Of a stretch of 64,000 nucleotides of DNA, positions 1-64,000 are shown piece after piece (the stretch's first letter is position 1; each line of letters begins with the position of its first letter). The translations under genes and the position numbers were made by a program. The notes beneath the pieces were generated by a model. The model was not told the origin of the DNA, ran no database searches, and was given only the letters and a program-made list of their open reading frames with translations. Location: positions 62,001-126,000 of the forward strand of contig NZ_JADVOP010000006.1 of assembly GCF_016508585.1 (NCBI RefSeq), written 5' to 3'. The DNA comes from Acinetobacter baumannii. Lineage in GTDB: Bacteria > Pseudomonadota > Gammaproteobacteria > Pseudomonadales > Moraxellaceae.

Positions 1-18
1 CTCTTATGAGAAATTGAG
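1..18. repeat. 18-bp direct repeat, left copy
   Basis: The first 18 bases (CTCTTATGAGAAATTGAG) recur exactly at 6340-6357. The window edge cuts the left side, so the true repeat may be longer. The two copies bracket the DUF4189/antitoxin/hydroxyproline segment, as attachment-site or insertion duplications would. No integrase lies between them. Confidence 0.6.
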
Positions 19-142
19 GATTATCCTTCAGTGATGCCACCTAATTAAGAGGTTAACGAAGGTGCACTATTTTCACTTGTTCGTGTAACTTGTCAGTTTT
101 GTTGCTGATAGTAAATGTATTAATAAGCTAAGATAATTGAAT

Positions 143-167
143 CGCTTGCTAGTGCAGGCGGTTTTTT
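143..167 (+). terminator. Intrinsic terminator
   Basis: A 7-bp GC-rich stem (143-149 with 154-160, one G-U pair) and a TAGT loop are followed by six T. It probably ends a plus-strand gene upstream of the window. Bases 19-493 otherwise show no credible gene; a 65-codon frame at 204-401 has a TTG start and lysine/isoleucine-rich noise composition. Confidence 0.6.
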
Positions 168-493
168 GTGTATTATCGGAGATCATCGATTAAAACTTGA
201 AAATTGAGTGACCATATAATCAAGAACTCATCTGTGATATTTAAATTTACTGTTGCGAAACTTCGAATAACTGGAACTGTTTTTAAATTTTCAAAAAGTT
301 CACTTATATCTGAGCATATCGATCAGCTATGCTCCCGTATTAAAAGATTGAACTTAAAATTTCGTCGCTATCAATTCTACAGAAAATGCACTGACATTTA
401 ATAACATAAAAAACTTTAATATCATTTTAAAATTCATATAAAAAATTTCATAGTATTGCTATCAATTTTTTTAATTTTAAAGGAATTTAACGA

Positions 494-1030
494 ATGATAT
501 TGTCAAATCATCAGATTTTTAATTTATCCATTTTTTTTACTCTAATTATTTTTTTTATTACTGAGAATGCACATGCTGAAGGGAATTGTCCTTCAGGCTA
601 TTATCCAATAGGCGGACAAGGTGTTCAAGGCTGTGCGCCAATTTCCAGCGGAGGTAGTGGTGGATATTCGAATCAAAATCCACCTTTAAATCCTTTGCCT
701 GAAACATTATGGGGTGCGATTGCAGAAGATAAAAGCAATGGATTAAAGGGACGTCCAATTGGCTTTACAAGAAACTTTAAATCTAGAGATGAGGCGCAAG
801 CAAAAGCATTGAAGGCATGTGAGCAAGATGGAGGACAAAAGTGCCAAATCTCTCAAACATATTCTAGTCGCTGTGTAGCTGTGGCAGATCCAATTAAAGA
901 TGGTCAAAAATCAAAAATTTTGCTTGCTTTCTCAGAGGAACAGGCAAAAAAAGGTGCATTAGTGTTTTGTTTAAGTGAAAATTTAGAGCCTTGTCGTATT
1001 GTATATTCTGGCTGTAGTCTAGGAGACTAA
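494..1030 (+). CDS. Secreted DUF4189-domain protein
   Basis: 178 residues. An N-terminal hydrophobic segment (about residues 8-24) ends in NAHAEG, a good signal peptidase I site, so the mature protein is likely periplasmic or exported. A Gly/Ser/Pro linker follows (about 45-68). The rest begins WGAIAEDK and carries paired cysteines (KACEQDGGQKC, SRC, VFC, EPC, SGC), which matches DUF4189: a small disulfide-rich domain of unknown biochemical role. An AAAGGAAT-like ribosome site precedes the ATG. It stands alone, with about 370 bp of non-coding DNA after it. The family call is fairly safe; function is not known, and I do not infer one from its neighbours. Confidence 0.8.
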   Translation: MILSNHQIFNLSIFFTLIIFFITENAHAEGNCPSGYYPIGGQGVQGCAPISSGGSGGYSNQNPPLNPLPETLWGAIAEDKSNGLKGRPIGFTRNFKSRDEAQAKALKACEQDGGQKCQISQTYSSRCVAVADPIKDGQKSKILLAFSEEQAKKGALVFCLSENLEPCRIVYSGCSLGD

Positions 1031-1404
1031 GTACTAACAAAAATACTTAATGGCTCCTATCATAAATCATCAATTCCTTTTTCTTAAACGGCAAACTAAC
1101 AAAAAAGTGTGTTCCTTCAATACACTTAGACTTTGAGACCTGCAAGGGCTTTTTTTTCAGAATCTATTTCTAGTAATTTTGTTTATCGACTCGCTTTACG
1201 AATATTACACGCTATACACAATTTATAAATTGAAGGGTGCCGATTGATTCCATCTTTCAATTTCAATGTCATTTCCCTGAAGTTCCAATAAAGCACCTAA
1301 AACCTACAGGCCATACTTGAACACCCGTTGAGCCATTGTTGGTACTCTCTGGGTAAATTTTGAGGACTGCAAATAAAACCTCTAAAAACATTAAAAGGTG
1401 AAAA
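1031..1404. other. Intergenic gap, 374 bp
   Basis: No coding region seen in either strand. A weak inverted repeat (AAGTGT...ACACTT near 1105-1130) and a run of eight T near 1150 could end the DUF4189 transcript, but the two do not form a proper terminator together. A good Shine-Dalgarno (AAAAGGTGA) at the right edge belongs to the antitoxin gene. Confidence 0.4.
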
Positions 1405-1581
1405 ATGGAAACTATGAATCATACAAATGCTAGAGCACAGCTCTCGATACTAATGAATAAGGCTATTTTAGGCCAACCTGTCGAAGTAACTCATAAAGAC
1501 AAAGAATCCGTTGTCATTATCAGTAAATCATCTTTTGAATCTTACAAAAGGGCTAAGTTCGATCAAAACCTTACAAAGTAA
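1405..1581 (+). CDS. Orphan Phd/YefM-type antitoxin
   Basis: A 58-residue frame with a strong ribosome site (AAAAGGTGA, 1393-1401) before ATG 1405. The protein reads METMNHTNARAQLS, then an acid/valine-rich stretch with VEVTHKDKESVVIISKSSFE. This is the standard Phd/YefM layout: N-terminal arm that folds into the DNA-binding dimer ('NARAQLS', then 'PV.VT....ESVV.IS...FES'). Such antitoxins normally bind promoter DNA and neutralise a RelE/YoeB or Doc toxin encoded just downstream. Here 270 bp follow with no toxin frame, and the C-terminal toxin-binding tail is short (residues 50-58). It is either a solitary regulator or the remains of a toxin-antitoxin pair. The family call rests on sequence pattern alone. 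Confidence 0.7.
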   Translation: METMNHTNARAQLSILMNKAILGQPVEVTHKDKESVVIISKSSFESYKRAKFDQNLTK

Positions 1582-1650
1582 TTAGAGTATTGAATTTGGC
1601 AGTAACAAAAGTGATTTTTTTATTATAGCGATGTAACAACTTATTTTAAG

Positions 1651-1688
1651 AATAATTTCAGCAGTTTGGTTAAACTGTTGAAATTATT
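1651..1688. repeat. Long perfect-length hairpin (17-bp arms)
   Basis: Arms 1651-1667 and 1672-1688 pair over 17 positions with a single G-U pair, around a GGTT loop. No T-tract follows, so it is not a classical terminator. It sits between the orphan antitoxin and the AraC gene and could be an RNA processing site, a factor-dependent end, or a relic of a small element. Confidence 0.7.
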
Positions 1689-1850
1689 AAATCCCATGAA
1701 AATAAATTATTTAAAATGATCATCACTCCAATATTGTAGCAATCTGTAATTGACTTTGAATACGAATAAAATAGATACTAATTCGTATATTTGCAGATGT
1801 GTTTGCTTGCAAATGTCACATTCAAGTATTGTGGTGCAGGGATCGTGCTT

Positions 1851-2642
1851 ATGAAGTCTACAATCAGAATTAATGACATTTCTGTCTCTCATGGGGAACA
1901 TACTCATGATTTTGCCCAAATCCTATTTGGTGAACGAGGAAACGTCATCTGTGAACTGGAACATGGGGTCTTTAAATTAAAACAATCGAATGCCCTATTC
2001 TTACCATCAGATTGTCAACATCTTTATACAGGTAAAGATACAGAGAGTAGATTAATTGTCGTTGATATACCTTTAAACGATCCCACCCTAAATTCTATTT
2101 GCTTGTCTGCTGGCGTTGACCTAAAACAGCTAATCAATGAACAAGCCCTATTTAATAACATTAGTGACTTCTCCAGAGGAGTGCTTACCTCTGTTGCGCA
2201 ACAAGGGAGCAACTGGAATTACCACCATGAGTTTGTGAAACAACAAACTGCAATTCTCCTTTTGACAGATTTTCTCAAAAATCAAATTGATGAGAGCATT
2301 TTGAGAGAAAATTGCCGGTTAATTAAAAAAGGGCAAATCGATCAAATCATTGATAGAAGGCTTACTGCTCCGCCCACTGGTGAAGAATTGGCAAAAATTC
2401 TTAATATGAGTGTAAGTACGATGATTGCCAAATTTAATCAAAACCTTGGAATGCCGCCTAATAAATACATTATGAAAAGAAGAATGGAATGGGCTAAATA
2501 TTATATTGAAATATGCCATTTCAGTTTGTCTAGAGTCACTTATGAACTAGGTTTCTCAAATCAACCATCTTTCACAAGAGCTTTCAATCGTTATTATGGC
2601 TTCAGTCCAAAACAGATGAAAAAAACCTCTATTGTAAATTAA
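1851..2642 (+). CDS. AraC-family transcriptional regulator
   Basis: 263 residues from ATG 1851, preceded by AGGGA 8 bases upstream. The same frame is open from 1791, adding 20 residues, but that start lacks a ribosome site and adds sequence unlike AraC N-termini. The N-terminal part is cupin-like, with HGEHTHDFAQILFGERG (about residues 12-28) and a GVFKLKQSNALFLPS strand pair. The C-terminal third holds two helix-turn-helix motifs: one around EELAKILNMSVSTMIAKF, and the AraC signature ending in LGFSNQPSFTRAFNRYYGFSPKQ. It lies convergent to the symporter and next to the hydroxyproline operon, so I infer that it controls them; the ligand is unknown. Confidence 0.85.
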   Translation: MKSTIRINDISVSHGEHTHDFAQILFGERGNVICELEHGVFKLKQSNALFLPSDCQHLYTGKDTESRLIVVDIPLNDPTLNSICLSAGVDLKQLINEQALFNNISDFSRGVLTSVAQQGSNWNYHHEFVKQQTAILLLTDFLKNQIDESILRENCRLIKKGQIDQIIDRRLTAPPTGEELAKILNMSVSTMIAKFNQNLGMPPNKYIMKRRMEWAKYYIEICHFSLSRVTYELGFSNQPSFTRAFNRYYGFSPKQMKKTSIVN

Positions 2643-2655
2643 ATAGAGGTTTTTT
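2621..2655. terminator. Bidirectional intrinsic terminator
   Basis: A 13-bp perfect stem (2621-2633 with 2642-2654) has an A-run on its left and a T-run on its right, so it works in both directions. It overlaps the AraC stop codon and also serves the convergent symporter gene. Confidence 0.85.
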
Positions 2656-2680
2656 AATTAAAGTCTTTTAGTTTTAAAAA

Positions 2681-3916
2681 TTAAGCGATATTTGTAACAT
2701 TTTCGGTCTTGGCCTCTTCACCCTTTTCTACCACAGCTGTTCCAATTAGATCACCCGTGATATTACACACAGTATGTCCCATATCTAGCAATGGTGATAA
2801 TGCTGCAATGATTGGTAGTAACGTTAATGGAAAACCAAGAGTCGTTAACATAATCGATGCCATAATAATATCTGCACCTTTCACTCCTCCCGTACCGGCT
2901 GCTAAAAAGACTCCTAGGAAGATAGTCGTAGCAAGGAAATCAATCGTAATATCTACACCATGAGCATTGGCTGCAAATATTGCAATAACACCTAAAACAA
3001 CAGACATACCATTCATATTTACGGTAGCGCCTAGAGGAATGGTAAAGCCAAAGATTTTCTCAGAAATACCCAATTTTTCGCGCGCAATTTGCATTGTTGT
3101 AGGTAATGTTGCACTACTAGATGTGGTACTCGCCCCCATCAGCATTGCTGGGCTAATCACTTTATAGAATGTAATCGGGCGATAGCGTGTAAATAAAGCA
3201 ATGATAATTGGATAAACCACTAACATTACTATGGCAATACCAGTGACATCTGCCAAAATATAGCGTAAACCTTGCAGTAAGAACTCTCCACCAAATTTTG
3301 AGGTAGCTGTCGCCATTAATGCAAAAATACCATAAGGTGCAAATGAGATAACAATCTCAGCCATCTTGATACTTAGGTCTGCGCCTACATTAAATAGGTC
3401 TACGAGTTTTTTCCCACGCTCACCCAATGCAATAAGTGCAATCCCCATTACAATAGCAAAAATGATGATTTGTAGGATGTTTCCGTTAGACATTGATTCA
3501 ATGATATTTTTTGGAAACCAATTGACAATATTCTCTACAAAATTAAAGCTGAACTGTTTATGTACTGCTAAACTACTTACAGCTTCTTTGATATGGGCAG
3601 TTTCTTGTTTTCCAGGTGCAAAAAATAATGCAGCAATCACACCTAAAACAGTAGCTACAAAGCCTGTGACTATATAGAAACATACAGCTTTAACTCCAAT
3701 AGTTCTCAGTTTCTCAATATTCTCAAGTTTCGTCATACCAGAAACTAAACTGAAAAATACCACTGGAACGATAATTGCCTGTAATGACCTCAAGAATATA
3801 TTACCAATTGGGCTTAAAAATTCAGTTTTTTCGCCGAAGGTAAAACCTACTATAATCCCTAAAATCACGCCGATTAAGATCTTTACATACAGTTTTTGAT
3901 TCTTCCACCAATTCAT
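2681..3916 (-). CDS. Dicarboxylate/amino acid:cation symporter (DAACS/GltP type)
   Basis: 411 residues, very hydrophobic throughout, matching the usual length of the glutamate/aspartate/C4-dicarboxylate symporter family. Seen features: a start MNWWKNQKLYVKILIGVILG typical of the first membrane helix; the serine-rich re-entrant loop STSSSATLP; and GATVNMNGMSV, where most relatives carry NMDGT, so the substrate-binding region is altered (Asp replaced by Asn). The ribosome site AAGGAAAG precedes the ATG. The gene is divergent from the hydroxyproline operon over a 274-bp promoter region. I infer uptake of the imino/amino acid that the operon degrades; a glutamate or dicarboxylate role cannot be excluded. 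Confidence 0.85.
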   Translation of the reverse strand: MNWWKNQKLYVKILIGVILGIIVGFTFGEKTEFLSPIGNIFLRSLQAIIVPVVFFSLVSGMTKLENIEKLRTIGVKAVCFYIVTGFVATVLGVIAALFFAPGKQETAHIKEAVSSLAVHKQFSFNFVENIVNWFPKNIIESMSNGNILQIIIFAIVMGIALIALGERGKKLVDLFNVGADLSIKMAEIVISFAPYGIFALMATATSKFGGEFLLQGLRYILADVTGIAIVMLVVYPIIIALFTRYRPITFYKVISPAMLMGASTTSSSATLPTTMQIAREKLGISEKIFGFTIPLGATVNMNGMSVVLGVIAIFAANAHGVDITIDFLATTIFLGVFLAAGTGGVKGADIIMASIMLTTLGFPLTLLPIIAALSPLLDMGHTVCNITGDLIGTAVVEKGEEAKTENVTNIA

Positions 3917-4101
3917 CTTCTTTCCTTAAAATGAATATTTCTTATAACTCTAAGAAATAGGTTTTATTCAACAACAGTGGAAATTTCAGTTTCCAGATCA
4001 CGTCCTCTGTTGACCATAATTCATCTTAAGATTTGGTTGTTCCTTAGTATTATCAAAAATTCTTTATTTTTTACCATTTCTGTTAAGGTTCATATTTTTG
4101 A

Positions 4102-4134
4102 AATAATTGCTAAAAAATGCCTAATAATTGGTAA
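4102..4134. promoter_or_regulatory. Direct repeats 21 bp apart, candidate AraC operator
   Basis: AATAATTGCTAA (4102-4113) and AATAATTGGTAA (4123-4134) are direct repeats whose starts lie exactly 21 bp apart, two helical turns. They sit about 60-90 bp before the reductase ATG in the divergent promoter region. AraC-family activators typically bind such same-face direct half-sites, so the neighbouring AraC protein (1851-2642) is the natural candidate. Not tested. Confidence 0.5.
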
Positions 4135-4190
4135 GAACCGATGCACTCATTTAATACAAGATTGTGAAAAATGAGTAAAGGAGTATCTAA

Positions 4191-5153
4191 ATGAGTGCAA
4201 TATATGAACCTGATAATTTAAGTGATTTATTACCTTGGGATAAATTAATTCAAGCTTTAGATGATGTATTTCGTAAAGATGTTTGTTGCCCTATACGACA
4301 TCACCATGAAGTAAAAGTTCCTAATACAGATACAGCTACCCTTCTATTAATGCCAGCATGGATCGATGGAGAATATTTAGGTGTTAAACAAGTTAATGTT
4401 TTTCCTGGTAACTCAAAGTTAGGAAAACCAGGGTTAAATAGCCACTATTTACTTAGTTCAGCAACAACAGGGGATTTATTAGCTCGCTTTGACGGTAATA
4501 TTATTACGGCTCGCCGTACAGCTGCTGCTTCTGCTCTAGCTGCAAAATATCTTTCTAGAGAAGATAGCAAACATCTTTTAATGGTTGGTGCGGGCCGTGT
4601 TGCACGGAATGTTGTGCCAGCAATTCTGAATGTAAGAAACATTGAAACTGTAGAAATTTGGGACATTACACCAGCAAATGCTGATTCATTCGTAGAGGAA
4701 TTAAAAGCTGTAGGCATAAATGCTACAAGAGTTGAGCTCAACCAATTAGAAGAAGCAGTTAAAAGAGCAGATATTGTAAGTTGTGCTACTTTAAGTACTG
4801 AACCACTCATTTTAGGTGACTGGGTACAAGAAGGTGCGCATATAGATTTAATCGGAAGCTTTACACCAACTATGCGAGAAGCAGATGATCAACTCATGAA
4901 AAAGGCACGTATCTTTGCTGACTTTAAAGAAGCTGCTTTACATGAAACTGGTGACTTTATTACACCTATTGAAAAAGGTGCGATTACAGAAGATTCTATC
5001 TTAGGTGATTTTATTTCACTTAGTCGTAATCAAAAGAATGGAAGAAAAGCGCTCAATCTTCCAGAGAATTGTATAACTGTTTTTAAAGCTGTGGGTTCAT
5101 CTATTGAAGACTTAGCAGTTGCAACACTAGCTTATAATCAAGTAAAAGCTTAA
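4191..5153 (+). CDS. Delta1-pyrroline-2-carboxylate reductase / ornithine cyclodeaminase family
   Basis: 320 residues, the usual length for the ornithine cyclodeaminase/mu-crystallin family. A Rossmann NAD(P)-binding motif is visible as LMVGAGRVARNVVPA (about 130-144), preceded by the family stretch ITARRTAAASALAAKYLSR. Later conserved pieces are LIGSFTPTMREAD and VGSSIEDLAVA. The ribosome site AAAGGAG is strong. The next gene starts 11 bp downstream and reads as trans-3-hydroxy-L-proline dehydratase, whose product tautomerises to delta1-pyrroline-2-carboxylate. That pairing favours reduction to L-proline over ornithine cyclisation. This functional choice is inference from context; the family call is firm. 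Confidence 0.8.
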   Translation: MSAIYEPDNLSDLLPWDKLIQALDDVFRKDVCCPIRHHHEVKVPNTDTATLLLMPAWIDGEYLGVKQVNVFPGNSKLGKPGLNSHYLLSSATTGDLLARFDGNIITARRTAAASALAAKYLSREDSKHLLMVGAGRVARNVVPAILNVRNIETVEIWDITPANADSFVEELKAVGINATRVELNQLEEAVKRADIVSCATLSTEPLILGDWVQEGAHIDLIGSFTPTMREADDQLMKKARIFADFKEAALHETGDFITPIEKGAITEDSILGDFISLSRNQKNGRKALNLPENCITVFKAVGSSIEDLAVATLAYNQVKA

Positions 5154-5164
5154 TTGGTGAAGTA

Positions 5165-6163
5165 ATGGAAAATTATCCAAACATTGACGTTGTTGACATG
5201 CATACAGGTGGTGAGCCTCTTCGTATTATTACAAAGGGCTACCCAGCGATTGAAGGTAATACGATTCTAAAAAAAAGAAGATTCGTTATCCAACATCTTG
5301 ATCACTTAAGAAAGTTTTTAATGTTTGAACCACGCGGCCATAAAGAAATGTATGGAGCCCTTTTGGTTGAACCTAGTTTGCCAAATGCCGATTTAGCCGT
5401 TCTTTTCATGCATAACGAAGGCTATAGCACTATGTGCGGTCATGCTGTCATTGCTTTAGGACGCTTTGCAATTGATGAAGGAATTGTTGAACGCCAATTC
5501 CCTAAAACAACTGTGAATATTGAATGTCCTTGTGGTTTAGTACAAGTCGAAATTGATCCAACTACATATGAAACTTCTTTTATCAGTGTTCCAGCATTTG
5601 CCTTATTACTTGATCAAGAAATTAATTTAGACAACGGACAAAAAATTAAAGTTGATGTCAGTTATGGTGGTGCTTTTTACGCTCTCGTAGAAGACCATGT
5701 GTTGGGTCTTAATATTGAGAAAGATAGTGTTGAAAAACTGACGCATGCAGCTGACGCCGTTACCCAAAAAGCAAAAGCGCAGCTTAAATTGACTCACCCT
5801 GATAGCGATGACTTAGCGTTCTTATATGGAACGATTATTACAGATAGCAATCTACCTTTGAAGAAACCATCAAAAAATATATGTATTTTTGCGGATGCTC
5901 AAGTTGATCGTAGTCCAACTGGATCTGGCGTTACCGCCCGTATGGCTCAAGCCTACTCAAGAGGTATTTATCAGATCGGTGAACAAGCAAACTTTAAAAG
6001 TATTGTAAATTCAGAATTTAGAGCAGAAGTACATTCTACTGCTGATTTTGAAGACCTAAATGCAGTTCAAGTCAAAGTTTTTGGTAAAGGTTTTTATACT
6101 GGTCGCTCGAGTTTTATTTATGACGAAGGTGATGAATTAGGCAAAGGCTTCTTATGTAGATAA
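5165..6163 (+). CDS. Trans-3-hydroxy-L-proline dehydratase (proline racemase family)
   Basis: 332 residues of the proline racemase superfamily: VDMHTGGEPLRI at the N-terminus, then EGYSTMCGHAVIALG with catalytic-type Cys91, and VDRSPTGSGVTARMA near the C-terminus. In true proline and 4-hydroxyproline epimerases the second motif reads SPCG, with two catalytic cysteines. Here the second position is Thr252. A Cys/Thr pair is the known signature of trans-3-hydroxy-L-proline dehydratases, which eliminate water instead of racemising. It forms an operon with the upstream reductase (11-bp gap); together they would convert trans-3-hydroxyproline to proline. Substrate assignment rests on this residue swap plus context. 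Confidence 0.82.
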   Translation: MENYPNIDVVDMHTGGEPLRIITKGYPAIEGNTILKKRRFVIQHLDHLRKFLMFEPRGHKEMYGALLVEPSLPNADLAVLFMHNEGYSTMCGHAVIALGRFAIDEGIVERQFPKTTVNIECPCGLVQVEIDPTTYETSFISVPAFALLLDQEINLDNGQKIKVDVSYGGAFYALVEDHVLGLNIEKDSVEKLTHAADAVTQKAKAQLKLTHPDSDDLAFLYGTIITDSNLPLKKPSKNICIFADAQVDRSPTGSGVTARMAQAYSRGIYQIGEQANFKSIVNSEFRAEVHSTADFEDLNAVQVKVFGKGFYTGRSSFIYDEGDELGKGFLCR

Positions 6164-6197
6164 ATGCAATTTCAAAGATTTAAATTTTCTACTAAAT

Positions 6198-6228
6198 GAG
6201 CTACTTAGTTTTCTATAAGTAGCTCTTT
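6198..6228 (+). terminator. Intrinsic terminator after hydroxyproline operon
   Basis: Perfect 10-bp stem, GAGCTACTTA (6198-6207) with TAAGTAGCTC (6216-6225), followed by a short T-tract. It lies 35 bp after the dehydratase stop. The remaining bases to mutS (about 6230-6523) hold the right direct repeat and no gene. Confidence 0.7.
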
Positions 6229-6339
6229 GTTCATTTTATCAATCGCTCGACCAGATAGCGTCATCTTTCTTTTTGCTGTTTATTCCTCCATTCAGCGCAG
6301 AATTGTTTTTTATTAATTCGCGTCAATTTGCTAAGATGG

Positions 6340-6357
6340 CTCTTATGAGAAATTGAG
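6340..6357. repeat. 18-bp direct repeat, right copy
   Basis: Exact copy of bases 1-18, placed about 165 bp before the mutS start. It may be the right border of the accessory segment. Sequence on either side of the two copies diverges at once. Confidence 0.6.
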
Positions 6358-6523
6358 CTAATCATCTCCCCTTTGTTGATTTAATTTTAACAATCCCGAG
6401 TAACCTTCAAGGTATACTTCCTTTTTTGATTAGTTCAGACCACTCAGAAAAATTGGATTTGGTTAGACGGCCAGGCTACTTTTAGATTGATTTTTTTTGC
6501 TTAAATTCAGGGATTTCACATAC

Positions 6524-9178
6524 ATGAATAATACAGAAATAACGGCTGACTTATCTTCTCACACCCCTATGATGCAGCAATATTTAAAAGTAAAAATGCA
6601 GCATCCGCATTCACTCATGTTCTATCGCATGGGCGACTTTTACGAACTTTTCTTTGATGATGCAAAAAAAGCAGCCAAACTACTTGGAATTACGCTCACG
6701 CACCGTGGAAAAGCCAATGGTGAACCTATTCCAATGGCAGGTGTACCTTATCATGCTGCTGAAGGCTACTTGGCCCGTTTAGTCAAAAAAGGCGAAGCTG
6801 TGGTGATCTGTGAGCAGATTGGTGAAGTCACAGGAAAAGGACCTGTTGAACGTGGTGTCGTCAGAATCATTACCCCAGGCACACTCACTGACGATGCCTT
6901 ATTGACCGCGACACAGTCATCCAATCTTGTTGCCTTATGCTTTCAGCAAAATCAGATCGGTATAGCCCTGCTTGACCTAAGTGCAGGTATTTTTAAAGTT
7001 CAGCAGCAAGATTTTAAATCTGAAAATCTTGCGATTGAACTGGCACGATTGATGCCAAGTGAAATTCTAGTCGATGAAGACATTGTCGATCCCAATATTA
7101 TTGAGCAAATAAAAAAACAAATTGAGTGTCCTATCACCAAACGCCCTAATGTTGATTTCAATTTAAATAATGCACAAAAAACCTTGTGTGATCAGTTTGC
7201 TGTTTCTACACTTTCTGGCTTTGGGATTGATCATTTACCCCTGGCTAAAGCCGCAGCTGCTGCCTTACTTCATTATGCGAAAGAAACTCAAAAAACGGCT
7301 TTGCCGCATATTCGTTCAATTAAATTAGAACAAAGTTCAGATTTTATTGCACTGGATCCTGTCACTCGGCGCAATTTAGAAATTATTGATCCTCTGTTTG
7401 AACATGGAACATCCTTATTTGGTCTGATCAATGATTGCCAAACTGCCATGGGAGGTCGTCTGCTTGCACGTACCTTGATGCAACCTATACGTGACACGCA
7501 AATATTAGATGAACGACTTGATGCAACAGATACATTGCTCAAAGGTTACCATGAAGCCCCCGTACGTTTAGTGCTCAAAGAAATTGGAGATATTGAACGT
7601 GTGTTAAGTCGGGTCGCGCTGGGGAGTGCACGCCCGCGTGATTTGGTACAACTACGTCAGGCATGCGCACAAATCCCCTTTTTAAGACATGCCCTGCAGC
7701 CTATTCTCAATACCCAACAATCTAAATTAATTGGGCAATTGAATGAAGAATTGGGCGATTTTAATGGATTGCACCAGCGTTTGATGTCTGCCATCGTTGA
7801 ACATCCACCTGTTTTTTTGCGCGACGGTAATGTCATTGCCGAAGGCTTCGATACTGAATTAGACGAACTTCGTAAAATCCGTGATCATGCTGGACAATTT
7901 CTGATTGATCTGGAAATCAAGGAACGTGAATCAACAGGAATTAACACCTTAAAAATTGGTTATAACCGTGTAAGTGGTTATTACATTGAACTAACACGTG
8001 CTCAGGCAGAGCAGGCACCTGAACATTATATTCGTCGTCAGACATTAAAAAATGCTGAACGCTACATTACGCCAGAGTTAAAGTCTTTTGAAGATAAAGT
8101 ACTTTCCAGTGAATCTCGTGCATTGGCTAGGGAAAAGTTGCTTTTTGAAATGTTGCTAGATGAGTTAAGAGCGGATATTGCCAATTTGCAGATGATGAGT
8201 GCCTCCATTGCACATATTGATCTATTGGCGAACTTTGCACATCAAGCGCGTTTAAACAACTGGAATCGACCTGAATATAGCCCAGAAATCGGCATTAAAA
8301 TTACCGCTGGTCGTCATCCTGTGGTTGAATCCCTGAGTAAAGCACCATTTACGCCAAACGATACCCATCTTGATTTCAATCATCGCATGGCAATCATTAC
8401 AGGTCCAAATATGGGCGGGAAATCGACTTTCATGCGTCAAACTGCTCTGATCAGTTTACTCGCCTACTGTGGCAGTTTCGTTCCTGCCAAAGCCGCAAAA
8501 CTTGGTCCCATAGATCGTATCTTTACTCGTATTGGTTCTGCCGATGATTTATCTACCGGTAAATCAACCTTCATGGTGGAAATGACTGAAACCTCACAAA
8601 TTTTACATCATGCCACCAATCAGTCTTTGGTGCTGATGGATGAGGTTGGTCGAGGGACAAGTACCTATGACGGTTTGTCGCTGGCTTGGGCATGTGTGCT
8701 CGACTTAACCAAACGCATCAAATGCTTATGCCTTTTTGCAACCCACTATTTTGAATTAACTGAATTATCAAAAGAAGTCGCAATTGATAATTATCATGTC
8801 ACGGCAAAAGAGTTAAATGGTAATTTGATTTTATTGCATAAGGTACAACAAGGCCCTGCCAGTCAAAGCCATGGCTTACAAGTCGCAAAACTTGCAGGTA
8901 TTCCTGCTGGAGTAATCAAAGAAGCTCAAAAACGCTTAAAAATTTTAGAAAAGCAACAACAGCAACAATTGCAATCCGTCGTACAAAATGACTTATTTGC
9001 AGACTTAAACAGTATTGAAACTGTAGAGACGGAACAAATCATCGAAATTGAGAAAGTCATTGAAATCATCAAGCCCTCTCCTGTGCTTGATACTTTGGCA
9101 AATATCGACCTTGATGATCTAACCCCTCGTCAAGCCCTTGAGCAATTGTATGCACTTAAAGCAGCTTTGAAGTCATAA
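6524..9178 (+). CDS. mutS: DNA mismatch repair protein MutS
   Basis: 884 residues from ATG 6524, with AGGGA upstream; an in-frame TTG at 6497 has no ribosome site. MutS recognises mismatches as a dimer and recruits MutL using ATP. Seen: the N-terminal mismatch-reading motif [14 protein letters not shown] with the Phe-x-Glu that stacks on the mispair; the core/lever region; Walker [10 protein letters not shown] starting at residue 627; Walker [17 protein letters not shown] (Asp706); and the helix-turn-helix dimer region near [11 protein letters not shown]. The C-terminus ([15 protein letters not shown]) matches the usual tetramer tail. It stands alone and complete. Confidence 0.98.
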
Positions 9179-9313
9179 GCCAATATTTCAGAACCTGCTT
9201 GTTATTTAAGCGGGTTCTAGAAAAGCATATTGCAAACAAAGTGAAAATCTGAATACTACAACACACAATTTTAATATATCAAAACTAGTTGAAACAAATT
9301 CGAGGATTGTAAA

Positions 9314-9856
9314 ATCAAGATTTCCTTTAGACCATTACAACACACTGAGATTGATTTGATTTGGCAACAGATTGATCGAAAAGAATTAATCACATCCATG
9401 TATCAACAACAGGGGCAACAGTTGCAGCACGTTGACTGCTTTTATGATGTTCAAACTTGGGATCAGCATCACCTTGAAAATGATCCGCCCTTGATTAAAC
9501 ACCTTTGCCAACAAGGTGCCATTTGCATTGGTGGCTTTAATCCCTCAAGTCAACTTATCGCAGTTCAGGTCGTATCGAATCAAAGAATTACTGATTATCC
9601 ACAGGCGAAGCTACTGCAATATTTTTATGTCGATGCCGATCATCAAGGGCACGGCATTGGCAGCCAGTTGATGCAAACAGCCGCCACTTCAGCAAAACAA
9701 TTAGGTGCCAAACAACTCTATATTTCGGCAACTCCCACACAACGCACAGTTGATTTTTATCTCAAACAAGGTGCAAAGCTTTTAGAAAACCCAGATCAAC
9801 AGCTCTGGGCTTTAGAGCCTGAGGATATTCATTTAATTTATGATCTCAGTGAATAG
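9314..9856 (+). CDS. GNAT family N-acetyltransferase with apparent ATC start
   Basis: A GNAT-fold acetyltransferase (acetyl-CoA to an amine of unknown substrate). The acetyl-CoA pyrophosphate loop is visible as VDADHQGHGIGSQLMQ, followed by AKQLGAKQLYISATPT and DFYLKQGAKLL, the usual beta-4 to beta-7 order. The first canonical start in frame is TTG 9356, which would drop the first beta strand. Codons before it encode IKISFRPLQHTEIDL, a typical GNAT N-terminus, and a GAGG ribosome site (9302-9305) lies 8 bases before an ATC at 9314. No ATG, GTG or TTG exists between the upstream stop (9290) and 9356. Either ATC initiates, or an ATG was lost by one substitution. Confidence 0.75.
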   Translation: MKISFRPLQHTEIDLIWQQIDRKELITSMYQQQGQQLQHVDCFYDVQTWDQHHLENDPPLIKHLCQQGAICIGGFNPSSQLIAVQVVSNQRITDYPQAKLLQYFYVDADHQGHGIGSQLMQTAATSAKQLGAKQLYISATPTQRTVDFYLKQGAKLLENPDQQLWALEPEDIHLIYDLSE

Positions 9857-9863
9857 CCATGAA

Positions 9864-9896
9864 ATCCTGTCAGTCCCCTTCAAGCACTGACAGGAT
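9864..9896. terminator. Hairpin without T-tract after GNAT gene
   Basis: A perfect 11-bp stem (9864-9874 with 9886-9896) starts 8 bp after the GNAT stop. No T-run follows, so termination may be factor-assisted, or it stabilises the 3' end. The following AT-rich bases to 10192 contain the fdxA promoter region and no gene. Confidence 0.5.
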
Positions 9897-10192
9897 CTAT
9901 ATAATCGGTTTATTATTCAAGCAATAAAACATTTTTTGTGATTTATTCAATATTACAGTTATACCTTTTTTTTAATATTCTTAGCATTTTTTCAACTATA
10001 GATTTCTTAGAATCATTACCTATATTTATAAAATTGCAAAATTCATCACAAAATATATCTTTTTCCTATAAAAAAAATTGATTCAGCAGGTTCATCTATA
10101 TTAAATATCAATAAAAGCAATTGTTACTTTGTCGCGTTTTCCCTAAAATACAGCATTATTAATTAGAACCATATTTTTAGGTAGCTGACGCC

Positions 10193-10516
10193 ATGACCTT
10201 TGTTGTCACTGAAAATTGTATTAAGTGTAAATATCAAGACTGCGTAGAAGTATGTCCAGTAGACTGTTTTTATGAAGGTCCGAATTTCCTTGTCATTAGC
10301 CCAGACGAGTGTATTGACTGTGCATTATGTGAACCTGAGTGCCCTGCAAATGCAATTTTCTCAGAAGACGAATTACCTGAAGGTCAAGAAGTCTTTATTG
10401 AATTAAATGCTGAGCTTGCACAAAAATGGCCTAATATCACTCAAATTGGCGATCAACCAGCAGATCGTGAAGAATGGAATGGTAAGCCAGATAAATTACA
10501 GTACTTAGAAAAATAA
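10193..10516 (+). CDS. fdxA: Seven-iron ferredoxin FdxA
   Basis: 107 residues. Cysteines match a 7Fe ferredoxin: C9, C17 and C50 for the [3Fe-4S] cluster and C21, C40, C43 and C46 for the [4Fe-4S] cluster. The pattern is [18 protein letters not shown] and later [13 protein letters not shown]. The C-terminal extension (about residues 60-107, ending [10 protein letters not shown]) is typical of the Azotobacter-type FdxA. It is a cytoplasmic low-potential electron carrier; the partner is unknown. It sits as a single gene with its own terminator. Confidence 0.95.
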
Positions 10517-10526
10517 GTATTGTCCT

Positions 10527-10553
10527 AAAAGATCAGCTTAGGCTGATCTTTTT
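10527..10553 (+). terminator. Intrinsic terminator of fdxA
   Basis: Stem 10527-10537 with 10542-10552 (core GATCAGC/GCTGATC), TTAG loop and a T-tract, 10 bp after the fdxA stop. Confidence 0.9.
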
Positions 10554-10655
10554 GCATTTAAATATGCAATTTATACATTTATTTGCAATTTATTCATAAT
10601 ACCCAATCTAAACTAGACTAGAATACTCCGTTACTTTCTTTAGCTAATATTGAGA

Positions 10656-11375
10656 ATGAAATTTATTTTGAAAGGTCTACTTGCTGTCGGTGTTACTACA
10701 ATGATTCTGGCTGGATGTACATCTTCCCCTCAAAAGAATCCAACAATTAGCACACCGCATGGTCAACGTATTTATATCCCTGAAGAAAAAATTACGATTG
10801 AACGGCCAATCCCACAAAAGACCATGCCTGCCTCTTATCGCCAATGGTTAATGTATGGTGACAATCAGTCTCGTGCGCGTGGCTATGAACGTTTTCTTGA
10901 ACAAAACAATGCAGGGAACATTATTCCAAGTTTTGAACTATTTAAAACTGCACGTGATTGGGAAAAATGTGGTAAATCAGAATACATGATCCCAAGCCGT
11001 GAATTATGGAATAATCAATTGCCAACATTGAAAGTGTTTAAGTATCTGGTTGCATCCAAAGTATTGACTGATTTTACCGTCACTTCGGTCTATCGTGACT
11101 TACCATTAAATCAATGCGCTGGGGGTGCTGGCTCTTCACGGCATTTATTTAATTCAGCCATTGATTTTCGTATTGGTCCTGAAAATCCTCAACCTGAAGA
11201 TTATGCTTATATTGAACACACCAAGTTCAAACTTTGCCAATTCTGGGCGCAGTACGGTCAAAGTTTAAACATGGGCTTAGGATTATATGCTTCAGGACAA
11301 ATCCATATTGACACACAAGGCTATCGTACCTGGGGACCCGACTTGACCCGCAATAGTTCAATGTGTAATTTTTAA
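10656..11375 (+). CDS. Lipoprotein with M15-type D,D-carboxypeptidase-like domain
   Basis: 239 residues from ATG 10656; a TTG two codons earlier is less likely. A lipobox LAGC puts the lipidated cysteine at residue 21, so it is anchored in an envelope membrane. The C-terminal half shows the peptidase M15/VanY-type zinc pattern: SSRHLFNSAIDFRIG (His and Asp ligands in SxxHxxxxAxD) and GQIHIDT (third ligand), with paired cysteines around them. Members cleave or bind D-Ala-D-Ala peptides of peptidoglycan. Full catalytic competence is likely but not proven. Confidence 0.8.
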   Translation: MKFILKGLLAVGVTTMILAGCTSSPQKNPTISTPHGQRIYIPEEKITIERPIPQKTMPASYRQWLMYGDNQSRARGYERFLEQNNAGNIIPSFELFKTARDWEKCGKSEYMIPSRELWNNQLPTLKVFKYLVASKVLTDFTVTSVYRDLPLNQCAGGAGSSRHLFNSAIDFRIGPENPQPEDYAYIEHTKFKLCQFWAQYGQSLNMGLGLYASGQIHIDTQGYRTWGPDLTRNSSMCNF

Positions 11376-11390
11376 TCCTCCTTTTGAATT

Positions 11391-11417
11391 AAAAGAGATC
11401 GATATGATCTCTTTTTT
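11391..11417 (+). terminator. Intrinsic terminator of M15 lipoprotein gene
   Basis: A stem AAAAGAGATC (11391-11400) pairs with GATCTCTTTT (11406-11415), followed by T-residues, shortly after the stop codon. Confidence 0.85.
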
Positions 11418-11506
11418 TATTCCTCAGCTTTTCTTGAGAAAGATGACGCTCAAGCCTGAAATGGCTTTATTCTTCATTGAATTGATGCGCTTAAACAAAG
11501 CAAATA

Positions 11507-11541
11507 AAAAAATGCCCAATGAAGTTCATTGGGCATTTTAA
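11507..11541 (-). terminator. Terminator of dat-ddc operon
   Basis: A stem AAAATGCCCAAT (11509-11520) pairs with the complementary 11528-11539. The A-run on its left is the T-run for the minus-strand transcript that ends with ddc. Confidence 0.8.
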
Positions 11542-11583
11542 AATAAACAAAATCTATTTCAGATCAATCAATACGGTTTACAC

Positions 11584-13116
11584 CTAGTCAATTGCAGGTG
11601 TATATGTGCCATCTGCGATTGCAGCTTTAATACGATCTGCTTCTTCCAACACCAAAGCAAGAAGATTTTTCACGTTGTCTAAAGTTGCAACTGGACTTAA
11701 AGTGGTCATTTTCAAAGATTGAACCTGCCCCACCTTGGTTACACCAATATTGGCCTCACCACGTGCAAATAATTCATCTGCAACGTTTTGATTCAATGTA
11801 TCCAGCAACTCCACAGGATAATCCTCTGGAACGACACGGAACAACACCGATGCAAATTGTGGCTCAACCAAAAGCTCTAGGCCCTGGGTAGCTTTGATAT
11901 AGTCAGCAACTTCACGCGTCAGCTTAACACCGTGATCAATCATCGAACCATATAGCTCTTCACCCAAGTTTTCAATTGTCATCCACAATTTCAATGCATC
12001 GAAACGACGTGTTGTTTGCAATGACTTCGAAACAAGGTTCGGCACCCCATGCTCTTCATCATAAGCCGAGTTTAAATACTCAGCTTCATAATGCATGAAA
12101 CGATAATTCGCTTCATCTTTAAGCAAGAATGCACCACATGAAATGCTTTGAAAATAATGCTTGTGGAAATCCAATGTAATTGAATCAGACAATTCAATTC
12201 CATCCAGCATTGAACGGTAGTCATTTGAAAGAATCAGCGCACCGCCCCATGCCGCATCGATATGCATCCACGCGCCATATTTGTTGGTAATTTCACGGAT
12301 TTTTTTCAATGGATCAATCGCACCCGCATCTGTCGTCCCTGCTGTCGCAACAACACACGCTACGATTTTGCCTTCAGCCTGTAAATGCGCCATGGTTTTT
12401 TCAAGCGCATCGACATCCATCTGGGCATTTTCATTGACAGGTACAGTGACCACAGACTGAAAGCCCATGCCCATCATTGCCATATTTTTTTGTACAGAGA
12501 AATGTGCATTTTCAGAGCAAATCACTTTGACATTACGCATCGCTTCGTTTGGAACGCCGTCACGTTGAACAGACCAAGGACGACCGTCCTCATCTTTCCA
12601 ATTCTTGGCAATACACCAGTCACGTGCCAACAGTACACCCATCAAGTTTGACTGTGTACCACCAGAAGTGAATACGCCTGCTTGACCTGCACCATAGCCC
12701 ACTTTTTGGCGCAACCAGTCAATCAATTGAACTTCCATCAATGAACCTGCTGGGCTTTGATCCCAAGAGTCCATTGATTGGTTTGTGGCATTAATCAACA
12801 CTTCGGCAATTTGACTGGTCACCATCGTTGGGCAGTGCAAATGTGCTAAAGAATGAGGATGATGTACTTTTAAACTCTTGTTGAGGAAAAGTTCAACCAT
12901 TCGCTCAAGCGATTGATGAAGCCCTAAACCTTGTTTAGACGGCGTAAAAGAAATTGCTTCACGCAATTCTTTAATGCTTCCGCCGGTATACATTTTATCG
13001 TTTTGCAACCATGCCGCGACTGCTTTAGTCGCCTCAGCCATTGCTGACTCATAGTCAGCAATGGATTGAGCATCATTGCAGAGTAACGCTTTACGATGTT
13101 CTGCAAAATCTACCAT
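11584..13116 (-). CDS. ddc: L-2,4-diaminobutyrate decarboxylase
   Basis: 510 residues of the group II PLP decarboxylases. The PLP lysine lies in TLDFHKHYF (Lys319). Also seen are [19 protein letters not shown] (substrate/PLP phosphate region), [17 protein letters not shown] and the cofactor-ring aspartate in [11 protein letters not shown]. It removes CO2 from L-2,4-diaminobutyrate to give 1,3-diaminopropane, the signature polyamine of Acinetobacter. The ATG follows the dat stop by 3 bp, so the two are translated as one operon. This is the established dat-ddc arrangement of the genus. Confidence 0.95.
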
Positions 13117-13119
13117 AAA

Positions 13120-14493
13120 TCAAGCGCCTCGAACTGCAACAAGCGCTTCAGCAACAGCTTTCTTAAAGCGTGCAATCGCGTCTTCGCATTCTTCTTGAGT
13201 AATGATCAACGGACAAAGTAGACGGATCACCGTACCACTGCGACCCCCTTTTTCCAACAATAATTTATTGTTAAAACATGCAGTTTGAATGGCAGCCGCC
13301 AACTGCGAATCTGCAGGAAGTGAACCCATATGATCCGCTGGCTTACGTTCATCTACAATTTCAATGCCGATCATTAAACCGCGACCACGAACATTACCAA
13401 TACATGGGTATTCCTGTGCTAATTTTTTCAATTCTGCTTGTAGGAAATCACCACGTTCTTGCGCATTTTTCGAAAGATTTTGCTCTTTGATGGTTTTGAT
13501 CGTTGCAAGACCAGTACCCATAGCCAATTGGTTGCCACGGAAAGTTCCCGTATGCCCCGCAGGCTGCCAAGCATCAAACTTGCGTTTAATCCCCAATACA
13601 GCCAATGGAAGACTACCACCCACAGCTTTCGACATCACCACCACATCAGGTTCAATACCTGCGTGTTCAAAGGCGAACATTTTACCTGAACGTGCGAAGC
13701 CCGCTTGAACTTCATCTAAAATCAATACGATGTTATGGCGCTCAGTCACTTCACGGATTTTCTGCAACCATTTTGCAGGCGCAGATACAACACCGCCTTC
13801 ACCTTGAATCGCTTCAAGGATTACAGCAGCAGGTTTGGTCACACCACTTTCGACATCTTCGATGAAGTTTTCGAAATAATATGTAAGGGCATCTACACCT
13901 GCTTCACCGCCAATTCCCAATGGGCAACGGTATTCATGCGGGTATGGCATAAATTGTACGCCTGGCATTAGACCATTTACCGCATTTTTAGCAGACAAGT
14001 TACCTGTCATCGCAAGTGCACCATGTGTCATACCATGGTAACCACCAGAGAAGCTGATCACCGTACTACGACCAGTATATGTTTTTGCCAATTTAATTGC
14101 TGCTTCTGTCCCATCTGCACCAGATGGACCGCAGAACTGCAAACAATACTCTTCTTTTCCACCAGGAAGTTGTTCAAGTAGTGCTTCAGTAAAAGCATCT
14201 TTTAAAGGCGTTGTTAAATCTAAAGTATGTAAAGGTAAACCACTTGCTAAAGTGTCTTGAATACTTTTAATCACCGCAGGATGGTTATGGCCCAAAGCCA
14301 ATGTTCCTGCCCCAGCTAAACAATCGAGGTACTTTGTACCTTCAACATCGGTAACCCAACAACCATGTGCTTCCGCTATCGCTAACGGTAATTTACGTGG
14401 ATAACTACGAACATTCGATTCCATCTGACTTTGGCGAGTCAAGTAGTATTCGTTTGTGGAAGTGGCAGCAGGATTTACAGAAGTAACGCTCAT
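13120..14493 (-). CDS. dat: L-2,4-diaminobutyrate:2-oxoglutarate 4-aminotransferase
   Basis: 457 residues, class III aminotransferase. The PLP lysine lies in [16 protein letters not shown] (Lys289), with the upstream [21 protein letters not shown] motif and the [16 protein letters not shown] phosphate-binding region. It makes L-2,4-diaminobutyrate from aspartate semialdehyde using glutamate, feeding the downstream decarboxylase. dat is first in the operon; its start has GAGATGG upstream. Roughly 500 bp of non-coding DNA precede it. Confidence 0.95.
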
Positions 14494-14995
14494 ATCGAAT
14501 TACCATCTCTGATATGGGTTGAAAGAAATAAGTCGGGTGACTTGTGGTCCTTTGACTCGGTGCTTTATAGAAATCTAGTTAGAGAGCTTTTAATATTCAT
14601 AACTAGGAGCGCGATAATACAGTTTTTTACAAGAAAATAAATAACTTTTATGTACTTATCTACTCTCCATTTATCGAAAAAAACATTTAGCTCAATCCAG
14701 TTCAAGTATTATTATCATACTATGTGACAAAGCAAAGAAAAGTAGACAATTAAAATCACGTTCCCCATAAGACATGATCCTATACAAATCCACTCCCCCA
14801 TAAAGGCATAAGCAGTTAATTTTTAAAATATTTTAAAAAAGAGATTATTGCAATTTTTATGTAAATTATTACAAATGCACCACAAAATCCGCCATAGTTT
14901 TTCCACAAACTACCATTATCATCAAAACAGATTCAATTTATACAATATATTTTTTGGTCATAAAATTTAATCAAACGATTTTTTAAGGATGACTT
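14494..14995. other. Divergent promoter region, 502 bp without gene
   Basis: AT-rich DNA between dat and the SIMPL gene, holding both promoters. No coding frame with a credible start or family resemblance was seen; a 69-codon plus-strand frame at its left edge runs out of dat antisense DNA. A possible half Fur-like stretch (ATTATCATCA near 14915) is too weak to call. Confidence 0.5.
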
Positions 14996-15700
14996 ATGCG
15001 TTACTTAGCCTTAACCACTTTACTCTTGGGAACAACACTGAGCACAATCACAATGGCAGCTGATAATGATCCGCTAAACTACAATATTGTAAATGTCCAA
15101 GCAGATGCTACACGTCAAGTATCGAATGATGAAATGCATGCTGTACTGTTCATCGAAAAAACCAACAAACAACCTGCTGAGCTTTCTGCACAGATTACTC
15201 AGTTAATGAATCAAGCCATCGCGATCTCTAAAAAATATCCGCAAGTTAAAGTGGAAACAGGTTCACAAACCACATATCCTGTATATGACAATGACAATCA
15301 AAAATTAAAAGATTGGCGCGGCCGTGCTGAAATCCAAATCGAAAGCAAGGACTTTAAAGCGGCAAGTCAATTAATCAATGAATTGCAAAACAGCTTCCAA
15401 ACCCAGTCAATTAATTTCACAGTGTCTGACGAACAACGTAAAAAAGTTGAAAATGAATTAATGGTGGAAGCTTCGAAAAACTTCCAACAGCGCGCGCAAA
15501 TTTTAACCCACGCATGGAATAAATCGTCTTATAACTTGGTAAATATCAATATCAACACCAGCAACTCTTACCCTCAACCGATGTATGCGGCACGAGCGTC
15601 GATGGCTAAGTTTGAGGCTGCTGATGCTGGTGGACAGAACATGGCTGCTGGAGAATCAAAAATCACAGTGAATGCCAATGGTTCTATTCAATTTAAATAA
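14996..15700 (+). CDS. Periplasmic SIMPL-domain (DUF541) protein
   Basis: 234 residues with a clean signal peptide (MRYLALTTLLLGTTL... cut after TMA-A, about residue 21). The mature part has the SIMPL/BP26 pattern: NIVNVQADATRQVSNDEMHAVLFIEKTN at the start, VKVETGSQTTYPVY, a central helical stretch, and YPQPMYAARA with a final beta strand ITVNANGSIQF. Relatives form periplasmic oligomers of poorly known role, some linked to oxidative stress. TTTTTTAAGGATG places a good ribosome site right before the start. A terminator follows, so it is a single-gene unit. Confidence 0.88.
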   Translation: MRYLALTTLLLGTTLSTITMAADNDPLNYNIVNVQADATRQVSNDEMHAVLFIEKTNKQPAELSAQITQLMNQAIAISKKYPQVKVETGSQTTYPVYDNDNQKLKDWRGRAEIQIESKDFKAASQLINELQNSFQTQSINFTVSDEQRKKVENELMVEASKNFQQRAQILTHAWNKSSYNLVNININTSNSYPQPMYAARASMAKFEAADAGGQNMAAGESKITVNANGSIQFK

Positions 15701-15733
15701 TCTCTTTTATATAATCCTAAATGAGACTCACAG

Positions 15734-15757
15734 AAACCGTGCTAAAGCACGGTTTTT
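15734..15757 (+). terminator. Intrinsic terminator of SIMPL gene
   Basis: AAACCGTGC (15734-15742), loop TAAA, then GCACGGTTT (15747-15755) with trailing T. Confidence 0.9.
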
Positions 15758-15823
15758 GAATATTTATGCTTAACAGTTTGATTGTTTATTAAAAATTCCA
15801 CTTGATCCCATCAAACCATAGTT

Positions 15824-15842
15824 TTAAATGATAATCATCATG
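15824..15842. promoter_or_regulatory. Fur box upstream of FecA-like receptor
   Basis: The 19 bases match the classical GATAATGATAATCATTATC Fur box at 14 positions, including an unbroken central ATGATAATCAT core. It ends 58 bp before the receptor ATG, where a repressor would block the promoter. Iron-repressed expression is the expected outcome. Confidence 0.75.
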
Positions 15843-15900
15843 ATTTAAAAACTACATTGAACAGATTAAGATACGCATAATTCCAAATTGTTAAGTCCTT

Positions 15901-18105
15901 ATGAATATATCCGTTCACAACACAAACAGTTATACCGTATTCAAACCCAGCCCACTGAGTTTGGCGATTGCCGTTTCATTCACTTTTATATCCATGTCAT
16001 CCTCTGCTGAGGATGCCCAAGCAGGTACGCCTCAAGCACTTAAAACAATCACAGTTCGAGCCGAAGGAAACTGGCTTGAAGAAGCCAATGCTGAAAAAAT
16101 TCACCAACATGCCGGGGCACGGACTATTGTTGATCGCAAAAAAATGGATGAATCTGCAGTAACCTCCATTCGTGATGCATTAAAACAGGTTCCTGGTGTT
16201 CAAGTTCAAGAGAGCAATGGTACTGGTGGCAGTGATGTTTCACTAAATTTAGGCGTTCGTGGTCTCACTTCTCGTCTCTCACCACGCTCTACAGTTTTGA
16301 TGGATGGTGTCCCACTATCTTTTGCGCCTTATGGGCAACCACAATTATCTATGGCACCTGTGTCAATGGGTAATATTGAATCTATTGATGTAGTTCGTGG
16401 TGCAGGTTCTGTACGTTTTGGACCGCAAAATGTCGGCGGCATCATCAACTTCAATACCCGTTCAATCCCTGAAAAATTATCAGGTTCCGTTGGTTTAACG
16501 ACTGAGTTTGCTACTGGAACAGATCAACTGAAGTACAGCCCGAATCTATTTGTTGGCGGGACCATGGAAAATGGTTTAGGGATTGCTTTACTCTATTCTG
16601 GAACCAAAGGGAATGGCTATCGTGAAGCAAATAATGACATAGATATCGATGACGTGATGTTGAAATCTTCATATCAGTTTACTGATCAAGATGCTTTAGC
16701 TGTCAATCTGCATCATTATGAAGGTCGTGGTGAAATGCCTGAAGGATTAACCACAGCCGACTATGCAAAAAATCCTTACCAGTCCAATCAATATCGAAAT
16801 TATTTTGCAGGGCGCCGTTCCGATGTTTCGGTCAAATATAGCCACAAAGACGAACGGAATAATTTTGAAATCTTAGGTTACTATGTCGATTCTTTCCGTA
16901 CCAGTGATCTGGAATCGGCTATAGAAGGTACTGCAAATAGTCGAATCAGCAACTCTCCACGTGATTATAAGTACTTTGGAATTGAACCGCGTTATTCGTA
17001 CGCCTATACCTTAGGCAATATGAATAATGAAGTAACTGTTGGCTACCGTTATTTAAAAGAAGACAGTTCTGAGTTCTCAGGTCGTACTGCGCCATATAAT
17101 ACTGCAACGGGAATACCGGGCGAGCGTCTGGCCAATACGATCAGTGAAGGTGGAACCAAGGCCCATGCGGTGTATATTGACAATCGTTTTGGTCTGGGTG
17201 CATTGACCATTACACCTGGTGTACGTTTTGAATCAATTCAGACGCAAAATGATTACAGCGCTTATCAAAATGGTAAATTCATCAACACCGTGCATCCAAA
17301 AATCAAATCTGATGAGTTTTTGCCAAGCTTGGCAGTGCAGTATAACTTCACTGATCAATGGAACATTTTTGCCAATGCGGCTGTTTCATTTGGTCCTCAG
17401 CAATATAATCAATTAGCCAAGGTTGATGCTGGACAAGCCGTTACGACTTTAGATGGATTGCATCCTGAAAAGTCCAATAACTATGAGATTGGTACCAAAT
17501 ATCTGGGCAATGGCTTAAATGCCGAAATGACCGTGTTTTATCTGGACTTTGATAAAGAGTTGATATTAGAGCGACCTGATAATATTGGTACAGGGATCTG
17601 GACCAATCTAGGTGCAACCAGTCATAAAGGTGTAGAGCTGGGCTTAAATTACGATTTTGGGCATCTTAATGAGATGCTTCAAGGTCTGAAAATCTATAGT
17701 AATTACACATTTACCAAAGCACTATCAAAGGCTGGAAAGTTTGAGGGTAAAGATCTCCCTTATTATTCACGCCACGTAGGGAATTTAGGTCTGGGCTATG
17801 CGTTTGAAAAATGGTCTGTCAATCTAGATATGTTTGCCCAATCCAAACAACATGCTCCAGGTTCAGGCAATATCTATCAAACTATAGAAAGCGCGGATGG
17901 CCGTATTGGAGATATTCCAGGTTATTCGACTTTTGCTGTACGCACAGGCTATGATTTTGGCCAAGATTTCTATGGTTTGAAAGTTGCAGGTGGAATCAAA
18001 AACCTATTTGATCAAGAATATTTTACCCGTTCATCTGATTCAACAGGTGGAAAATATGTGGGGCAACCACGTACCTTCTATTTACAAACATCTGTTGATT
18101 TTTAA
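15901..18105 (+). CDS. fecA: TonB-dependent outer-membrane receptor, FecA-like
   Basis: 734 residues. After a signal peptide (about 1-36, ending SSSAEDAQA) comes a TonB-box-like LKTITVRAE, the plug domain (DALKQVPGVQVQESNG, VLMDGVPLSF, IESIDVVRGAGSVRFGPQNVGG) and a 22-strand-type barrel ending in TFYLQTSVDF with terminal Phe. GNWLEEANAEKIHQHAGAR after the TonB box resembles FecA-type ferric dicitrate receptors. Unlike E. coli FecA it has no N-terminal signalling domain (the TonB box is near residue 47), which fits the absence of fecI/fecR nearby. Control is probably by Fur alone (box at 15824). The exact ligand is unproven. Confidence 0.85.
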   Translation: MNISVHNTNSYTVFKPSPLSLAIAVSFTFISMSSSAEDAQAGTPQALKTITVRAEGNWLEEANAEKIHQHAGARTIVDRKKMDESAVTSIRDALKQVPGVQVQESNGTGGSDVSLNLGVRGLTSRLSPRSTVLMDGVPLSFAPYGQPQLSMAPVSMGNIESIDVVRGAGSVRFGPQNVGGIINFNTRSIPEKLSGSVGLTTEFATGTDQLKYSPNLFVGGTMENGLGIALLYSGTKGNGYREANNDIDIDDVMLKSSYQFTDQDALAVNLHHYEGRGEMPEGLTTADYAKNPYQSNQYRNYFAGRRSDVSVKYSHKDERNNFEILGYYVDSFRTSDLESAIEGTANSRISNSPRDYKYFGIEPRYSYAYTLGNMNNEVTVGYRYLKEDSSEFSGRTAPYNTATGIPGERLANTISEGGTKAHAVYIDNRFGLGALTITPGVRFESIQTQNDYSAYQNGKFINTVHPKIKSDEFLPSLAVQYNFTDQWNIFANAAVSFGPQQYNQLAKVDAGQAVTTLDGLHPEKSNNYEIGTKYLGNGLNAEMTVFYLDFDKELILERPDNIGTGIWTNLGATSHKGVELGLNYDFGHLNEMLQGLKIYSNYTFTKALSKAGKFEGKDLPYYSRHVGNLGLGYAFEKWSVNLDMFAQSKQHAPGSGNIYQTIESADGRIGDIPGYSTFAVRTGYDFGQDFYGLKVAGGIKNLFDQEYFTRSSDSTGGKYVGQPRTFYLQTSVDF

Positions 18106-18148
18106 TCTGATTCACAAACCTGTATAGATTTTCAAATCACTTCAACTT

Positions 18149-18186
18149 AAGCGTAAATCTCATCTATTGAGATTTACGCTTTTTTA
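18149..18186 (+). terminator. Intrinsic terminator of TonB receptor gene
   Basis: A perfect 14-bp stem (18149-18162 with 18168-18181) is followed by five T. Confidence 0.93.
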
Positions 18187-18227
18187 ATTACTTTTAATAG
18201 ATTATCTTCTATGATTGTTTTCTTAAA

Positions 18228-19016
18228 ATGAAAGTTAGAACTTCTGTAATGGAATATGAAACAATACTGCTCAGTTTGGGGTTCTTTGCATTTTGCGCTG
18301 GCTTAATTGATGCTGCTGTGGGGGGCGGTGGATTAATGCTACTCCCTGCCCTAATGCATGCTTTTCCAACCCGAAGTCTAGCCACAGTTTTTGGAACCAA
18401 TAAAATTATTGCTATGGCAGGTACCGTTTCATCTGCTTTTGCTTACTTTAAGAAAGTAACAATCAACTGGAAACTCATCCTGCCAACCATGTTGGCAGCG
18501 TTCATATTTTCTTTCTTTGGTGCCATGTCTGTTTCGTTGATTCCTAAGGAGTTGATGCGCTATATCATATTCTTTTTGCTGATCTTGATTGCGATCTATA
18601 CTTTTGCCAAAAAAGATTTAGGCAAAATACATACGGTTTTACAGACAGGAAAAAAAGAGATCGCGCTCGGTCTATTTTTTGGCGCATTGATTGGCTTCTA
18701 TGATGGTATTTTTGGACCGGGTACAGGCAGCTTCTTGCTCTTTCTGTTTGTGAAAGTGTTTGCTTTTGATTTTCTCAATGCATCTGCTTCTGCCAAGTTG
18801 GTCAATGTTGCCACCAATATTTCTGCCATGTTCTTCTTTATCCCCTCAGGGCATATTTTATGGATGGCAGGCATTATTTTAGCAATATGTAATGTACTCG
18901 GCTCTCTCGCAGGAACTGCATTGGCGTTTAAATATGGAAGTGGTTTTATTCGTATTTTCTTTCTGATACTACTGATTTTTCTGATTGGGCGGATGGGATA
19001 TGATCTATTCTTTTAA
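18228..19016 (+). CDS. TSUP family permease (TauE/SafE-like)
   Basis: 262 residues from ATG 18228; an internal ATG at 18249 (MEYETILLSLGFFAF) gives 255 residues and is an equally good start since neither has a clear ribosome site. About eight membrane helices. The family motifs are visible as GLIDAAVGGGGLMLLPAL in the first half and GFYDGIFGPGTGSFLLF in the second, the internal repeat of TauE/SafE permeases that move sulfite, sulfoacetate or similar organosulfur anions. No metabolic partner lies nearby, so the substrate is unknown. Confidence 0.88.
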   Translation: MKVRTSVMEYETILLSLGFFAFCAGLIDAAVGGGGLMLLPALMHAFPTRSLATVFGTNKIIAMAGTVSSAFAYFKKVTINWKLILPTMLAAFIFSFFGAMSVSLIPKELMRYIIFFLLILIAIYTFAKKDLGKIHTVLQTGKKEIALGLFFGALIGFYDGIFGPGTGSFLLFLFVKVFAFDFLNASASAKLVNVATNISAMFFFIPSGHILWMAGIILAICNVLGSLAGTALAFKYGSGFIRIFFLILLIFLIGRMGYDLFF

Positions 19017-19229
19017 TTCAAACCTATCTATTGATCTTTAAACTTGGATCGGTTCCCGATGCAGAATAATCACACTATTCTCCTCATATGAATCAGTAAA
19101 ACCCTCACATCAAGCCATCCTCCTTGTGGGGGGTCGCTCAAAACCGACACTTCATAGATAGTTCAGATCTTGTTCAGCGCTATCACAGTGTTCGATACAA
19201 GCAATAGGATTGAATTGATGGTAACGGAT

Positions 19230-19407
19230 TTAGTTCAGCTCTCCCTGCCTCAAATCTAAAGTGCAAAAATTTTGAATATAGTGTTGTCCAAATTGCACCC
19301 ACTCCGTCATTAAAATTTCAGAAACTCAATTGCCGTTCAGACAGGATCTGAGCGTATTCATTTTCAATACGTGCAAACCTACGTTTAAATTCAAATAAAT
19401 ATGAAGT
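19230..19407 (-). pseudogene. Possible degraded coding remnant
   Basis: On the minus strand, 19407-19321 encodes a protein-like run with FEFKRRFARIENEYAQILSE and stops. A one-base shift then continues as EILMTEWVQFGQHYIQNF (19319 on) to a TAA at 19230-19232. The join looks like a single frameshift in an old gene tail. I do not recognise the family. The rest of the 444-bp gap (19017-19460) shows nothing else. Confidence 0.25.
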
Positions 19408-19460
19408 TTAGGAAATATTGTCCTTCACCTCTCACAGCACCCTCAAAAAATAATGAACAC

Positions 19461-20096
19461 TTACTCAAAATCAGGACGAGCCCACCGTTCACTCATATGC
19501 CAATTGACTAAATCAATAGACGGATCACTTTCTAAAAACTCATTTTCGTCTTCCAAAGCATCTTCGTTGAGTTGATACAAATCATTTTGTAGATCATTAC
19601 AAAATTGTTCAAGTAAATCACTGAGCGAGTTGGCGACTAAAATTCCCACGTTATACTCATGATCGATAAAGATGATCTGACCACTTCTACCTGTACCTGT
19701 TGGTGCCAAATCCATATACAAACCTGTTCTCCCGCCATCATGTGCAAACTGAATCCAATCTCGATGATAGGCATTGCTCGAATTGATTTGAGGGTCAGCA
19801 TATTCCAGTATAAACAATTCAGTGACAATATCTGAAAGTTGCATACGTCTATTTTCAATATTGGCAAGTGATAGAAATTCCATACCGTAAAATAAACTAC
19901 CCAAATTCTGCGCTTCATTCATCCCATCATGCCAACGATAAAGGGCTTTAAAATCTTCAGGTAATTGTTTAGAAATCTGAGCTTCAAAAGCTTCTAATTG
20001 AGTATTATTGGCTGCTGGATTCAATGACTGTGTTGCAATTCGTGGAGCGTGCTGTTCTAACCAGCGTTGTATATATTCTAATTGTTTTTGCATCAT
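19461..20096 (-). CDS. SMI1/KNR4 family protein
   Basis: 211 residues from the ATG at 20096 (AAAAGA just upstream). The frame is open further upstream, but that extension overlaps the desaturase terminator and has no start signal. The SMI1/KNR4 pattern is seen: LEAFEAQISKQLPEDFKALYRWHDGMN, then FYGMEFLSLANIE, WIQFAHDGGRTGLYMDL and GQIIFIDHEYNVGILVANSLSDLLEQF. The fold often serves as immunity protein in contact-dependent toxin systems, but also occurs in housekeeping genes. No toxin gene lies beside it. The C-terminus is very acidic. Confidence 0.85.
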   Translation of the reverse strand: MMQKQLEYIQRWLEQHAPRIATQSLNPAANNTQLEAFEAQISKQLPEDFKALYRWHDGMNEAQNLGSLFYGMEFLSLANIENRRMQLSDIVTELFILEYADPQINSSNAYHRDWIQFAHDGGRTGLYMDLAPTGTGRSGQIIFIDHEYNVGILVANSLSDLLEQFCNDLQNDLYQLNEDALEDENEFLESDPSIDLVNWHMSERWARPDFE

Positions 20097-20164
20097 GTTC
20101 TTTTCATCATCGGAATAACAATTGAAAAACAGTGTACTCAAAAAAAACCATGGAGAGCAATAAA

Positions 20165-20186
20165 AAAGCCACGCTGAAGTGGCTTT
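20165..20186 (-). terminator. Terminator of desaturase operon
   Basis: AAAGCCAC (20165-20172) pairs with GTGGCTTT (20179-20186) around GCTGAA. The A-run to its left gives the T-tract for the minus-strand transcript. Confidence 0.8.
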
Positions 20187-20202
20187 AGCATTAAAACATT
20201 CA

Positions 20203-21297
20203 TTACTTTTTAAATGGGAAAGCATATTTCACAATACGTCCAAGTACCTGACCATACTGTTTAAACAGACTTGCATTGTTGTAGTTCAGACCATATTTCT
20301 TACATACAGCTTCGACTTTAGGTGCCATTTTACGATAACGTCGTGCAGGTATTTCGGGAAATAAATGATGCTCAATTTGATGGCTCAAATGACCCGTTAA
20401 AATATGAAATGCTTCAGATCCGGTGAGATTTGAAGAACCACGAATTTGGCGCATATACCAGTGACCACGGCTTTCATCCTGTAACACAGTCTTAGGAAAG
20501 ACCTCAACGTCTTTGGTAAAGTGACCACAGAAAATAATGCTAAATGTCCAAATATTACGGATACCATTCGCCACGAAGTTACCTGCAAAAACAGGTAAAG
20601 CAGCTGGTCCTGCAATCAATGGAAAGAACAAGTAGTCTTTAAAGAACTGTTTACCAATTTTTTTCTGTGTCGGTTTCCATTCTTCTTTAAACTGCGCCCA
20701 AGTTTTGCGCTTGTAGATCAATCTGCCGATTTCAAGATTTTGAATCGCTACGCCCCATTGAAACAATAAACAGAACGGAACGGCATATAAAGGTTGGAAC
20801 AGAAAACCCGGTTTCCAGCGTTGCTCCGGAAATAAGCGCAACAAACCATAACCAATATCATCATCCATACCTTTAATATTGGTGTAGGTATGATGTTTAT
20901 AATTATGTGTTTGACGCCAATTGTCAGAAGTCCCCACAATATCCCACTCGTAGGTAGTCCCTTTAAAACGTGGATCATTCATCCAGTCATATTGCCCATG
21001 CATGACGTTATGTCCCAGTTCCATATTTTCCATAATCTTTGCAAAACTGAGTAAACCTGTACCCAATAACCACGCAGGCGGGAACCAGCCAGCAAATAAA
21101 CAAGCACGTCCTAAAATACTGCTGTAACGAATGGCGGCATACACCTTTTTGATGTATTTGGCATCTTGCTCGCCAATATCATCCAGGACTTCTTGTTTAA
21201 TTGCATCCAACTCTCGCGCAAGTGCATCCAACTCAGTCTGACTCAGCTCACGATTTTTGGTATTTTTAAAATATTGAATTTTAACTGGCATATTCAT
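20203..21297 (-). CDS. Membrane fatty acid desaturase
   Basis: 364 residues with the three histidine boxes of membrane di-iron desaturases: HNVMH (His96/His100), HNYKHH (His131-136) and HQIEHH followed by [10 protein letters not shown]. It introduces a double bond into an acyl chain, probably acyl-CoA or phospholipid. Hydrophobic segments flank the boxes (about 58-85 and 225-250). It is second in an operon: the electron-supplying oxidoreductase ends 12 bp before its start. The arrangement resembles the DesB/DesC pair of Pseudomonas with TetR regulator DesT. Regiochemistry (delta-9 likely) is inferred. Confidence 0.9.
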
Positions 21298-21309
21298 GGT
21301 AAAACTCGC

Positions 21310-22377
21310 TTAAATATCAATTACTAAATCTGTCTGAGCTGTATTTACACAGATTCTCAGTAAATTATTTGGCTCTGCATTCTCTTGACCATTCACCAAA
21401 TTCTGTGTCGCACCCTGTACTTTATTGCATGCACATTTGTTGCAGATCCCCATTCGACAGCCATGTTCTGGTTTGAGATTTTGCTGTTCTAGACCCACTA
21501 AAATAGCTTGACCTTTGGGGATGGCGATGACTTTATTGGATTTGGTTAAAGTGACATTTACAAAACCTGTATCATCTGATTTCACAGGACTCAAACTGAA
21601 TGCTTCACTTTTAAGTTGTTGGGCAGTTTTAAACAACTGTTCTGCTGTTGCGACAAAACCTGATGGTCCACAGGCATACACTGTGCTGTGTTCTAAGTTT
21701 TTAATCAAATGAAGATATTCTGCATTCAAACGTTCATCTGCCGGTGTTTCCTGCGTATAAAACACCTCGAATTTGAATTGCGGAAACTGTTGAGACCATT
21801 GTTCGAACTGTTTTTTAAACGCGACATCGGCTTGTTTTTTTACCCAGTATAATAACTGTACTGGCTGCGGATTAAGTTGATGACTGTTCAACAAAGCCTG
21901 AACCAAACTGTACATGGGGGTAATGCCACTGCCCGCTGCCAATAAAATCAGTGGTTCATCCGTTTCTGGAAGCAACATATCACCGTAAGGCTGACCGAAT
22001 TCAATAACATCACCGATTTGAATATGATCAGTCAGCCATTGACTTACCATTCCTTTTTCAACTTTTTTCACAGTAAGCAGGATATGTTGTTTATCCAGCT
22101 GTGTCAGACTATAAGTACGCTCATAACGTCGACCATTGACTTCAACCACGACTGGATGATGTTGCCCTGCCTGCCCCATTTTAAAGTGACGATTCGTTTT
22201 AATTTTAAGACTTACAGTATCTGCAGCTGATTGTTTCTTTTCAACAATTTTCCCTAATGCCTGTTGAACAGACCACAAGGGATTAATTTTTTGTAGCCAA
22301 AAGTTGGCAGTATCATTCCCCAATACCATATCAAATATAGACGTTACAGGAGATTTTTGCTTTTCAATAGCGTGCAT
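21310..22377 (-). CDS. Ferredoxin-type oxidoreductase (FAD/NAD(P)H, 2Fe-2S) for desaturase
   Basis: 355 residues from ATG 22377, which has GGTGAG upstream; an in-frame ATG at 22419 lies in a repeat and is unlikely. Domains: FAD-binding beta-barrel with RYERTYSLTQ, NAD(P)-binding domain with LLAAGSGITPMYSLVQ and VYACGPSGFV, and a C-terminal plant-type [2Fe-2S] ferredoxin domain with EHGCRMGICNKCACNKV and a last cysteine in LLRICVNTA. It transfers electrons from NAD(P)H to the adjacent desaturase. Gene order and 12-bp spacing support this. Confidence 0.9.
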   Translation of the reverse strand: MHAIEKQKSPVTSIFDMVLGNDTANFWLQKINPLWSVQQALGKIVEKKQSAADTVSLKIKTNRHFKMGQAGQHHPVVVEVNGRRYERTYSLTQLDKQHILLTVKKVEKGMVSQWLTDHIQIGDVIEFGQPYGDMLLPETDEPLILLAAGSGITPMYSLVQALLNSHQLNPQPVQLLYWVKKQADVAFKKQFEQWSQQFPQFKFEVFYTQETPADERLNAEYLHLIKNLEHSTVYACGPSGFVATAEQLFKTAQQLKSEAFSLSPVKSDDTGFVNVTLTKSNKVIAIPKGQAILVGLEQQNLKPEHGCRMGICNKCACNKVQGATQNLVNGQENAEPNNLLRICVNTAQTDLVIDI

Positions 22378-22418
22378 GTTGAGCTCACCATCTGAGTGAT
22401 TTTTAATTATTATACACA

Positions 22419-22454
22419 TGTATATATATTTGTATATATATTTGTATATATAAC
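22419..22454. repeat. Three tandem 12-bp AT repeats in desaturase promoter
   Basis: TGTATATATATT occurs twice in tandem (22419-22430, 22431-22442), then once more with two changes (22443-22454). They sit in the 150-bp divergent region between the oxidoreductase and the TetR gene. They may be a repeated operator, an UP-like AT element, or a slippage-prone tract. Confidence 0.6.
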
Positions 22455-22530
22455 CGTATTGTATCTGGACATTTCACTTATGTAATAGCAACAGCTATAA
22501 TGAAAAAATATTTTAATGATTTGATAGTTT

Positions 22531-23226
22531 ATGAATCCAACGTCAGCACTGCCTCAGAATGCCTCTTCTGTTCAAGATCAAATCCATGAGCTTGAAAAAG
22601 TTTCTGTACGTACCGTTGGACGCAAAGCAACCATTACCAAAGAAGAATTATTCCAAGCGGCATTAAATTTAATTGGCCCACAAAAAAGTATTTCTTCACT
22701 GAGCTTAAGAGAAGTTGCCCGTGAAGCGGGTATTGCACCAAATAGCTTTTATCGACACTTCAAAGATATTGATGAATTGGCAATTGAATTGATCGATCGC
22801 TCAGGTGTGGTATTGCGTCAAATTTTGCATGAAGCACGTATTAAAGCGGTCAGACAAAGCAGTATTATTCGTAGTTCTGTTGAAGTTTTTATTGAACAAT
22901 TAGATGCAGATGAAGGTAATTTAAGCTTATTGCTGCGTGAAGGTTATACGGGATCAAAACAGTATAAACTGGCTGTTGAAAAACAGTTGAATTACTTTCA
23001 GCAAGAATTACAAGATGATTTAATTCGAATCGAGCGAATTAATCACAGTAAACTAACCCACCCGGATCTAGTCGCCAAAGCCATTACACAGCTGGTTTTT
23101 AATATGGGAGCAAACGTGATTGATTTGCCTGCCGCAGAGCGTAAAGAAGTTGCAGAGCAAACCATGATTATGATTCGGATGTTACTTGAAGGCTCTCGTC
23201 ATCTCGATGAAGCACAAATAAAATAA
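22531..23226 (+). CDS. TetR-family regulator, FabR/DesT-like
   Basis: 231 residues. The N-terminal tail (1-30) is followed by RTVGRKATITKEELFQAALNL and a TetR helix-turn-helix with SLREVAREAGIAPNSFYRHFKDIDELA. That arrangement, including the GRK...I.....A/LIGP..S.SSLSLREVAREAGIAPNSFYRHF pattern, is characteristic of FabR/DesT, repressors that read the saturated/unsaturated acyl-CoA ratio. It is divergent from the desaturase operon, which is the expected target. A TATAAT-like box lies near 22493. Confidence 0.87.
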   Translation: MNPTSALPQNASSVQDQIHELEKVSVRTVGRKATITKEELFQAALNLIGPQKSISSLSLREVAREAGIAPNSFYRHFKDIDELAIELIDRSGVVLRQILHEARIKAVRQSSIIRSSVEVFIEQLDADEGNLSLLLREGYTGSKQYKLAVEKQLNYFQQELQDDLIRIERINHSKLTHPDLVAKAITQLVFNMGANVIDLPAAERKEVAEQTMIMIRMLLEGSRHLDEAQIK

Positions 23227-23239
23227 TCCTGTCACTGAA

Positions 23240-24094
23240 ATGACCTCATCCAACCATAAGCATCCAATGATCAGCAAAAATCAACAGAATATTCGAGTAG
23301 GCATACTCGGGGTGACAGGCAGAATGGGACAAATGCTTGTACACGCCTCTATTCAGGCAGGACTAAACATTACTGTTGCAACAGGCAGATCTGGAACTCC
23401 ATGCATTGGTCAGGAACTTGGAACATATCTGAATCAAGGCTGCTTAGATCTAATCATTTCTGAAGATTTATCAGAAGTCATTCAGAATTGCGATGTGGTC
23501 ATTGATTTCACCACTGCGGAAGCTCTATCTCGCCATCTTGACATCTGTCAACAAGGAAAAAAACCGCTCATTATTGGTATTACAGGTCTATCCGAGTCAT
23601 TGACCCAACGTATTAGGGTGGCAGCACAAACAATCACTATTGTGCATTCTGGTAATTATTCCATAGGTGTCAATTTATCAGTTGATTTAGTGCGGGTTGC
23701 AGCACAATTACTTAAACATGATTTCGAAGCTGAGATTATTGAAGCCCACCACCACCATAAAATAGATGCCCCCTCAGGGACAGCACTAATGTACGCTGAT
23801 GCAATTGCCGAAGTAAGACAGAAATCACTCTCCGATTTAGCTGTTTATCAGCGATTGGGCAATCAAACAGAACCAGATCCTCAACGTATCGGATTACAGT
23901 CAATTCGCGGTGGAGACATTGTGGGTGAACACAGCACAATTTTTTTTGGTCATGGTGAGCAAGTTGAAATCAAGCATATTGCAACCAATCGCATGAATTT
24001 TGCTACCGGTGCTGTCCGTGCAGCAATCTGGAGCGTTACGCAAGCGCCTGGTTTATATGACATGAAAGATGTAATCAATTTTACTCCCCAGTAA
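23240..24094 (+). CDS. dapB: 4-hydroxy-tetrahydrodipicolinate reductase (DapB homologue)
   Basis: 284 residues. It has NAD(P)-binding GILGVTGRMGQMLV, VVIDFTTAEA, the catalytic EAHHHHKIDAPSGTA region (general acid histidine and lysine), and C-terminal GLYDMKDVI. The enzyme reduces 4-hydroxy-tetrahydrodipicolinate in lysine and peptidoglycan precursor synthesis. Two oddities: the nucleotide loop has VTG where most have AGG, and the gene starts 13 bp after a fatty-acid regulator gene rather than among lysine or dnaJ genes. It may be a second, diverged copy. ATG 23267 is an alternative start that removes a 9-residue tail. Confidence 0.88.
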   Translation: MTSSNHKHPMISKNQQNIRVGILGVTGRMGQMLVHASIQAGLNITVATGRSGTPCIGQELGTYLNQGCLDLIISEDLSEVIQNCDVVIDFTTAEALSRHLDICQQGKKPLIIGITGLSESLTQRIRVAAQTITIVHSGNYSIGVNLSVDLVRVAAQLLKHDFEAEIIEAHHHHKIDAPSGTALMYADAIAEVRQKSLSDLAVYQRLGNQTEPDPQRIGLQSIRGGDIVGEHSTIFFGHGEQVEIKHIATNRMNFATGAVRAAIWSVTQAPGLYDMKDVINFTPQ

Positions 24095-24355
24095 AATTTC
24101 AATCTCAATCCGAATTTGATTTGCATCTAGAATTCCCAACCCAACCTCAAGCCATTTGAATCCATATGCTTGAATAACTTTAAGCACTTAAAGATGAATG
24201 AAAAATATATTTCCTTGAATATTGATGCAAAATATTTCACATAGAATTAAGATTCATATATAAAAATAGTTATTGTCGTCCAAGGCTAGAGCGGTTTAAA
24301 TTTAGTTGCGGTTTTTATGACCCATACATCAATTGTATAATTGAGTCGAATTCAC
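24095..24355. other. Intergenic 261 bp
   Basis: No gene seen. A palindrome, CTTTAAG-CA-CTTAAAG, lies at 24178-24193 and may be an operator. The promoter of the AI-2E family gene should be here. Confidence 0.4.
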
Positions 24356-25372
24356 ATGAAAATGTTAAATGATCGTCAAAGCATTATTGCAAGTTATTTG
24401 CTGATGCTGATCTTTTTGTCTTTACTCATTCCACTACATTTACTCGCATCTTTTTTTGCAGGATTTGTTGTTTTTGAAATCATTAACAGTCTAGGCACTG
24501 TTACTGAAAAATATATTGATGGTCAAAGAGCACGACTGACCATAAGTATTGTACTTGCGATCATTATTATTTCTCTAATCGTACTCAGTATTACGGGGCT
24601 CATCAGTTTTGTACAACATGATTTACAGGGCGCTGGAATTCATGCCATTAGCGATCAAGTAGATCAAACACTGCAAAAACTTCAACTTGAAGTTGCCCAA
24701 TATTTCCCAAGTTTTATTCCTTATTCTTTAACTGAAGTAAAAGATCAAACCTTTGATTTGATCAAAGATAATTTATCAACGTTAAAAAATACCGGAACTG
24801 GTTTTTTACACAACTTAGCCACCATGTTGATCGGGATGATTGTAGGGATATTAGTGTCATTAAATCGCTTACACCCGCAACCAGATCAACCTGCATTTAA
24901 ACGTGCCATGATTACTCGGATTGAGAATCTTTCCAGCTCCTTTAAGAATGTGGTTTTTGCTCAGTTTAAAATCTCATTGATTAATACGTTCTTATTTTTG
25001 CTGTTCTCCCACCTACTGCTCCCTGCTTTTGGTGTACAACTGCCTTTTGCCAATACTTTAGTCATTCTGACATTTATTTTTGGACTCATTCCGATAGTTG
25101 GGAATTTACTCTCCAACACGATCATTGTGATTGCAGGCTTGACGATTTCAGTATCCACAGCAGGTATTGCACTGCTCTATTTGATCTTTATTCATAAACT
25201 TGAATACTTTATCAATGCAAAAATTATAGGAACCAAAATCCACGCAGCATCGTGGGAAGTCCTATTGGCGATGCTGGTTTTTGAATCTCTTTTCGGACTT
25301 GCAGGCTTAATTATTGCTCCAGTTTTCTATGCTTATCTCAAACTTGAACTTAAACAAGCTGAAATGATTTAA
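24356..25372 (+). CDS. AI-2E family (PerM-like) membrane transporter
   Basis: 338 residues from ATG 24356; a TTG five codons earlier also opens the frame. Hydrophobic helices lie near residues 10-40 and 60-85, then a long soluble segment (about 95-155), then several helices with FIFGLIPIVGNLLSNTIIV, the family's conserved GxIPxxG motif, and AGLIIAPVFYAYLKLEL at the end. Members export small molecules, in a few cases autoinducer-2; substrate is unknown here. A second family member lies at 54081-55283. Confidence 0.88.
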   Translation: MKMLNDRQSIIASYLLMLIFLSLLIPLHLLASFFAGFVVFEIINSLGTVTEKYIDGQRARLTISIVLAIIIISLIVLSITGLISFVQHDLQGAGIHAISDQVDQTLQKLQLEVAQYFPSFIPYSLTEVKDQTFDLIKDNLSTLKNTGTGFLHNLATMLIGMIVGILVSLNRLHPQPDQPAFKRAMITRIENLSSSFKNVVFAQFKISLINTFLFLLFSHLLLPAFGVQLPFANTLVILTFIFGLIPIVGNLLSNTIIVIAGLTISVSTAGIALLYLIFIHKLEYFINAKIIGTKIHAASWEVLLAMLVFESLFGLAGLIIAPVFYAYLKLELKQAEMI

Positions 25373-25400
25373 ACAGGCTGTATAGAAAAACCAAACCCAG

Positions 25401-25438
25401 CCTGTAAAGAAGACGCTTTAAAGCGTCTTTTTTACAGG
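25401..25438. terminator. Bidirectional terminator
   Basis: The nested inverted repeat CCTGTAAA...TTTACAGG encloses AAGACGCTTTAAAGCGTCTT with a T-tract. It separates the AI-2E family gene from the convergent acyl-CoA ligase. Confidence 0.85.
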
Positions 25439-25462
25439 CTTCACTATGTAATTTTCAAGCAA

Positions 25463-27160
25463 TTATTCCCACACGATTTCTTGCTTTTTTTGCGCCCAAC
25501 TGTCCAGAAATGGGGCATAACGGCTTTCGATCTTATTGCGTTTAATCTTCATTGTCGGTGTCAGTAAATCATTTTCCATTGTCCAGGGTTCCTTGACAAT
25601 CACAAAAAAACTCAGCTTTTCATGTGGTTCAAGCCCTTCGTTGATGGTCGCTCTTAACGTTTTTAGCGTGTTTTCAACATCATTTTTTTGCTCATTTTGC
25701 TTCAAATGGAGCCGTATATCCTCTGCCAACATGATAAAAGCAACTGGTTGTGGTTGACTCGAGCCACCCACGCATACAGATTCGATTAAGGCATTGTTCC
25801 CCAGTTTCTGTTCAGTTGGAACCGGCATCACGTATTTCCCTTTAGACGTTTTAAAAATATCCTTAATACGCCCTGTAATTTTTAAACGCCCTTGTTGATC
25901 AATTTCACCCAAATCACCAGTCCGTAAAAAACCATCTACTGTCATATCTTCTGCTGTCTTTTCTGGATTTTTATAATACCCCAGCATGGTTCCAGGGCTT
26001 TTGACTAAAATTTCGCCATTTTCATCAATTTTACATTCTACTTTTGGCTGCACATGCCCAACATAACCCGCAGCAAACTGTCCTACTCGCGTGACATGCG
26101 AATAACCACAGTTTTCAGTCATTCCATATACTTCAAGCAGTTCCAAGCCCAAGTTCCTGTACCACAGTAAGATATCAATCGGTAGAGGTGCTGCAGCCGT
26201 AAAAGCATAGCGCACGTGATTTAATCCCAATTTAGTCAATAGTTTCTTTTTGAGTAAATTGCCTAAAATCGGAATTTTGAACAAAACTTTTTGTATATGT
26301 GGAGGAATTTTTTCATTAATTCCTAAATAAAATTTTGTCCAAAGTCGAGGAACTGAAAAGAATAAAGTCGGTTTAGCACGATTTAAATCTTCTATAAACG
26401 TTTCTAGCGAATTTGCAAAATAAACAGTGAATCCACACACCATCAGCGAGGTTTCTATAAAAATACGTTCCGCCACATGTGCTAGCGGTAAATAAGACAA
26501 TACCCGGTCATTTTCATCAACCTGATAGATCGTTTTAAGTTCACGTGCACCTGCCAAAATTGTACCAAAGCTTTGCATGACTCCCTTGGGCGCACCTGTA
26601 CTTCCCGAAGTATAAACGATGGTTGCCAATGTATTTTTATCTGGTAAAGCCGGATCTTGCAGCGGTTCAACCATCTGAACAATCTCATTCCATGTAGGCG
26701 CTGTATCATATTCTGGAGATAAATTTAAAGTAATACAGGGTAAATCTTTTGGAATGATATGTTTGACTTCATTCCAACTGTCTGCTTTGCCATCAAGCTT
26801 CCCGATAAACAGCAATTTTGCTTCGCTATGGTTGAGTACATAGGTCGCGCCGTCAGCATTCAATGTTGGATAAAGGGGGACAGAAACATAGCCAGCCATC
26901 CAAATCGCTAAATCTGCCATGATCCAATTTGCACTATTCTTTCCATAAATTGCAATCGCACTTTGTTGAGGTAGCCCTAAGGATTGCAAGTAGGCAGCCA
27001 TTCGTCGAACCTGTGATGCGACTTCAGACCATGTATAAGACACCACCTCCCCATCGGAAAGAGGTTGAACGAATGCCTGTTTTTGAGGCAGATGTTTTTC
27101 CCAATGAAGTAAATAATGCACATGAGTGTCATGAAACTCAAAAAAATCCTTGTTTTCCAT
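25463..27160 (-). CDS. Long-chain acyl-CoA synthetase (AMP-binding)
   Basis: 565 residues of the adenylate-forming superfamily. The ATP P-loop motif is IVYTSGSTGAPKGVMQS, with EVYGMTENCGYSHVT (substrate/AMP motif), FLRTGDLGEIDQQGRLKITGR and the hinge plus IKDIFKTSKGKYVMPVP. The last shows the eukaryote-like FAA1/FadD15 group rather than FadD of E. coli. It activates long-chain fatty acids with ATP and CoA. GGAAG lies before the ATG. Single gene. Confidence 0.88.
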   Translation of the reverse strand: MENKDFFEFHDTHVHYLLHWEKHLPQKQAFVQPLSDGEVVSYTWSEVASQVRRMAAYLQSLGLPQQSAIAIYGKNSANWIMADLAIWMAGYVSVPLYPTLNADGATYVLNHSEAKLLFIGKLDGKADSWNEVKHIIPKDLPCITLNLSPEYDTAPTWNEIVQMVEPLQDPALPDKNTLATIVYTSGSTGAPKGVMQSFGTILAGARELKTIYQVDENDRVLSYLPLAHVAERIFIETSLMVCGFTVYFANSLETFIEDLNRAKPTLFFSVPRLWTKFYLGINEKIPPHIQKVLFKIPILGNLLKKKLLTKLGLNHVRYAFTAAAPLPIDILLWYRNLGLELLEVYGMTENCGYSHVTRVGQFAAGYVGHVQPKVECKIDENGEILVKSPGTMLGYYKNPEKTAEDMTVDGFLRTGDLGEIDQQGRLKITGRIKDIFKTSKGKYVMPVPTEQKLGNNALIESVCVGGSSQPQPVAFIMLAEDIRLHLKQNEQKNDVENTLKTLRATINEGLEPHEKLSFFVIVKEPWTMENDLLTPTMKIKRNKIESRYAPFLDSWAQKKQEIVWE

Positions 27161-27540
27161 ATCATTTCTTCCATTTATTGTAAATTTTTATCTCTGGTAG
27201 AGGCTTTCAGCTATAAATCCAATCAATGAATATGTGTAAAAATATTGGATGAAAAATAACAATGACAAACAAAATTCAATCCATATTCAATCCTTGAAAC
27301 GGAAAGCACTTTATTTTAATAGCATAAAATTAGTCGAAATGTATATAGAAATTCATTTCGCACGATCCATTGTCTTTGCTTCAAAGGCGTACAGATCATT
27401 CAAAAATAAATGTCTACCGTGCTATACCAGATATGAGATTCTACAATCACCGTATCCCTCATTATGAACGCATTCAAATCTTAATTACGATTCAAAAAAG
27501 CCCCCGAAGGAGCTTTTTTTAAAAACAATCAGAAATTGAA
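27161..27540. other. Intergenic 380 bp
   Basis: Holds the acyl-CoA synthetase promoter and the rapA terminator. A 72-codon plus-strand frame at 27249-27467 is lysine/isoleucine-rich with no ribosome site or resemblance, so I do not call it. Confidence 0.4.
27494..27519. terminator. Intrinsic terminator of rapA
   Basis: An A-run plus AGCCCC pairs with GGAGCT plus a T-run (one mismatch) around a CGAA loop. It works for the minus-strand rapA transcript and could work in both directions. Confidence 0.75.
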
Positions 27541-30369
27541 TTAAGGTTTAACCACAACCAATACTTGAATCGCCTCTGGTGTCACTGATAAACCATCCAG
27601 TAAGCCCAAGCCTTCTTGCTGGAATTTCTGTAAACGTTGAATTTCATCTGCACGGATACTTGGATTAAATTGTTTTAGATAGCTCAAACGGTCAATTTCA
27701 TATTGCCATTTGCTGCCATAGATTTCTTTCGCCTGTTCTTTGAGTTGCGGTAATGCACCTTTTGCAATATCAAGTGCTTGAGCATAACGCGCTTCGATCA
27801 CTTCACGACGCGCTTTGACCACTTGACGGCAACTGTTACTATCCAGGTGATGCAAATACGGCTTAATAATTTCTGGATCAAGTTTGGCAGTAATATCCTG
27901 ACCGGTTTCAGTCAATAGAACACGAATCAACTGCGTTGGTAAACTTGATGGAAGATTTAACGCTTTTGGAGCAATCACATCCACCTTAAACCAAACTTCC
28001 AACAAAATCGTACCTTGTTTGAGCGCATTGGTTTTAAGAATCGCGACATTGGTACTCCCAAAAGATTGAGTTCGTATGATTTCCATCACACTTTCTGTAA
28101 AAGGATGCTCAAGTGTTAAATATTGTGCGTCTTCACGAATCTGTGCCTGATCACGATAGAAAGTTGCAGTCATACCCTCTTCATCAATCTCCAAACCTTG
28201 CACTTGCATTTGGTCTGTAGGCTTAATGATCACTGTACCGTTACTTTGCTCATCAAAATCAATATTGGTGGATGCCATAAAACGTTTCATGAACATCGGC
28301 AATAAAGTATTGTCATCATAATCTTCTAGAGCAGTGACAATTTCCTGCGCCACGATCGGACGACATGAATTGTACTCTAACAGACGGTCACGGCCATCCT
28401 GTAATTCTGCTTCAAGCGCCTGACGCTGCACATTGACCGCTTCAAGCAAGTCTTCAAAAACCTGCCCTTTATCTGCCAGTAAACACGCTTTTAAATCGAC
28501 AATAAAGTTTTCTTGCAGTGTTTGCGCCGTAGGTGAAATATTACTGAAAATATTTAGTGCTTCATTATACCAACGGAACATACGCTCTTGCGCCGTGCCG
28601 ACAAGATAAGGTACATGAATCTGAATACGGTTTTCTTGACCAATACGATCCAAACGACCGATACGTTGCTCTAACACATCAGGATTTGCAGGTAGGTCGA
28701 AAAGTACCAAATCAGAAGCAAACTGGAAGTTACGTCCTTCTGAACCAATCTCAGAACAGAGTAAAATCTGTGCACCATAAGAGTCCTCAGCAAAGTAAGC
28801 CGCGGCTTGGTCACGTTCCAATAAGCTCATGCCTTCATGGAACATTGCCGTACGAATACCGGCATGTATACGTAAAGCATTTTCAAGCGCCTCAACAACT
28901 GGACCACTACGTGCGATCAACAAAACTTTTTTATGTTTTAAATCAGAACGCAAACGTTCCATTAGCCATGTCACACGTGGATCTGTTTCCATCCAAGCGC
29001 CATCAAGCTGCCCTTCTTCCGGCCACATTTGCTCACGTAATTTACCATCTTTAGACCAGTTTTCTGGAGCAGGTAAAGCTGCAGGCTGGCAATCACGCCC
29101 AGGGAAACCTTGAATCGCTTCTCGTGTATTACGGAACAGGATACGACCTGTACCATGACGATCTAAAAGCTCATGAATCGCACGGAAACGGTGTTCTGGT
29201 TGATCTTCAATTGGATGACCCAACAGTTTTTCAACTGCTGCCAAATGTTCCGCTTCAAGTGGTAAATCCGACATCAATACTTCAGCGATTTTTGCAGTAT
29301 GATGATATTGTTCTTCTTCATCCAAAAAGCGATCAAGTGAACTGAAACGTTGTGGATCGAGTAAGCGTAAACGCGCAAAATGGCTTTCTACACCCAACTG
29401 CTCAGGTGTTGCAGTCAGAAGCAGTACACCTTCTGTTTTTTCAGCAAGTTCTTCAACCAGATCGTAACGATCGTTGCCGCCCTCTTCTTCGCTCCACATC
29501 AAATGATGTGCTTCATCGACAACAAGCAAATCAAACCCAGCTTCAATTGCCTGTTCACGCAAGTCATCATGATCAATCATCAAATCCACAGAGGCAATAA
29601 TACATTGTTCGGTCAGGAATGGATTCAGCTCTGGATCGTGTTCTTTGATCGAAGCTGTGCGGGTCAAATCAAACAATGAGAAATTTAAATTGAAACGGCG
29701 ACGCATTTCAATCATCCACTGATATTGCAGTGAATCAGGTACCAGAATCAAAATACGTTCAGAACGACCCGTTTTAAGCTGCTGGTGGATGATCAAACCT
29801 GCTTCAATGGTTTTCCCCAGACCCACTTCATCAGCCAGTAACACTCGTGGTGCAAAACGTTTACCAACTTCATGCGCGATGTAAAGCTGGTGTGGAATCA
29901 ATCCCACCCGTGCGCCAACCAAGCCACGTAGAGGTGAGGTTTGCATATTGGCTTGCATCTGCATTGCCTCAATACGCAAGTCATACCATTCCTTATAATC
30001 AATCTGGCTTGCCAGTAAACGTTCTAAAGGCTTTGAAAGCTGAATTTGCGCACCAATGCGCGTTTCATTCAATGCCTTTTTCTCTTGTTCACCATTGTCG
30101 AGGGTACGAATAACGTTATAACGGATCACACCATTGCGGTCATCAAAGGATTCGACAATCCATTTGATCCCCTCTTGATCCTGAACTTCATCATTGACAT
30201 TGAAAACAATACGAGATAGAGGTGCATTATTACGTGCATAGACACGAGTTTCGTCACTTTTCGGGAAAAGAATACTGATTGAACGTTCATCGACATCAAT
30301 CAAAACACCCAAACCTAACTCAGTTTCTGTGTCCGATAACCAACGTTGACCTATAGCAAATTGTTGCAA
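27541..30369 (-). CDS. rapA: RNA polymerase-associated helicase-like protein RapA
   Basis: 942 residues from TTG 30369, which has AAGGTGG five bases upstream; a GTG at 30378 lies inside that ribosome site. Swi2/Snf2 ATPase that recycles RNA polymerase. Seen: N-terminal FAIGQRWLSDTETELGLGVL, Walker A LADEVGLGKTIEAG, the DEAH-type box LLVVDEAHHLMW, LLLTATPEQLG, then helicase C motifs LCSEIGSEGRNFQFA and NPDVLEQRIGRLDRIGQ, and a C-terminal RapA-specific region. Length is close to E. coli RapA (968). No neighbour in operon. Confidence 0.96.
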   Translation of the reverse strand: MQQFAIGQRWLSDTETELGLGVLIDVDERSISILFPKSDETRVYARNNAPLSRIVFNVNDEVQDQEGIKWIVESFDDRNGVIRYNVIRTLDNGEQEKKALNETRIGAQIQLSKPLERLLASQIDYKEWYDLRIEAMQMQANMQTSPLRGLVGARVGLIPHQLYIAHEVGKRFAPRVLLADEVGLGKTIEAGLIIHQQLKTGRSERILILVPDSLQYQWMIEMRRRFNLNFSLFDLTRTASIKEHDPELNPFLTEQCIIASVDLMIDHDDLREQAIEAGFDLLVVDEAHHLMWSEEEGGNDRYDLVEELAEKTEGVLLLTATPEQLGVESHFARLRLLDPQRFSSLDRFLDEEEQYHHTAKIAEVLMSDLPLEAEHLAAVEKLLGHPIEDQPEHRFRAIHELLDRHGTGRILFRNTREAIQGFPGRDCQPAALPAPENWSKDGKLREQMWPEEGQLDGAWMETDPRVTWLMERLRSDLKHKKVLLIARSGPVVEALENALRIHAGIRTAMFHEGMSLLERDQAAAYFAEDSYGAQILLCSEIGSEGRNFQFASDLVLFDLPANPDVLEQRIGRLDRIGQENRIQIHVPYLVGTAQERMFRWYNEALNIFSNISPTAQTLQENFIVDLKACLLADKGQVFEDLLEAVNVQRQALEAELQDGRDRLLEYNSCRPIVAQEIVTALEDYDDNTLLPMFMKRFMASTNIDFDEQSNGTVIIKPTDQMQVQGLEIDEEGMTATFYRDQAQIREDAQYLTLEHPFTESVMEIIRTQSFGSTNVAILKTNALKQGTILLEVWFKVDVIAPKALNLPSSLPTQLIRVLLTETGQDITAKLDPEIIKPYLHHLDSNSCRQVVKARREVIEARYAQALDIAKGALPQLKEQAKEIYGSKWQYEIDRLSYLKQFNPSIRADEIQRLQKFQQEGLGLLDGLSVTPEAIQVLVVVKP

Positions 30370-30517
30370 TTTTTCCACCTTTATCTCATGTTAGGGCTGA
30401 AACATGGTTGCTCAAATCAGGAGAATATTTGAACAAAGTTTATACCCATTACGCAATACTTTTTGACATAAAGCTCATTAAATTTTGAGCGACTTAATTT
30501 CAACTTAAAAATTTTGA

Positions 30518-31162
30518 CTAAAACGGAACTGGACAATCAAATTGTACAAGCTCCTCTGTTTTAGGATGATGAAAACTGAGTTGTTGTGCATGTAGACATA
30601 GTCTAGGCATAAGCTGCTGCTGTGCTACAGTTGCATATAAAGTATCACCAATAATGGGATGACCTAAATATTGCATATGTACACGTAACTGATGTGACCG
30701 TCCTGTAATCGGTGTCAATTCAACACGGGTTACAGCCTGTTCTTGAATATAAAAATGTTCGATTGCTTTCCAGTGTGTCAAAGCTGGCTTGTTATGTCCC
30801 GGATCTACAATATGTAACGGCGGATGTTCCAGATCATATACCACAGGTACATCAACTGTACCCTCACCTTTCAGGGTTCCAGCAACAACAGCTTGATAAA
30901 TCTTAGCGGTCTGGCGCTCTTGAAACTGCCGTGAAATGGTTTTCTGTCCCCATTTACTTAACCCAAAAACCAGAATACCGGAAGTATCTCGATCTAAACG
31001 GTGAATGAGTAAAGTCTTCGCTTCGATTTTTAATAGTCTATTGATGACACAATCTTGTAAATCTGCTGTTTTCCCAGGAACAGTGAGTATGCCTGCTGGC
31101 TTATGAATCACCATAAAATCATCATCACGATGTATCAGGTGTTCGGTTAGAAAATTACTCAA
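30518..31162 (-). CDS. rluA: RluA family pseudouridine synthase
   Basis: 214 residues. The catalytic aspartate is Asp57 in IHRLDRDTSG. Other family pieces are VIHKPAGILTVPG near the start and LTPITGRSHQLRVHMQYLGHPIIGD. There is no N-terminal S4 RNA-binding domain, and the length matches E. coli RluA (219), which modifies 23S rRNA U746 and tRNA U32. The subfamily call rests on length and domain layout; RluC/D-type enzymes are longer. Confidence 0.9.
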   Translation of the reverse strand: MSNFLTEHLIHRDDDFMVIHKPAGILTVPGKTADLQDCVINRLLKIEAKTLLIHRLDRDTSGILVFGLSKWGQKTISRQFQERQTAKIYQAVVAGTLKGEGTVDVPVVYDLEHPPLHIVDPGHNKPALTHWKAIEHFYIQEQAVTRVELTPITGRSHQLRVHMQYLGHPIIGDTLYATVAQQQLMPRLCLHAQQLSFHHPKTEELVQFDCPVPF

Positions 31163-31469
31163 AGTTCAGTTCCAATGATCACGCAAACAAGCAGGCAATT
31201 CTAAGAATCTTGGACTAAAAATACAATCAAAATTATCTGATTTATTCGATTATTCTAAAGAAAGAATAATAAATCGTACAATTATGCAAAAATCATCTGA
31301 AATTATTTCAAGTCATCCAATATCAAGATACTTTTTGCCAATCTCTTTGCCTCAAATATACTAAAATCATTCAAAAAATATTTTTTAGCTTATTTTTTGG
31401 TAGCTTAAAATCTTAACACTCATTTTCTTAAATGCTATAAACAGAAGTATTAATTGGAAAGAGTAAAGT
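31163..31469. other. Divergent promoter region, 307 bp
   Basis: Lies between rluA and the lipoprotein gene. It holds a perfect inverted repeat ATTATTCT (31249-31256), 6-base spacer, AGAATAAT (31263-31270), a possible operator. No gene seen. Confidence 0.45.
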
Positions 31470-32171
31470 ATGAATAAATTCAAGAATAAGTTTACATTGT
31501 CAATTTGCCTATTTTCAGCATGTTTAATGACTGGTTGTGCAACCTCAACCCTTTTAAATAAAGATAATGGTGTTCGTACACGTGCTGTCAAACAGGTTTT
31601 AACTTCAGATAATGTGGTTGCCTTTGGTAAACCCGCTTCAGGTCTTGCAGATCTACCTGCTGACAGCATCGTCATTGCTGGGCAAAAAAATAATTATGTA
31701 TTAACCCAGGGTGGGACACGATTTGCCAAAGTCATTACGGGACTTGACCCCAAACTGATCCAAATTGATAAAGAACTGACATTTTATTCAGCAAAGAATG
31801 ATGGTGAGTTTTCAGGAACGCTTCCGTTGCGTTACATCAAACTTTCTGAAGATGTGACCAAACAGGACCGTGAGTTTTTTATTGAAAATGGGGCTGAAGA
31901 ATGTACAACCTCCAGTGACCAACGACTAAAAGCGCAACGTTTCTGTTTTAATATCGCATTGTCAGGCCGTATTTATCCACCTGCGTCAAACATTGCATCA
32001 CTAAAAGCATTAAGCAAACCCTATCAAGTCAGTATCTACACCACACAACAGGTGACAGATTACTCAAAAGCAGGGGCGAAGACTGCAGATAAACTGGTGC
32101 TTTTCCCATTTGCGGTTGCTTTTGATGTCGTAACTTTACCCTTCCAAGCCATTCATAAAATTTTTGATTGA
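31470..32171 (+). CDS. Hypothetical lipoprotein
   Basis: 233 residues, family not recognised. The signal peptide ends in the lipobox MTGC with Cys23, so the protein is lipidated in the envelope. The mature part has a likely beta-rich body (NNYVLTQGGTRFAKVITGL, LIQIDKELTFYSAKNDGEFS) and paired cysteines at EECTTSSDQRLKAQRFC. It ends with a hydrophobic segment LVLFPFAVAFDVVTLPFQA, reminiscent of YceK/DUF-type lipoproteins that close with a VVTLP motif. A very strong hairpin follows. Confidence 0.7.
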   Translation: MNKFKNKFTLSICLFSACLMTGCATSTLLNKDNGVRTRAVKQVLTSDNVVAFGKPASGLADLPADSIVIAGQKNNYVLTQGGTRFAKVITGLDPKLIQIDKELTFYSAKNDGEFSGTLPLRYIKLSEDVTKQDREFFIENGAEECTTSSDQRLKAQRFCFNIALSGRIYPPASNIASLKALSKPYQVSIYTTQQVTDYSKAGAKTADKLVLFPFAVAFDVVTLPFQAIHKIFD

Positions 32172-32222
32172 ATATCATTATAAACAATGACATTGATCCT
32201 GTTTTTGTAAGTGATAGGTCTG

Positions 32223-32267
32223 ATAAAACACTAAATTTTCGTTCTCAATGAAAATTTAGTGTTTTAT
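32223..32267 (+). terminator. 18-bp hairpin terminator
   Basis: A perfect 18-bp inverted repeat (32223-32240 with 32250-32267) around a 9-base loop, ending in TTTTAT. Good terminator for the lipoprotein gene, possibly in both directions. Confidence 0.8.
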
Positions 32268-32450
32268 GGCTGGCAAAATTCTATAAGAATCCCACCAAAA
32301 ATTGAACTTTGCACATGGCAATCCAGACTCCCCTATTTAATATATTTTTTCAAATAGTGACTGGATCAAATAAATTCATTTAACACTTGAGCTTCGAGTT
32401 AACTCCAATCTTAGAATCAAATTTAACTCAATCAACAAAGAGGTTGTTTT

Positions 32451-33023
32451 ATGCAGATTCTATATAACAAAGGCTACATGCTATTAGGCATAATTTTTAT
32501 TTTATTGGCACTATTCATCACGACTTCCATCATGCCCACCAGACATGTTCGTATAGAAAGCAGGATCTTCATCAATAAGCCCATTGAACAGGTATGGGCA
32601 CAATTCAAATGTGTCGATGCTTATTCACAATGGAATACTTTATTTGATATAGAAAAATTTCCAACACAAGTTGGGCAACAGATCAAAATTGATTTATACG
32701 ATGAGAATGGAAAAGTAAAAATTCAAATGCAACCCGTTGTGCTCAGCTTAGAAAATTATCGTCTTGAATGGGAAGGAAAATTGTATGTCAATGGATTGTT
32801 TAATGGTCGTCATCAATTCATTTTTCAGTCATTGGATGAGAATACAACTGAACTTATTCAAGCTGAAGATTTCAAAGGGCTACTTATTCCATTTTTAAAT
32901 CGAGCGATCATTCAACCAACATTACTCAATTTCAGAAAAATGAACGTATCATTTAAAACATATGTTGAAACATATAACTTAGATTCAAATCCATGTTTAG
33001 ATACTATTGATGAGAAAAAATAA
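32451..33023 (+). CDS. Membrane-anchored SRPBCC-fold protein
   Basis: 190 residues. One N-terminal membrane helix (about 8-27, YMLLGIIFILLALFITTSIM) precedes an SRPBCC/START-like domain beginning VRIESRIFINKPIEQVWAQF and including YSQWNTLFDIEKFP and YRLEWEGKLYVNGLFNGRHQF. The fold makes a hydrophobic pocket for lipids or aromatics; no catalytic residue can be named. AAGAGGTTG precedes the ATG. The stop (TAA) is followed by one base and the ATG of the MerR gene, so the two are coupled. Confidence 0.8.
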   Translation: MQILYNKGYMLLGIIFILLALFITTSIMPTRHVRIESRIFINKPIEQVWAQFKCVDAYSQWNTLFDIEKFPTQVGQQIKIDLYDENGKVKIQMQPVVLSLENYRLEWEGKLYVNGLFNGRHQFIFQSLDENTTELIQAEDFKGLLIPFLNRAIIQPTLLNFRKMNVSFKTYVETYNLDSNPCLDTIDEKK

Positions 33024-33024
33024 A

Positions 33025-33495
33025 ATGAATATTAGTCAATTTTCAAAAAAGCATGGCGTATCTCCGGATACACTACGCTTCTATGAAGAATTAAAAATAC
33101 TTGTCCCAGATCGATTGAAAAATGGTTATAGAAACTACCAAGAGCATCATGAACAGCAGATCAAATATATTATTGCGCTAAAAAGCATTGGTTTTAGCTT
33201 AATAGAAATCAAACATATCCTTGAGTTAAGTCAACAGCCAGTATCTGAAAGCTGCAATATACTTTCCAACCAACTCATTGATGAAAAACAAGCTTTGATT
33301 CACCAACAAATACAATTGCTCGAATATGGAAAAAACACCTTGGATCATCTCAAACAATATATCAAGGAGAATACCTTTATTCAAAACCAATCCAAAATTG
33401 AACAAATGATTGAAAATTTATATCAGTTGACTAAACAGGCGAAAGTTCAAAAACTTCTGCATGTAAATATTGAGCCAAACATAAAAATCAAATAG
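33025..33495 (+). CDS. MerR-family regulator
   Basis: 156 residues from ATG 33025, placed at TAAAATG against the upstream stop; an ATG at 33010 is possible. N-terminal MerR winged helix: MNISQFSKKHGVSPDTLRFYEELKIL, followed by YRNYQEHHEQQIKYIIALKSIGFSLIEIKHIL. The dimer coiled coil follows (about 80-125). It has a single cysteine and no metal-binding loop, so it more likely senses a small organic molecule. Co-translation with the SRPBCC protein suggests that gene is its target or partner. Confidence 0.83.
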   Translation: MNISQFSKKHGVSPDTLRFYEELKILVPDRLKNGYRNYQEHHEQQIKYIIALKSIGFSLIEIKHILELSQQPVSESCNILSNQLIDEKQALIHQQIQLLEYGKNTLDHLKQYIKENTFIQNQSKIEQMIENLYQLTKQAKVQKLLHVNIEPNIKIK

Positions 33496-33824
33496 TCGGC
33501 AAAGAGATGGACTGTATTTATAGAGTTAACCATCCAGATTGGATGATGAACCCGACAGGTCAACAACAGTTAAACGCTGCATTTTATTGATAAGTTTGAT
33601 TCAATTTATTTGCAACAATTGATTACAGCACTTTGGACCGTTTACTTTTAAAACTTAAATCGTTTTTTATCCGTTAAAGATAAATATTTGTTTAAATATG
33701 GATTAAGACCATAAATAAATCTGCAACAATAATCAATTAAACACAAAATCCGTTTAAAATTGGATATATTTTCTTCAAACCTTAGCCAATTGGTAAAAGA
33801 TTAAACAAATTCACAAAGAAGCTG

Positions 33825-33874
33825 TTGTAAAAAACAACAGATTCTTTATAATTCATTCAAACAGACAAGTCTGT
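33825..33874 (+). promoter_or_regulatory. Promoter with overlapping operator palindrome
   Basis: TTGTAA (33825-33830), 16-bp spacer, TATAAT (33847-33852), then ACAGAC-AA-GTCTGT at 33861-33874 across the expected start point. The arms also read AGACA...TGTCT, the style of TetR-family operators. A TetR gene lies 260 bp downstream on the other strand. A second inverted repeat, CTGTTGT/ACAACAG, overlaps the -35 region (33822-33840). Confidence 0.6.
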
Positions 33875-34050
33875 CTATTTAGCTGAAATAAAACCGAATG
33901 ACATGTGCATTCAGAGGGTAAAAGAAATAAATATAAGAAGACGCTTAAGCATCTCATCATCTTAACGTTGATTGTGATTGCAATAAGCGTTAAGTACATA
34001 AGAAACTTATCAGCAAAGCGCGATAGCATAAAGTTATCGCGCTTTTTTAT
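33860..34050 (+). ncRNA. Candidate small RNA or truncated-gene leader
   Basis: The transcript from the promoter above would run about 190 nt to the strong terminator at 34016-34050. It has a GAGGG ribosome-like site (33914-33918). A frame in it, open from GTG 33905, reads KKTLKHLIILTLIVIAIS (positive charges, then one membrane helix), as membrane-fusion or small membrane proteins begin, but it has no good start and reads through the terminator. So it may be an sRNA, a small protein gene, or the stub of a deleted efflux operon. Confidence 0.35.
34016..34048 (+). terminator. Intrinsic terminator in gene-less region
   Basis: AAGCGCGATA (34016-34025) pairs perfectly with TATCGCGCTT (34035-34044), followed by four further T. 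Confidence 0.88.
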
Positions 34051-34131
34051 TTTAAAATTATACAGTGAAGCATCAGCTTAAAACTAGCATATGCTTCAAT
34101 TCAACATAAATTGTCATGTGAATATTCAATA

Positions 34132-34701
34132 TCAAGAAGCGACTGGCAGTTCCATTTGGATCAAGGTTTCTACTCTTTTCCAGTAATCGTCTAAACACAC
34201 TTGCTTTGGATCAATCTGAGCTTGAATCGTCATTCCATCAAGGATACTCGACAAAAAGCCTGCCATTTGCACAGCCTGTTGAACTCCTAACTGTCGTAAA
34301 GCATGGCTGAGATGCCCTTTTAACCATTCCTTGTAATCAATAGCAGGCTGAAGTGATGATGGGTATATTTTTGAAATTTCTTCAACCGCTTTTTGGAACA
34401 TACAGCCATTAAAATCTTCCGTATGGAACCAAGCGTTATACCAAACGAAAATTGCTTTGATGTGTGATAAATAATCATCGGGATCACACTTGGCTATTGC
34501 AGCATCCAATGAATGCTGCAAATTGTGATTTCTCGTCACCAAACACTCTTCAATCAATTTAGCTTTAGATGGAAAATACTTATAAAAAGTCATTTTTGCA
34601 ACGCCAGACTCGCTAATAATCCGGTCTATACCGATAGAATTATAACTATAAGAATTAAAGAGATTCAGCGCTGTATTAATGATGTCCTCTTTTTTTGACA
34701 T
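34132..34701 (-). CDS. TetR-family regulator
   Basis: 189 residues. N-terminal TetR DNA-binding domain: KKEDIINTALNLFNSYSYNSIGIDRIISESGVAKMTFYKYFPSK, starting at residue 3, with the helix-turn-helix about 25-45. The C-terminal part has WFHTEDFNGCMFQKAVEE, a pattern seen in repressors of efflux or oxidoreductase genes. The gene faces the promoter/operator unit at 33825-33874; I infer it may bind that palindrome. No structural target gene is adjacent on its own upstream side except the divergent 34953 gene. Confidence 0.85.
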   Translation of the reverse strand: MSKKEDIINTALNLFNSYSYNSIGIDRIISESGVAKMTFYKYFPSKAKLIEECLVTRNHNLQHSLDAAIAKCDPDDYLSHIKAIFVWYNAWFHTEDFNGCMFQKAVEEISKIYPSSLQPAIDYKEWLKGHLSHALRQLGVQQAVQMAGFLSSILDGMTIQAQIDPKQVCLDDYWKRVETLIQMELPVAS

Positions 34702-34952
34702 TTATTTTTACCTGACGTATAAAAATTTAAGATTAAAATTAAGGCATTAGCTTGAAAAAACAGCACATAAATACGCATTACTTCACGATACGCCTAGAAT
34801 TATATCTTAAATTCACAACAACATAGAATTATTGAAAAAAAACGATGTAAGAGCAAATGCAAGTGCATGAAATATAAAATATTAAACTTGATTAAATACT
34901 AGCAAATTAATTTATTTTTGACTATGATAAAAACGGTAAAATTAAAATTTTA

Positions 34953-35810
34953 ATGCAGCATATGAACACATTCTCTTTTACGCAATCAGAACATACTCGT
35001 CTTGAGTTGCTGCAGTTCATCCAAAATTCCTTAAAACCCGAAATATGGCAACAAAATACGCAAGCTGTCAATCATCTCAAGCAACTGACACAACACCATT
35101 CTCTATTTAAACATCCGATACTCGACCAACTTCACCAATGCCAATTTAGTCTGGATCAATTAAAGTTTATCCATATCAATTATTTTACTGCTATCGTTAA
35201 AAATTTTACCGATGCCTTGAGCATGGTCATCTACCAAGCGCACAAGCTGGAACAAAATTCAAATATCCTTGAAGAAAATAGAATTGCATCAAAAATTTAT
35301 GCACGTTACTTGCTGTCGCTCAATTTAATTGATGAGTTAGGTTTCAATACCCATCAACTTGAACAAAGTTCAGCTGCCAAATCCCATCTGGTGTATTTCT
35401 TGAAATTAATGCAACAGTTAGGTCTAGACCCTCTGGATCAGAGTGAAACTCAAATCGAGGCATATGCACTGACAGAGTATATACAAAAAAATATGGATTC
35501 TTATGCTGAGCTTTTACTGATTTTGGCATGTACAGAACTGCAGGTGATCAAATTTAGTGAAGCATTGCGCAACAATATGGCGATTTACAACAGCATCTAT
35601 ATTGAGGGCTACTATGCATGTCATGGTCTAGCTGATCAGGATGCTTCAACACTTGCCAATGATGACAATCATCAAGATGATATTTGGACACTGCTTGCAC
35701 AATGCTATTCCCTGGAGAATCAACAACATCTACTGCAAATTCAGTCAGAATATTTGGTTTTATGGAATAATTTCTGGAGCAAAATGAAAGTTTGTACTGC
35801 AACCATTTAA
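34953..35810 (+). CDS. Haem-oxygenase-fold, possibly iron-containing redox enzyme
   Basis: 285 residues from ATG 34953 (ATG 34962 is an alternative; neither has a strong ribosome site). Mostly alpha-helical. The order of helices, with FIHINYFTAIVKNFTDALS, LIDELG (Glu128), IYIEGYYACHGLADQD and DDNHQDDIW (Asp238, His240, Asp243), resembles the haem-oxygenase-like di-iron oxidase/TENA-PqqC superfamily. Such enzymes oxidise small molecules with O2. Subfamily and substrate cannot be named, and the metal ligands are guesses. It is divergent from the TetR gene. Confidence 0.6.
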   Translation: MQHMNTFSFTQSEHTRLELLQFIQNSLKPEIWQQNTQAVNHLKQLTQHHSLFKHPILDQLHQCQFSLDQLKFIHINYFTAIVKNFTDALSMVIYQAHKLEQNSNILEENRIASKIYARYLLSLNLIDELGFNTHQLEQSSAAKSHLVYFLKLMQQLGLDPLDQSETQIEAYALTEYIQKNMDSYAELLLILACTELQVIKFSEALRNNMAIYNSIYIEGYYACHGLADQDASTLANDDNHQDDIWTLLAQCYSLENQQHLLQIQSEYLVLWNNFWSKMKVCTATI

Positions 35811-36128
35811 TTTTTTGCTTTTTCATCAGGCAAATTTACCTGACATCACGCTCAGATTTTGCGGCATGGTGTAATCAAAGCCAGCGATACACAAGTAATC
35901 AGGTTATCTCCCTTGAAATACCCTCTAAAACAATATCAGGCTTTACTAAAAAAGTATCGGTTGCCGGTTTCTGCTGAGCATTTCTCTTTCGATGTTCACA
36001 TAAAGTACTCCCCTAAATTGAAACCTGAATCATACACATCGTCTGTTTGATCCAAGTTTCTCATTCAGGATTGCCTTTCCGGCCATATTCAAACCGATGT
36101 TTTTATACTTTCCTGCCTGCTTTTCAAT
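35811..36128. other. Intergenic 318 bp
   Basis: No gene I can support. A 63-codon frame (35859-36050, reading MRHGVIKASDTQVIRLSP...) looks mildly protein-like but has no ribosome site and no recognisable family. Confidence 0.35.
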
Positions 36129-36770
36129 TTAACGCGACTCTAAAGCTTGTTGTGTGGAAGGACTTTGTTTGCGTTCTTGACTTGCTTTTTTAATCACCTG
36201 ATATCCCCCCGTTAACCCTAAAGTTGCCATAATCACTGCGACAATCAAATCTGGAAACATGCTTCCCGTACCAAACACACCGATTGCAGCAAAAATTACC
36301 GCGATATTGCCGATTGCATCATTTCGACTACACAACCAAACAGACCGCATATTCGAATCACCCTCTCTGAATGCATAAAGTATGACTGCTGAAATCACAT
36401 TGGCAATAAGTGCAAGTATGCCAATAGCTCCCATTGTAATGGCTTCGGGTGGAATTCCCTGCATATATGCATAAACAGTTTTAGCAATCACCACAAGTCC
36501 AAAAATTGCCATGACCGCACCTTTAAACAATGCAACCGTTGCGCGCCAGTACAAACTTGCTCCTAAAACTGCCAAGGAAACAGCATAATTGACAGCATCA
36601 CCAAAGAAATCGAGTGAATCAGCCCAGAGTGCTGAAGAATGTGCATAAGCACCACCAAGTAACTCAACAAAAAACATCGCAAGATTGATAAATAAAGCAA
36701 TCCACAATGCCGTTCTAAACTTGCTGTTGTTTTTTTGTGGTGCAGGTTCATGACTGCATGTACACGCCAT
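36129..36770 (-). CDS. CDF-type cation transporter, short form (CzcD/cadmium-zinc)
   Basis: 213 residues from ATG 36770, with AAGGAG seven bases upstream. Six membrane segments. Metal-site residues appear in HSSALWADSLDFFGDAVN (second helix) and SRNDAIGNIAVI (fifth helix), the paired acidic motifs of cation diffusion facilitators. It lacks the usual C-terminal cytoplasmic domain, so it is a short form. An N-terminal CTCSHE could bind metal. It is divergent from a CadR-like regulator, with a MerR operator between, which points to cadmium, lead or zinc export. Confidence 0.85.
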   Translation of the reverse strand: MACTCSHEPAPQKNNSKFRTALWIALFINLAMFFVELLGGAYAHSSALWADSLDFFGDAVNYAVSLAVLGASLYWRATVALFKGAVMAIFGLVVIAKTVYAYMQGIPPEAITMGAIGILALIANVISAVILYAFREGDSNMRSVWLCSRNDAIGNIAVIFAAIGVFGTGSMFPDLIVAVIMATLGLTGGYQVIKKASQERKQSPSTQQALESR

Positions 36771-36886
36771 GACACATCTCCTTAATGAAATATCAGTCGT
36801 TGATCCGTCTTTGTTCAAGCAACCGCATGACCTTTTTAATGCAATTGGAAGCGTTATAGACAATAATCAAATTAAGTTATACTGCT

Positions 36887-36917
36887 ATTTAAAACTATGG
36901 AGTAAGTCCTAAGTCAA
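36887..36917 (-). promoter_or_regulatory. MerR-type promoter with 19-bp spacer
   Basis: On the minus strand, TTGACT (36912-36917) and TTAAAT (36887-36892) are separated by 19 bp instead of 17. The spacer carries an imperfect dyad ACTTAGGA-CTTAC-TCCATAGT. This is the hallmark of MerR-activated promoters, here aimed at the CDF pump gene (36770), about 110 nt away. The neighbouring CadR-like protein is the expected activator. Confidence 0.78.
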
Positions 36918-36936
36918 GCAAAATTGAGGAATCATC

Positions 36937-37341
36937 ATGCAGCAATATTTAATCAGTGATCTTGCCAAAAAAACCCAGCTTTCGACTGATACCGTACGTT
37001 TTTACGAAAAAAAGCAGCTAATCCAGTCCTGCTATCGCGCAGAAAACAACTATAAATATTATGATGAAGATTGCTTAAAAAGACTGGTATTTATCAAGCG
37101 CTGTCGTTCTTTGGATATGACCTTACATGAAATTACCCAACTTCTAGAACAGATTCAGCATCCTGAACAGGATTGTAAAGTGATCGATCGATTGATTGAA
37201 GAACATATTCAACATGTCGAAGCTCGTATTCATGAATTACAAAATTTTAAAGCTCAATTGCAATACTTACGTCAATCCTGCTCATCGAATACCACCATTG
37301 ATCACTGCCAAATCGTCAAAAAGCTGGAAGCCTCCGAATAA
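36937..37341 (+). CDS. cadR: Cd(II)/Pb(II)-responsive MerR regulator, CadR-like
   Basis: 134 residues. MerR DNA-binding head: YLISDLAKKTQLSTDTVRFYEKKQLI and NNYKYYDEDCLKRLVFIKRCRSLDMTL. The metal-binding cysteines are Cys80 (EQDCK), Cys115 and Cys124 (QSCSSNTTIDHCQI), close in spacing to the three used by CadR/PbrR (77, 112, 119). A GAGGAATC ribosome site precedes the ATG. It is divergent from the CDF pump whose promoter has the expected 19-bp spacer. Confidence 0.88.
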   Translation: MQQYLISDLAKKTQLSTDTVRFYEKKQLIQSCYRAENNYKYYDEDCLKRLVFIKRCRSLDMTLHEITQLLEQIQHPEQDCKVIDRLIEEHIQHVEARIHELQNFKAQLQYLRQSCSSNTTIDHCQIVKKLEASE

Positions 37342-37372
37342 TCGATTTATTTCTATGATTGCTGAGCCCCCT

Positions 37373-38422
37373 TTATTGAAATACGATTCTATTTAATTTT
37401 AATGATAGCCCGACCAATAAGATGAGTACTGGAACTTCGACCAAGGGACCAATGATCGTTGCGAAGGCAACAGGCGATGCCAATCCAAACGCAGCTACCG
37501 CGACAGCAAGTGCTAATTCAAAATTGTTGCCTGCGGCTGTAAATGAAATTGCTGTTGTTTTTGCATAATTATTCCCCATCCATTTACTCATGAAAAAGCT
37601 TAGAAAAAACATCAGTACAAAATAAAGAATCAATGGAATTGCAATTCGCAATACATCTAAAGGAAGACTGATGACCTCAGCGCCTTTTAAACTAAACATT
37701 GCTACAATGGTAAACAGCAATGCCAGTAAACTGATCGGGCTGAGTGCAGGAATAAAAATATTTTCATACCAAACCAATCCTTTCATTTTGACCAATATCG
37801 AACGAGTGAAAAAGCCCAAAAGAAATGGAATTCCCAAATAGACCAAAACAGCATGTGTAATCGTCCAGAACCCCACATCAATGACTTTACCTTCTACACC
37901 AAAATATGGAGGTAATACATCAAGAAATAACCAAGCATAACTACTAAAAAAGAGAATCTGAAAAATGCTGTTGAAAGCAACCAAAGCTGCAACGTATTGA
38001 TTATCACCACCTGCCAAGTTATTCCATACCAATACCATTGCGATACAGCGCGCCAGTCCAATTAGAATCAACCCAGTCATATATTCAGGATACTGATGTA
38101 AAAAAATAATGGCTAAGACAAACATTAAACAAGGCGCAATCAACCAGTTTTGCAATAAGGATAAAACCAGTGTTCGCCTGTCATTAAATACCTGTGGCAG
38201 AGTTTTATAGTTCACTTTGGCAAGAGGCGGGTACATCATCAAAATAAGACCAATCGCAATGGGTATATTGACTGAATCCAAACTTAAATCATTTAAATTT
38301 GTCGATATCCGCGGGAAAAATATGCTGACAGCAATTCCTAATGCCATAGCCATAAAAATCCATACAGTCAGATAGCGATCTAAAAAAGACAATCCAGAAG
38401 TCTGCCGAGGGAAATGCATCAT
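37373..38422 (-). CDS. acr3: ACR3-family arsenite efflux transporter
   Basis: 349 residues, about ten membrane helices, the normal ACR3 length. The essential cysteine of the fourth helix is seen as Cys126 in [19 protein letters not shown], and the late [10 protein letters not shown] segment is present. It exports arsenite (and antimonite) using the proton gradient. It is the second gene of an operon, 3 bp after arsR, so its expression follows ArsR release. The tail lies close to, and convergent with, cadR. Confidence 0.93.
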
Positions 38423-38425
38423 GAT

Positions 38426-38749
38426 TTACTCACAGCAATGATTGATATTGATCAGAGCTGAAGGCTTTTTTATCGGGTTGTGATTTTCCAGGGCAATAAT
38501 ATTTAATATTTTGCTCGCCCACTCTGGAAGTTCAGGATTCAATCGGTAATACACCCATTGTCCTTTTCGTTCATCCAAGACAATGGATAGATTTCTCAAC
38601 AAAGCCAAATGCCTTGAGATCTTCGGTTGACCTAAGTTTAAAATTTCCGTGATTTCACATACACAGACACTGTCTTTTGCCACCAGCATTTTTAAAATGT
38701 CTAGACGTGTCGGGTCAGATAAGCATTTAAAGAAATCTGTTTGATCCAT
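38426..38749 (-). CDS. arsR: ArsR-family arsenite-responsive repressor
   Basis: 107 residues. Winged helix with CVCEITEILNLGQPKISRHLALLR; Cys29 and Cys31 form the classical alpha-3 arsenite site (CVC). A C-terminal HCCE adds possible thiol ligands. YYRLNPELPEW completes the fold. It starts the arsR-acr3 operon and is divergent from arsC over about 100 bp with a dyad that could be its operator. Confidence 0.93.
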   Translation of the reverse strand: MDQTDFFKCLSDPTRLDILKMLVAKDSVCVCEITEILNLGQPKISRHLALLRNLSIVLDERKGQWVYYRLNPELPEWASKILNIIALENHNPIKKPSALININHCCE

Positions 38750-38776
38750 GACAATTGCTCAATTTACTCATTATTC

Positions 38777-38796
38777 ATATTTGCTATTGCGAATAT
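38777..38796. promoter_or_regulatory. Candidate ArsR operator
   Basis: An imperfect dyad ATATTTGC-TATT-GCGAATAT (one mismatch) lies midway between arsR and arsC. ArsR/SmtB proteins bind such AT-rich inverted repeats. It would control both directions. Confidence 0.55.
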
Positions 38797-38852
38797 ACGC
38801 ATATCCATATATAAATACAAGACCATCCTGTTGTCACAAAATCGTAAAATCC

Positions 38853-39281
38853 ATGTCATCCCAAATTAAAATTTACCACAACCCTAACTGTGGAACCTCA
38901 CGCAACACGCTTGCATTGATTCGCAATGCAGGAATAGAACCTGAAATCATTGAGTATTTGAATAATCCGCCAAGCAAACTACAGTTGATTCAACTGATTC
39001 AACAATCGGGTTTATCCGTCCAAGATGTGCTACGTAAAAACGTAGAAGTCTACATGGCTTTAAATCTAGAAAAACAGCAATACAACGAACATCAGCTCAT
39101 TGAACTCATGCTGCAGCATCCCATCTTGATTAATCGTCCATTTGTCGTCACGGAGTTAGGTGTCCGTTTATGCCGCCCTTCTGAAATGGTTTTGGATATA
39201 TTATCCGCCCCTCAATTACATCCATTTTCTAAAGAAGATGGTGAAATTATTATCAATCAAGCATTAAAAAGAATGAAATAA
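38853..39281 (+). CDS. arsC: Arsenate reductase, glutaredoxin-coupled ArsC
   Basis: 142 residues from ATG 38853; the longer frame starting at 38748 would begin inside the operator region and is rejected. The catalytic cysteine is Cys13 in YHNPNCGTSRNTLALIRNAG, the mark of glutaredoxin-dependent ArsC. The RPFVVTELGVRLCRPSE stretch supplies the arginines that bind arsenate. It reduces arsenate to arsenite, which Acr3 exports. Transcribed opposite to arsR-acr3. Confidence 0.93.
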   Translation: MSSQIKIYHNPNCGTSRNTLALIRNAGIEPEIIEYLNNPPSKLQLIQLIQQSGLSVQDVLRKNVEVYMALNLEKQQYNEHQLIELMLQHPILINRPFVVTELGVRLCRPSEMVLDILSAPQLHPFSKEDGEIIINQALKRMK

Positions 39282-39445
39282 TTTTTTAGACTTGCATAAA
39301 ATAAACAAGAAATTAAACATAAGTTATTGAATAAATTGTTTTTTAATTAAAAATCAACCTAATAATCCTGAGTGTTTTACTAGGTTGAATCTTATTTTTA
39401 AACCCTTACAATAAAACCATATTTTTAGTATGCCTTTAGATTTTT

Positions 39446-40846
39446 ATGCGCATCTCTCACATTACAGAACTTCTCTCTCCAGCAGGTTCACTGAAAAACA
39501 TGCGTTATGCATTTGCCTATGGTGCTGATGCAGTATATGCAGGTCAACCTCGCTATAGTCTGAGAGTCCGTAATAATGAATTTGATCATGCCAATTTAAA
39601 AGTTGGAATTTCCGAAGCACATGCGCTGGGAAAAAAATTTTACGTTGTGGTCAATATTCAGCCACATAATGCTAAATTAAAAAACTTCATTCGTGACCTG
39701 ACACCTGTCATTGAAATGCAACCTGACGCACTCATCATGTCCGATCCGGGCTTAATCATGATGATTCGAGAGCACTTTCCACATATGCCGATTCATCTGT
39801 CTGTACAAGCAAATGCAGTCAATTGGGCAACTGTGAAGTTTTGGAAAAACATGGGGCTGACTCGTGTGATCTTGTCACGCGAGTTATCAATCGAGGAAAT
39901 TGAAGAAATTAAGCAGAATGTACCTGATATGGAAATTGAAGTTTTCGTACATGGTGCACTTTGCATGGCTTATTCCGGTCGTTGCTTACTTTCAGGCTAT
40001 ATGAATAAACGTGATGCAAATCAAGGCGCTTGCACCAATGCATGTCGCTGGGAATATAATATTCACGAAGCAACAGAAGATGCATCTGGGGATGTCATTC
40101 CAGTCCAGTCACTGGAGACAGCATCAGCATGTTGCAACAATAAAGATGCCAACGAGCAACACGCCATACAACAACATCAATTTGGCGAGCCGGTTTTATT
40201 ACAACGTCATGAAGAAGACATGTTTGCTGCCGAAGAAGATCAGCATGGCACCTACTTCATGAATTCTAAAGACTTACGTGCAGTACAACATGTAGATCGC
40301 TTAACCAAAATGGGCATTCATTCTTTGAAAATTGAAGGACGCACCAAATCTTACTTCTATTGCGCAAGAACAGCGCAAATCTATCGTAAAGCGATTGATG
40401 ATGCACAATCGGGTAAACCATTTGACTGGGCTTTGATGAAACAACTCGAAGGTTTAGCTAATCGTGGTTATACCGAAGGTTTTTTACGTCGACATGTGCA
40501 TGCTGAATATCAAAATTATGAAACAGGCTCATCACGTTTTGACCATCAACAATTTGTCGGCGAAGTGCTGGAAAGAAATGATGACTACATCAAAATTGAT
40601 GTGAAAAATCGTTTTGTGGTCGGGGATTCTCTGGAGCTGATGACAACATCGGGCAATATTAGCTTTAAGCTTCATCAGATATTGGACAAAAAAAGACAGC
40701 CTATTATGGATGCAAAAGGATCCGGGCATATTGTCGAAATTCCTATTCCTGCGGATGTTGATATGCAATATGCCTTATTAATTAGAAACTTACCTAACTC
40801 AACTGCTGATATTTCAGCGTCATCATTGGCTTACCAGGCAGTATAG
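39446..40846 (+). CDS. trhP: tRNA 5-hydroxyuridine modification protein TrhP (peptidase U32 family, YegQ)
   Basis: 466 residues. N-terminal LLSPAGSLKNMRYAFAYGADAVYAG is the U32 signature. Conserved Cys residues stand in GALCMAYSGRCLLSGYMNKRDANQGACTNACRW, the region of the Fe-S site, followed by YFMNSKDLR and LKIEGRTKSYFY. Closest in plan to YegQ/TrhP, which makes 5-hydroxyuridine at tRNA position 34 using a prephenate-derived donor. A ferredoxin of the YfhL type follows 9 bp later in the same operon, a plausible electron or cluster partner. Confidence 0.9.
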   Translation: MRISHITELLSPAGSLKNMRYAFAYGADAVYAGQPRYSLRVRNNEFDHANLKVGISEAHALGKKFYVVVNIQPHNAKLKNFIRDLTPVIEMQPDALIMSDPGLIMMIREHFPHMPIHLSVQANAVNWATVKFWKNMGLTRVILSRELSIEEIEEIKQNVPDMEIEVFVHGALCMAYSGRCLLSGYMNKRDANQGACTNACRWEYNIHEATEDASGDVIPVQSLETASACCNNKDANEQHAIQQHQFGEPVLLQRHEEDMFAAEEDQHGTYFMNSKDLRAVQHVDRLTKMGIHSLKIEGRTKSYFYCARTAQIYRKAIDDAQSGKPFDWALMKQLEGLANRGYTEGFLRRHVHAEYQNYETGSSRFDHQQFVGEVLERNDDYIKIDVKNRFVVGDSLELMTTSGNISFKLHQILDKKRQPIMDAKGSGHIVEIPIPADVDMQYALLIRNLPNSTADISASSLAYQAV

Positions 40847-40855
40847 GATATTGAA

Positions 40856-41107
40856 ATGGCTTTAATGATTACTGACAAGTGTATCAATTGTGATATGTGT
40901 GTTGCAGAATGCCCCAATCAGGCAATATTTGAAGGTCAAGATATTTATGAAATCGATAGCGAACGTTGTACAGAATGTGTTGGATTTTATGATCGCCAAA
41001 CTTGTGTAGATGTTTGTCCTATTGAATGCATTGTTCAAAATCCTGAGCACATTGAAAGCAAGGCACAACTGTTAAATCGTTTTCACTATCTAAGTTTTTT
41101 TGGATAA
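40856..41107 (+). CDS. YfhL-type 2[4Fe-4S] ferredoxin
   Basis: 83 residues. Two cluster motifs: CINCDMCVAECP and CTECVGFYDRQTCVDVCPIEC, the second with the longer CxxC-x8-CxxxC spacing of YfhL/AlvinFd ferredoxins. A short C-terminal helix follows. It is co-transcribed with trhP (9-bp gap), which suggests a role in tRNA hydroxylation; this role is inference. Confidence 0.9.
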   Translation: MALMITDKCINCDMCVAECPNQAIFEGQDIYEIDSERCTECVGFYDRQTCVDVCPIECIVQNPEHIESKAQLLNRFHYLSFFG

Positions 41108-41247
41108 AAATATTTTCCAAGAAATGCTGATCTTGGAACGTATATTGCTTTATTAATATGTCAGCAAATAACAAGAACAATAAACAACATGGAATTGAGC
41201 AGTGGCAGCGCAGCTCATTAACAGGGTAAAACAATAAGATTAAGGAG

Positions 41248-41285
41248 AAGCTAAGGTGTGTTTGGGGGACACTTTAGCTTTTTCT
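41248..41285 (+). terminator. Terminator after trhP-ferredoxin operon
   Basis: AAGCTAAGGTGT (41248-41259) pairs with ACACTTTAGCTT (41269-41280), with one G-U, then a T-tract. Confidence 0.8.
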
Positions 41286-41353
41286 TATTTAAATGGTTAA
41301 TTTCACTTTTAGGGACCAACGAATACCTTAATTTTTATGAAAAAATTCCAAGC

Positions 41354-42235
41354 CTAAACAAAACTTTGAGAAAATTTTTCTTTGCACCAATTTTTCACTT
41401 CATTCACAACAGAATCAGCATCGGGTGGAGTCAATAGATAATAATTCCAAGCCGGTTCACTATATGCTGAAACGATTTTCATACGCCCCTGTTTTAAGTC
41501 ATTTGCAATTGCTGTACGACTTAATAATGCCACACCTTGCCCTGACAATACTGCCTGAATTGCATGACTTTCCTGAGTATAAAAAACTTGTGGCTGTCCG
41601 GCATGTATCTGTAATCCACGCTTTTCAAACCATTTTTGCCAATTGACCAAATTGGGGCAGTATTCATCTCCCCAAGTAAAGTGAATCAATGGAACAGTCT
41701 TCCAATTCATTTCTTGTATATTCAGCGATGGATGCCCGACAGCAACATATTCATCGGTGGCCAGTAGTTCAGTAGTAACATGCTGATAGCCTCCTGAACC
41801 GTAGCGAATCGCCAAATCGTAGAGACCGGAATTCATATTGACCAAATCATAGCTCGCATGTACGCGAAACATAATATTGGGAAAGCGGTTTTGTAATTCC
41901 GGTAAATGCGGAATGATCCACTCACTTGCAAAAGACGGGATCGTTGTAATCGTAAAAAGCCGTTGTTTGTGTTGTTCAAGTTGATGTAAAGCCGATTGAA
42001 TCTGTTCAAAACCAGTGCGCACATGTTTCAGCAAGAACTCGCCTTCTGGGGTCAGCGTTATTGATCTTATGCGTCGTTCAAAAAGCTGTAAATTTAATTG
42101 TTGCTCTAACTTTTTGATGCGATGGCTTAAGGCAGTGGGTGTCAAAAAAAGTTGATCCGCTGCTTTTTTAAAGCTCAGTTCTTCTGCGACATATTGAAAA
42201 GCCAATAATTGTTCGAATGCATTATGTAAAGCCAT
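41354..42235 (-). CDS. LysR-family regulator
   Basis: 293 residues. The N-terminal helix-turn-helix reads LLAFQYVAEELSFKKAADQLFLTPTALSHRIKKLE, close to the GcvA-like group. The effector domain includes TIPSFASEWIIPHLPELQNRFPNI and AIRYGSGGY. It is divergent from azoR across 114 bp and presumably regulates it, the usual LysR arrangement. Confidence 0.88.
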   Translation of the reverse strand: MALHNAFEQLLAFQYVAEELSFKKAADQLFLTPTALSHRIKKLEQQLNLQLFERRIRSITLTPEGEFLLKHVRTGFEQIQSALHQLEQHKQRLFTITTIPSFASEWIIPHLPELQNRFPNIMFRVHASYDLVNMNSGLYDLAIRYGSGGYQHVTTELLATDEYVAVGHPSLNIQEMNWKTVPLIHFTWGDEYCPNLVNWQKWFEKRGLQIHAGQPQVFYTQESHAIQAVLSGQGVALLSRTAIANDLKQGRMKIVSAYSEPAWNYYLLTPPDADSVVNEVKNWCKEKFSQSFV

Positions 42236-42349
42236 AAGACCACATATATAAATGAATTTAATTCATTTATAACATGTATTTTTATCGTTTGTCGTTTTTT
42301 TCGAATTAAATAAAAATCATATTCAATACATTAACAACAGCGTATTAAT

Positions 42350-43018
42350 ATGGCAAACATTCTGAAAATAGATACCAGTTTAAGAAGTGGTATTTCTGGA
42401 ACACATCCACATGGTTCTTTAAGCCGACGTTTAACAGCGTTATTTATTCAACAATGGCGTGAAAATGATTCATCTATTGAGGTTAAGTATCGTGATCTAG
42501 GACAAAATCCCATACCTTATATTGATGAAGAATGGGTCATTTCAGAATTCGGCTACGCAGAATCCGAAGAAAAAGCACAACAACGCTTAAAACTCAGTGA
42601 TGAACTGATTGAAGAAATACAATGGGCGGATGTAATTGTACTGGGCGTACCCATGTATAACTTTGGACCGCCTGCCCATCTAAAAGCCTATATTGACCAC
42701 TTGGTACGCATAAATAAAACCTATTCTTTTGATCCCACCAAAACACAACCATACTCAGGTTTGTTAGATGATCAAAAAACGCTGATTATTCTTTCTGCAC
42801 GAGGCTCACACGACTTTGATTCAGCCGATGCACCTTTTGCCAACCATGTGGAGCCCTCTATCAAAACCGCATTTAATTTTATTGGCATCAGAAAAATTCA
42901 TGAAATTGCCATTGAACATCAGGAAACTGGCGGCAGCTTGCTAGAAAACTCCATACTTGCCGCTGAAGAAAAAACCCGAACACTGGTTAGAAATCTACAG
43001 ACACAAACACCCCCATAA
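42350..43018 (+). CDS. azoR: FMN-dependent NADH:azoreductase
   Basis: 222 residues with the flavodoxin-like fold. Visible motifs: KIDTSLR and GSLSRRLTALF near the N-terminus (FMN phosphate loop), VLGVPMYNFGPPAHLKAYIDHL (FMN ring loop) and LIILSARGSHDF. It reduces azo dyes and quinones using NADH. It is divergent from the LysR gene. A perfect hairpin follows. Confidence 0.9.
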   Translation: MANILKIDTSLRSGISGTHPHGSLSRRLTALFIQQWRENDSSIEVKYRDLGQNPIPYIDEEWVISEFGYAESEEKAQQRLKLSDELIEEIQWADVIVLGVPMYNFGPPAHLKAYIDHLVRINKTYSFDPTKTQPYSGLLDDQKTLIILSARGSHDFDSADAPFANHVEPSIKTAFNFIGIRKIHEIAIEHQETGGSLLENSILAAEEKTRTLVRNLQTQTPP

Positions 43019-43044
43019 AGTCATTCAACACCTATGACAAAAAA

Positions 43045-43074
43045 AGGAATTGAGCTGTTAGCAACTCAATTCCT
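43045..43074. terminator. Hairpin between azoR and ahpF
   Basis: AGGAATTGAG (43045-43054) pairs with CTCAATTCCT (43065-43074). The A-run to its left suits a minus-strand transcript; it is weak for azoR. Confidence 0.6.
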
Positions 43075-43162
43075 ATCAAGGGTAAAACAATCAGTTGAAT
43101 AATTGCAAAATCAAAGCGTTTAATGGACCAGTCTGGTTTTGCCACTCAACAATCTTCAGTCA

Positions 43163-44728
43163 TTATTGACCTGAACGAATAATATAATCAAATGCAGATA
43201 ACGACGCTTTTGCCCCCTCACCCGCAGCGATGATAATTTGTTTATAAGGTACTGTTGTACAGTCGCCTGCAGCAAAAACACCTTTCACATTGGTTTCATT
43301 GCGATCATTCACTACAATTTCATTTCGATTAGAAAGTTCAACAGCGGTTTCTTTTAGGAAATCTGTATTTGGCAATAAACCAATCTGTACGAATATTCCA
43401 GCAAGCTCAATGATGTGAAGCTCATCAGTCGCACGATCTTTATATTTCAAGCCTGTCACGACCGAACCATCACCAATCACCTCTGTAGAAAGTGCATTCA
43501 TGATCACTGTAGTATTTGGCAAGCTATTGAGCTTATCTTGAAGTACTTGGTCAGCACGAAGTTTGGTATCAAACTCAATTAATGTCACATGCTCAACAAT
43601 ACCTGCAAGATCAATCGCGGCTTCCACACCTGAGTTACCACCACCGATTACAGCAACTTTTTTGCCTTTGAACAATGGACCATCACAATGCGGGCAGTAA
43701 GCAACACCACGTGTTTTATACTCTTTCTCGCCTGGTACATTCATTTCTCTCCAACGCGCACCTGTTGATAAGATGACTGTTTTTGATTCAAGTTTTGCAC
43801 CATTTTCCAACTCAACTTCGACCAAGCCATTGACTGTTTGATCTGCACCTACAATGTTTTTAACTTTTTGCAAGTTCATGATGTCGACGCCGTACTCACG
43901 TACATGAGCTTCCATATCAGCACCAAATTTAGGACCTTGGGTTTTCTGAACTGAAATAAAGTTCTCGATATCCATGGTGTCCATGACCTGACCGCCAAAG
44001 CGTTCTGACACAATACCAGTACGAATGCCTTTACGTGCAGCATATACCGCAGACGTTGCACCCGCAGGTCCACCACCGATCACCAATACATCGAATGCAT
44101 CTTTGGCATTGAGTTTCTCAGCATCTTTGGCTGCAGCGCCACTGTCTAGTTTGGCAATGATTTCTTCTAGAGTCATACGACCTTGACCAATATGTTCACC
44201 ATTTTGGAAAACCATCGGTACAGCTAAAATTTTGCGCTCTTCAACTTCATCTTGGAAGAATGCCCCATCGATCATGGTTGCGGTCGTACCAGGGTTGTTA
44301 ATGGCAATCAAGTTCAATGCCTGAACAACATCTGGACAGTTGTGACAACTTAAAGAGACGAATACATCAAAGTCTGCAGTCAGATTTAAGCCTTTGACTT
44401 GTGCCAGAACTTCATCAGAAACTTTGGGCGCATAGCCAGAAACTTGCAACAAAGCCAAGATCAGTGAAGTAAATTCATGCCCCATAGGCAAGCCGGCAAA
44501 GAATACACGTGGCTGCTCACCCACTTTTGCAATACCAAAGCTAGGCTTACGTCCATTTTGACCATCAAAACGTGCTGTCACTTGATCTGAAAGCGCAGCA
44601 ATTTCAGTCACCAACTCTTTAATTTTATCTGACTTCTCAGAGCCATTTAAAGAAGCAATGATTTCGATTGGGCTTTCGAGACGCTCTAACAAAGTTTTTA
44701 ATTGAGCAGAAGTATTTGTATCTAACAT
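43163..44728 (-). CDS. ahpF: Alkyl hydroperoxide reductase subunit F
   Basis: 521 residues from ATG 44728, with GGAG nine bases upstream; a TTG at 44743 is part of that site. Domains: N-terminal tandem thioredoxin folds with active-site SCHNCP (Cys128/Cys131), FAD domain with [19 protein letters not shown], catalytic CPHC (Cys345/Cys348, same numbering as E. coli) and NADH loop [17 protein letters not shown]. It regenerates AhpC from peroxide reduction. No ahpC lies adjacent here, so AhpC must be encoded elsewhere. Confidence 0.96.
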
Positions 44729-45133
44729 GCTAACAATCTCCAAGGGAGTAAATTTATTTCGTTAAATGTATATTACGACTATTTAAAAAATAGATAAAAC
44801 AGTTTGTTTTCATTAAATCAATCGGTTTTTTAGTTTAACAATAATCCGACTCATTTGCATCACATGTTCCCCTGTTTATTCAGTACAAGTATTTAACTGT
44901 ATTGTATATCGGGACATTCACGATAAAATCAATCAATCAGGGCAATTCTTCAAAACTTAAAATTAGATTAATATTCAATAAAAATAATATTTTTGCGACC
45001 ATGTTTCTACAAAAAACTCTGCGCAGAGATTACACAAAGTTTTAAGCTAAATTGATGGTGTCGTTTCTCCTATTAAGTACAACAACGTGTACTTATTCAC
45101 AATTTCCAAATACAGATGTGATGAGGTAAAACA
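44729..45133. other. Divergent promoter region, 405 bp
   Basis: Contains CTAT-N7-ATAG at 44779-44793, which equals the inner half of an OxyR site; outer halves are not conserved. No gene seen. The palindrome at 45074-45095 lies near the right side. Confidence 0.4.
45074..45095. promoter_or_regulatory. Perfect 8-bp-arm palindrome before DsbA-fold gene
   Basis: TAAGTACA-6 bases-TGTACTTA ends 38 bp before the ATG at 45134. Position and symmetry suggest a dimeric repressor site. The regulator is unknown. Confidence 0.5.
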
Positions 45134-45754
45134 ATGAAAATAGAGTTTGTGTTCGATATCGTCTACCCAATGAGTTATGTTGCATTTGAAAAACTCAAAC
45201 AACACTGGAATCAACCAACGGCGAAAAAAATCGAATTATTACCTGTGCAAGTTTTACCTGAAATTCCGGAACAGGGTTTAGATATTTATCAATATCTGAC
45301 TGAAAAATACGGAACCAAAGAAGCTGATCGTAAACTTGATATGGCAAAATTTGCTGCATATAGTCAAGACTTGACTGTAGATATCGAGCATATGAAACGT
45401 ATGCCCAATAGTCGCTTGGCGCATCAGGCTATTTTAGCCTTGGATAATGTCTTTGATCAGTTTGCTTTAACCCAGGCTTTATTTCACGCTATTTTTGCGC
45501 ATGGTAAAGACATTGCCAATCCTGAAATATTAAAACAAGTCATTGAAGGCATGGGACTGGACGGCACTAAAGTTCTACGTTCAATTCAACATAAAGAAGT
45601 TGCAGACAAACAAGCTGAAATTACCCAATATGTCCAAGGTTTTGGTAAACATCCAACACCATACTATTTGGTTGATGGTGAAATTTGGGATAAAACCTTT
45701 GATACACTTGAACTTAAGGAACTTATTACTCAACGCGCGAAAGATCTAGCCTAG
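45134..45754 (+). CDS. DsbA/FrnE-fold protein lacking CxxC
   Basis: 206 residues. The FrnE-like DsbA pattern is clear: IEFVFDIVYPMSYVAFEKLKQ, helical insertion with PNSRLAHQAI, then HGKDIANPEILKQVIEGMGLD and the cis-proline region FGKHPTPYYLVDGE. In FrnE and DsbA the first motif reads CPWC; here it is YPMS, so both catalytic cysteines are gone. No other cysteine is present. It resembles the 2-hydroxychromene-2-carboxylate isomerase/GST-kappa branch, where a serine binds glutathione. Thus a glutathione-type isomerase or transferase is more likely than a disulfide oxidoreductase. No signal peptide, so cytoplasmic. Confidence 0.8.
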   Translation: MKIEFVFDIVYPMSYVAFEKLKQHWNQPTAKKIELLPVQVLPEIPEQGLDIYQYLTEKYGTKEADRKLDMAKFAAYSQDLTVDIEHMKRMPNSRLAHQAILALDNVFDQFALTQALFHAIFAHGKDIANPEILKQVIEGMGLDGTKVLRSIQHKEVADKQAEITQYVQGFGKHPTPYYLVDGEIWDKTFDTLELKELITQRAKDLA

Positions 45755-45773
45755 TAAATTCCGGTCACACATT

Positions 45774-45812
45774 AAAAAGCACTTGGCGTCAAAACAAAAA
45801 GTGCTTTTTTGC
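45774..45812 (+). terminator. Terminator between DsbA-fold gene and TelA operon
   Basis: AAAAAGCACTT (45774-45784) pairs with AAGTGCTTTTT (45799-45809) and is followed by T. The left A-run makes it usable for the convergent operon too. Confidence 0.75.
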
Positions 45813-45843
45813 TTAGATGCCCCCTGTATGTAACAGGTAAACA

Positions 45844-46761
45844 TTAACTTATCCGATGACCAATCCGCTGTAATCGTTTGCTCATTCGATATGCGATCAA
45901 ATAGATGAATAAGCCTGATAATAAACCCATTGCCCCAATCGCCCATAACAGCTTCTCGACGATATTAGACCAAAAATTTGCTCGATTCACTTGAACTTCA
46001 ACGCCTTTGGCAAGTGGAGACAGCGCTTGGTTAAACACTTGATGCTGAATCGTCCATAACTGTTCTGGTTTAAATCCATATTCTAAGAATTGAGGGTCGC
46101 CTTGCTCTGCTTTGATGAGCTTTTCTGCATAGACTGTTGCAACCACTCGATCTACAGGTTTATGCATTAATGCTGTCTGTGCCAATAAATAGTTTTGTAC
46201 AGGTTCAGGTAATTCAGATTTGCTGAGATATTGGTAAATATTACTGTGTTGAATATTCTGATCATAATGAACAAAAGCTTTCAGCTCTTTGTCACCTTCA
46301 TCTTTTAGATCATATTGTATATAAGTCAAACCTGACCATATCACAATAAAAGCAATTAACCATGCCACACATTTGAGAATAAAAGATTGCAGACGAATCA
46401 AAAAGAATTGCAACTTTTTAAGTAATTTAATGACAAAAAATGCACCAATGAAAGAAATAATCAATTTTAAAATTAACCAACCTAACCAAGAAAACGCGTT
46501 CATCAGATAGTCAGGCTGATAAATTGCGTCTCTTAATTGCTGATCAACCATATAAGGCAGATGCAGTTGATGCACATGTTGAGCAACCCCAAACATGTTA
46601 AAAACCCATTCCTGCTGAAAAAATAATGAAATCAAACCTGCAACACCAACCGCTGACAAAATTACAGCCGCCGCCGTAAGATTCCACTTACGGCGCTGTA
46701 ACATTTTTAATCCATGTTCTATTTGCTGAATATCTACAGCATGTTGATTATTTTCAGTCAA
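45844..46761 (-). CDS. Four-helix membrane protein of TelA operon, unknown
   Basis: 305 residues, not recognised. Predicted helices near 28-48, 88-112, 127-147 and 268-291. Between the third and fourth lies a soluble domain (about 150-265) with YLSKSELPEPVQNYLLAQTALMHKP, which would face one side of the membrane. An N-terminal amphipathic stretch DIQQIEHGLKMLQRRKW precedes helix 1. It is the last gene of a three-gene operon, 47 bp after TelA. It is the probable membrane anchor or channel of that system. Confidence 0.7.
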   Translation of the reverse strand: MTENNQHAVDIQQIEHGLKMLQRRKWNLTAAAVILSAVGVAGLISLFFQQEWVFNMFGVAQHVHQLHLPYMVDQQLRDAIYQPDYLMNAFSWLGWLILKLIISFIGAFFVIKLLKKLQFFLIRLQSFILKCVAWLIAFIVIWSGLTYIQYDLKDEGDKELKAFVHYDQNIQHSNIYQYLSKSELPEPVQNYLLAQTALMHKPVDRVVATVYAEKLIKAEQGDPQFLEYGFKPEQLWTIQHQVFNQALSPLAKGVEVQVNRANFWSNIVEKLLWAIGAMGLLSGLFIYLIAYRMSKRLQRIGHRIS

Positions 46762-46808
46762 GTATTACACCTTTATTCACGACATCAATGAGCACATTTA
46801 AAATTGAT

Positions 46809-47963
46809 TCAAGATTTTTGTGCAGTATTGTCCAAAACCAACTGCTGTAAATTCGACTGCAAAGCTTTAATTCGGGTTGAAGCCTCTTCACGCTTTTGCA
46901 TGCCTTCTTTTTGTATCTGAATCACATCATTCACTGTTTTAATGAGGGTGTTTTGAACATGTTCAAGCGTTTCAATATCAATCACCGAGCGTTGATTGGC
47001 TTTGGCGGTATCTACTGAATTTTGATGTAACAAATCCGCATTGCGTTTTAACAACTCGTTGGTTGCATCATCAATCGTATTGGCAAGTTGTACGCTGTTG
47101 CGTTGTTCATTTAGCGATATCGCTAAGCTAATTTGGTTTTTCCAAGCAGGCAGTGTGATATTTTTAATGGCATAGAATTTATCAACCAACATCATATTAT
47201 TTGACTGAATGATTCGGATCATCGGCAAAGTTTGCATGGCGGACTGTTGCAGAACCTGTAAATCACTGACTCTTTTTTCTAGATTATTGGCTAAATGGTT
47301 GAGATCGTAGACACGCTGATTGATTTTTTGATCTTGTTCTTGCACAGATAAAGTCGCAATCTCTTGTTGTACCTCTTGTTGTTTGATTCGTCCAGCAGCA
47401 ATATAGATACCCAACTGGCGATATTCTTCCTGCACACCATTAAACATGCGATCTAAGGTATCTACACGTGCTTTCAAACCCGTTTGCGAAGTTTCAATTT
47501 CTTTAACCAGTGCGTCAATTTGTTCTTTGGTGGTATTAAAATGTTGGTCAAAACTCTGTTTCGCACCTTTAAACTTATTTAAGAGACTGCCGATAAATCC
47601 TGAACTTTTCGATTGATTCAAAATACTCGATGTATTGAGCTGCTGCGCAACTTGTACGACTTCATTTAACTTTTGCCCCGTCACATCGAGGTCTTTATTT
47701 TTAACCAGATTCAACAATTCATCCGTATAGGACGAAGTTTTAGTTGCAATATTTTTTCCGTACTCTGCAACTGCTGCATGGTTGATATTTGCCAAATCTT
47801 TATGAGCATTGACCACCTCATTAAAATCCTCGGTATTTAAACCGATCTCTTTGAGATTCAATTGTTCAAATTTTTGAATTTCCAATGGAGAGTTTGATTC
47901 TGCTGTCGTTGACGTCATAGAATCCGCTGATGTTTTTAATGGTTGCTGATTCGAATCGCTCAT
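46809..47963 (-). CDS. TelA family protein (toxic anion resistance)
   Basis: 384 residues, mostly coiled coil. Family pieces: VVQVAQQLNTSSILNQ, GFIGSLLNKFKGAKQSFDQHF, YRQLGIYIAAGRIKQQEV, LPMIRIIQSNNMMLVDKFYAIKNITLPAWKNQISLA. TelA proteins are linked to tellurite and other toxic anion or antimicrobial resistance, mechanism unclear. It is the middle gene, between a shorter relative of itself (9 bp upstream) and a membrane protein. Confidence 0.9.
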   Translation of the reverse strand: MSDSNQQPLKTSADSMTSTTAESNSPLEIQKFEQLNLKEIGLNTEDFNEVVNAHKDLANINHAAVAEYGKNIATKTSSYTDELLNLVKNKDLDVTGQKLNEVVQVAQQLNTSSILNQSKSSGFIGSLLNKFKGAKQSFDQHFNTTKEQIDALVKEIETSQTGLKARVDTLDRMFNGVQEEYRQLGIYIAAGRIKQQEVQQEIATLSVQEQDQKINQRVYDLNHLANNLEKRVSDLQVLQQSAMQTLPMIRIIQSNNMMLVDKFYAIKNITLPAWKNQISLAISLNEQRNSVQLANTIDDATNELLKRNADLLHQNSVDTAKANQRSVIDIETLEHVQNTLIKTVNDVIQIQKEGMQKREEASTRIKALQSNLQQLVLDNTAQKS

Positions 47964-47972
47964 AGATCTACC

Positions 47973-48755
47973 CTATTTATTTTCTAATGATTTCTTTAAA
48001 GATTGAATTAATTTATCACGACTTTTATCAAGTTCTTCAGTCGTCACCAAAGAATTTTGTGCACTGCTCTGTCTGACATGATACTGCCATGCAGGAATCA
48101 AAACTTGCTGTGCTTCATTAAAGCGGTCCAACAATGTTAAGGAAAGTTGTTGCGTTAACTGCATCTGAGCCAATGCAATATCATTACTGGCTTGTAAAGT
48201 CTGCAAAGTGTTGATCTTTTTTGACAAACGTTCTGAAAAATTATCCAAGGGATGACGTTGCTGCACAAATACAGGGTATTCATCTAAAAATTCCTGTGCT
48301 GCGCGAATATATTTTGCCATTTGCTCTCTTAAACCATTGGCTTGTTGGAAACGAGATTCTGACTTTTGAATTTCAATTTGCAATCGTTGACTCAGTTGTT
48401 TGGCTTCATCAATTAAACTTTCTAAATCCCGTAAATATTTTACTTGCCCGACGCTAAACTCTAAATCCAAACCTAACCACTTTTGCAAAGCATTAAATTT
48501 TCTTTGGTTCAACTTTGTCTTTGATACAGATAACTGTTCAATAATTTGGGCAATAATTTGACTTAACTTTTGTGTCAAACTCGGATCTATACTTTTTAAC
48601 AGTACGGACTGTGCTTGAATCAATTGATCCGCATACAAATTGAGTCGGGTTTGATTATCCAGCAATGGAACAAGATCATTACGTTTAATTGAAAGCAATT
48701 CATCAGCATTACAAGAAATCTGTTCAAGGGGGGTCAGTACAGTAAATTGTTTCAT
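47973..48755 (-). CDS. Diverged TelA-like coiled-coil protein
   Basis: 260 residues, largely coiled coil. Residues 173-227 align without gaps to TelA residues 224-278 from the next gene: 15 of 55 are identical, including the closing PAW (IPAWQYHV against LPAWKNQI) and the LQ.LQ.S element. So it is a shortened, diverged TelA paralogue rather than an unrelated protein. The TelA N-terminal region is missing. First gene of the operon; its product probably pairs with TelA. Confidence 0.7.
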   Translation of the reverse strand: MKQFTVLTPLEQISCNADELLSIKRNDLVPLLDNQTRLNLYADQLIQAQSVLLKSIDPSLTQKLSQIIAQIIEQLSVSKTKLNQRKFNALQKWLGLDLEFSVGQVKYLRDLESLIDEAKQLSQRLQIEIQKSESRFQQANGLREQMAKYIRAAQEFLDEYPVFVQQRHPLDNFSERLSKKINTLQTLQASNDIALAQMQLTQQLSLTLLDRFNEAQQVLIPAWQYHVRQSSAQNSLVTTEELDKSRDKLIQSLKKSLENK

Positions 48756-48881
48756 ATCAGTTCAAAATGAATAACTTTTCAATGATTTAAGGGAAATCTT
48801 CAGACTACCCTCTCTAATTAAAACTTATAATACAAATTCAGCTTAAAGCCTAACTAAATAGCAAAAAATATACAGACATAA

Positions 48882-48910
48882 AAAAACCAGCTTCGAAAAA
48901 CTGGTTTTTA
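48882..48910 (-). terminator. Terminator of CSLREA gene pair
   Basis: AAAAACCAG (48882-48890) pairs with CTGGTTTTT (48901-48909). The A-run on the left is the T-tract for the minus-strand genes. Confidence 0.85.
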
Positions 48911-48923
48911 TACATCTAAATGA

Positions 48924-51362
48924 CTATTTCGCCTGTTTATGCAACTGATAGCGACGATATCCCAGCAATCCGAACAAACCCAATATGCTCAACCATCCAA
49001 ACGCACCACCACCACTGACACGCGGACTGCCTGGTGCAGTGCCTGAGTTTTGCAATTTCACTGTTGCTGAATTCGAAATTTTTCCATCTGCATCATACAC
49101 ATAGTAAGTAAAATTATAACTGAATGGATCAAGCGTACTTCTGAGCTGGATATGCACCTTACCGCTGTAACAGGTATATTTACCGTCATCACCCGGACAC
49201 GGTCCACTACGGTCTGCCGTAATCACCACAGGGTCAATGCTGTTTGCAATTCTAACTGGAAGCTCAATCCCTTCTGGATTGACATAGAATTTTGGTTTAT
49301 TCGGTTTTGCAGTTAAAGCTGCAACATTTCCATCACCATCATCATTGGCATATTGCAGTAAATCAACATCCAATGGTTTGGTTGAACCATATTCGATATT
49401 CAATGTTGCATCTTTAGCGATTGGTGCAATATTGGTAAAACTACCAATGATATAAGCTGAAGATTTTATACTTGGATCTGCAATTAATTGTAGTTGATAG
49501 CTACAGAATTCATTATCACCTGAAGGTGTCACATTATCATTGATACGCCACAGCATGATTCTTTTCAGGTTCGGATTCCATTCACATTTAAAGTTTGGAT
49601 CTTCTTTACCAACGAATACCTTTTTATCATTCAATGTGCCTACGCCAAGCGCTTTAACGGTTACGGTGTAGTTGTCCGTGTTTAGGTGTTTGACTACACG
49701 TGTATCTTGACCATTTGCATTTTTCGTTACGATCTCAGCAGGTAGATTCGCGGCAAAAGGATCAACAAATATGGTCCGATATTTCTGATCAGATTTGGTA
49801 TATTTGATTAAGTTACTATATGTCTCCGATTGAATTTTATAGAACGGAATATAATCTTTATTGGTCGCTGGATCTTCCAGCAACTTATTATAGTTATCCA
49901 GTATGGTTTGATATGACTCCAACATGGTGACGACGGAACTATTGGATGCACTCAGGTTATTCGCTGTTAAACGTAAAACCTCGGTTGATCCCATATCACA
50001 GGAGTTAGCAACATCATTTTCACCATTTGAATTTTCCGCAATGACACGAGTTACACCACGCTGATCTTTACCACTACAGCCTGTATAACCGATATCTACC
50101 AGATCTTTGTCTGTGCCTAAATTCTTAGGAAAATACATCGGCATGAACCCAGTAGATTCACTAGGTGGCTCAAGTTCATTCAAGAGTGTTGAGAAGTTAA
50201 TATTACTGACATCAAAGGTATTGTCCTTGCCATCTTTCCTCACATCTTCTGCCACTTCACACTGATCATTTCCAGCAGACATTGTCAAAGCATTATAGGT
50301 GAGTACAACACCAGATTTTTCAACCTTGGTGACATCACCATCTGCATAACGACAAGACTTTCCAGTATTGTAGGCCAATATATTGTTACTTAATGCTTTT
50401 ATTCCATTAAAGCCATATAACAATGTCGACCATGCACTATTTCTAACAATAGTATTACTGATTAAACTTAAAGCAGAATTGTCACTCAAATTCACCTTTC
50501 CTTGCGGGGTCGTTTGCGTGAATTGAATAATACTGCCTTGATTTGAATTTGCCACATTGTTGGTAATTGTATTGGCGGTAAATGTGACTGAAGGTTGTCC
50601 ACAAAAGCTAAACATACTTAGGCTATTTTCAGATCCATTTCTCAGAAAACTTGCGTAGTTAATTCCGATAGTGCGTGTCGTAAATCCTAAATTATCTGAA
50701 CATGTCATCCCAAGTACACTGCCTTGGTCCGCGTTATTCCCGTCGAAAACACCATAATTGATATTGAGTGAACTGGTCACATCATTTAAATAAATCGCGC
50801 CACCGACTTTCGCCTTGGAATTCAGGACGGTAACATTATTTAAAGTCAGTGCCCCGCCCGCATAAATTGCTCCACCAACACTGTAATTGCTGTCAGTTAA
50901 ACTTGAACCATCTTTTAAAATTAAATCGTTAAGCACCAGACTCGGTTTGTTTTCATAGATGGTATTAAAAATACGCGAACTGCCTTGACCAGAAATTGTG
51001 GTTTTAATTGGCGTTGCAGCCGGAAACTGATTGGTCAACACATCAGGACGGGTATAATCACCTGGTTCTTTCCCAACAATTGATACATCTGAATTAGGTC
51101 TAAGCTCTTTATTTAACTTATACTCTCCTGCTTCCAATTGGATCACGTTAGGCACTGTAGAATAGACTTGTCCTGCACTACAGCCGCCATAAGCTTTGTG
51201 TATAGCAGCAGCATGTAATGCTTCTCTCAAAGAACACTTGTCGGGATTTGTCCCATCTTCATCATCAAAAGTCGTGACATAAATCGTTTTATCTTCTGCC
51301 GCCATTAATGACATCGTCGACAATATAACAACTGTCAGAAATCCTTTTTTATAGTTTTTCAT
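48924..51362 (-). CDS. rbtA: CSLREA-domain surface protein with GlyGly-CTERM (rhombotarget A-like)
   Basis: 812 residues. A signal peptide (MKNYKKGFLTVVILSTMSLMA) leads to a CSLREALHAAA box, the CSLREA domain of parallel beta-helix proteins. A repetitive beta-rich region with GGAIYAGGALTLNNVTVLN follows (about 160-330). The C-terminus reads SGGGAFGWLSILGLFGLLGYRR, the Gly-rich, membrane, Arg pattern of GlyGly-CTERM, cleaved by a rhombosortase in proteins that pass through type II secretion. It is the second of two tandem genes, 10 bp after its relative. The symbol follows recollection of the Acinetobacter 'rhombotarget A' name. Ligand or role is unknown. Confidence 0.78.
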   Translation of the reverse strand: MKNYKKGFLTVVILSTMSLMAAEDKTIYVTTFDDEDGTNPDKCSLREALHAAAIHKAYGGCSAGQVYSTVPNVIQLEAGEYKLNKELRPNSDVSIVGKEPGDYTRPDVLTNQFPAATPIKTTISGQGSSRIFNTIYENKPSLVLNDLILKDGSSLTDSNYSVGGAIYAGGALTLNNVTVLNSKAKVGGAIYLNDVTSSLNINYGVFDGNNADQGSVLGMTCSDNLGFTTRTIGINYASFLRNGSENSLSMFSFCGQPSVTFTANTITNNVANSNQGSIIQFTQTTPQGKVNLSDNSALSLISNTIVRNSAWSTLLYGFNGIKALSNNILAYNTGKSCRYADGDVTKVEKSGVVLTYNALTMSAGNDQCEVAEDVRKDGKDNTFDVSNINFSTLLNELEPPSESTGFMPMYFPKNLGTDKDLVDIGYTGCSGKDQRGVTRVIAENSNGENDVANSCDMGSTEVLRLTANNLSASNSSVVTMLESYQTILDNYNKLLEDPATNKDYIPFYKIQSETYSNLIKYTKSDQKYRTIFVDPFAANLPAEIVTKNANGQDTRVVKHLNTDNYTVTVKALGVGTLNDKKVFVGKEDPNFKCEWNPNLKRIMLWRINDNVTPSGDNEFCSYQLQLIADPSIKSSAYIIGSFTNIAPIAKDATLNIEYGSTKPLDVDLLQYANDDGDGNVAALTAKPNKPKFYVNPEGIELPVRIANSIDPVVITADRSGPCPGDDGKYTCYSGKVHIQLRSTLDPFSYNFTYYVYDADGKISNSATVKLQNSGTAPGSPRVSGGGAFGWLSILGLFGLLGYRRYQLHKQAK

Positions 51363-51372
51363 AGCAAATCCC

Positions 51373-53181
51373 TTACTTATTCTTTAAACGTCGATAGCCT
51401 GCTAATCCGAGAAGACCTACGATAGAGAAGAACCCAAGACTTCCGCCCGATGTTTTGACTTTATAATCCTTAAAATCATCAGGTTTTCTCTGTACAACTC
51501 GTGCAGGTATAGTGATATAAGGGTTATCTGATTTATTAAAACTTGTTGTGGATGTCACAACACTAATTTTAAATTCATCTGAACCTTGCCAGTTCCCATT
51601 TGGGGTATAGACCAAATCACCTGCTTGATCAATCACTAAGCTACCCTTAGACGGGGTATTGGTTTGAACTGTTTTGAGGCATCCGATTTGCCATGGTTTG
51701 CCATTGTCATCAACATCTCGATTGAAAATCTGTTTACATTTTTCTGGGCTAACCAACTCGCCATCCTGCAACTGATCGGCAATCGAAAACTTAGCTTTTT
51801 CACCATAAAGAATGTCTTGTCCAACAATTGAAATATTACTCGTGTCAATCACCAGCTCAATTGAACCGCGATCACATAATTCAGCATTTATATCTCTATT
51901 CTTGCCACGTTGATCAGTTGTTGAGCATGACAATATTTTATCTTGTACAGCAGGTCCATGATTAATAATCAACGAATCTTCTGCCGAATTGTAACTTGGT
52001 AAAATTCTCGGTAAGAAATATCCCAAGGCGATCTTAGAAGACTCTGCAAAAGGACATAAAATACCATTGGTACTATAGTCACATTTACCTTCAGTCGTTG
52101 AGCCAGCAATCAATTGAGCATTACCCAGTGCAGTAGATTTAAACCCAGTACAGCCTGATGAATATAGGTTATTACTGATCTGTTCAGCTTCTCCCCCTGC
52201 CACCACAGTACAATCTTGTGCGCCATTTTGCGCAATAATACTATTGGCAACATAACCTTTTTTCTGCGGTGCGTTCACAATCAAGCCCATGCTGTTTAAA
52301 ATCATGGTGATATTGTTGACCTGCATCGCATCATAGATTTTAACCACATAACCTTTATTGTTAAAAATGGTACTGGTTACAATTCCAAACGGAATGGAGG
52401 AACCTATTGCTTTTAATGCATCTTCAGAGAATTGATTTTGTGTTTCAAAATTTGAACTGTTACTGTTGCTTGTTTCATTGTCTCGAATCAATGATTGAGA
52501 AATGATAAATGACGGCAATTCGGTATAAATGACACCGCCCTCTACTGCCTTATTGCCTTTCATTAAAGTTTTTGACAATGACACAGAACTGAGCGAGGTA
52601 TTTGCAGCATATATACCTGCATTATAAATTGCACCACCTTGTCGTGCAGAACCGTCTAACAGTTGCCCATTGCTGATACCCAGTGATTCTTTGTTATAAA
52701 TCAAACCACCTTGATCCGCACAAATCGACTGTCCACATCCTTTTAATGTAATTTCATCAAAAGAAACTTTCAGCATCGCAGGAGGAGTGGTTGCGTTTGG
52801 GTCATTTGCTTTTTCGATTTGAAACAAACGGTCTTTACCCACCATTTTAATGATGGCATTTCGTTTACCAACAATCGACTCATTATCATTGACATTGGTT
52901 TGATAGTCAGAACCAAATGCCACATCTTTTAAAATATGAATTTGCTTTGTCAGTGAATATTCTTTATTTGCCTGCAACATGATTTTTGCTGTTGCATCTT
53001 TACCACCGCATCCGTTATAGCCAGCTTCAGGCATGCCCTGATTGACGTATTCAACTGCTTCCCTTAATGAACACTGGTCATCAGCTTTTACAATATCATC
53101 TGTTGTTGTTACAGTAATATTTGCACTGAATGCATGACCAGTAATACATAATAATCCTAAGCCTATGCCCCGTTTGAGCAT
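51373..53181 (-). CDS. CSLREA-domain protein with GlyGly-CTERM
   Basis: 602 residues. Signal peptide (MLKRGIGLGLLCITGHAFSA), CSLREAVEYVNQG box, cysteine pairs (GCGQSICADQGG) and beta-helix-like repeats (GGLIYN, GGAIYN). It closes with SGGSLGFFSIVGLLGLAGYRR, a GlyGly-CTERM. Same layout as the 812-residue neighbour, so the pair arose by duplication and diverged. It is first in the two-gene operon. No rhombosortase gene is present in the window. Likely surface-exposed. Confidence 0.75.
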   Translation of the reverse strand: MLKRGIGLGLLCITGHAFSANITVTTTDDIVKADDQCSLREAVEYVNQGMPEAGYNGCGGKDATAKIMLQANKEYSLTKQIHILKDVAFGSDYQTNVNDNESIVGKRNAIIKMVGKDRLFQIEKANDPNATTPPAMLKVSFDEITLKGCGQSICADQGGLIYNKESLGISNGQLLDGSARQGGAIYNAGIYAANTSLSSVSLSKTLMKGNKAVEGGVIYTELPSFIISQSLIRDNETSNSNSSNFETQNQFSEDALKAIGSSIPFGIVTSTIFNNKGYVVKIYDAMQVNNITMILNSMGLIVNAPQKKGYVANSIIAQNGAQDCTVVAGGEAEQISNNLYSSGCTGFKSTALGNAQLIAGSTTEGKCDYSTNGILCPFAESSKIALGYFLPRILPSYNSAEDSLIINHGPAVQDKILSCSTTDQRGKNRDINAELCDRGSIELVIDTSNISIVGQDILYGEKAKFSIADQLQDGELVSPEKCKQIFNRDVDDNGKPWQIGCLKTVQTNTPSKGSLVIDQAGDLVYTPNGNWQGSDEFKISVVTSTTSFNKSDNPYITIPARVVQRKPDDFKDYKVKTSGGSLGFFSIVGLLGLAGYRRLKNK

Positions 53182-53357
53182 TATAGTCTCCTTGATTTCT
53201 TTTAATTATTTCTTATTAGCCAGCATAATGCTTTGCTATCAGTCCTTTTTGCGTACTTTGTCACAGCTAATAAAAATTCTCAAGAATTTTTATTTTTACA
53301 CTGTCGATCACACATCAAATCAAACACAGATCAAAAATTACTATAAAATACAAATAA

Positions 53358-54065
53358 TTATTGTCTATATTCATCAATCAATGCATAGAGTTGTCTTAGC
53401 GTCGCATGAGATAATTTGGTTTTCTCACCCTTCAATAACTTTTCTAGTTGATCCACAGATTGCAGTAGTGTACTCGTTTGATGTGGTCCATGTAATAGCA
53501 AATATTCCGTTATTTGCGGGTCAAAATGTACACCCCGACGTTCCAAGACAGAATGTAATAATGCATGACGATCTGCATAAGACTGTCCACTGGGTACTTT
53601 TACACTTACCGCCTGGGTCAAACGTGATTGTAAATCAGGAAGTTCGAGCTTTAATTCGATAGGTGCGAATCTCGATGAAAACACCAACTGCCCGCCATCT
53701 TCGTTATTATTGTTGATGAGATGGAAAACTGCTTTCTGCCAATGCGGCACGCCACTGATCGCCTCAATATCATCCAAGGCAACGAGATCATAACTTTCTA
53801 ATGACGTAATTGCTTCTATGGGCGCGTCCAACAACTCCAATAAAGATACTTTTATTGCAGACTTACCAATTTCTAAATAAGAATCACAAATTGCAGAGAG
53901 TAAATGGCTTTTTCCAGTTCCAGCACCACCATAGATATAGAAACGATTCATCAAGCCCGCATGAAGCTGACGCACAGCATCAATTACAGGTCCCCAACCT
54001 GGTCCAGAAAAATCACTAATTCTGGCATCCAGTTGTGGTTCTATATCCAACTGTAATTGACGCAT
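53358..54065 (-). CDS. hda: DnaA regulatory inactivator Hda
   Basis: 235 residues, AAA+ fold related to DnaA. The N-terminus MRQLQLDIEP carries the QL(x)L clamp-binding type motif by which Hda binds the sliding clamp. Walker A FYIYGGAGTGKSHLL, Walker B YDLVALDDIEAI, sensor-type SSR (LVFSSRFAPIE). It stimulates DnaA-ATP hydrolysis after initiation. It lies 15 bp after the perM-like gene, in the same operon. Confidence 0.92.
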   Translation of the reverse strand: MRQLQLDIEPQLDARISDFSGPGWGPVIDAVRQLHAGLMNRFYIYGGAGTGKSHLLSAICDSYLEIGKSAIKVSLLELLDAPIEAITSLESYDLVALDDIEAISGVPHWQKAVFHLINNNNEDGGQLVFSSRFAPIELKLELPDLQSRLTQAVSVKVPSGQSYADRHALLHSVLERRGVHFDPQITEYLLLHGPHQTSTLLQSVDQLEKLLKGEKTKLSHATLRQLYALIDEYRQ

Positions 54066-54080
54066 ATATTCAAATCATTC

Positions 54081-55283
54081 CTAAAGTGGATTTTGATCAG
54101 TTTTAATCGATTCATCAGTATCTTGCGTGTTTTTGACTTCAATATCAAGATCAACTTTATCGCTTTCAACTGAAATTGTCTCGGAACTTCCAGTATTTTG
54201 TATGGTCACCAGCGTGCTTTCTGCCTTGTAAAACTGACTTCGCTGATATAACTCTTTGAGATGTTTCAATAAAACCACGATCACAGCAGCCACAGGAAGC
54301 GCAATCAACATCCCAACAAAGCCGCCTAATTGCGCACCAGCAAGTACAGCAAAAACCACAGCGACTGGCGATAAACCAATTTTATCCCCAAGAAGGAAAG
54401 GTTGCAGGATGTATCCTTCGATCAATTGCCCAACACCAAATACTGCTAAAACCATCAATAAATGTTTTACATCAAGCCCAAATTGGAAGAAACAGGCAAT
54501 AATGGCGGCAATAATACCTACACCAAAACCCAAATAAGGAATAATGCTGCATAGACCTGCAATCATCCCAATAATCAATCCGACTTCCAATCCAACCAAC
54601 TGTAAGCCAACTGCATATACGATGCCCAACAAGACCATGACTAAAAATTGACCTTTGACAAAAGCACCCAAAACACTATGACATTCAGCAACAATATTTA
54701 AAACGCTGTTTTCATATTGGCGCGGAATAAATCCCTTCATGCTTTCCAGCATACGGTTCCAATCGAGCAGGAAATAAAAGGCAATAATTGGAATTAAAAC
54801 AATCGTACCGCCAATCGAAATAAAACTCAGTCCAGATTGTGCTATTTTCAACGCCATAGATTGAATACTGTCTGCGCTATAGTTGGTTTGCACATAGTCC
54901 ATGACCACTTTAGAAATCTGATCTGTATCAAGCTCCATGTGTTCCACATTAAAATTATTGGATAACCACGGTAAAAAAGTCGCATTCACCCAATGAATTC
55001 CAGCAGGGATACTGTCACGCGCATAGATTAATTGTTTCCAAACCAAAGGCACCACAAACCAAATTGCCCAAGTCAGCAGTACACCGATTCCAACAAATAC
55101 CACTGAAATAGACAACCAGCGCGGTAAAAATTTACTCAGCTTTTCAACAACTGGGCTAAACAGATAAGCTACGAGAAATGCAGCGACAAATGGAATCACT
55201 ACAGGTTTCAGTAAGTACAAAATCCATAGAACAAAAGCGATTGCAGCAAGAATAAAAATTCGTTTTAAAGTCCGATCATGCAT
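54081..55283 (-). CDS. AI-2E family transporter (PerM-like)
   Basis: 400 residues. Paired N-terminal helices (LFILYLLKPVVIPFVAAFLVAYLFSPVVE) and the FYFLLDWNRM segment lead to GMIAGLCSIIPYLGFGVGIIAA (conserved IPxxG) and IEGYILQPFLLGDKIGLSPVAVVF. The C-terminal 50 residues are acidic and soluble. It precedes hda in one transcript; this perM-hda linkage is common in gammaproteobacteria. Substrate unknown. Divergent from purM. Confidence 0.9.
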   Translation of the reverse strand: MHDRTLKRIFILAAIAFVLWILYLLKPVVIPFVAAFLVAYLFSPVVEKLSKFLPRWLSISVVFVGIGVLLTWAIWFVVPLVWKQLIYARDSIPAGIHWVNATFLPWLSNNFNVEHMELDTDQISKVVMDYVQTNYSADSIQSMALKIAQSGLSFISIGGTIVLIPIIAFYFLLDWNRMLESMKGFIPRQYENSVLNIVAECHSVLGAFVKGQFLVMVLLGIVYAVGLQLVGLEVGLIIGMIAGLCSIIPYLGFGVGIIAAIIACFFQFGLDVKHLLMVLAVFGVGQLIEGYILQPFLLGDKIGLSPVAVVFAVLAGAQLGGFVGMLIALPVAAVIVVLLKHLKELYQRSQFYKAESTLVTIQNTGSSETISVESDKVDLDIEVKNTQDTDESIKTDQNPL

Positions 55284-55418
55284 CGAATCACGCCTTTTTC
55301 AAATTTAATCATTATTGAGAGTAAAATATTTTAATAAAGATAACATTTTGCCGCATAAATAACATAAGAGTTTCGTATATTCAGGTATAATCCTCGCGCG
55401 AATGCGGAGACTTCAATT

Positions 55419-56489
55419 ATGAGCAACTCAACTTCTACCCCAAACACTGGTTTAAGCTATAAAGACGCTGGTGTCGATATTGAAGCGGGCGACGCACTTG
55501 TCGATCGAATCAAATCAGTCGCTAAACGCACAACACGCCCTGAAGTAATGGGTGGTTTAGGCGGCTTCGGTGCACTTTGCAAAATTCCTAAAGGTTATGA
55601 AGAACCAGTTCTTGTATCAGGTACAGATGGTGTCGGTACAAAACTACGTTTAGCTTTAAACTTAAACCGTCATGACACAATTGGTCAAGACTTGGTTGCA
55701 ATGTGTGTAAACGACCTTTTAGTGTGTGGTGCAGAACCTTTATTCTTCCTTGATTATTATGCAACAGGCCATCTCAATGTAGATGTTGCTGCAAATGTCG
55801 TGACTGGTATTGGTCAAGGCTGTGAACTTGCAGGCTGTGCTTTAGTCGGTGGTGAAACTGCTGAAATGCCAGGAATGTATGAAGGCGAAGACTATGATCT
55901 TGCAGGTTTTTCTGTAGGTGTTGTTGAAGCAAGCAAAATTATTGATGGCTCTAAAGTTAAAGCGGGTGACGTTTTGATTGGTTTAGCATCTTCTGGTGCG
56001 CATTCAAATGGTTACTCTTTGCTTCGTAAAATCCTTGATGTAAAAAATGTCGATTTGACACAACTTGTAGAGGGTCGCCCTCTTGCAGATGTTGCGATGG
56101 AACCTACGCGTATTTATGTAAAACCTGTTCTTGAACTTTGCAAACAAGTTGATGTTCATGCCATGGCACATATTACGGGTGGCGGTTTACCTGGAAATTT
56201 ACCTCGTGTATTGCCAAATGGTGCGCAAGCAGTCATTCAAGAATCTTCATGGGAATGGCCTGAGCTATTCAAACTGTTACAACGTGAAGGTGGTGTTGAA
56301 CAATTCGAGATGTATCGTACTTTCAACTGTGGCGTAGGCATGGTGATTGCTGTTGATGCGAATGATGCAGATAAAACGATTGAAGTATTGACCACACAAG
56401 GCGAAAAAGCTTGGAAAATTGGTCATATTCAAGAAAATTCAGCTTCTGTTGAAGGCGCTGACGAAAAAATTCGTGTCATTTTTGCCTAA
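55419..56489 (+). CDS. purM: Phosphoribosylformylglycinamidine cyclo-ligase
   Basis: 356 residues. [20 protein letters not shown] at the start, [52 protein letters not shown] and the C-terminal [17 protein letters not shown] mark PurM. It forms aminoimidazole ribonucleotide in purine synthesis. GGAG lies before the ATG. purN follows by 8 bp. Confidence 0.97.
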
Positions 56490-56497
56490 GTTTTCGC

Positions 56498-57130
56498 ATG
56501 ATTAAAATTGCTGTACTTGTTTCAGGCAGTGGAAGCAATCTACAAGCCTTGATTGACGCCAATCTTTCAGGGCAAATCGTAGGAGTCATTTCCAATAAAC
56601 CTGAAGCATACGCTTTAGAGCGTGCGACAAAGGCAGGCATTGCGACTCGCGTGATTGAACATAAAAATTATTCCAATCGTGAAGCATTTGATGATGTCAT
56701 GCATCAACAATTAAAAGATTGGGATGTTGATCTGGTCATTCTCGCGGGATTTATGCGTATCCTGAGTGCCCAATTTGTAAATGCTTGGCAAGGCAAAATG
56801 GTCAATATCCATCCTTCCCTGTTGCCAAACTACAAAGGCATGCATACCCATCAACGCGTTTTAAACACTGGGGATGTATGGCATGGCTGTACTGTGCATT
56901 ATGTCACCGCGGAATTGGATGCAGGTCAAGCATTGACACAAGGAATTTTAAAAGTTGATTTGCATGACAATGCTCAATCTCTTGCGGCACGTGTACATGT
57001 CCTTGAACATTTAATTTACCCTCAAGCCGTTGAATGGATCTGCAATGGTACCCTGCAGCATTTGGACAATGGTCAAGTGTTGTATAGAGGGCAAGTGCTT
57101 GAGAAACCAATTCAGTTCTGTCAGTTTTAG
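56498..57130 (+). CDS. purN: Phosphoribosylglycinamide formyltransferase
   Basis: 210 residues. VLVSGSGSNLQALIDA (phosphate loop), LAGFMRILSAQFV, and the catalytic region NIHPSLLPNYKGMHTHQRVL with conserved Asn/His, then GCTVHYVTAELDAG. Uses 10-formyltetrahydrofolate in the third step of purine synthesis. Operon with purM. Confidence 0.97.
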   Translation: MIKIAVLVSGSGSNLQALIDANLSGQIVGVISNKPEAYALERATKAGIATRVIEHKNYSNREAFDDVMHQQLKDWDVDLVILAGFMRILSAQFVNAWQGKMVNIHPSLLPNYKGMHTHQRVLNTGDVWHGCTVHYVTAELDAGQALTQGILKVDLHDNAQSLAARVHVLEHLIYPQAVEWICNGTLQHLDNGQVLYRGQVLEKPIQFCQF

Positions 57131-57157
57131 ACAATATTTGAGTTGAAATATGCTCTA

Positions 57158-57188
57158 AAAAAAATGCATCTCAGGATGCATTTTTTTC
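57158..57188. terminator. Terminator of purMN
   Basis: A 13-bp perfect stem (57158-57170 with 57075-type complement at 57175-57187), loop TCAG, A-run left and T-run right. It works in both directions. Confidence 0.92.
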
Positions 57189-57285
57189 ACTGAAAACATT
57201 CAACTGAACATGGTAAAGCTTCCAATCAGATTCAATATGTGTGCAACAGTCAGTCTGTTGAAAAATCTATACGCCCTTAAAACAA

Positions 57286-58101
57286 CTATTTATTTCGTAT
57301 CAATTGCTTGACCAGTTCAACAGTTTCAACTGGATGTTCCAAAGGGAACATATGACCACCTGACGTAACTGTAAAAGGTATATTAAATTTCTTTTTTACA
57401 ATTTGAGGAAATTTACGCTTTAAAAATGGACTTTCTGAACCAATCACCAAATCTACAGGTACCTGAGGTTGTGGATGCGGCAGCCACCAATAAGATGGTC
57501 CACTTCTAAAAATTGCAACTTCCACATCTTTAGGAATGGTTAAGGTGACTCCACCGCACACATGATCTTCCGTTAAGGCATGGTCAATATATGCTTGGAA
57601 ACAATCTTCATCAAAATGCTGGTAAAAACCTTTGGGTCTCAGGAGCTCTGCTGCTTGTTGACGTGATTCCCAATGATCCCGTCGTCGTAAACTCAAATGT
57701 GCTGGCGTGATTTGATCGACTTTTTTTGGGAAAAAAGTTTTTGCGAGATTAAAAAATAATGAAGCTTTGCCCATAATTAAAGGAGGGTCTAATAGAATCG
57801 CTTGCTCAAATAAATCTGGACGTTTAAAAGCAGCCAAAAATGTCGCAACAGAACCTAAAGAATGCCCTAGCCCGATCACTTTACGGCCACTGGATTGCTG
57901 GACAATGCTATCTATCACTTGATCAGCAAAGTTCGACCAATTGCTATCGATTGGATAACGTTGATCGGTTCCCAACAATGACACATAGATGACATCATAT
58001 TGATCTTTCAATAATTCAAACAGTTTTGTATATACCTTTGAAGGTACGCCATTGGCATGGGCAAAATGAATAACAGGTTTCATATGAGATAAGCGGGTCA
58101 T
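57286..58101 (-). CDS. Alpha/beta hydrolase
   Basis: 271 residues from ATG 58101, with AAGGAAC upstream. Nucleophile elbow GLGHSLGSVATF (Ser in GHSLG), FAHANGVPS near the N-terminus (oxyanion loop), a helical cap with HWESRQQAAELLRPKGF, a possible acid in VDLVIGSES and the catalytic His in SGGHMFPLEHP. A lipase/esterase type enzyme of the alpha/beta hydrolase 1 family; substrate unknown. Single gene. Confidence 0.87.
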   Translation of the reverse strand: MTRLSHMKPVIHFAHANGVPSKVYTKLFELLKDQYDVIYVSLLGTDQRYPIDSNWSNFADQVIDSIVQQSSGRKVIGLGHSLGSVATFLAAFKRPDLFEQAILLDPPLIMGKASLFFNLAKTFFPKKVDQITPAHLSLRRRDHWESRQQAAELLRPKGFYQHFDEDCFQAYIDHALTEDHVCGGVTLTIPKDVEVAIFRSGPSYWWLPHPQPQVPVDLVIGSESPFLKRKFPQIVKKKFNIPFTVTSGGHMFPLEHPVETVELVKQLIRNK

Positions 58102-58461
58102 GTGTTCCTTTTACATTCAAAAATCTAGGCAATTGAAAACACTGTATAGAATAATTTGCCTTGCGTTAACCATTTTTTTAGACTGTTTAGACTATTCTTT
58201 TGGATGAAGCTTGAATGTATCAATAAAAAATGAGGATATGGAGTATTTTGATTTTGCTGACTTTTCTTTAATCATCCAATGGTATTGATGATTGATCATC
58301 CATTCAGGATTGGTATTTTTTATCTGCTGATGAAAGATAGATGATTTCTTTCTGGTGTAGCACTAAATTTACAAAACGCTGACGATCAGCGTATAAACCA
58401 GTTTTCATGCCGTAAAGCGTGTTCAACCAGTGACCACGCTTTACATATCATGTATTTAAAA
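58102..58461. other. Intergenic 360 bp with hairpin
   Basis: No gene seen. A perfect 9-bp hairpin, TAAAGCGTG (58413-58421) with CACGCTTTA (58435-58443), stands 20 bp after the sppA stop (minus strand) but lacks a T-tract. It may aid termination. Confidence 0.5.
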
Positions 58462-59493
58462 CTATTGCATTTTTACATCTTGATTCATACCCAGTTTTTG
58501 GTTGATTGTCTCACCGAGACCATGCCCCATTTCCGACCCCATACGTCCAAGAATTGAATCAAATGGGCTTCGTTCAACTGTGTAATTGACTGTTTTCTTA
58601 ACCTTTAACTCGCGTTTTAAACTTTCGATATTGCCGGCTTTATCAGCGATACCCAATTTAATCGCTTGTTCGCCTGTCCAGAATAAGCCAGAGAAGATTG
58701 CTGGATCTTGAGATTTGAGTTTGGCACCACGACCTTGTTTTACTGCATCAATAAAATGCGCATGTACATTGTCTAATAACGCCTGAATATGTGCACGTTG
58801 TTCTGGGTTAATAGGTTTGGTCATACTGAGGATATCTTTATTGTTCCCAGATGTCATCGTACGGTCTTCAACACCTAGCTTTTGTGCTAAACCACTGACC
58901 CCATAGTTTGGCATAATGACACCAATAGAGCCGACCAAACTTGATGGATTTACCCAAATCTCATCCGCTGCAGAAGCAATATAGTAAGCACCTGATGCAC
59001 CCATATCACCAATTACGGCATATACTTTTTTATCAGGATTCTGCTTTTTAAGATACTGAATTTCCTGCCAAATATCATCTGATTGAACAGGAGAGCCACC
59101 AGGTGAGTTGACATTCAATACTACAGCTTTGGCAGATTTAGCTTCGAAAGCTTTCTTCAATGATTTGATCGTATCGGTACTATTCACACCCTGACTGCTT
59201 GAGTCGATTGTGCCAATAATATTGACCACGCCTAAATGGTTTTCGGAGGTCATTGAACCATCATCTGCACTCGATAAAGAACAACTTTTGACGAATGCAA
59301 CCAAAACAAAGAGAATATACAGAAAAGTCAGAATCTTGAAGAAAATTCCCCAACGTCGACTACGACGCTGTTCCTCCACAGAAGCAAGCACTGCTTTTTC
59401 CAAGATCTTCCATTCCTGCCCTGTAGGCTGCTGACCTACATTCGAGTTCAAATTTGTATTGTCATTTTGAGGTTTAGGTGGCCAATCGGACAT
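58462..59493 (-). CDS. sppA: S49 family signal peptide peptidase (SppA, short form)
   Basis: 343 residues. A cytoplasmic N-terminus (about 1-45) precedes one membrane helix (FFKILTFLYILFVLVAFVK). Protease domain: VVLNVNSPGGSPVQSDD, GDMGASGAYYIASAADEIW with the catalytic Ser in GASGAYY, and NNKDILSMTKPINP for the likely general-base Lys. It degrades cleaved signal peptides at the membrane. Single-domain short type (about 340 residues) rather than the 600-residue E. coli form. Confidence 0.9.
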   Translation of the reverse strand: MSDWPPKPQNDNTNLNSNVGQQPTGQEWKILEKAVLASVEEQRRSRRWGIFFKILTFLYILFVLVAFVKSCSLSSADDGSMTSENHLGVVNIIGTIDSSSQGVNSTDTIKSLKKAFEAKSAKAVVLNVNSPGGSPVQSDDIWQEIQYLKKQNPDKKVYAVIGDMGASGAYYIASAADEIWVNPSSLVGSIGVIMPNYGVSGLAQKLGVEDRTMTSGNNKDILSMTKPINPEQRAHIQALLDNVHAHFIDAVKQGRGAKLKSQDPAIFSGLFWTGEQAIKLGIADKAGNIESLKRELKVKKTVNYTVERSPFDSILGRMGSEMGHGLGETINQKLGMNQDVKMQ

Positions 59494-59687
59494 TTATACC
59501 ATCCAAATTAATTATTCATGCTTCATTATATACACTGAATCCGTATAATCTATTTAATCATTACGATTTAACTTATAATATTTCGCTAAATCTTAAAATT
59601 AGGGCGTGTTGATTTTGCGTAGAGGCTTATAATGCCAGCGAAAATCAAGCTCCCCCTATTCACCTCAGTATTAATTTCTTGATCCAG

Positions 59688-60647
59688 ATGACTGATAAAC
59701 ATAAAACCATAACCACACGACTACTTAATTTCTTTAGCCAGCTTCCTATCCCAGTGGCTCGTTTTATTGCCCGAATTTTAGCTGGATTGGTCAATTTATT
59801 GCGTATCACCAAGACATCTGAAACTATTCGTCTTAATATTGAAATATGCTTTCCAGAATTAGACAAAGCGCAACGCGAAAAAATTACCGAACATGCCATT
59901 CGTAACGAATTACAGTCCTATATGGAATTTTTTACCGTATGGGGTGGATCAAATCAAAAAAATATTGATCGTATTCATCAGATTCAAGGTGAACACTTTT
60001 TTCATGATGCCATTGCAGCAGGCAAAGGCTTAGTATTAATCGTGCCGCATTTTGGGACTTGGGAAGTCATGAATGCTTGGTTTGCACAATATACTCAAAT
60101 GACCATCATGTATGAACCGATCAAGGACGTCAGTGCAGATGATTTTGTACGTGCTGCACGGAGTCGAGAAAATGCTACGCTTGTACCTACGGATGAGTCA
60201 GGTGTGCGTCGAATTTTTAGAGCCTTGAAACAGGGTGGTACAACCGTCATTCTGCCGGATCATACCCCTCATCAAGGGGGTGAACTGATTGAGTACTTTG
60301 GTATACCCCTTTCTTCAAGCAATTTAAGTGCAAAATTAATTCAAAAAACCAAAGCCAAAGCACTATTCTTATATGCCATCAGAAATGACAACCAAGGTTT
60401 TGACATGGTCATTCAACCAGTGGATGAAGAAATCTATCAAGTTGATGCCAATCAAGGCACACGGATCATTTACCAATTGTTGGAACAGCTTATTTGCCAA
60501 TATCCCGAACATTATCATTGGAGTTATAAACGCTTTAAAGCCCATCCGCAGCTTAAGCAGATTTATAATGTTCCCAATAAAGAAGCCATGGAAATGGCGA
60601 ATCTCATTCGTAATGGTTCAACTTTCAGCCCTACCCAGCCATTTTAG
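59688..60647 (+). CDS. Lipid A-type lauroyl/myristoyl acyltransferase (LpxL/LpxM family)
   Basis: 319 residues from ATG 59688; an in-frame TTG at 59679 has no ribosome site. One N-terminal hydrophobic segment, then the HxxxxE catalytic motif as HFGTWEV, ILPDHTPHQGGEL and HYHWSYKRFK at the end, all typical of LpxL/LpxM acyltransferases that add late acyl chains to lipid A. Which chain it adds cannot be read. The 3' end overlaps the convergent comEC gene by 30 bp. Confidence 0.87.
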   Translation: MTDKHKTITTRLLNFFSQLPIPVARFIARILAGLVNLLRITKTSETIRLNIEICFPELDKAQREKITEHAIRNELQSYMEFFTVWGGSNQKNIDRIHQIQGEHFFHDAIAAGKGLVLIVPHFGTWEVMNAWFAQYTQMTIMYEPIKDVSADDFVRAARSRENATLVPTDESGVRRIFRALKQGGTTVILPDHTPHQGGELIEYFGIPLSSSNLSAKLIQKTKAKALFLYAIRNDNQGFDMVIQPVDEEIYQVDANQGTRIIYQLLEQLICQYPEHYHWSYKRFKAHPQLKQIYNVPNKEAMEMANLIRNGSTFSPTQPF

Positions 60648-63125
60648 ACTGTCACGAAAACCGTTTATTTTCATCTCGCCGTTACGATGAAGATCAATTT
60701 GGATCGTCCCCTGCTGACTGGTTGATTTGAGTGGAATATTTAAATGAGCCAGACGTTTCAATACGATCGGATGCGGGTGACCATAACGATTGTTATATCC
60801 AGCCGATACAATCGCTAGCTTAGGCTGCAGTTGTTTTAAAAAGGCATACGAGGAACTGTTCTGACTCCCATGATGTCCCAATACCAACACATCTACTTTT
60901 AAATCTGGATATTGCTGTAATAAACCAAACTCAGTTTCCCAGCCTGCATCTCCCATCAGCAAAAAGTTTTGATAGGACTTTGATTGCGGTACTTGAATAT
61001 AGACCACACATGACTGTTCATTTTTATTGTATGCCGCCTGACTGAGTTTATTCTGGGCAGGCGATAGTATTGAAATGCGAATCTCAGCATATTGCCAGAC
61101 TTGTCCCTGCTGACAATATTCAAATTGATAGTGTTTAAAATCTTCATGTTGTTCATTGGAAAGCACTTTATCAATCTTGATCTGTTCTGCAATCTGTGTA
61201 AATGCACCACTATGATCTTGATCCAGATGCGTTAAAATCACTTGATCAAGCTCACGAATCCCTTGCCGCATCAGATAAGGCAACATCACTTGCTGCGCTA
61301 TGCTGAATTGAGTTTCATCCCATGAACCTCCTGTGTCAATCAGCATTTTATGTTGGGGCAACCTGATCAGTACTGCCTGACCCTGTCCGACATCAAGAAC
61401 ATCCAACTGAAAAATTGAAGGGCTTTGTTGAGGTAAAAGTAGCGGGCTCAAACATAACAGAGCCCAAAATTTGGGAACTGTTCCTTGAGGAAGGAATAAA
61501 ATAAATAAAGCCAATGCCAGACAGAAAATTTCAAATTGGCTGAATGCCCACCAGCGCAACTCTCCCCCTAAAGATTGATCAAACAGGTCTAATCCTGCGA
61601 CTAAAATGGACAGAAGCAGATCAGAAAACTGAAATATCCATAATCCAAGCGGCTCAGAAACAATACTCAGAGCAGCGGCTATTATTTCAATAGGGACAAT
61701 CATCGCCATCATGGGAATGGCTATCAAATTACTCACGGGAGCGAGCCAAGAGAATTGTTGAAACACCCATAGGACCAATGGCATAAGTGCAATAAAAATT
61801 TTCCATTGGGATTCGATCAATACATAGATAAAGCGTTTGGCTTGTATCTTCCAAGTGAGAATCTGATGGGGATCCTGTTGCTGGATCGTTTGATAAATTC
61901 GAATCAAAATAAAACACGTCCCAAAGGACAAGGCAAACGCCGCAGAAAGAATACTAAAAGGGTCCAGCAACAATAAAATACTGGCAGCCAACAATAAATG
62001 TTTTAGCGGTTGAATTTTTTGTTTTAACAGAATGATCAGACTTAAAATGATGATCGTCAGCATGGTTCGAAGTGCTGGAATTTCAAATCCGACAAAAGCA
62101 GTGTAAAACACCACACAGATTAAAAATGGGTAGACCATCAAATAAGGTCGCGGCACTTTTAAAAAAATAGACGAGAAAAATTGCTTGATGAAAAAATTGA
62201 ATAAAAAGCAAAATAACGTCGCAAAAATCAACACATGAGGACCAGAGATTGCCAATAGATGGGAAATTCCCGTTTTTTTAAATAAATCTTGTATCGTACT
62301 TGGTAATAAACTTTCATCTCCTGTTAACAATGCCAGCAATAACCCTTTATGCTGCAAGGATGAATGAGCAATTAAGTTCCTAAAATCGAATCGTAATTTT
62401 TCTATTTTCAATTGTGCCTGTTTCCACCATGCCTGTTGACGGTCAATAAAGGCAGCATAGCCCATCCGCTTAACTTGATCAGGCGCAATGAGATCAATGG
62501 ACTGAGGGTGCAATATGCCCAAAATATTTTCCTGAATACTCCATTTTTCTTTATCAAATGTGCCTTCTACTGCAAAACCGTGGACAGGCTTAATTTGACC
62601 TGTCACCCGATAGTACTGCCCCAATTTTAAAAGCTCCGCTTGGGAAGGATTAACATATAACAGTAGCTGTATGGTCTGTTGAGGAGCTAACAGCTGAACT
62701 TTTTGTTGGATCGTTGCTGTATTTGAAAATCTATCGCCAGATATTGTCGTTTTTTGCTTAACTTTATTGATATGGGCAATATAGATAATGTGTTCGATTT
62801 GACCGTGTGCGGCATCTCTTAAATTCAGTCGTTGCTCTAATGCACTGTCTGCATAATACCAGCCGATCAAGCCGCTGAGTAAAGTGATTAAAGCTGTGCG
62901 AAAAAGTTTAAAATAGATGGAACCTATAATTTTGTAGTTAAAATAATGAAATAAAATCAGCAGAAGATTTGCCCCGATACCTAAAACAAGGAACAGATTG
63001 ACATGCTGTGGCAAGGGATAGCCCAGCAGTGAAATACCCACCACCCATCCGACCAAGATGAAATATATATACATATAATTGTTCAATTTTATTGTTTTCG
63101 GTATGTTTGTGCTGATTAAGCCCAA
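60618..63125 (-). CDS. comEC: DNA internalisation protein ComEC/Rec2
   Basis: 835 residues. N-terminal helices, a soluble OB-like domain (about 90-220), the competence domain with LLALLTGDESLLPSTIQDLFKKTGISHLLAISGPH (typical ComEC box), then many helices, and a C-terminal metallo-beta-lactamase domain with VLDVGQGQAVLIRLP, LIDTGGSWDE, VILTHLDQDHSGA and LVLGHHGSQNSSSYAFL. It moves single-stranded DNA through the inner membrane during natural transformation. Complete, so transformation is probably intact at this step. Confidence 0.95.
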   Translation of the reverse strand: MGLISTNIPKTIKLNNYMYIYFILVGWVVGISLLGYPLPQHVNLFLVLGIGANLLLILFHYFNYKIIGSIYFKLFRTALITLLSGLIGWYYADSALEQRLNLRDAAHGQIEHIIYIAHINKVKQKTTISGDRFSNTATIQQKVQLLAPQQTIQLLLYVNPSQAELLKLGQYYRVTGQIKPVHGFAVEGTFDKEKWSIQENILGILHPQSIDLIAPDQVKRMGYAAFIDRQQAWWKQAQLKIEKLRFDFRNLIAHSSLQHKGLLLALLTGDESLLPSTIQDLFKKTGISHLLAISGPHVLIFATLFCFLFNFFIKQFFSSIFLKVPRPYLMVYPFLICVVFYTAFVGFEIPALRTMLTIIILSLIILLKQKIQPLKHLLLAASILLLLDPFSILSAAFALSFGTCFILIRIYQTIQQQDPHQILTWKIQAKRFIYVLIESQWKIFIALMPLVLWVFQQFSWLAPVSNLIAIPMMAMIVPIEIIAAALSIVSEPLGLWIFQFSDLLLSILVAGLDLFDQSLGGELRWWAFSQFEIFCLALALFILFLPQGTVPKFWALLCLSPLLLPQQSPSIFQLDVLDVGQGQAVLIRLPQHKMLIDTGGSWDETQFSIAQQVMLPYLMRQGIRELDQVILTHLDQDHSGAFTQIAEQIKIDKVLSNEQHEDFKHYQFEYCQQGQVWQYAEIRISILSPAQNKLSQAAYNKNEQSCVVYIQVPQSKSYQNFLLMGDAGWETEFGLLQQYPDLKVDVLVLGHHGSQNSSSYAFLKQLQPKLAIVSAGYNNRYGHPHPIVLKRLAHLNIPLKSTSQQGTIQIDLHRNGEMKINGFRDSLKWLGRAES

Positions 63126-63192
63126 GTTTTGGACTTAATCATGAATTATGAATATACACTTAATATTGCATCATTAAAATGACTAAAATCTT

Positions 63193-63891
63193 CTATTCAC
63201 CTACCCAGATACCATCTTGCATATGCAAAATACGATCTGCAGATTTTGCCAATTGCTCATCATGGGTCACGATTAACATTGCCATATTGAATTCCTCACG
63301 TAAATCACGTAGCAACTCAAAAATAGATTTTGCTGTCTTACGATCAAGATTACCGGTTGGCTCGTCCGCCAGCATCAACTTAGGCTGGGTGACTAAGGCA
63401 CGCGCCAAAGCCACGCGTTGGCGTTCACCTCCCGATAGTTCACCCGGTTGGTGAGTTAAACGATGCGATAACCCAACCCGTTCAAGCAAAAACTCAGCGC
63501 GTGCTTTAACCTGCTTAAATTCAGCATCTTTTCTTAACATCAACGGCATCGCAACATTTTCAAGCGCAGTAAATTCTGGCAATAAATGATGGAATTGATA
63601 AACAAAACCTAAGTTTTCGTTGCGTAAAAAGCCTCGCTCCGCTTCACCCAAATTGTCAAACCGTTTGCCATTTAGATTGACCATTCCCTGACTTGGGCGA
63701 TCCAAACCACCTAAAATATGCAACAAGGTACTTTTACCGGAGCCGCTTGAACCAACAATAGATACAAATTCACCTTGATGAACCTGTAGGGACAAGTCTT
63801 TGATCACCTCTACATGTGATTTTCCATCTGTAAATGATCTATAAATATTTTTCGCTTCGAGTACCACGGGTTGTACTGCACTACTATTCAT
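63193..63891 (-). CDS. lolD: Lipoprotein-releasing ABC ATPase LolD
   Basis: 232 residues from ATG 63891, which overlaps the lolC/E stop (ATGAATAG), so the two are coupled. Walker [21 protein letters not shown]-loop [17 protein letters not shown] (LolD-type), signature [15 protein letters not shown], Walker [13 protein letters not shown]. It powers release of outer-membrane lipoproteins by LolCE. A longer frame to 63951 overlaps the preceding gene and is rejected. Confidence 0.95.
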
Positions 63892-64000
63892 AACGAAGCG
63901 CCTCCGCAGGTTGAATTTTGGCAGCACGCAATGCAGGATAGATGGTGGCAATAAAGCTTAGACCCAATGATAGCGTCACAATAATCACCACATCTTGCCA
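63884..64000 (-). CDS. lolC: LolC/LolE permease, 3' end only
   Basis: The last 38 codons of a gene cut by the window edge: [20 protein letters not shown] then PAEALRYE and stop. This is the C-terminal tail of LolC/LolE-type MacB-fold permeases. The stop overlaps the lolD start by eight bases. C or E cannot be told apart from this piece. Confidence 0.85.

Follow-up and report, generated by a model that had tools for sequence, protein, structure and literature searches.

Locus architecture and flanking genes

The window analyzed here, a stretch of 64,000 nucleotides from Acinetobacter baumannii, holds three closely spaced genes on the minus strand, two of them for TelA-type proteins and one for a membrane protein. 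The question raised by this locus is whether such a trio constitutes a new system or one already known. The preliminary description had suggested that it may be an undescribed system; its coordinates and its two intergenic spacers, 9 bp between klaA and klaB (47964-47972) and 47 bp between klaB and klaC (46762-46808), were exact on re-reading. The features are as follows, under the gene names that we assign below.

47973..48755, minus strand: klaA homologue, 260 aa, ATG start; soluble helical protein and diverged TelA paralogue
46809..47963, minus strand: klaB/telA homologue, 384-aa TelA protein, ATG start
45844..46761, minus strand: klaC (telB) homologue, 305-aa membrane protein with four hydrophobic segments, TTG start
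48882..48909, minus strand: terminator-like hairpin, a 12-pair stem followed by a T run
43163..44743, minus strand: ahpF (TIGR03140, 751 bits), the usual downstream neighbor, given for context only and outside the operon

We surveyed the gene neighborhood in 81 loci, consisting of the window and the best 80 of 103 relatives as chosen by their klaA. All of the loci from these best 80 relatives carry the name Acinetobacter in their titles, which describe four of them as chromosomes, and the closest named relative by klaA among them is Acinetobacter guillouiae (92%). The same three-gene order on one strand, as the preliminary description would predict, was present in 81 of 81 loci.

The surroundings of the trio varied. 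In 62 of the 81 loci, ahpF lies 3' of klaC on the same strand, and a pair of RbtA-type genes precedes klaA in 12 (some loci end early). Measured from the end of klaC, the ahpF open frame lies at -9 to 541 bp across 53 loci; in the nine others, window included, it lies at 1016 to 1783 bp, with a DsbA-like gene on the opposite strand between klaC and ahpF. Among the 19 loci without ahpF, 13 have 412 bp or less of sequence beyond klaC; the corresponding length is 1.26 kb in one and more than 2.3 kb in five. rRNA beside klaC, considered as a cause of the contig ends, gave no Rfam match in six loci, none among the 13 that end there. On the other side, the terminator-like hairpin stands between klaA and the upstream gene in the window, and hairpin-like stretches are visible in several of 10 aligned upstream regions. 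Neighbors that vary in this way, together with the hairpin, place the flanks outside the conserved unit; the neighboring genes are therefore not part of it.

A search for an operon promoter returned 13 promoter-like sites against 17.1 expected, i.e., fewer than in shuffled sequences. The upstream motifs that relatives have in common are T/A-rich stretches only, among close relatives. No kor gene was found among the neighbors examined in the window and in the relatives' loci. Nor is the setting that of a kil-kor regulon, with kor, kle, or par genes around the operon; the neighbors are RbtA-like genes, a DsbA-like gene, and ahpF.

Relationship of the three proteins to the plasmid kilA operon

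Knowledge of the kilA operon dates back to 1991 and comes mainly from plasmids, and passages of three papers connect it with tellurite resistance, inhibition of IncW transfer, and plasmid maintenance (PMC5696584, PMC12348037, and PMC7314908). In the RP4-like plasmid PB5, the gene order is klaA (257 aa), klaB, klaC, and PB5 klaB and klaC are 100% identical to reference resistance genes. The RP4 stretch contains klaA and klaB, and its record starts before the end of klaC is reached. Eight more plasmid loci have klaA, klaB, and a third gene in matching order. We compared the Acinetobacter and plasmid families by hhalign, using Acinetobacter profiles of 45 (KlaA), 46 (KlaB), and 27 (KlaC) sequences from which loci L002, L005, and L063 and identical sequences were omitted; the KlaC set is smaller because many of the loci used for these profiles do not extend to klaC.

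The 384-aa second protein matches PF05816 (TelA) at an E value of 6.3e-83 and the KlaB profile at 9.4e-96. It is 45.2% identical to klaB of PB5 and is the sole PF05816 match in its own genome.

The 260-aa first protein has no Pfam or NCBIfam match near a cutoff, and PF05816 itself gave no match up to an E value of 10, so that the gathering cutoff is not reached; PB5 KlaA does exceed it (41 bits versus 30). The preliminary description had aligned residues 173 to 227 of this protein without gaps on residues 224 to 278 of TelA, and we reproduced exactly 15 identities in 55 positions. The single sequence matches its own genome's TelA at an E value of 1.1e-4, and a 13-row profile does so at 1e-14. 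In hhalign, the KlaA and TelA families, each with Acinetobacter and plasmid members, aligned over 226 columns with a probability of 95.6, an E value of 1.2e-8, and a score of 67.4 (among the controls, 30 column shuffles reached no more than 21.0, and reversal gave 19.3). The comparison is weaker with Acinetobacter sequences alone (probability, 49.6; E value, 1.7e-4; score, 38.5 versus a shuffled maximum of 26.6). The kinship with TelA that had been proposed for this protein is thus significant by profile comparison, by which it is a member of the TelA superfamily. Published work has already drawn the homology between KlaA and KlaB from profile comparison (PMC5696584).

Its resemblance to plasmid KlaA is closer. 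Against that family, hhalign gave a probability of 99.6 and an E value of 7.1e-25 over 240 columns, with a score of 169 versus a shuffled maximum of 19.9. A tblastn search of plasmids (E value limit of 10) matched 354 records, including RP4 and records named KlaA (28% identity; E value, 2e-12), and identity to plasmid counterparts other than that of PB5 was 21 to 30% in the seven of the eight that were aligned.

The 305-aa third protein is the most diverged, with only 13 to 16% identity to its plasmid counterparts, and tblastn against plasmids returned no KlaC and nothing relevant. The nine plasmid third-gene proteins, picked by their position in the locus, form one family in which each member matches the remaining ones at an E value of 1.3e-10 or better. 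The 305-aa family aligned with these nine over 239 columns (probability, 97.5; E value, 5e-12), scoring 90.6 versus a shuffled maximum of 18.9 and at most 21.1 for reversed controls; unrelated family pairs gave E values of 0.19 to 0.56. Taken singly, the plasmid proteins matched the Acinetobacter KlaC profile to different degrees: PB5 KlaC at an E value of 6.6e-6, the Xanthomonas protein at 9.4e-6, and five others weakly (2e-4 to 1e-2), while those of P. luteola (0.11) and C. braakii (0.09) were unmatched and reversed copies gave 0.13 or worse. Given the low identity and the two proteins unmatched singly, the orthology of KlaC is argued from the family profile together with its topology and position. 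The hydrophobic segments of the 305-aa protein (30-48, 96-114, 127-145, and 271-289) lie within 6 residues of those of PB5 KlaC (29-47, 102-120, 130-148, and 276-294). Older print already gives KlaC four predicted membrane spans. The charge pattern of the 305-aa protein fits an N-in/C-in arrangement. PB5 KlaC contains a TrbC/VirB2-like stretch, and in Acinetobacter KlaC no TrbC match was found up to an E value of 10.

Structure prediction (alignments of 30 [KlaA-type] and 29 [KlaC-type, L097 dropped] of the best 80 of 103 relatives' loci, plus the window) gave an all-helical 260-aa protein (mean pLDDT, 75) in which residues 102-163 and 173-231 each form a helix of about 60 residues. The predicted 305-aa fold (mean pLDDT, 81) comprises four long helices, the third and fourth of which are separated by a helical domain of about 90 residues. 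Neither model had a Foldseek match at an E value of 0.001 or below. With VIA, the 260-aa model found ClyA and AhlC at a Z of 10.4, tied with designed bundles and vinculin (10 to 11.2), and because of this tie among ClyA-type proteins, vinculin heads, and designed bundles, we claim no fold relative for it. Nothing stood above the background of helical proteins for either model (VIA for the 260-aa protein only). Among solved structures, the KlaA profile found four chains (designed or coiled-coil proteins and syntaxin; best E value, 0.006), and TelA found nothing below an E value of 0.41 by sequence.

We are highly confident that the locus is a kilA-type klaA-klaB-klaC operon situated on the chromosome and that the three proteins are assigned correctly. 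With the same high confidence, we take KlaB to be TelA, KlaA to be a diverged TelA paralogue of reduced length, and KlaC to be a predicted four-helix inner membrane protein. The preliminary description was right that TelA, its paralogue, and a four-helix membrane protein are encoded in one conserved operon. Its suggestion of an undescribed system does not hold, as each gene matches klaA-klaB-klaC of the IncP kilA operon in like order: the pairing of KlaA and KlaB is real but not a new system. The RK2/RP4 kilA operon and the window have three homologous genes in common, along with their order, strand, tight spacing, and succession of two soluble proteins and a four-helix membrane protein. They differ in that the window operon is chromosomal and stands beside ahpF, not among kle, kor, and inc genes, and in that its KlaC is without the TrbC-like stretch. 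The klaABC genes of IncHI2A C. braakii, pJJ1886_4, pMNCG080, two Aeromonas plasmids, and the P. luteola, P. aeruginosa PA83, and Xanthomonas plasmids have the gene order of the window and are plasmid borne.

Two other arrangements resemble the locus in part. In the XpaC-TelA (YaaN) pairs of Firmicutes and others, TelA likewise stands beside another gene, and the accessible portions of PMC3498285 and PMC12791056 place TelA and XpaC in one operon. XpaC (PF10112) belongs to a family other than that of the 305-aa protein; as a candidate identity for the latter, it was rejected since PF10112 gave no match up to an E value of 10. XpaC-TelA neighbors also occurred in loci L152 and L158. In other Moraxellaceae (L169 to L171), a diverged TelA paralogue directly precedes TelA, as in the window; these pairs differ in having no KlaC-like protein beside them at an E value of 1e-4, and in L170 and L171 a TerD gene comes next. 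The L169 to L171 proteins match the KlaA-type profile at E values of 9e-9 to 2e-15 and the KlaB profile at 1e-17 to 3e-23, and the two tested against PF05816 scored 69 and 66 bits. By scoring with both families, these sequences help bridge the gap between KlaA and TelA.

Distribution of klaABC in Acinetobacter and beyond

Across 99 Acinetobacter genomes, klaA, telA/klaB (TelA over the cutoff), and klaC were each present in 79, and these were the same 79 genomes. The 20 genomes lacking klaA and klaC had no TelA over the cutoff either. In 78 of the 79, klaA and klaC lie on one strand 1155 to 2419 bp apart; in the exception (G031), they are split between contigs. Such joint retention or loss of the three genes agrees with their forming one machine. 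The Acinetobacter baylyi type strain also carries klaABC (locus L129), and the available parts of PMC5146438 and PMC6595428 name klaA and klaB in an Acinetobacter genome.

Outside the genus, matches were sparse. At the family level, matches came from 51 of 199 genomes, 46 of them Acinetobacter and 5 from other genera. Four of these five were read (L168 to L171; G495 was not among them): besides the pairs described above, L168 has a klaA-like frame of 161 aa that precedes TelA and a two-helix protein. The class sample gave 3 matches in 369 genomes, and the two besides the window's own genome are TelA-length frames that match the KlaB profile. Of 12 matches among 398 genomes in the phylum sample, one besides the own genome is a true klaA (G773; E value, 1e-119), an open frame of 271 aa followed by TelA and KlaC on a plasmid-sized contig of 53,106 bases. 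The other ten have frames of at least 387 aa, and the eight that were read (G639 and G645 lie outside these eight) match the KlaB profile at an E value of 1.1e-51 or better. Of three TelA loci read on Acinetobacter plasmids, two (L005 and L172) carry neither klaA nor klaC beside TelA, and in the third (L173) there is a klaA-like frame but no KlaC at an E value of 1e-4. In these samples, the trio is thus chromosomal in Acinetobacter and is found elsewhere only on plasmids or a plasmid-sized contig. We found no paper on a genus-wide, all-or-none chromosomal distribution of klaABC in the open-license PMC literature. With the operon itself already known, what is new is this distribution.

Possible functions of the chromosomal operon

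Neither KlaA nor KlaB has membrane segments, and both are rich in long helices. We tentatively propose, as a reading we hold somewhat short of even confidence, that inner membrane KlaC carries a cytosolic coiled-coil complex of KlaA and KlaB, which guards or changes the membrane. KlaA and KlaB would join in a mixed coiled-coil assembly and dock on the cytosolic face of KlaC, whose N and C termini would both lie inside and whose helical domain between helices 3 and 4 would lie on the outer face. The assembly might then alter or guard the inner membrane. Balanced expression of klaABC could let the cell withstand envelope insults or hinder foreign conjugation, and overexpression would be toxic. 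Under this scheme, tellurite resistance may arise as a by-product when expression is high or altered. In a 1991 paper, the kilA operon is said to be lethal to the host when overexpressed, with each gene needed. Older papers describe the wild-type tellurite phenotype of the operon as cryptic. The passages available from the literature also report strong zygotic induction of the kilA operon, counted there among the operons for stable inheritance (PMC7314908), and tie TelA of Listeria and Bacillus, encoded beside XpaC, to envelope-active agents and the sigma-W regulon (PMC12791056 and PMC3498285). No mechanism for the kilA operon is given in the passages of PMC5696584, PMC12348037, and PMC7314908.

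Each of the other explanations meets part of these data. That the operon arose by independent assembly, through a lineage-specific TelA duplication beside an unrelated membrane protein, would agree with how far KlaA (28% identity) and KlaC (no tblastn match) stand from single plasmid proteins and with the two of nine plasmid third-gene proteins that the KlaC profile does not match singly. We regard it as highly improbable: KlaA is much closer to plasmid KlaA (E value, 7e-25) than to Acinetobacter TelA (1.7e-4), and KlaC matches plasmid KlaC by profile and topology. A share in a peroxide or redox response with the adjoining ahpF is suggested by the frequency of that neighbor, yet its distance from klaC varies, five loci with more than 2.3 kb of downstream sequence are without it, and so are the plasmid kla loci within the stretches read; we consider this role quite unlikely.

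Tellurite resistance as the normal job of a chromosomal operon would follow the listing of PB5 klaB and klaC as predicted tellurium resistance genes and of kilA/klaA-klaB-telB among tellurite determinants, as seen in parts of PMC5437285 and PMC12348037. Against this stands Acinetobacter strain 5-2Ac02, which, in the available text of PMC6595428, is reported to have klaA and klaB and is classed as susceptible (tellurite MIC, 2 µg/mL). This single strain carries full-length klaABC (L104) and also ter genes. Because a strain with the full-length operon is sensitive, tellurite resistance is probably not the normal, everyday role of klaABC, going by that source, and we judge this explanation unlikely. 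Somewhat better placed, if still doubtful, is plasmid interference, in which the operon would act on incoming conjugative plasmids or on outward transfer, like RP4 FiwB on IncW. All three proteins, KlaA, KlaB, and KlaC, are needed for the FiwB phenotype, in which IncW transfer is inhibited (PMC5696584); 330 of the 354 plasmid records matched by KlaA (E value up to 10) are typed as conjugative; and PB5 KlaC has its TrbC/VirB2-like stretch. The lack of such a match in Acinetobacter KlaC and the chromosomal copy throughout the genus (79 of 99) argue against it. With this spread, klaABC is therefore not a recent capture. Overall, a chromosomal kilA-type klaABC operon, including the proposed complex on the membrane, is probably the best explanation of the locus.

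A broader reading, which we offer as speculation, is that Acinetobacter has long had klaABC as a chromosomal system, retained or lost as a unit, in which a coiled-coil pair of TelA and its paralogue acts on a four-helix membrane protein and either protects the inner membrane or interferes with foreign conjugation. The "kil" operon of broad-host-range plasmids would then be a diverged copy. If so, paired TelA paralogues may be a general theme, seen also in other Moraxellaceae beside TerD genes. The laboratory strain A. baylyi ADP1 is easily transformed. The genus-wide chromosomal klaABC offers a natural setting in which the normal role of the operon can be tested by simple deletion.

Flanks of the klaA-klaB-klaC operon

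Upstream of klaA (the small TelA-type protein), a pair of genes adjoins the operon in the window; both products carry CSLREA and GlyGly-CTERM matches:

51373-53181, Rhombotarget A (TIGR04212, 709 bits)
48924-51362, diverged RbtA-like protein (57 bits)

Past klaC, which encodes the four-helix membrane protein, 13 locus sequences from Acinetobacter relatives stop at contig ends within 78 to 412 bp (L078, L083, L087, L093, L096, L117, L121, L123, L125, L133, L135, L141, and L143). These shared stops suggest a repeat just past klaC in several species. On the Aeromonas media plasmid pAeme5, an extra frame lies immediately 3' of klaC:

L067:6711-7679, second KlaC-like frame (KlaC profile, E 5e-28)

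Other paired-TelA arrangements

In Moraxellaceae genera other than Acinetobacter (loci L169, L170, and L171), TelA is immediately preceded by a diverged TelA paralogue of 339 to 370 aa, with TerD next after the pair in L170 and L171. This layout is a second type of paired-TelA arrangement. In Acinetobacter indicus pB18-1 (L173), TelA (419 aa) comes third in a row of four frames: a klaA-like one of 303 aa and then one of 281 aa precede it, and a two-helix protein follows. A row with identical frame lengths and scores is found in L063 (G038:C2). This row is a further TelA-pair arrangement.

Pilin-like stretch of PB5 KlaC and plasmid counts

KlaC of the RP4-like plasmid PB5 contains a stretch resembling TrbC/VirB2 pilins, matched by PF04956 (33.4 bits; cutoff, 27.9) and NF010467 (E 2e-15):

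L003:5820-6770, KlaC of PB5 (TrbC/VirB2 pilin-like part, residues 79-155)

A KlaC tblastn query matched 443 plasmid records, only 13 with at least 80% of the KlaC length covered, and the majority of the 60 rows listed were TrbC type. PMC5696584 gives 52 klaC plasmids, of which only 7 also carry klaA and klaB. Because residues 79-155 match TrbC/VirB2 pilins, the published count of klaC plasmids may be too high.
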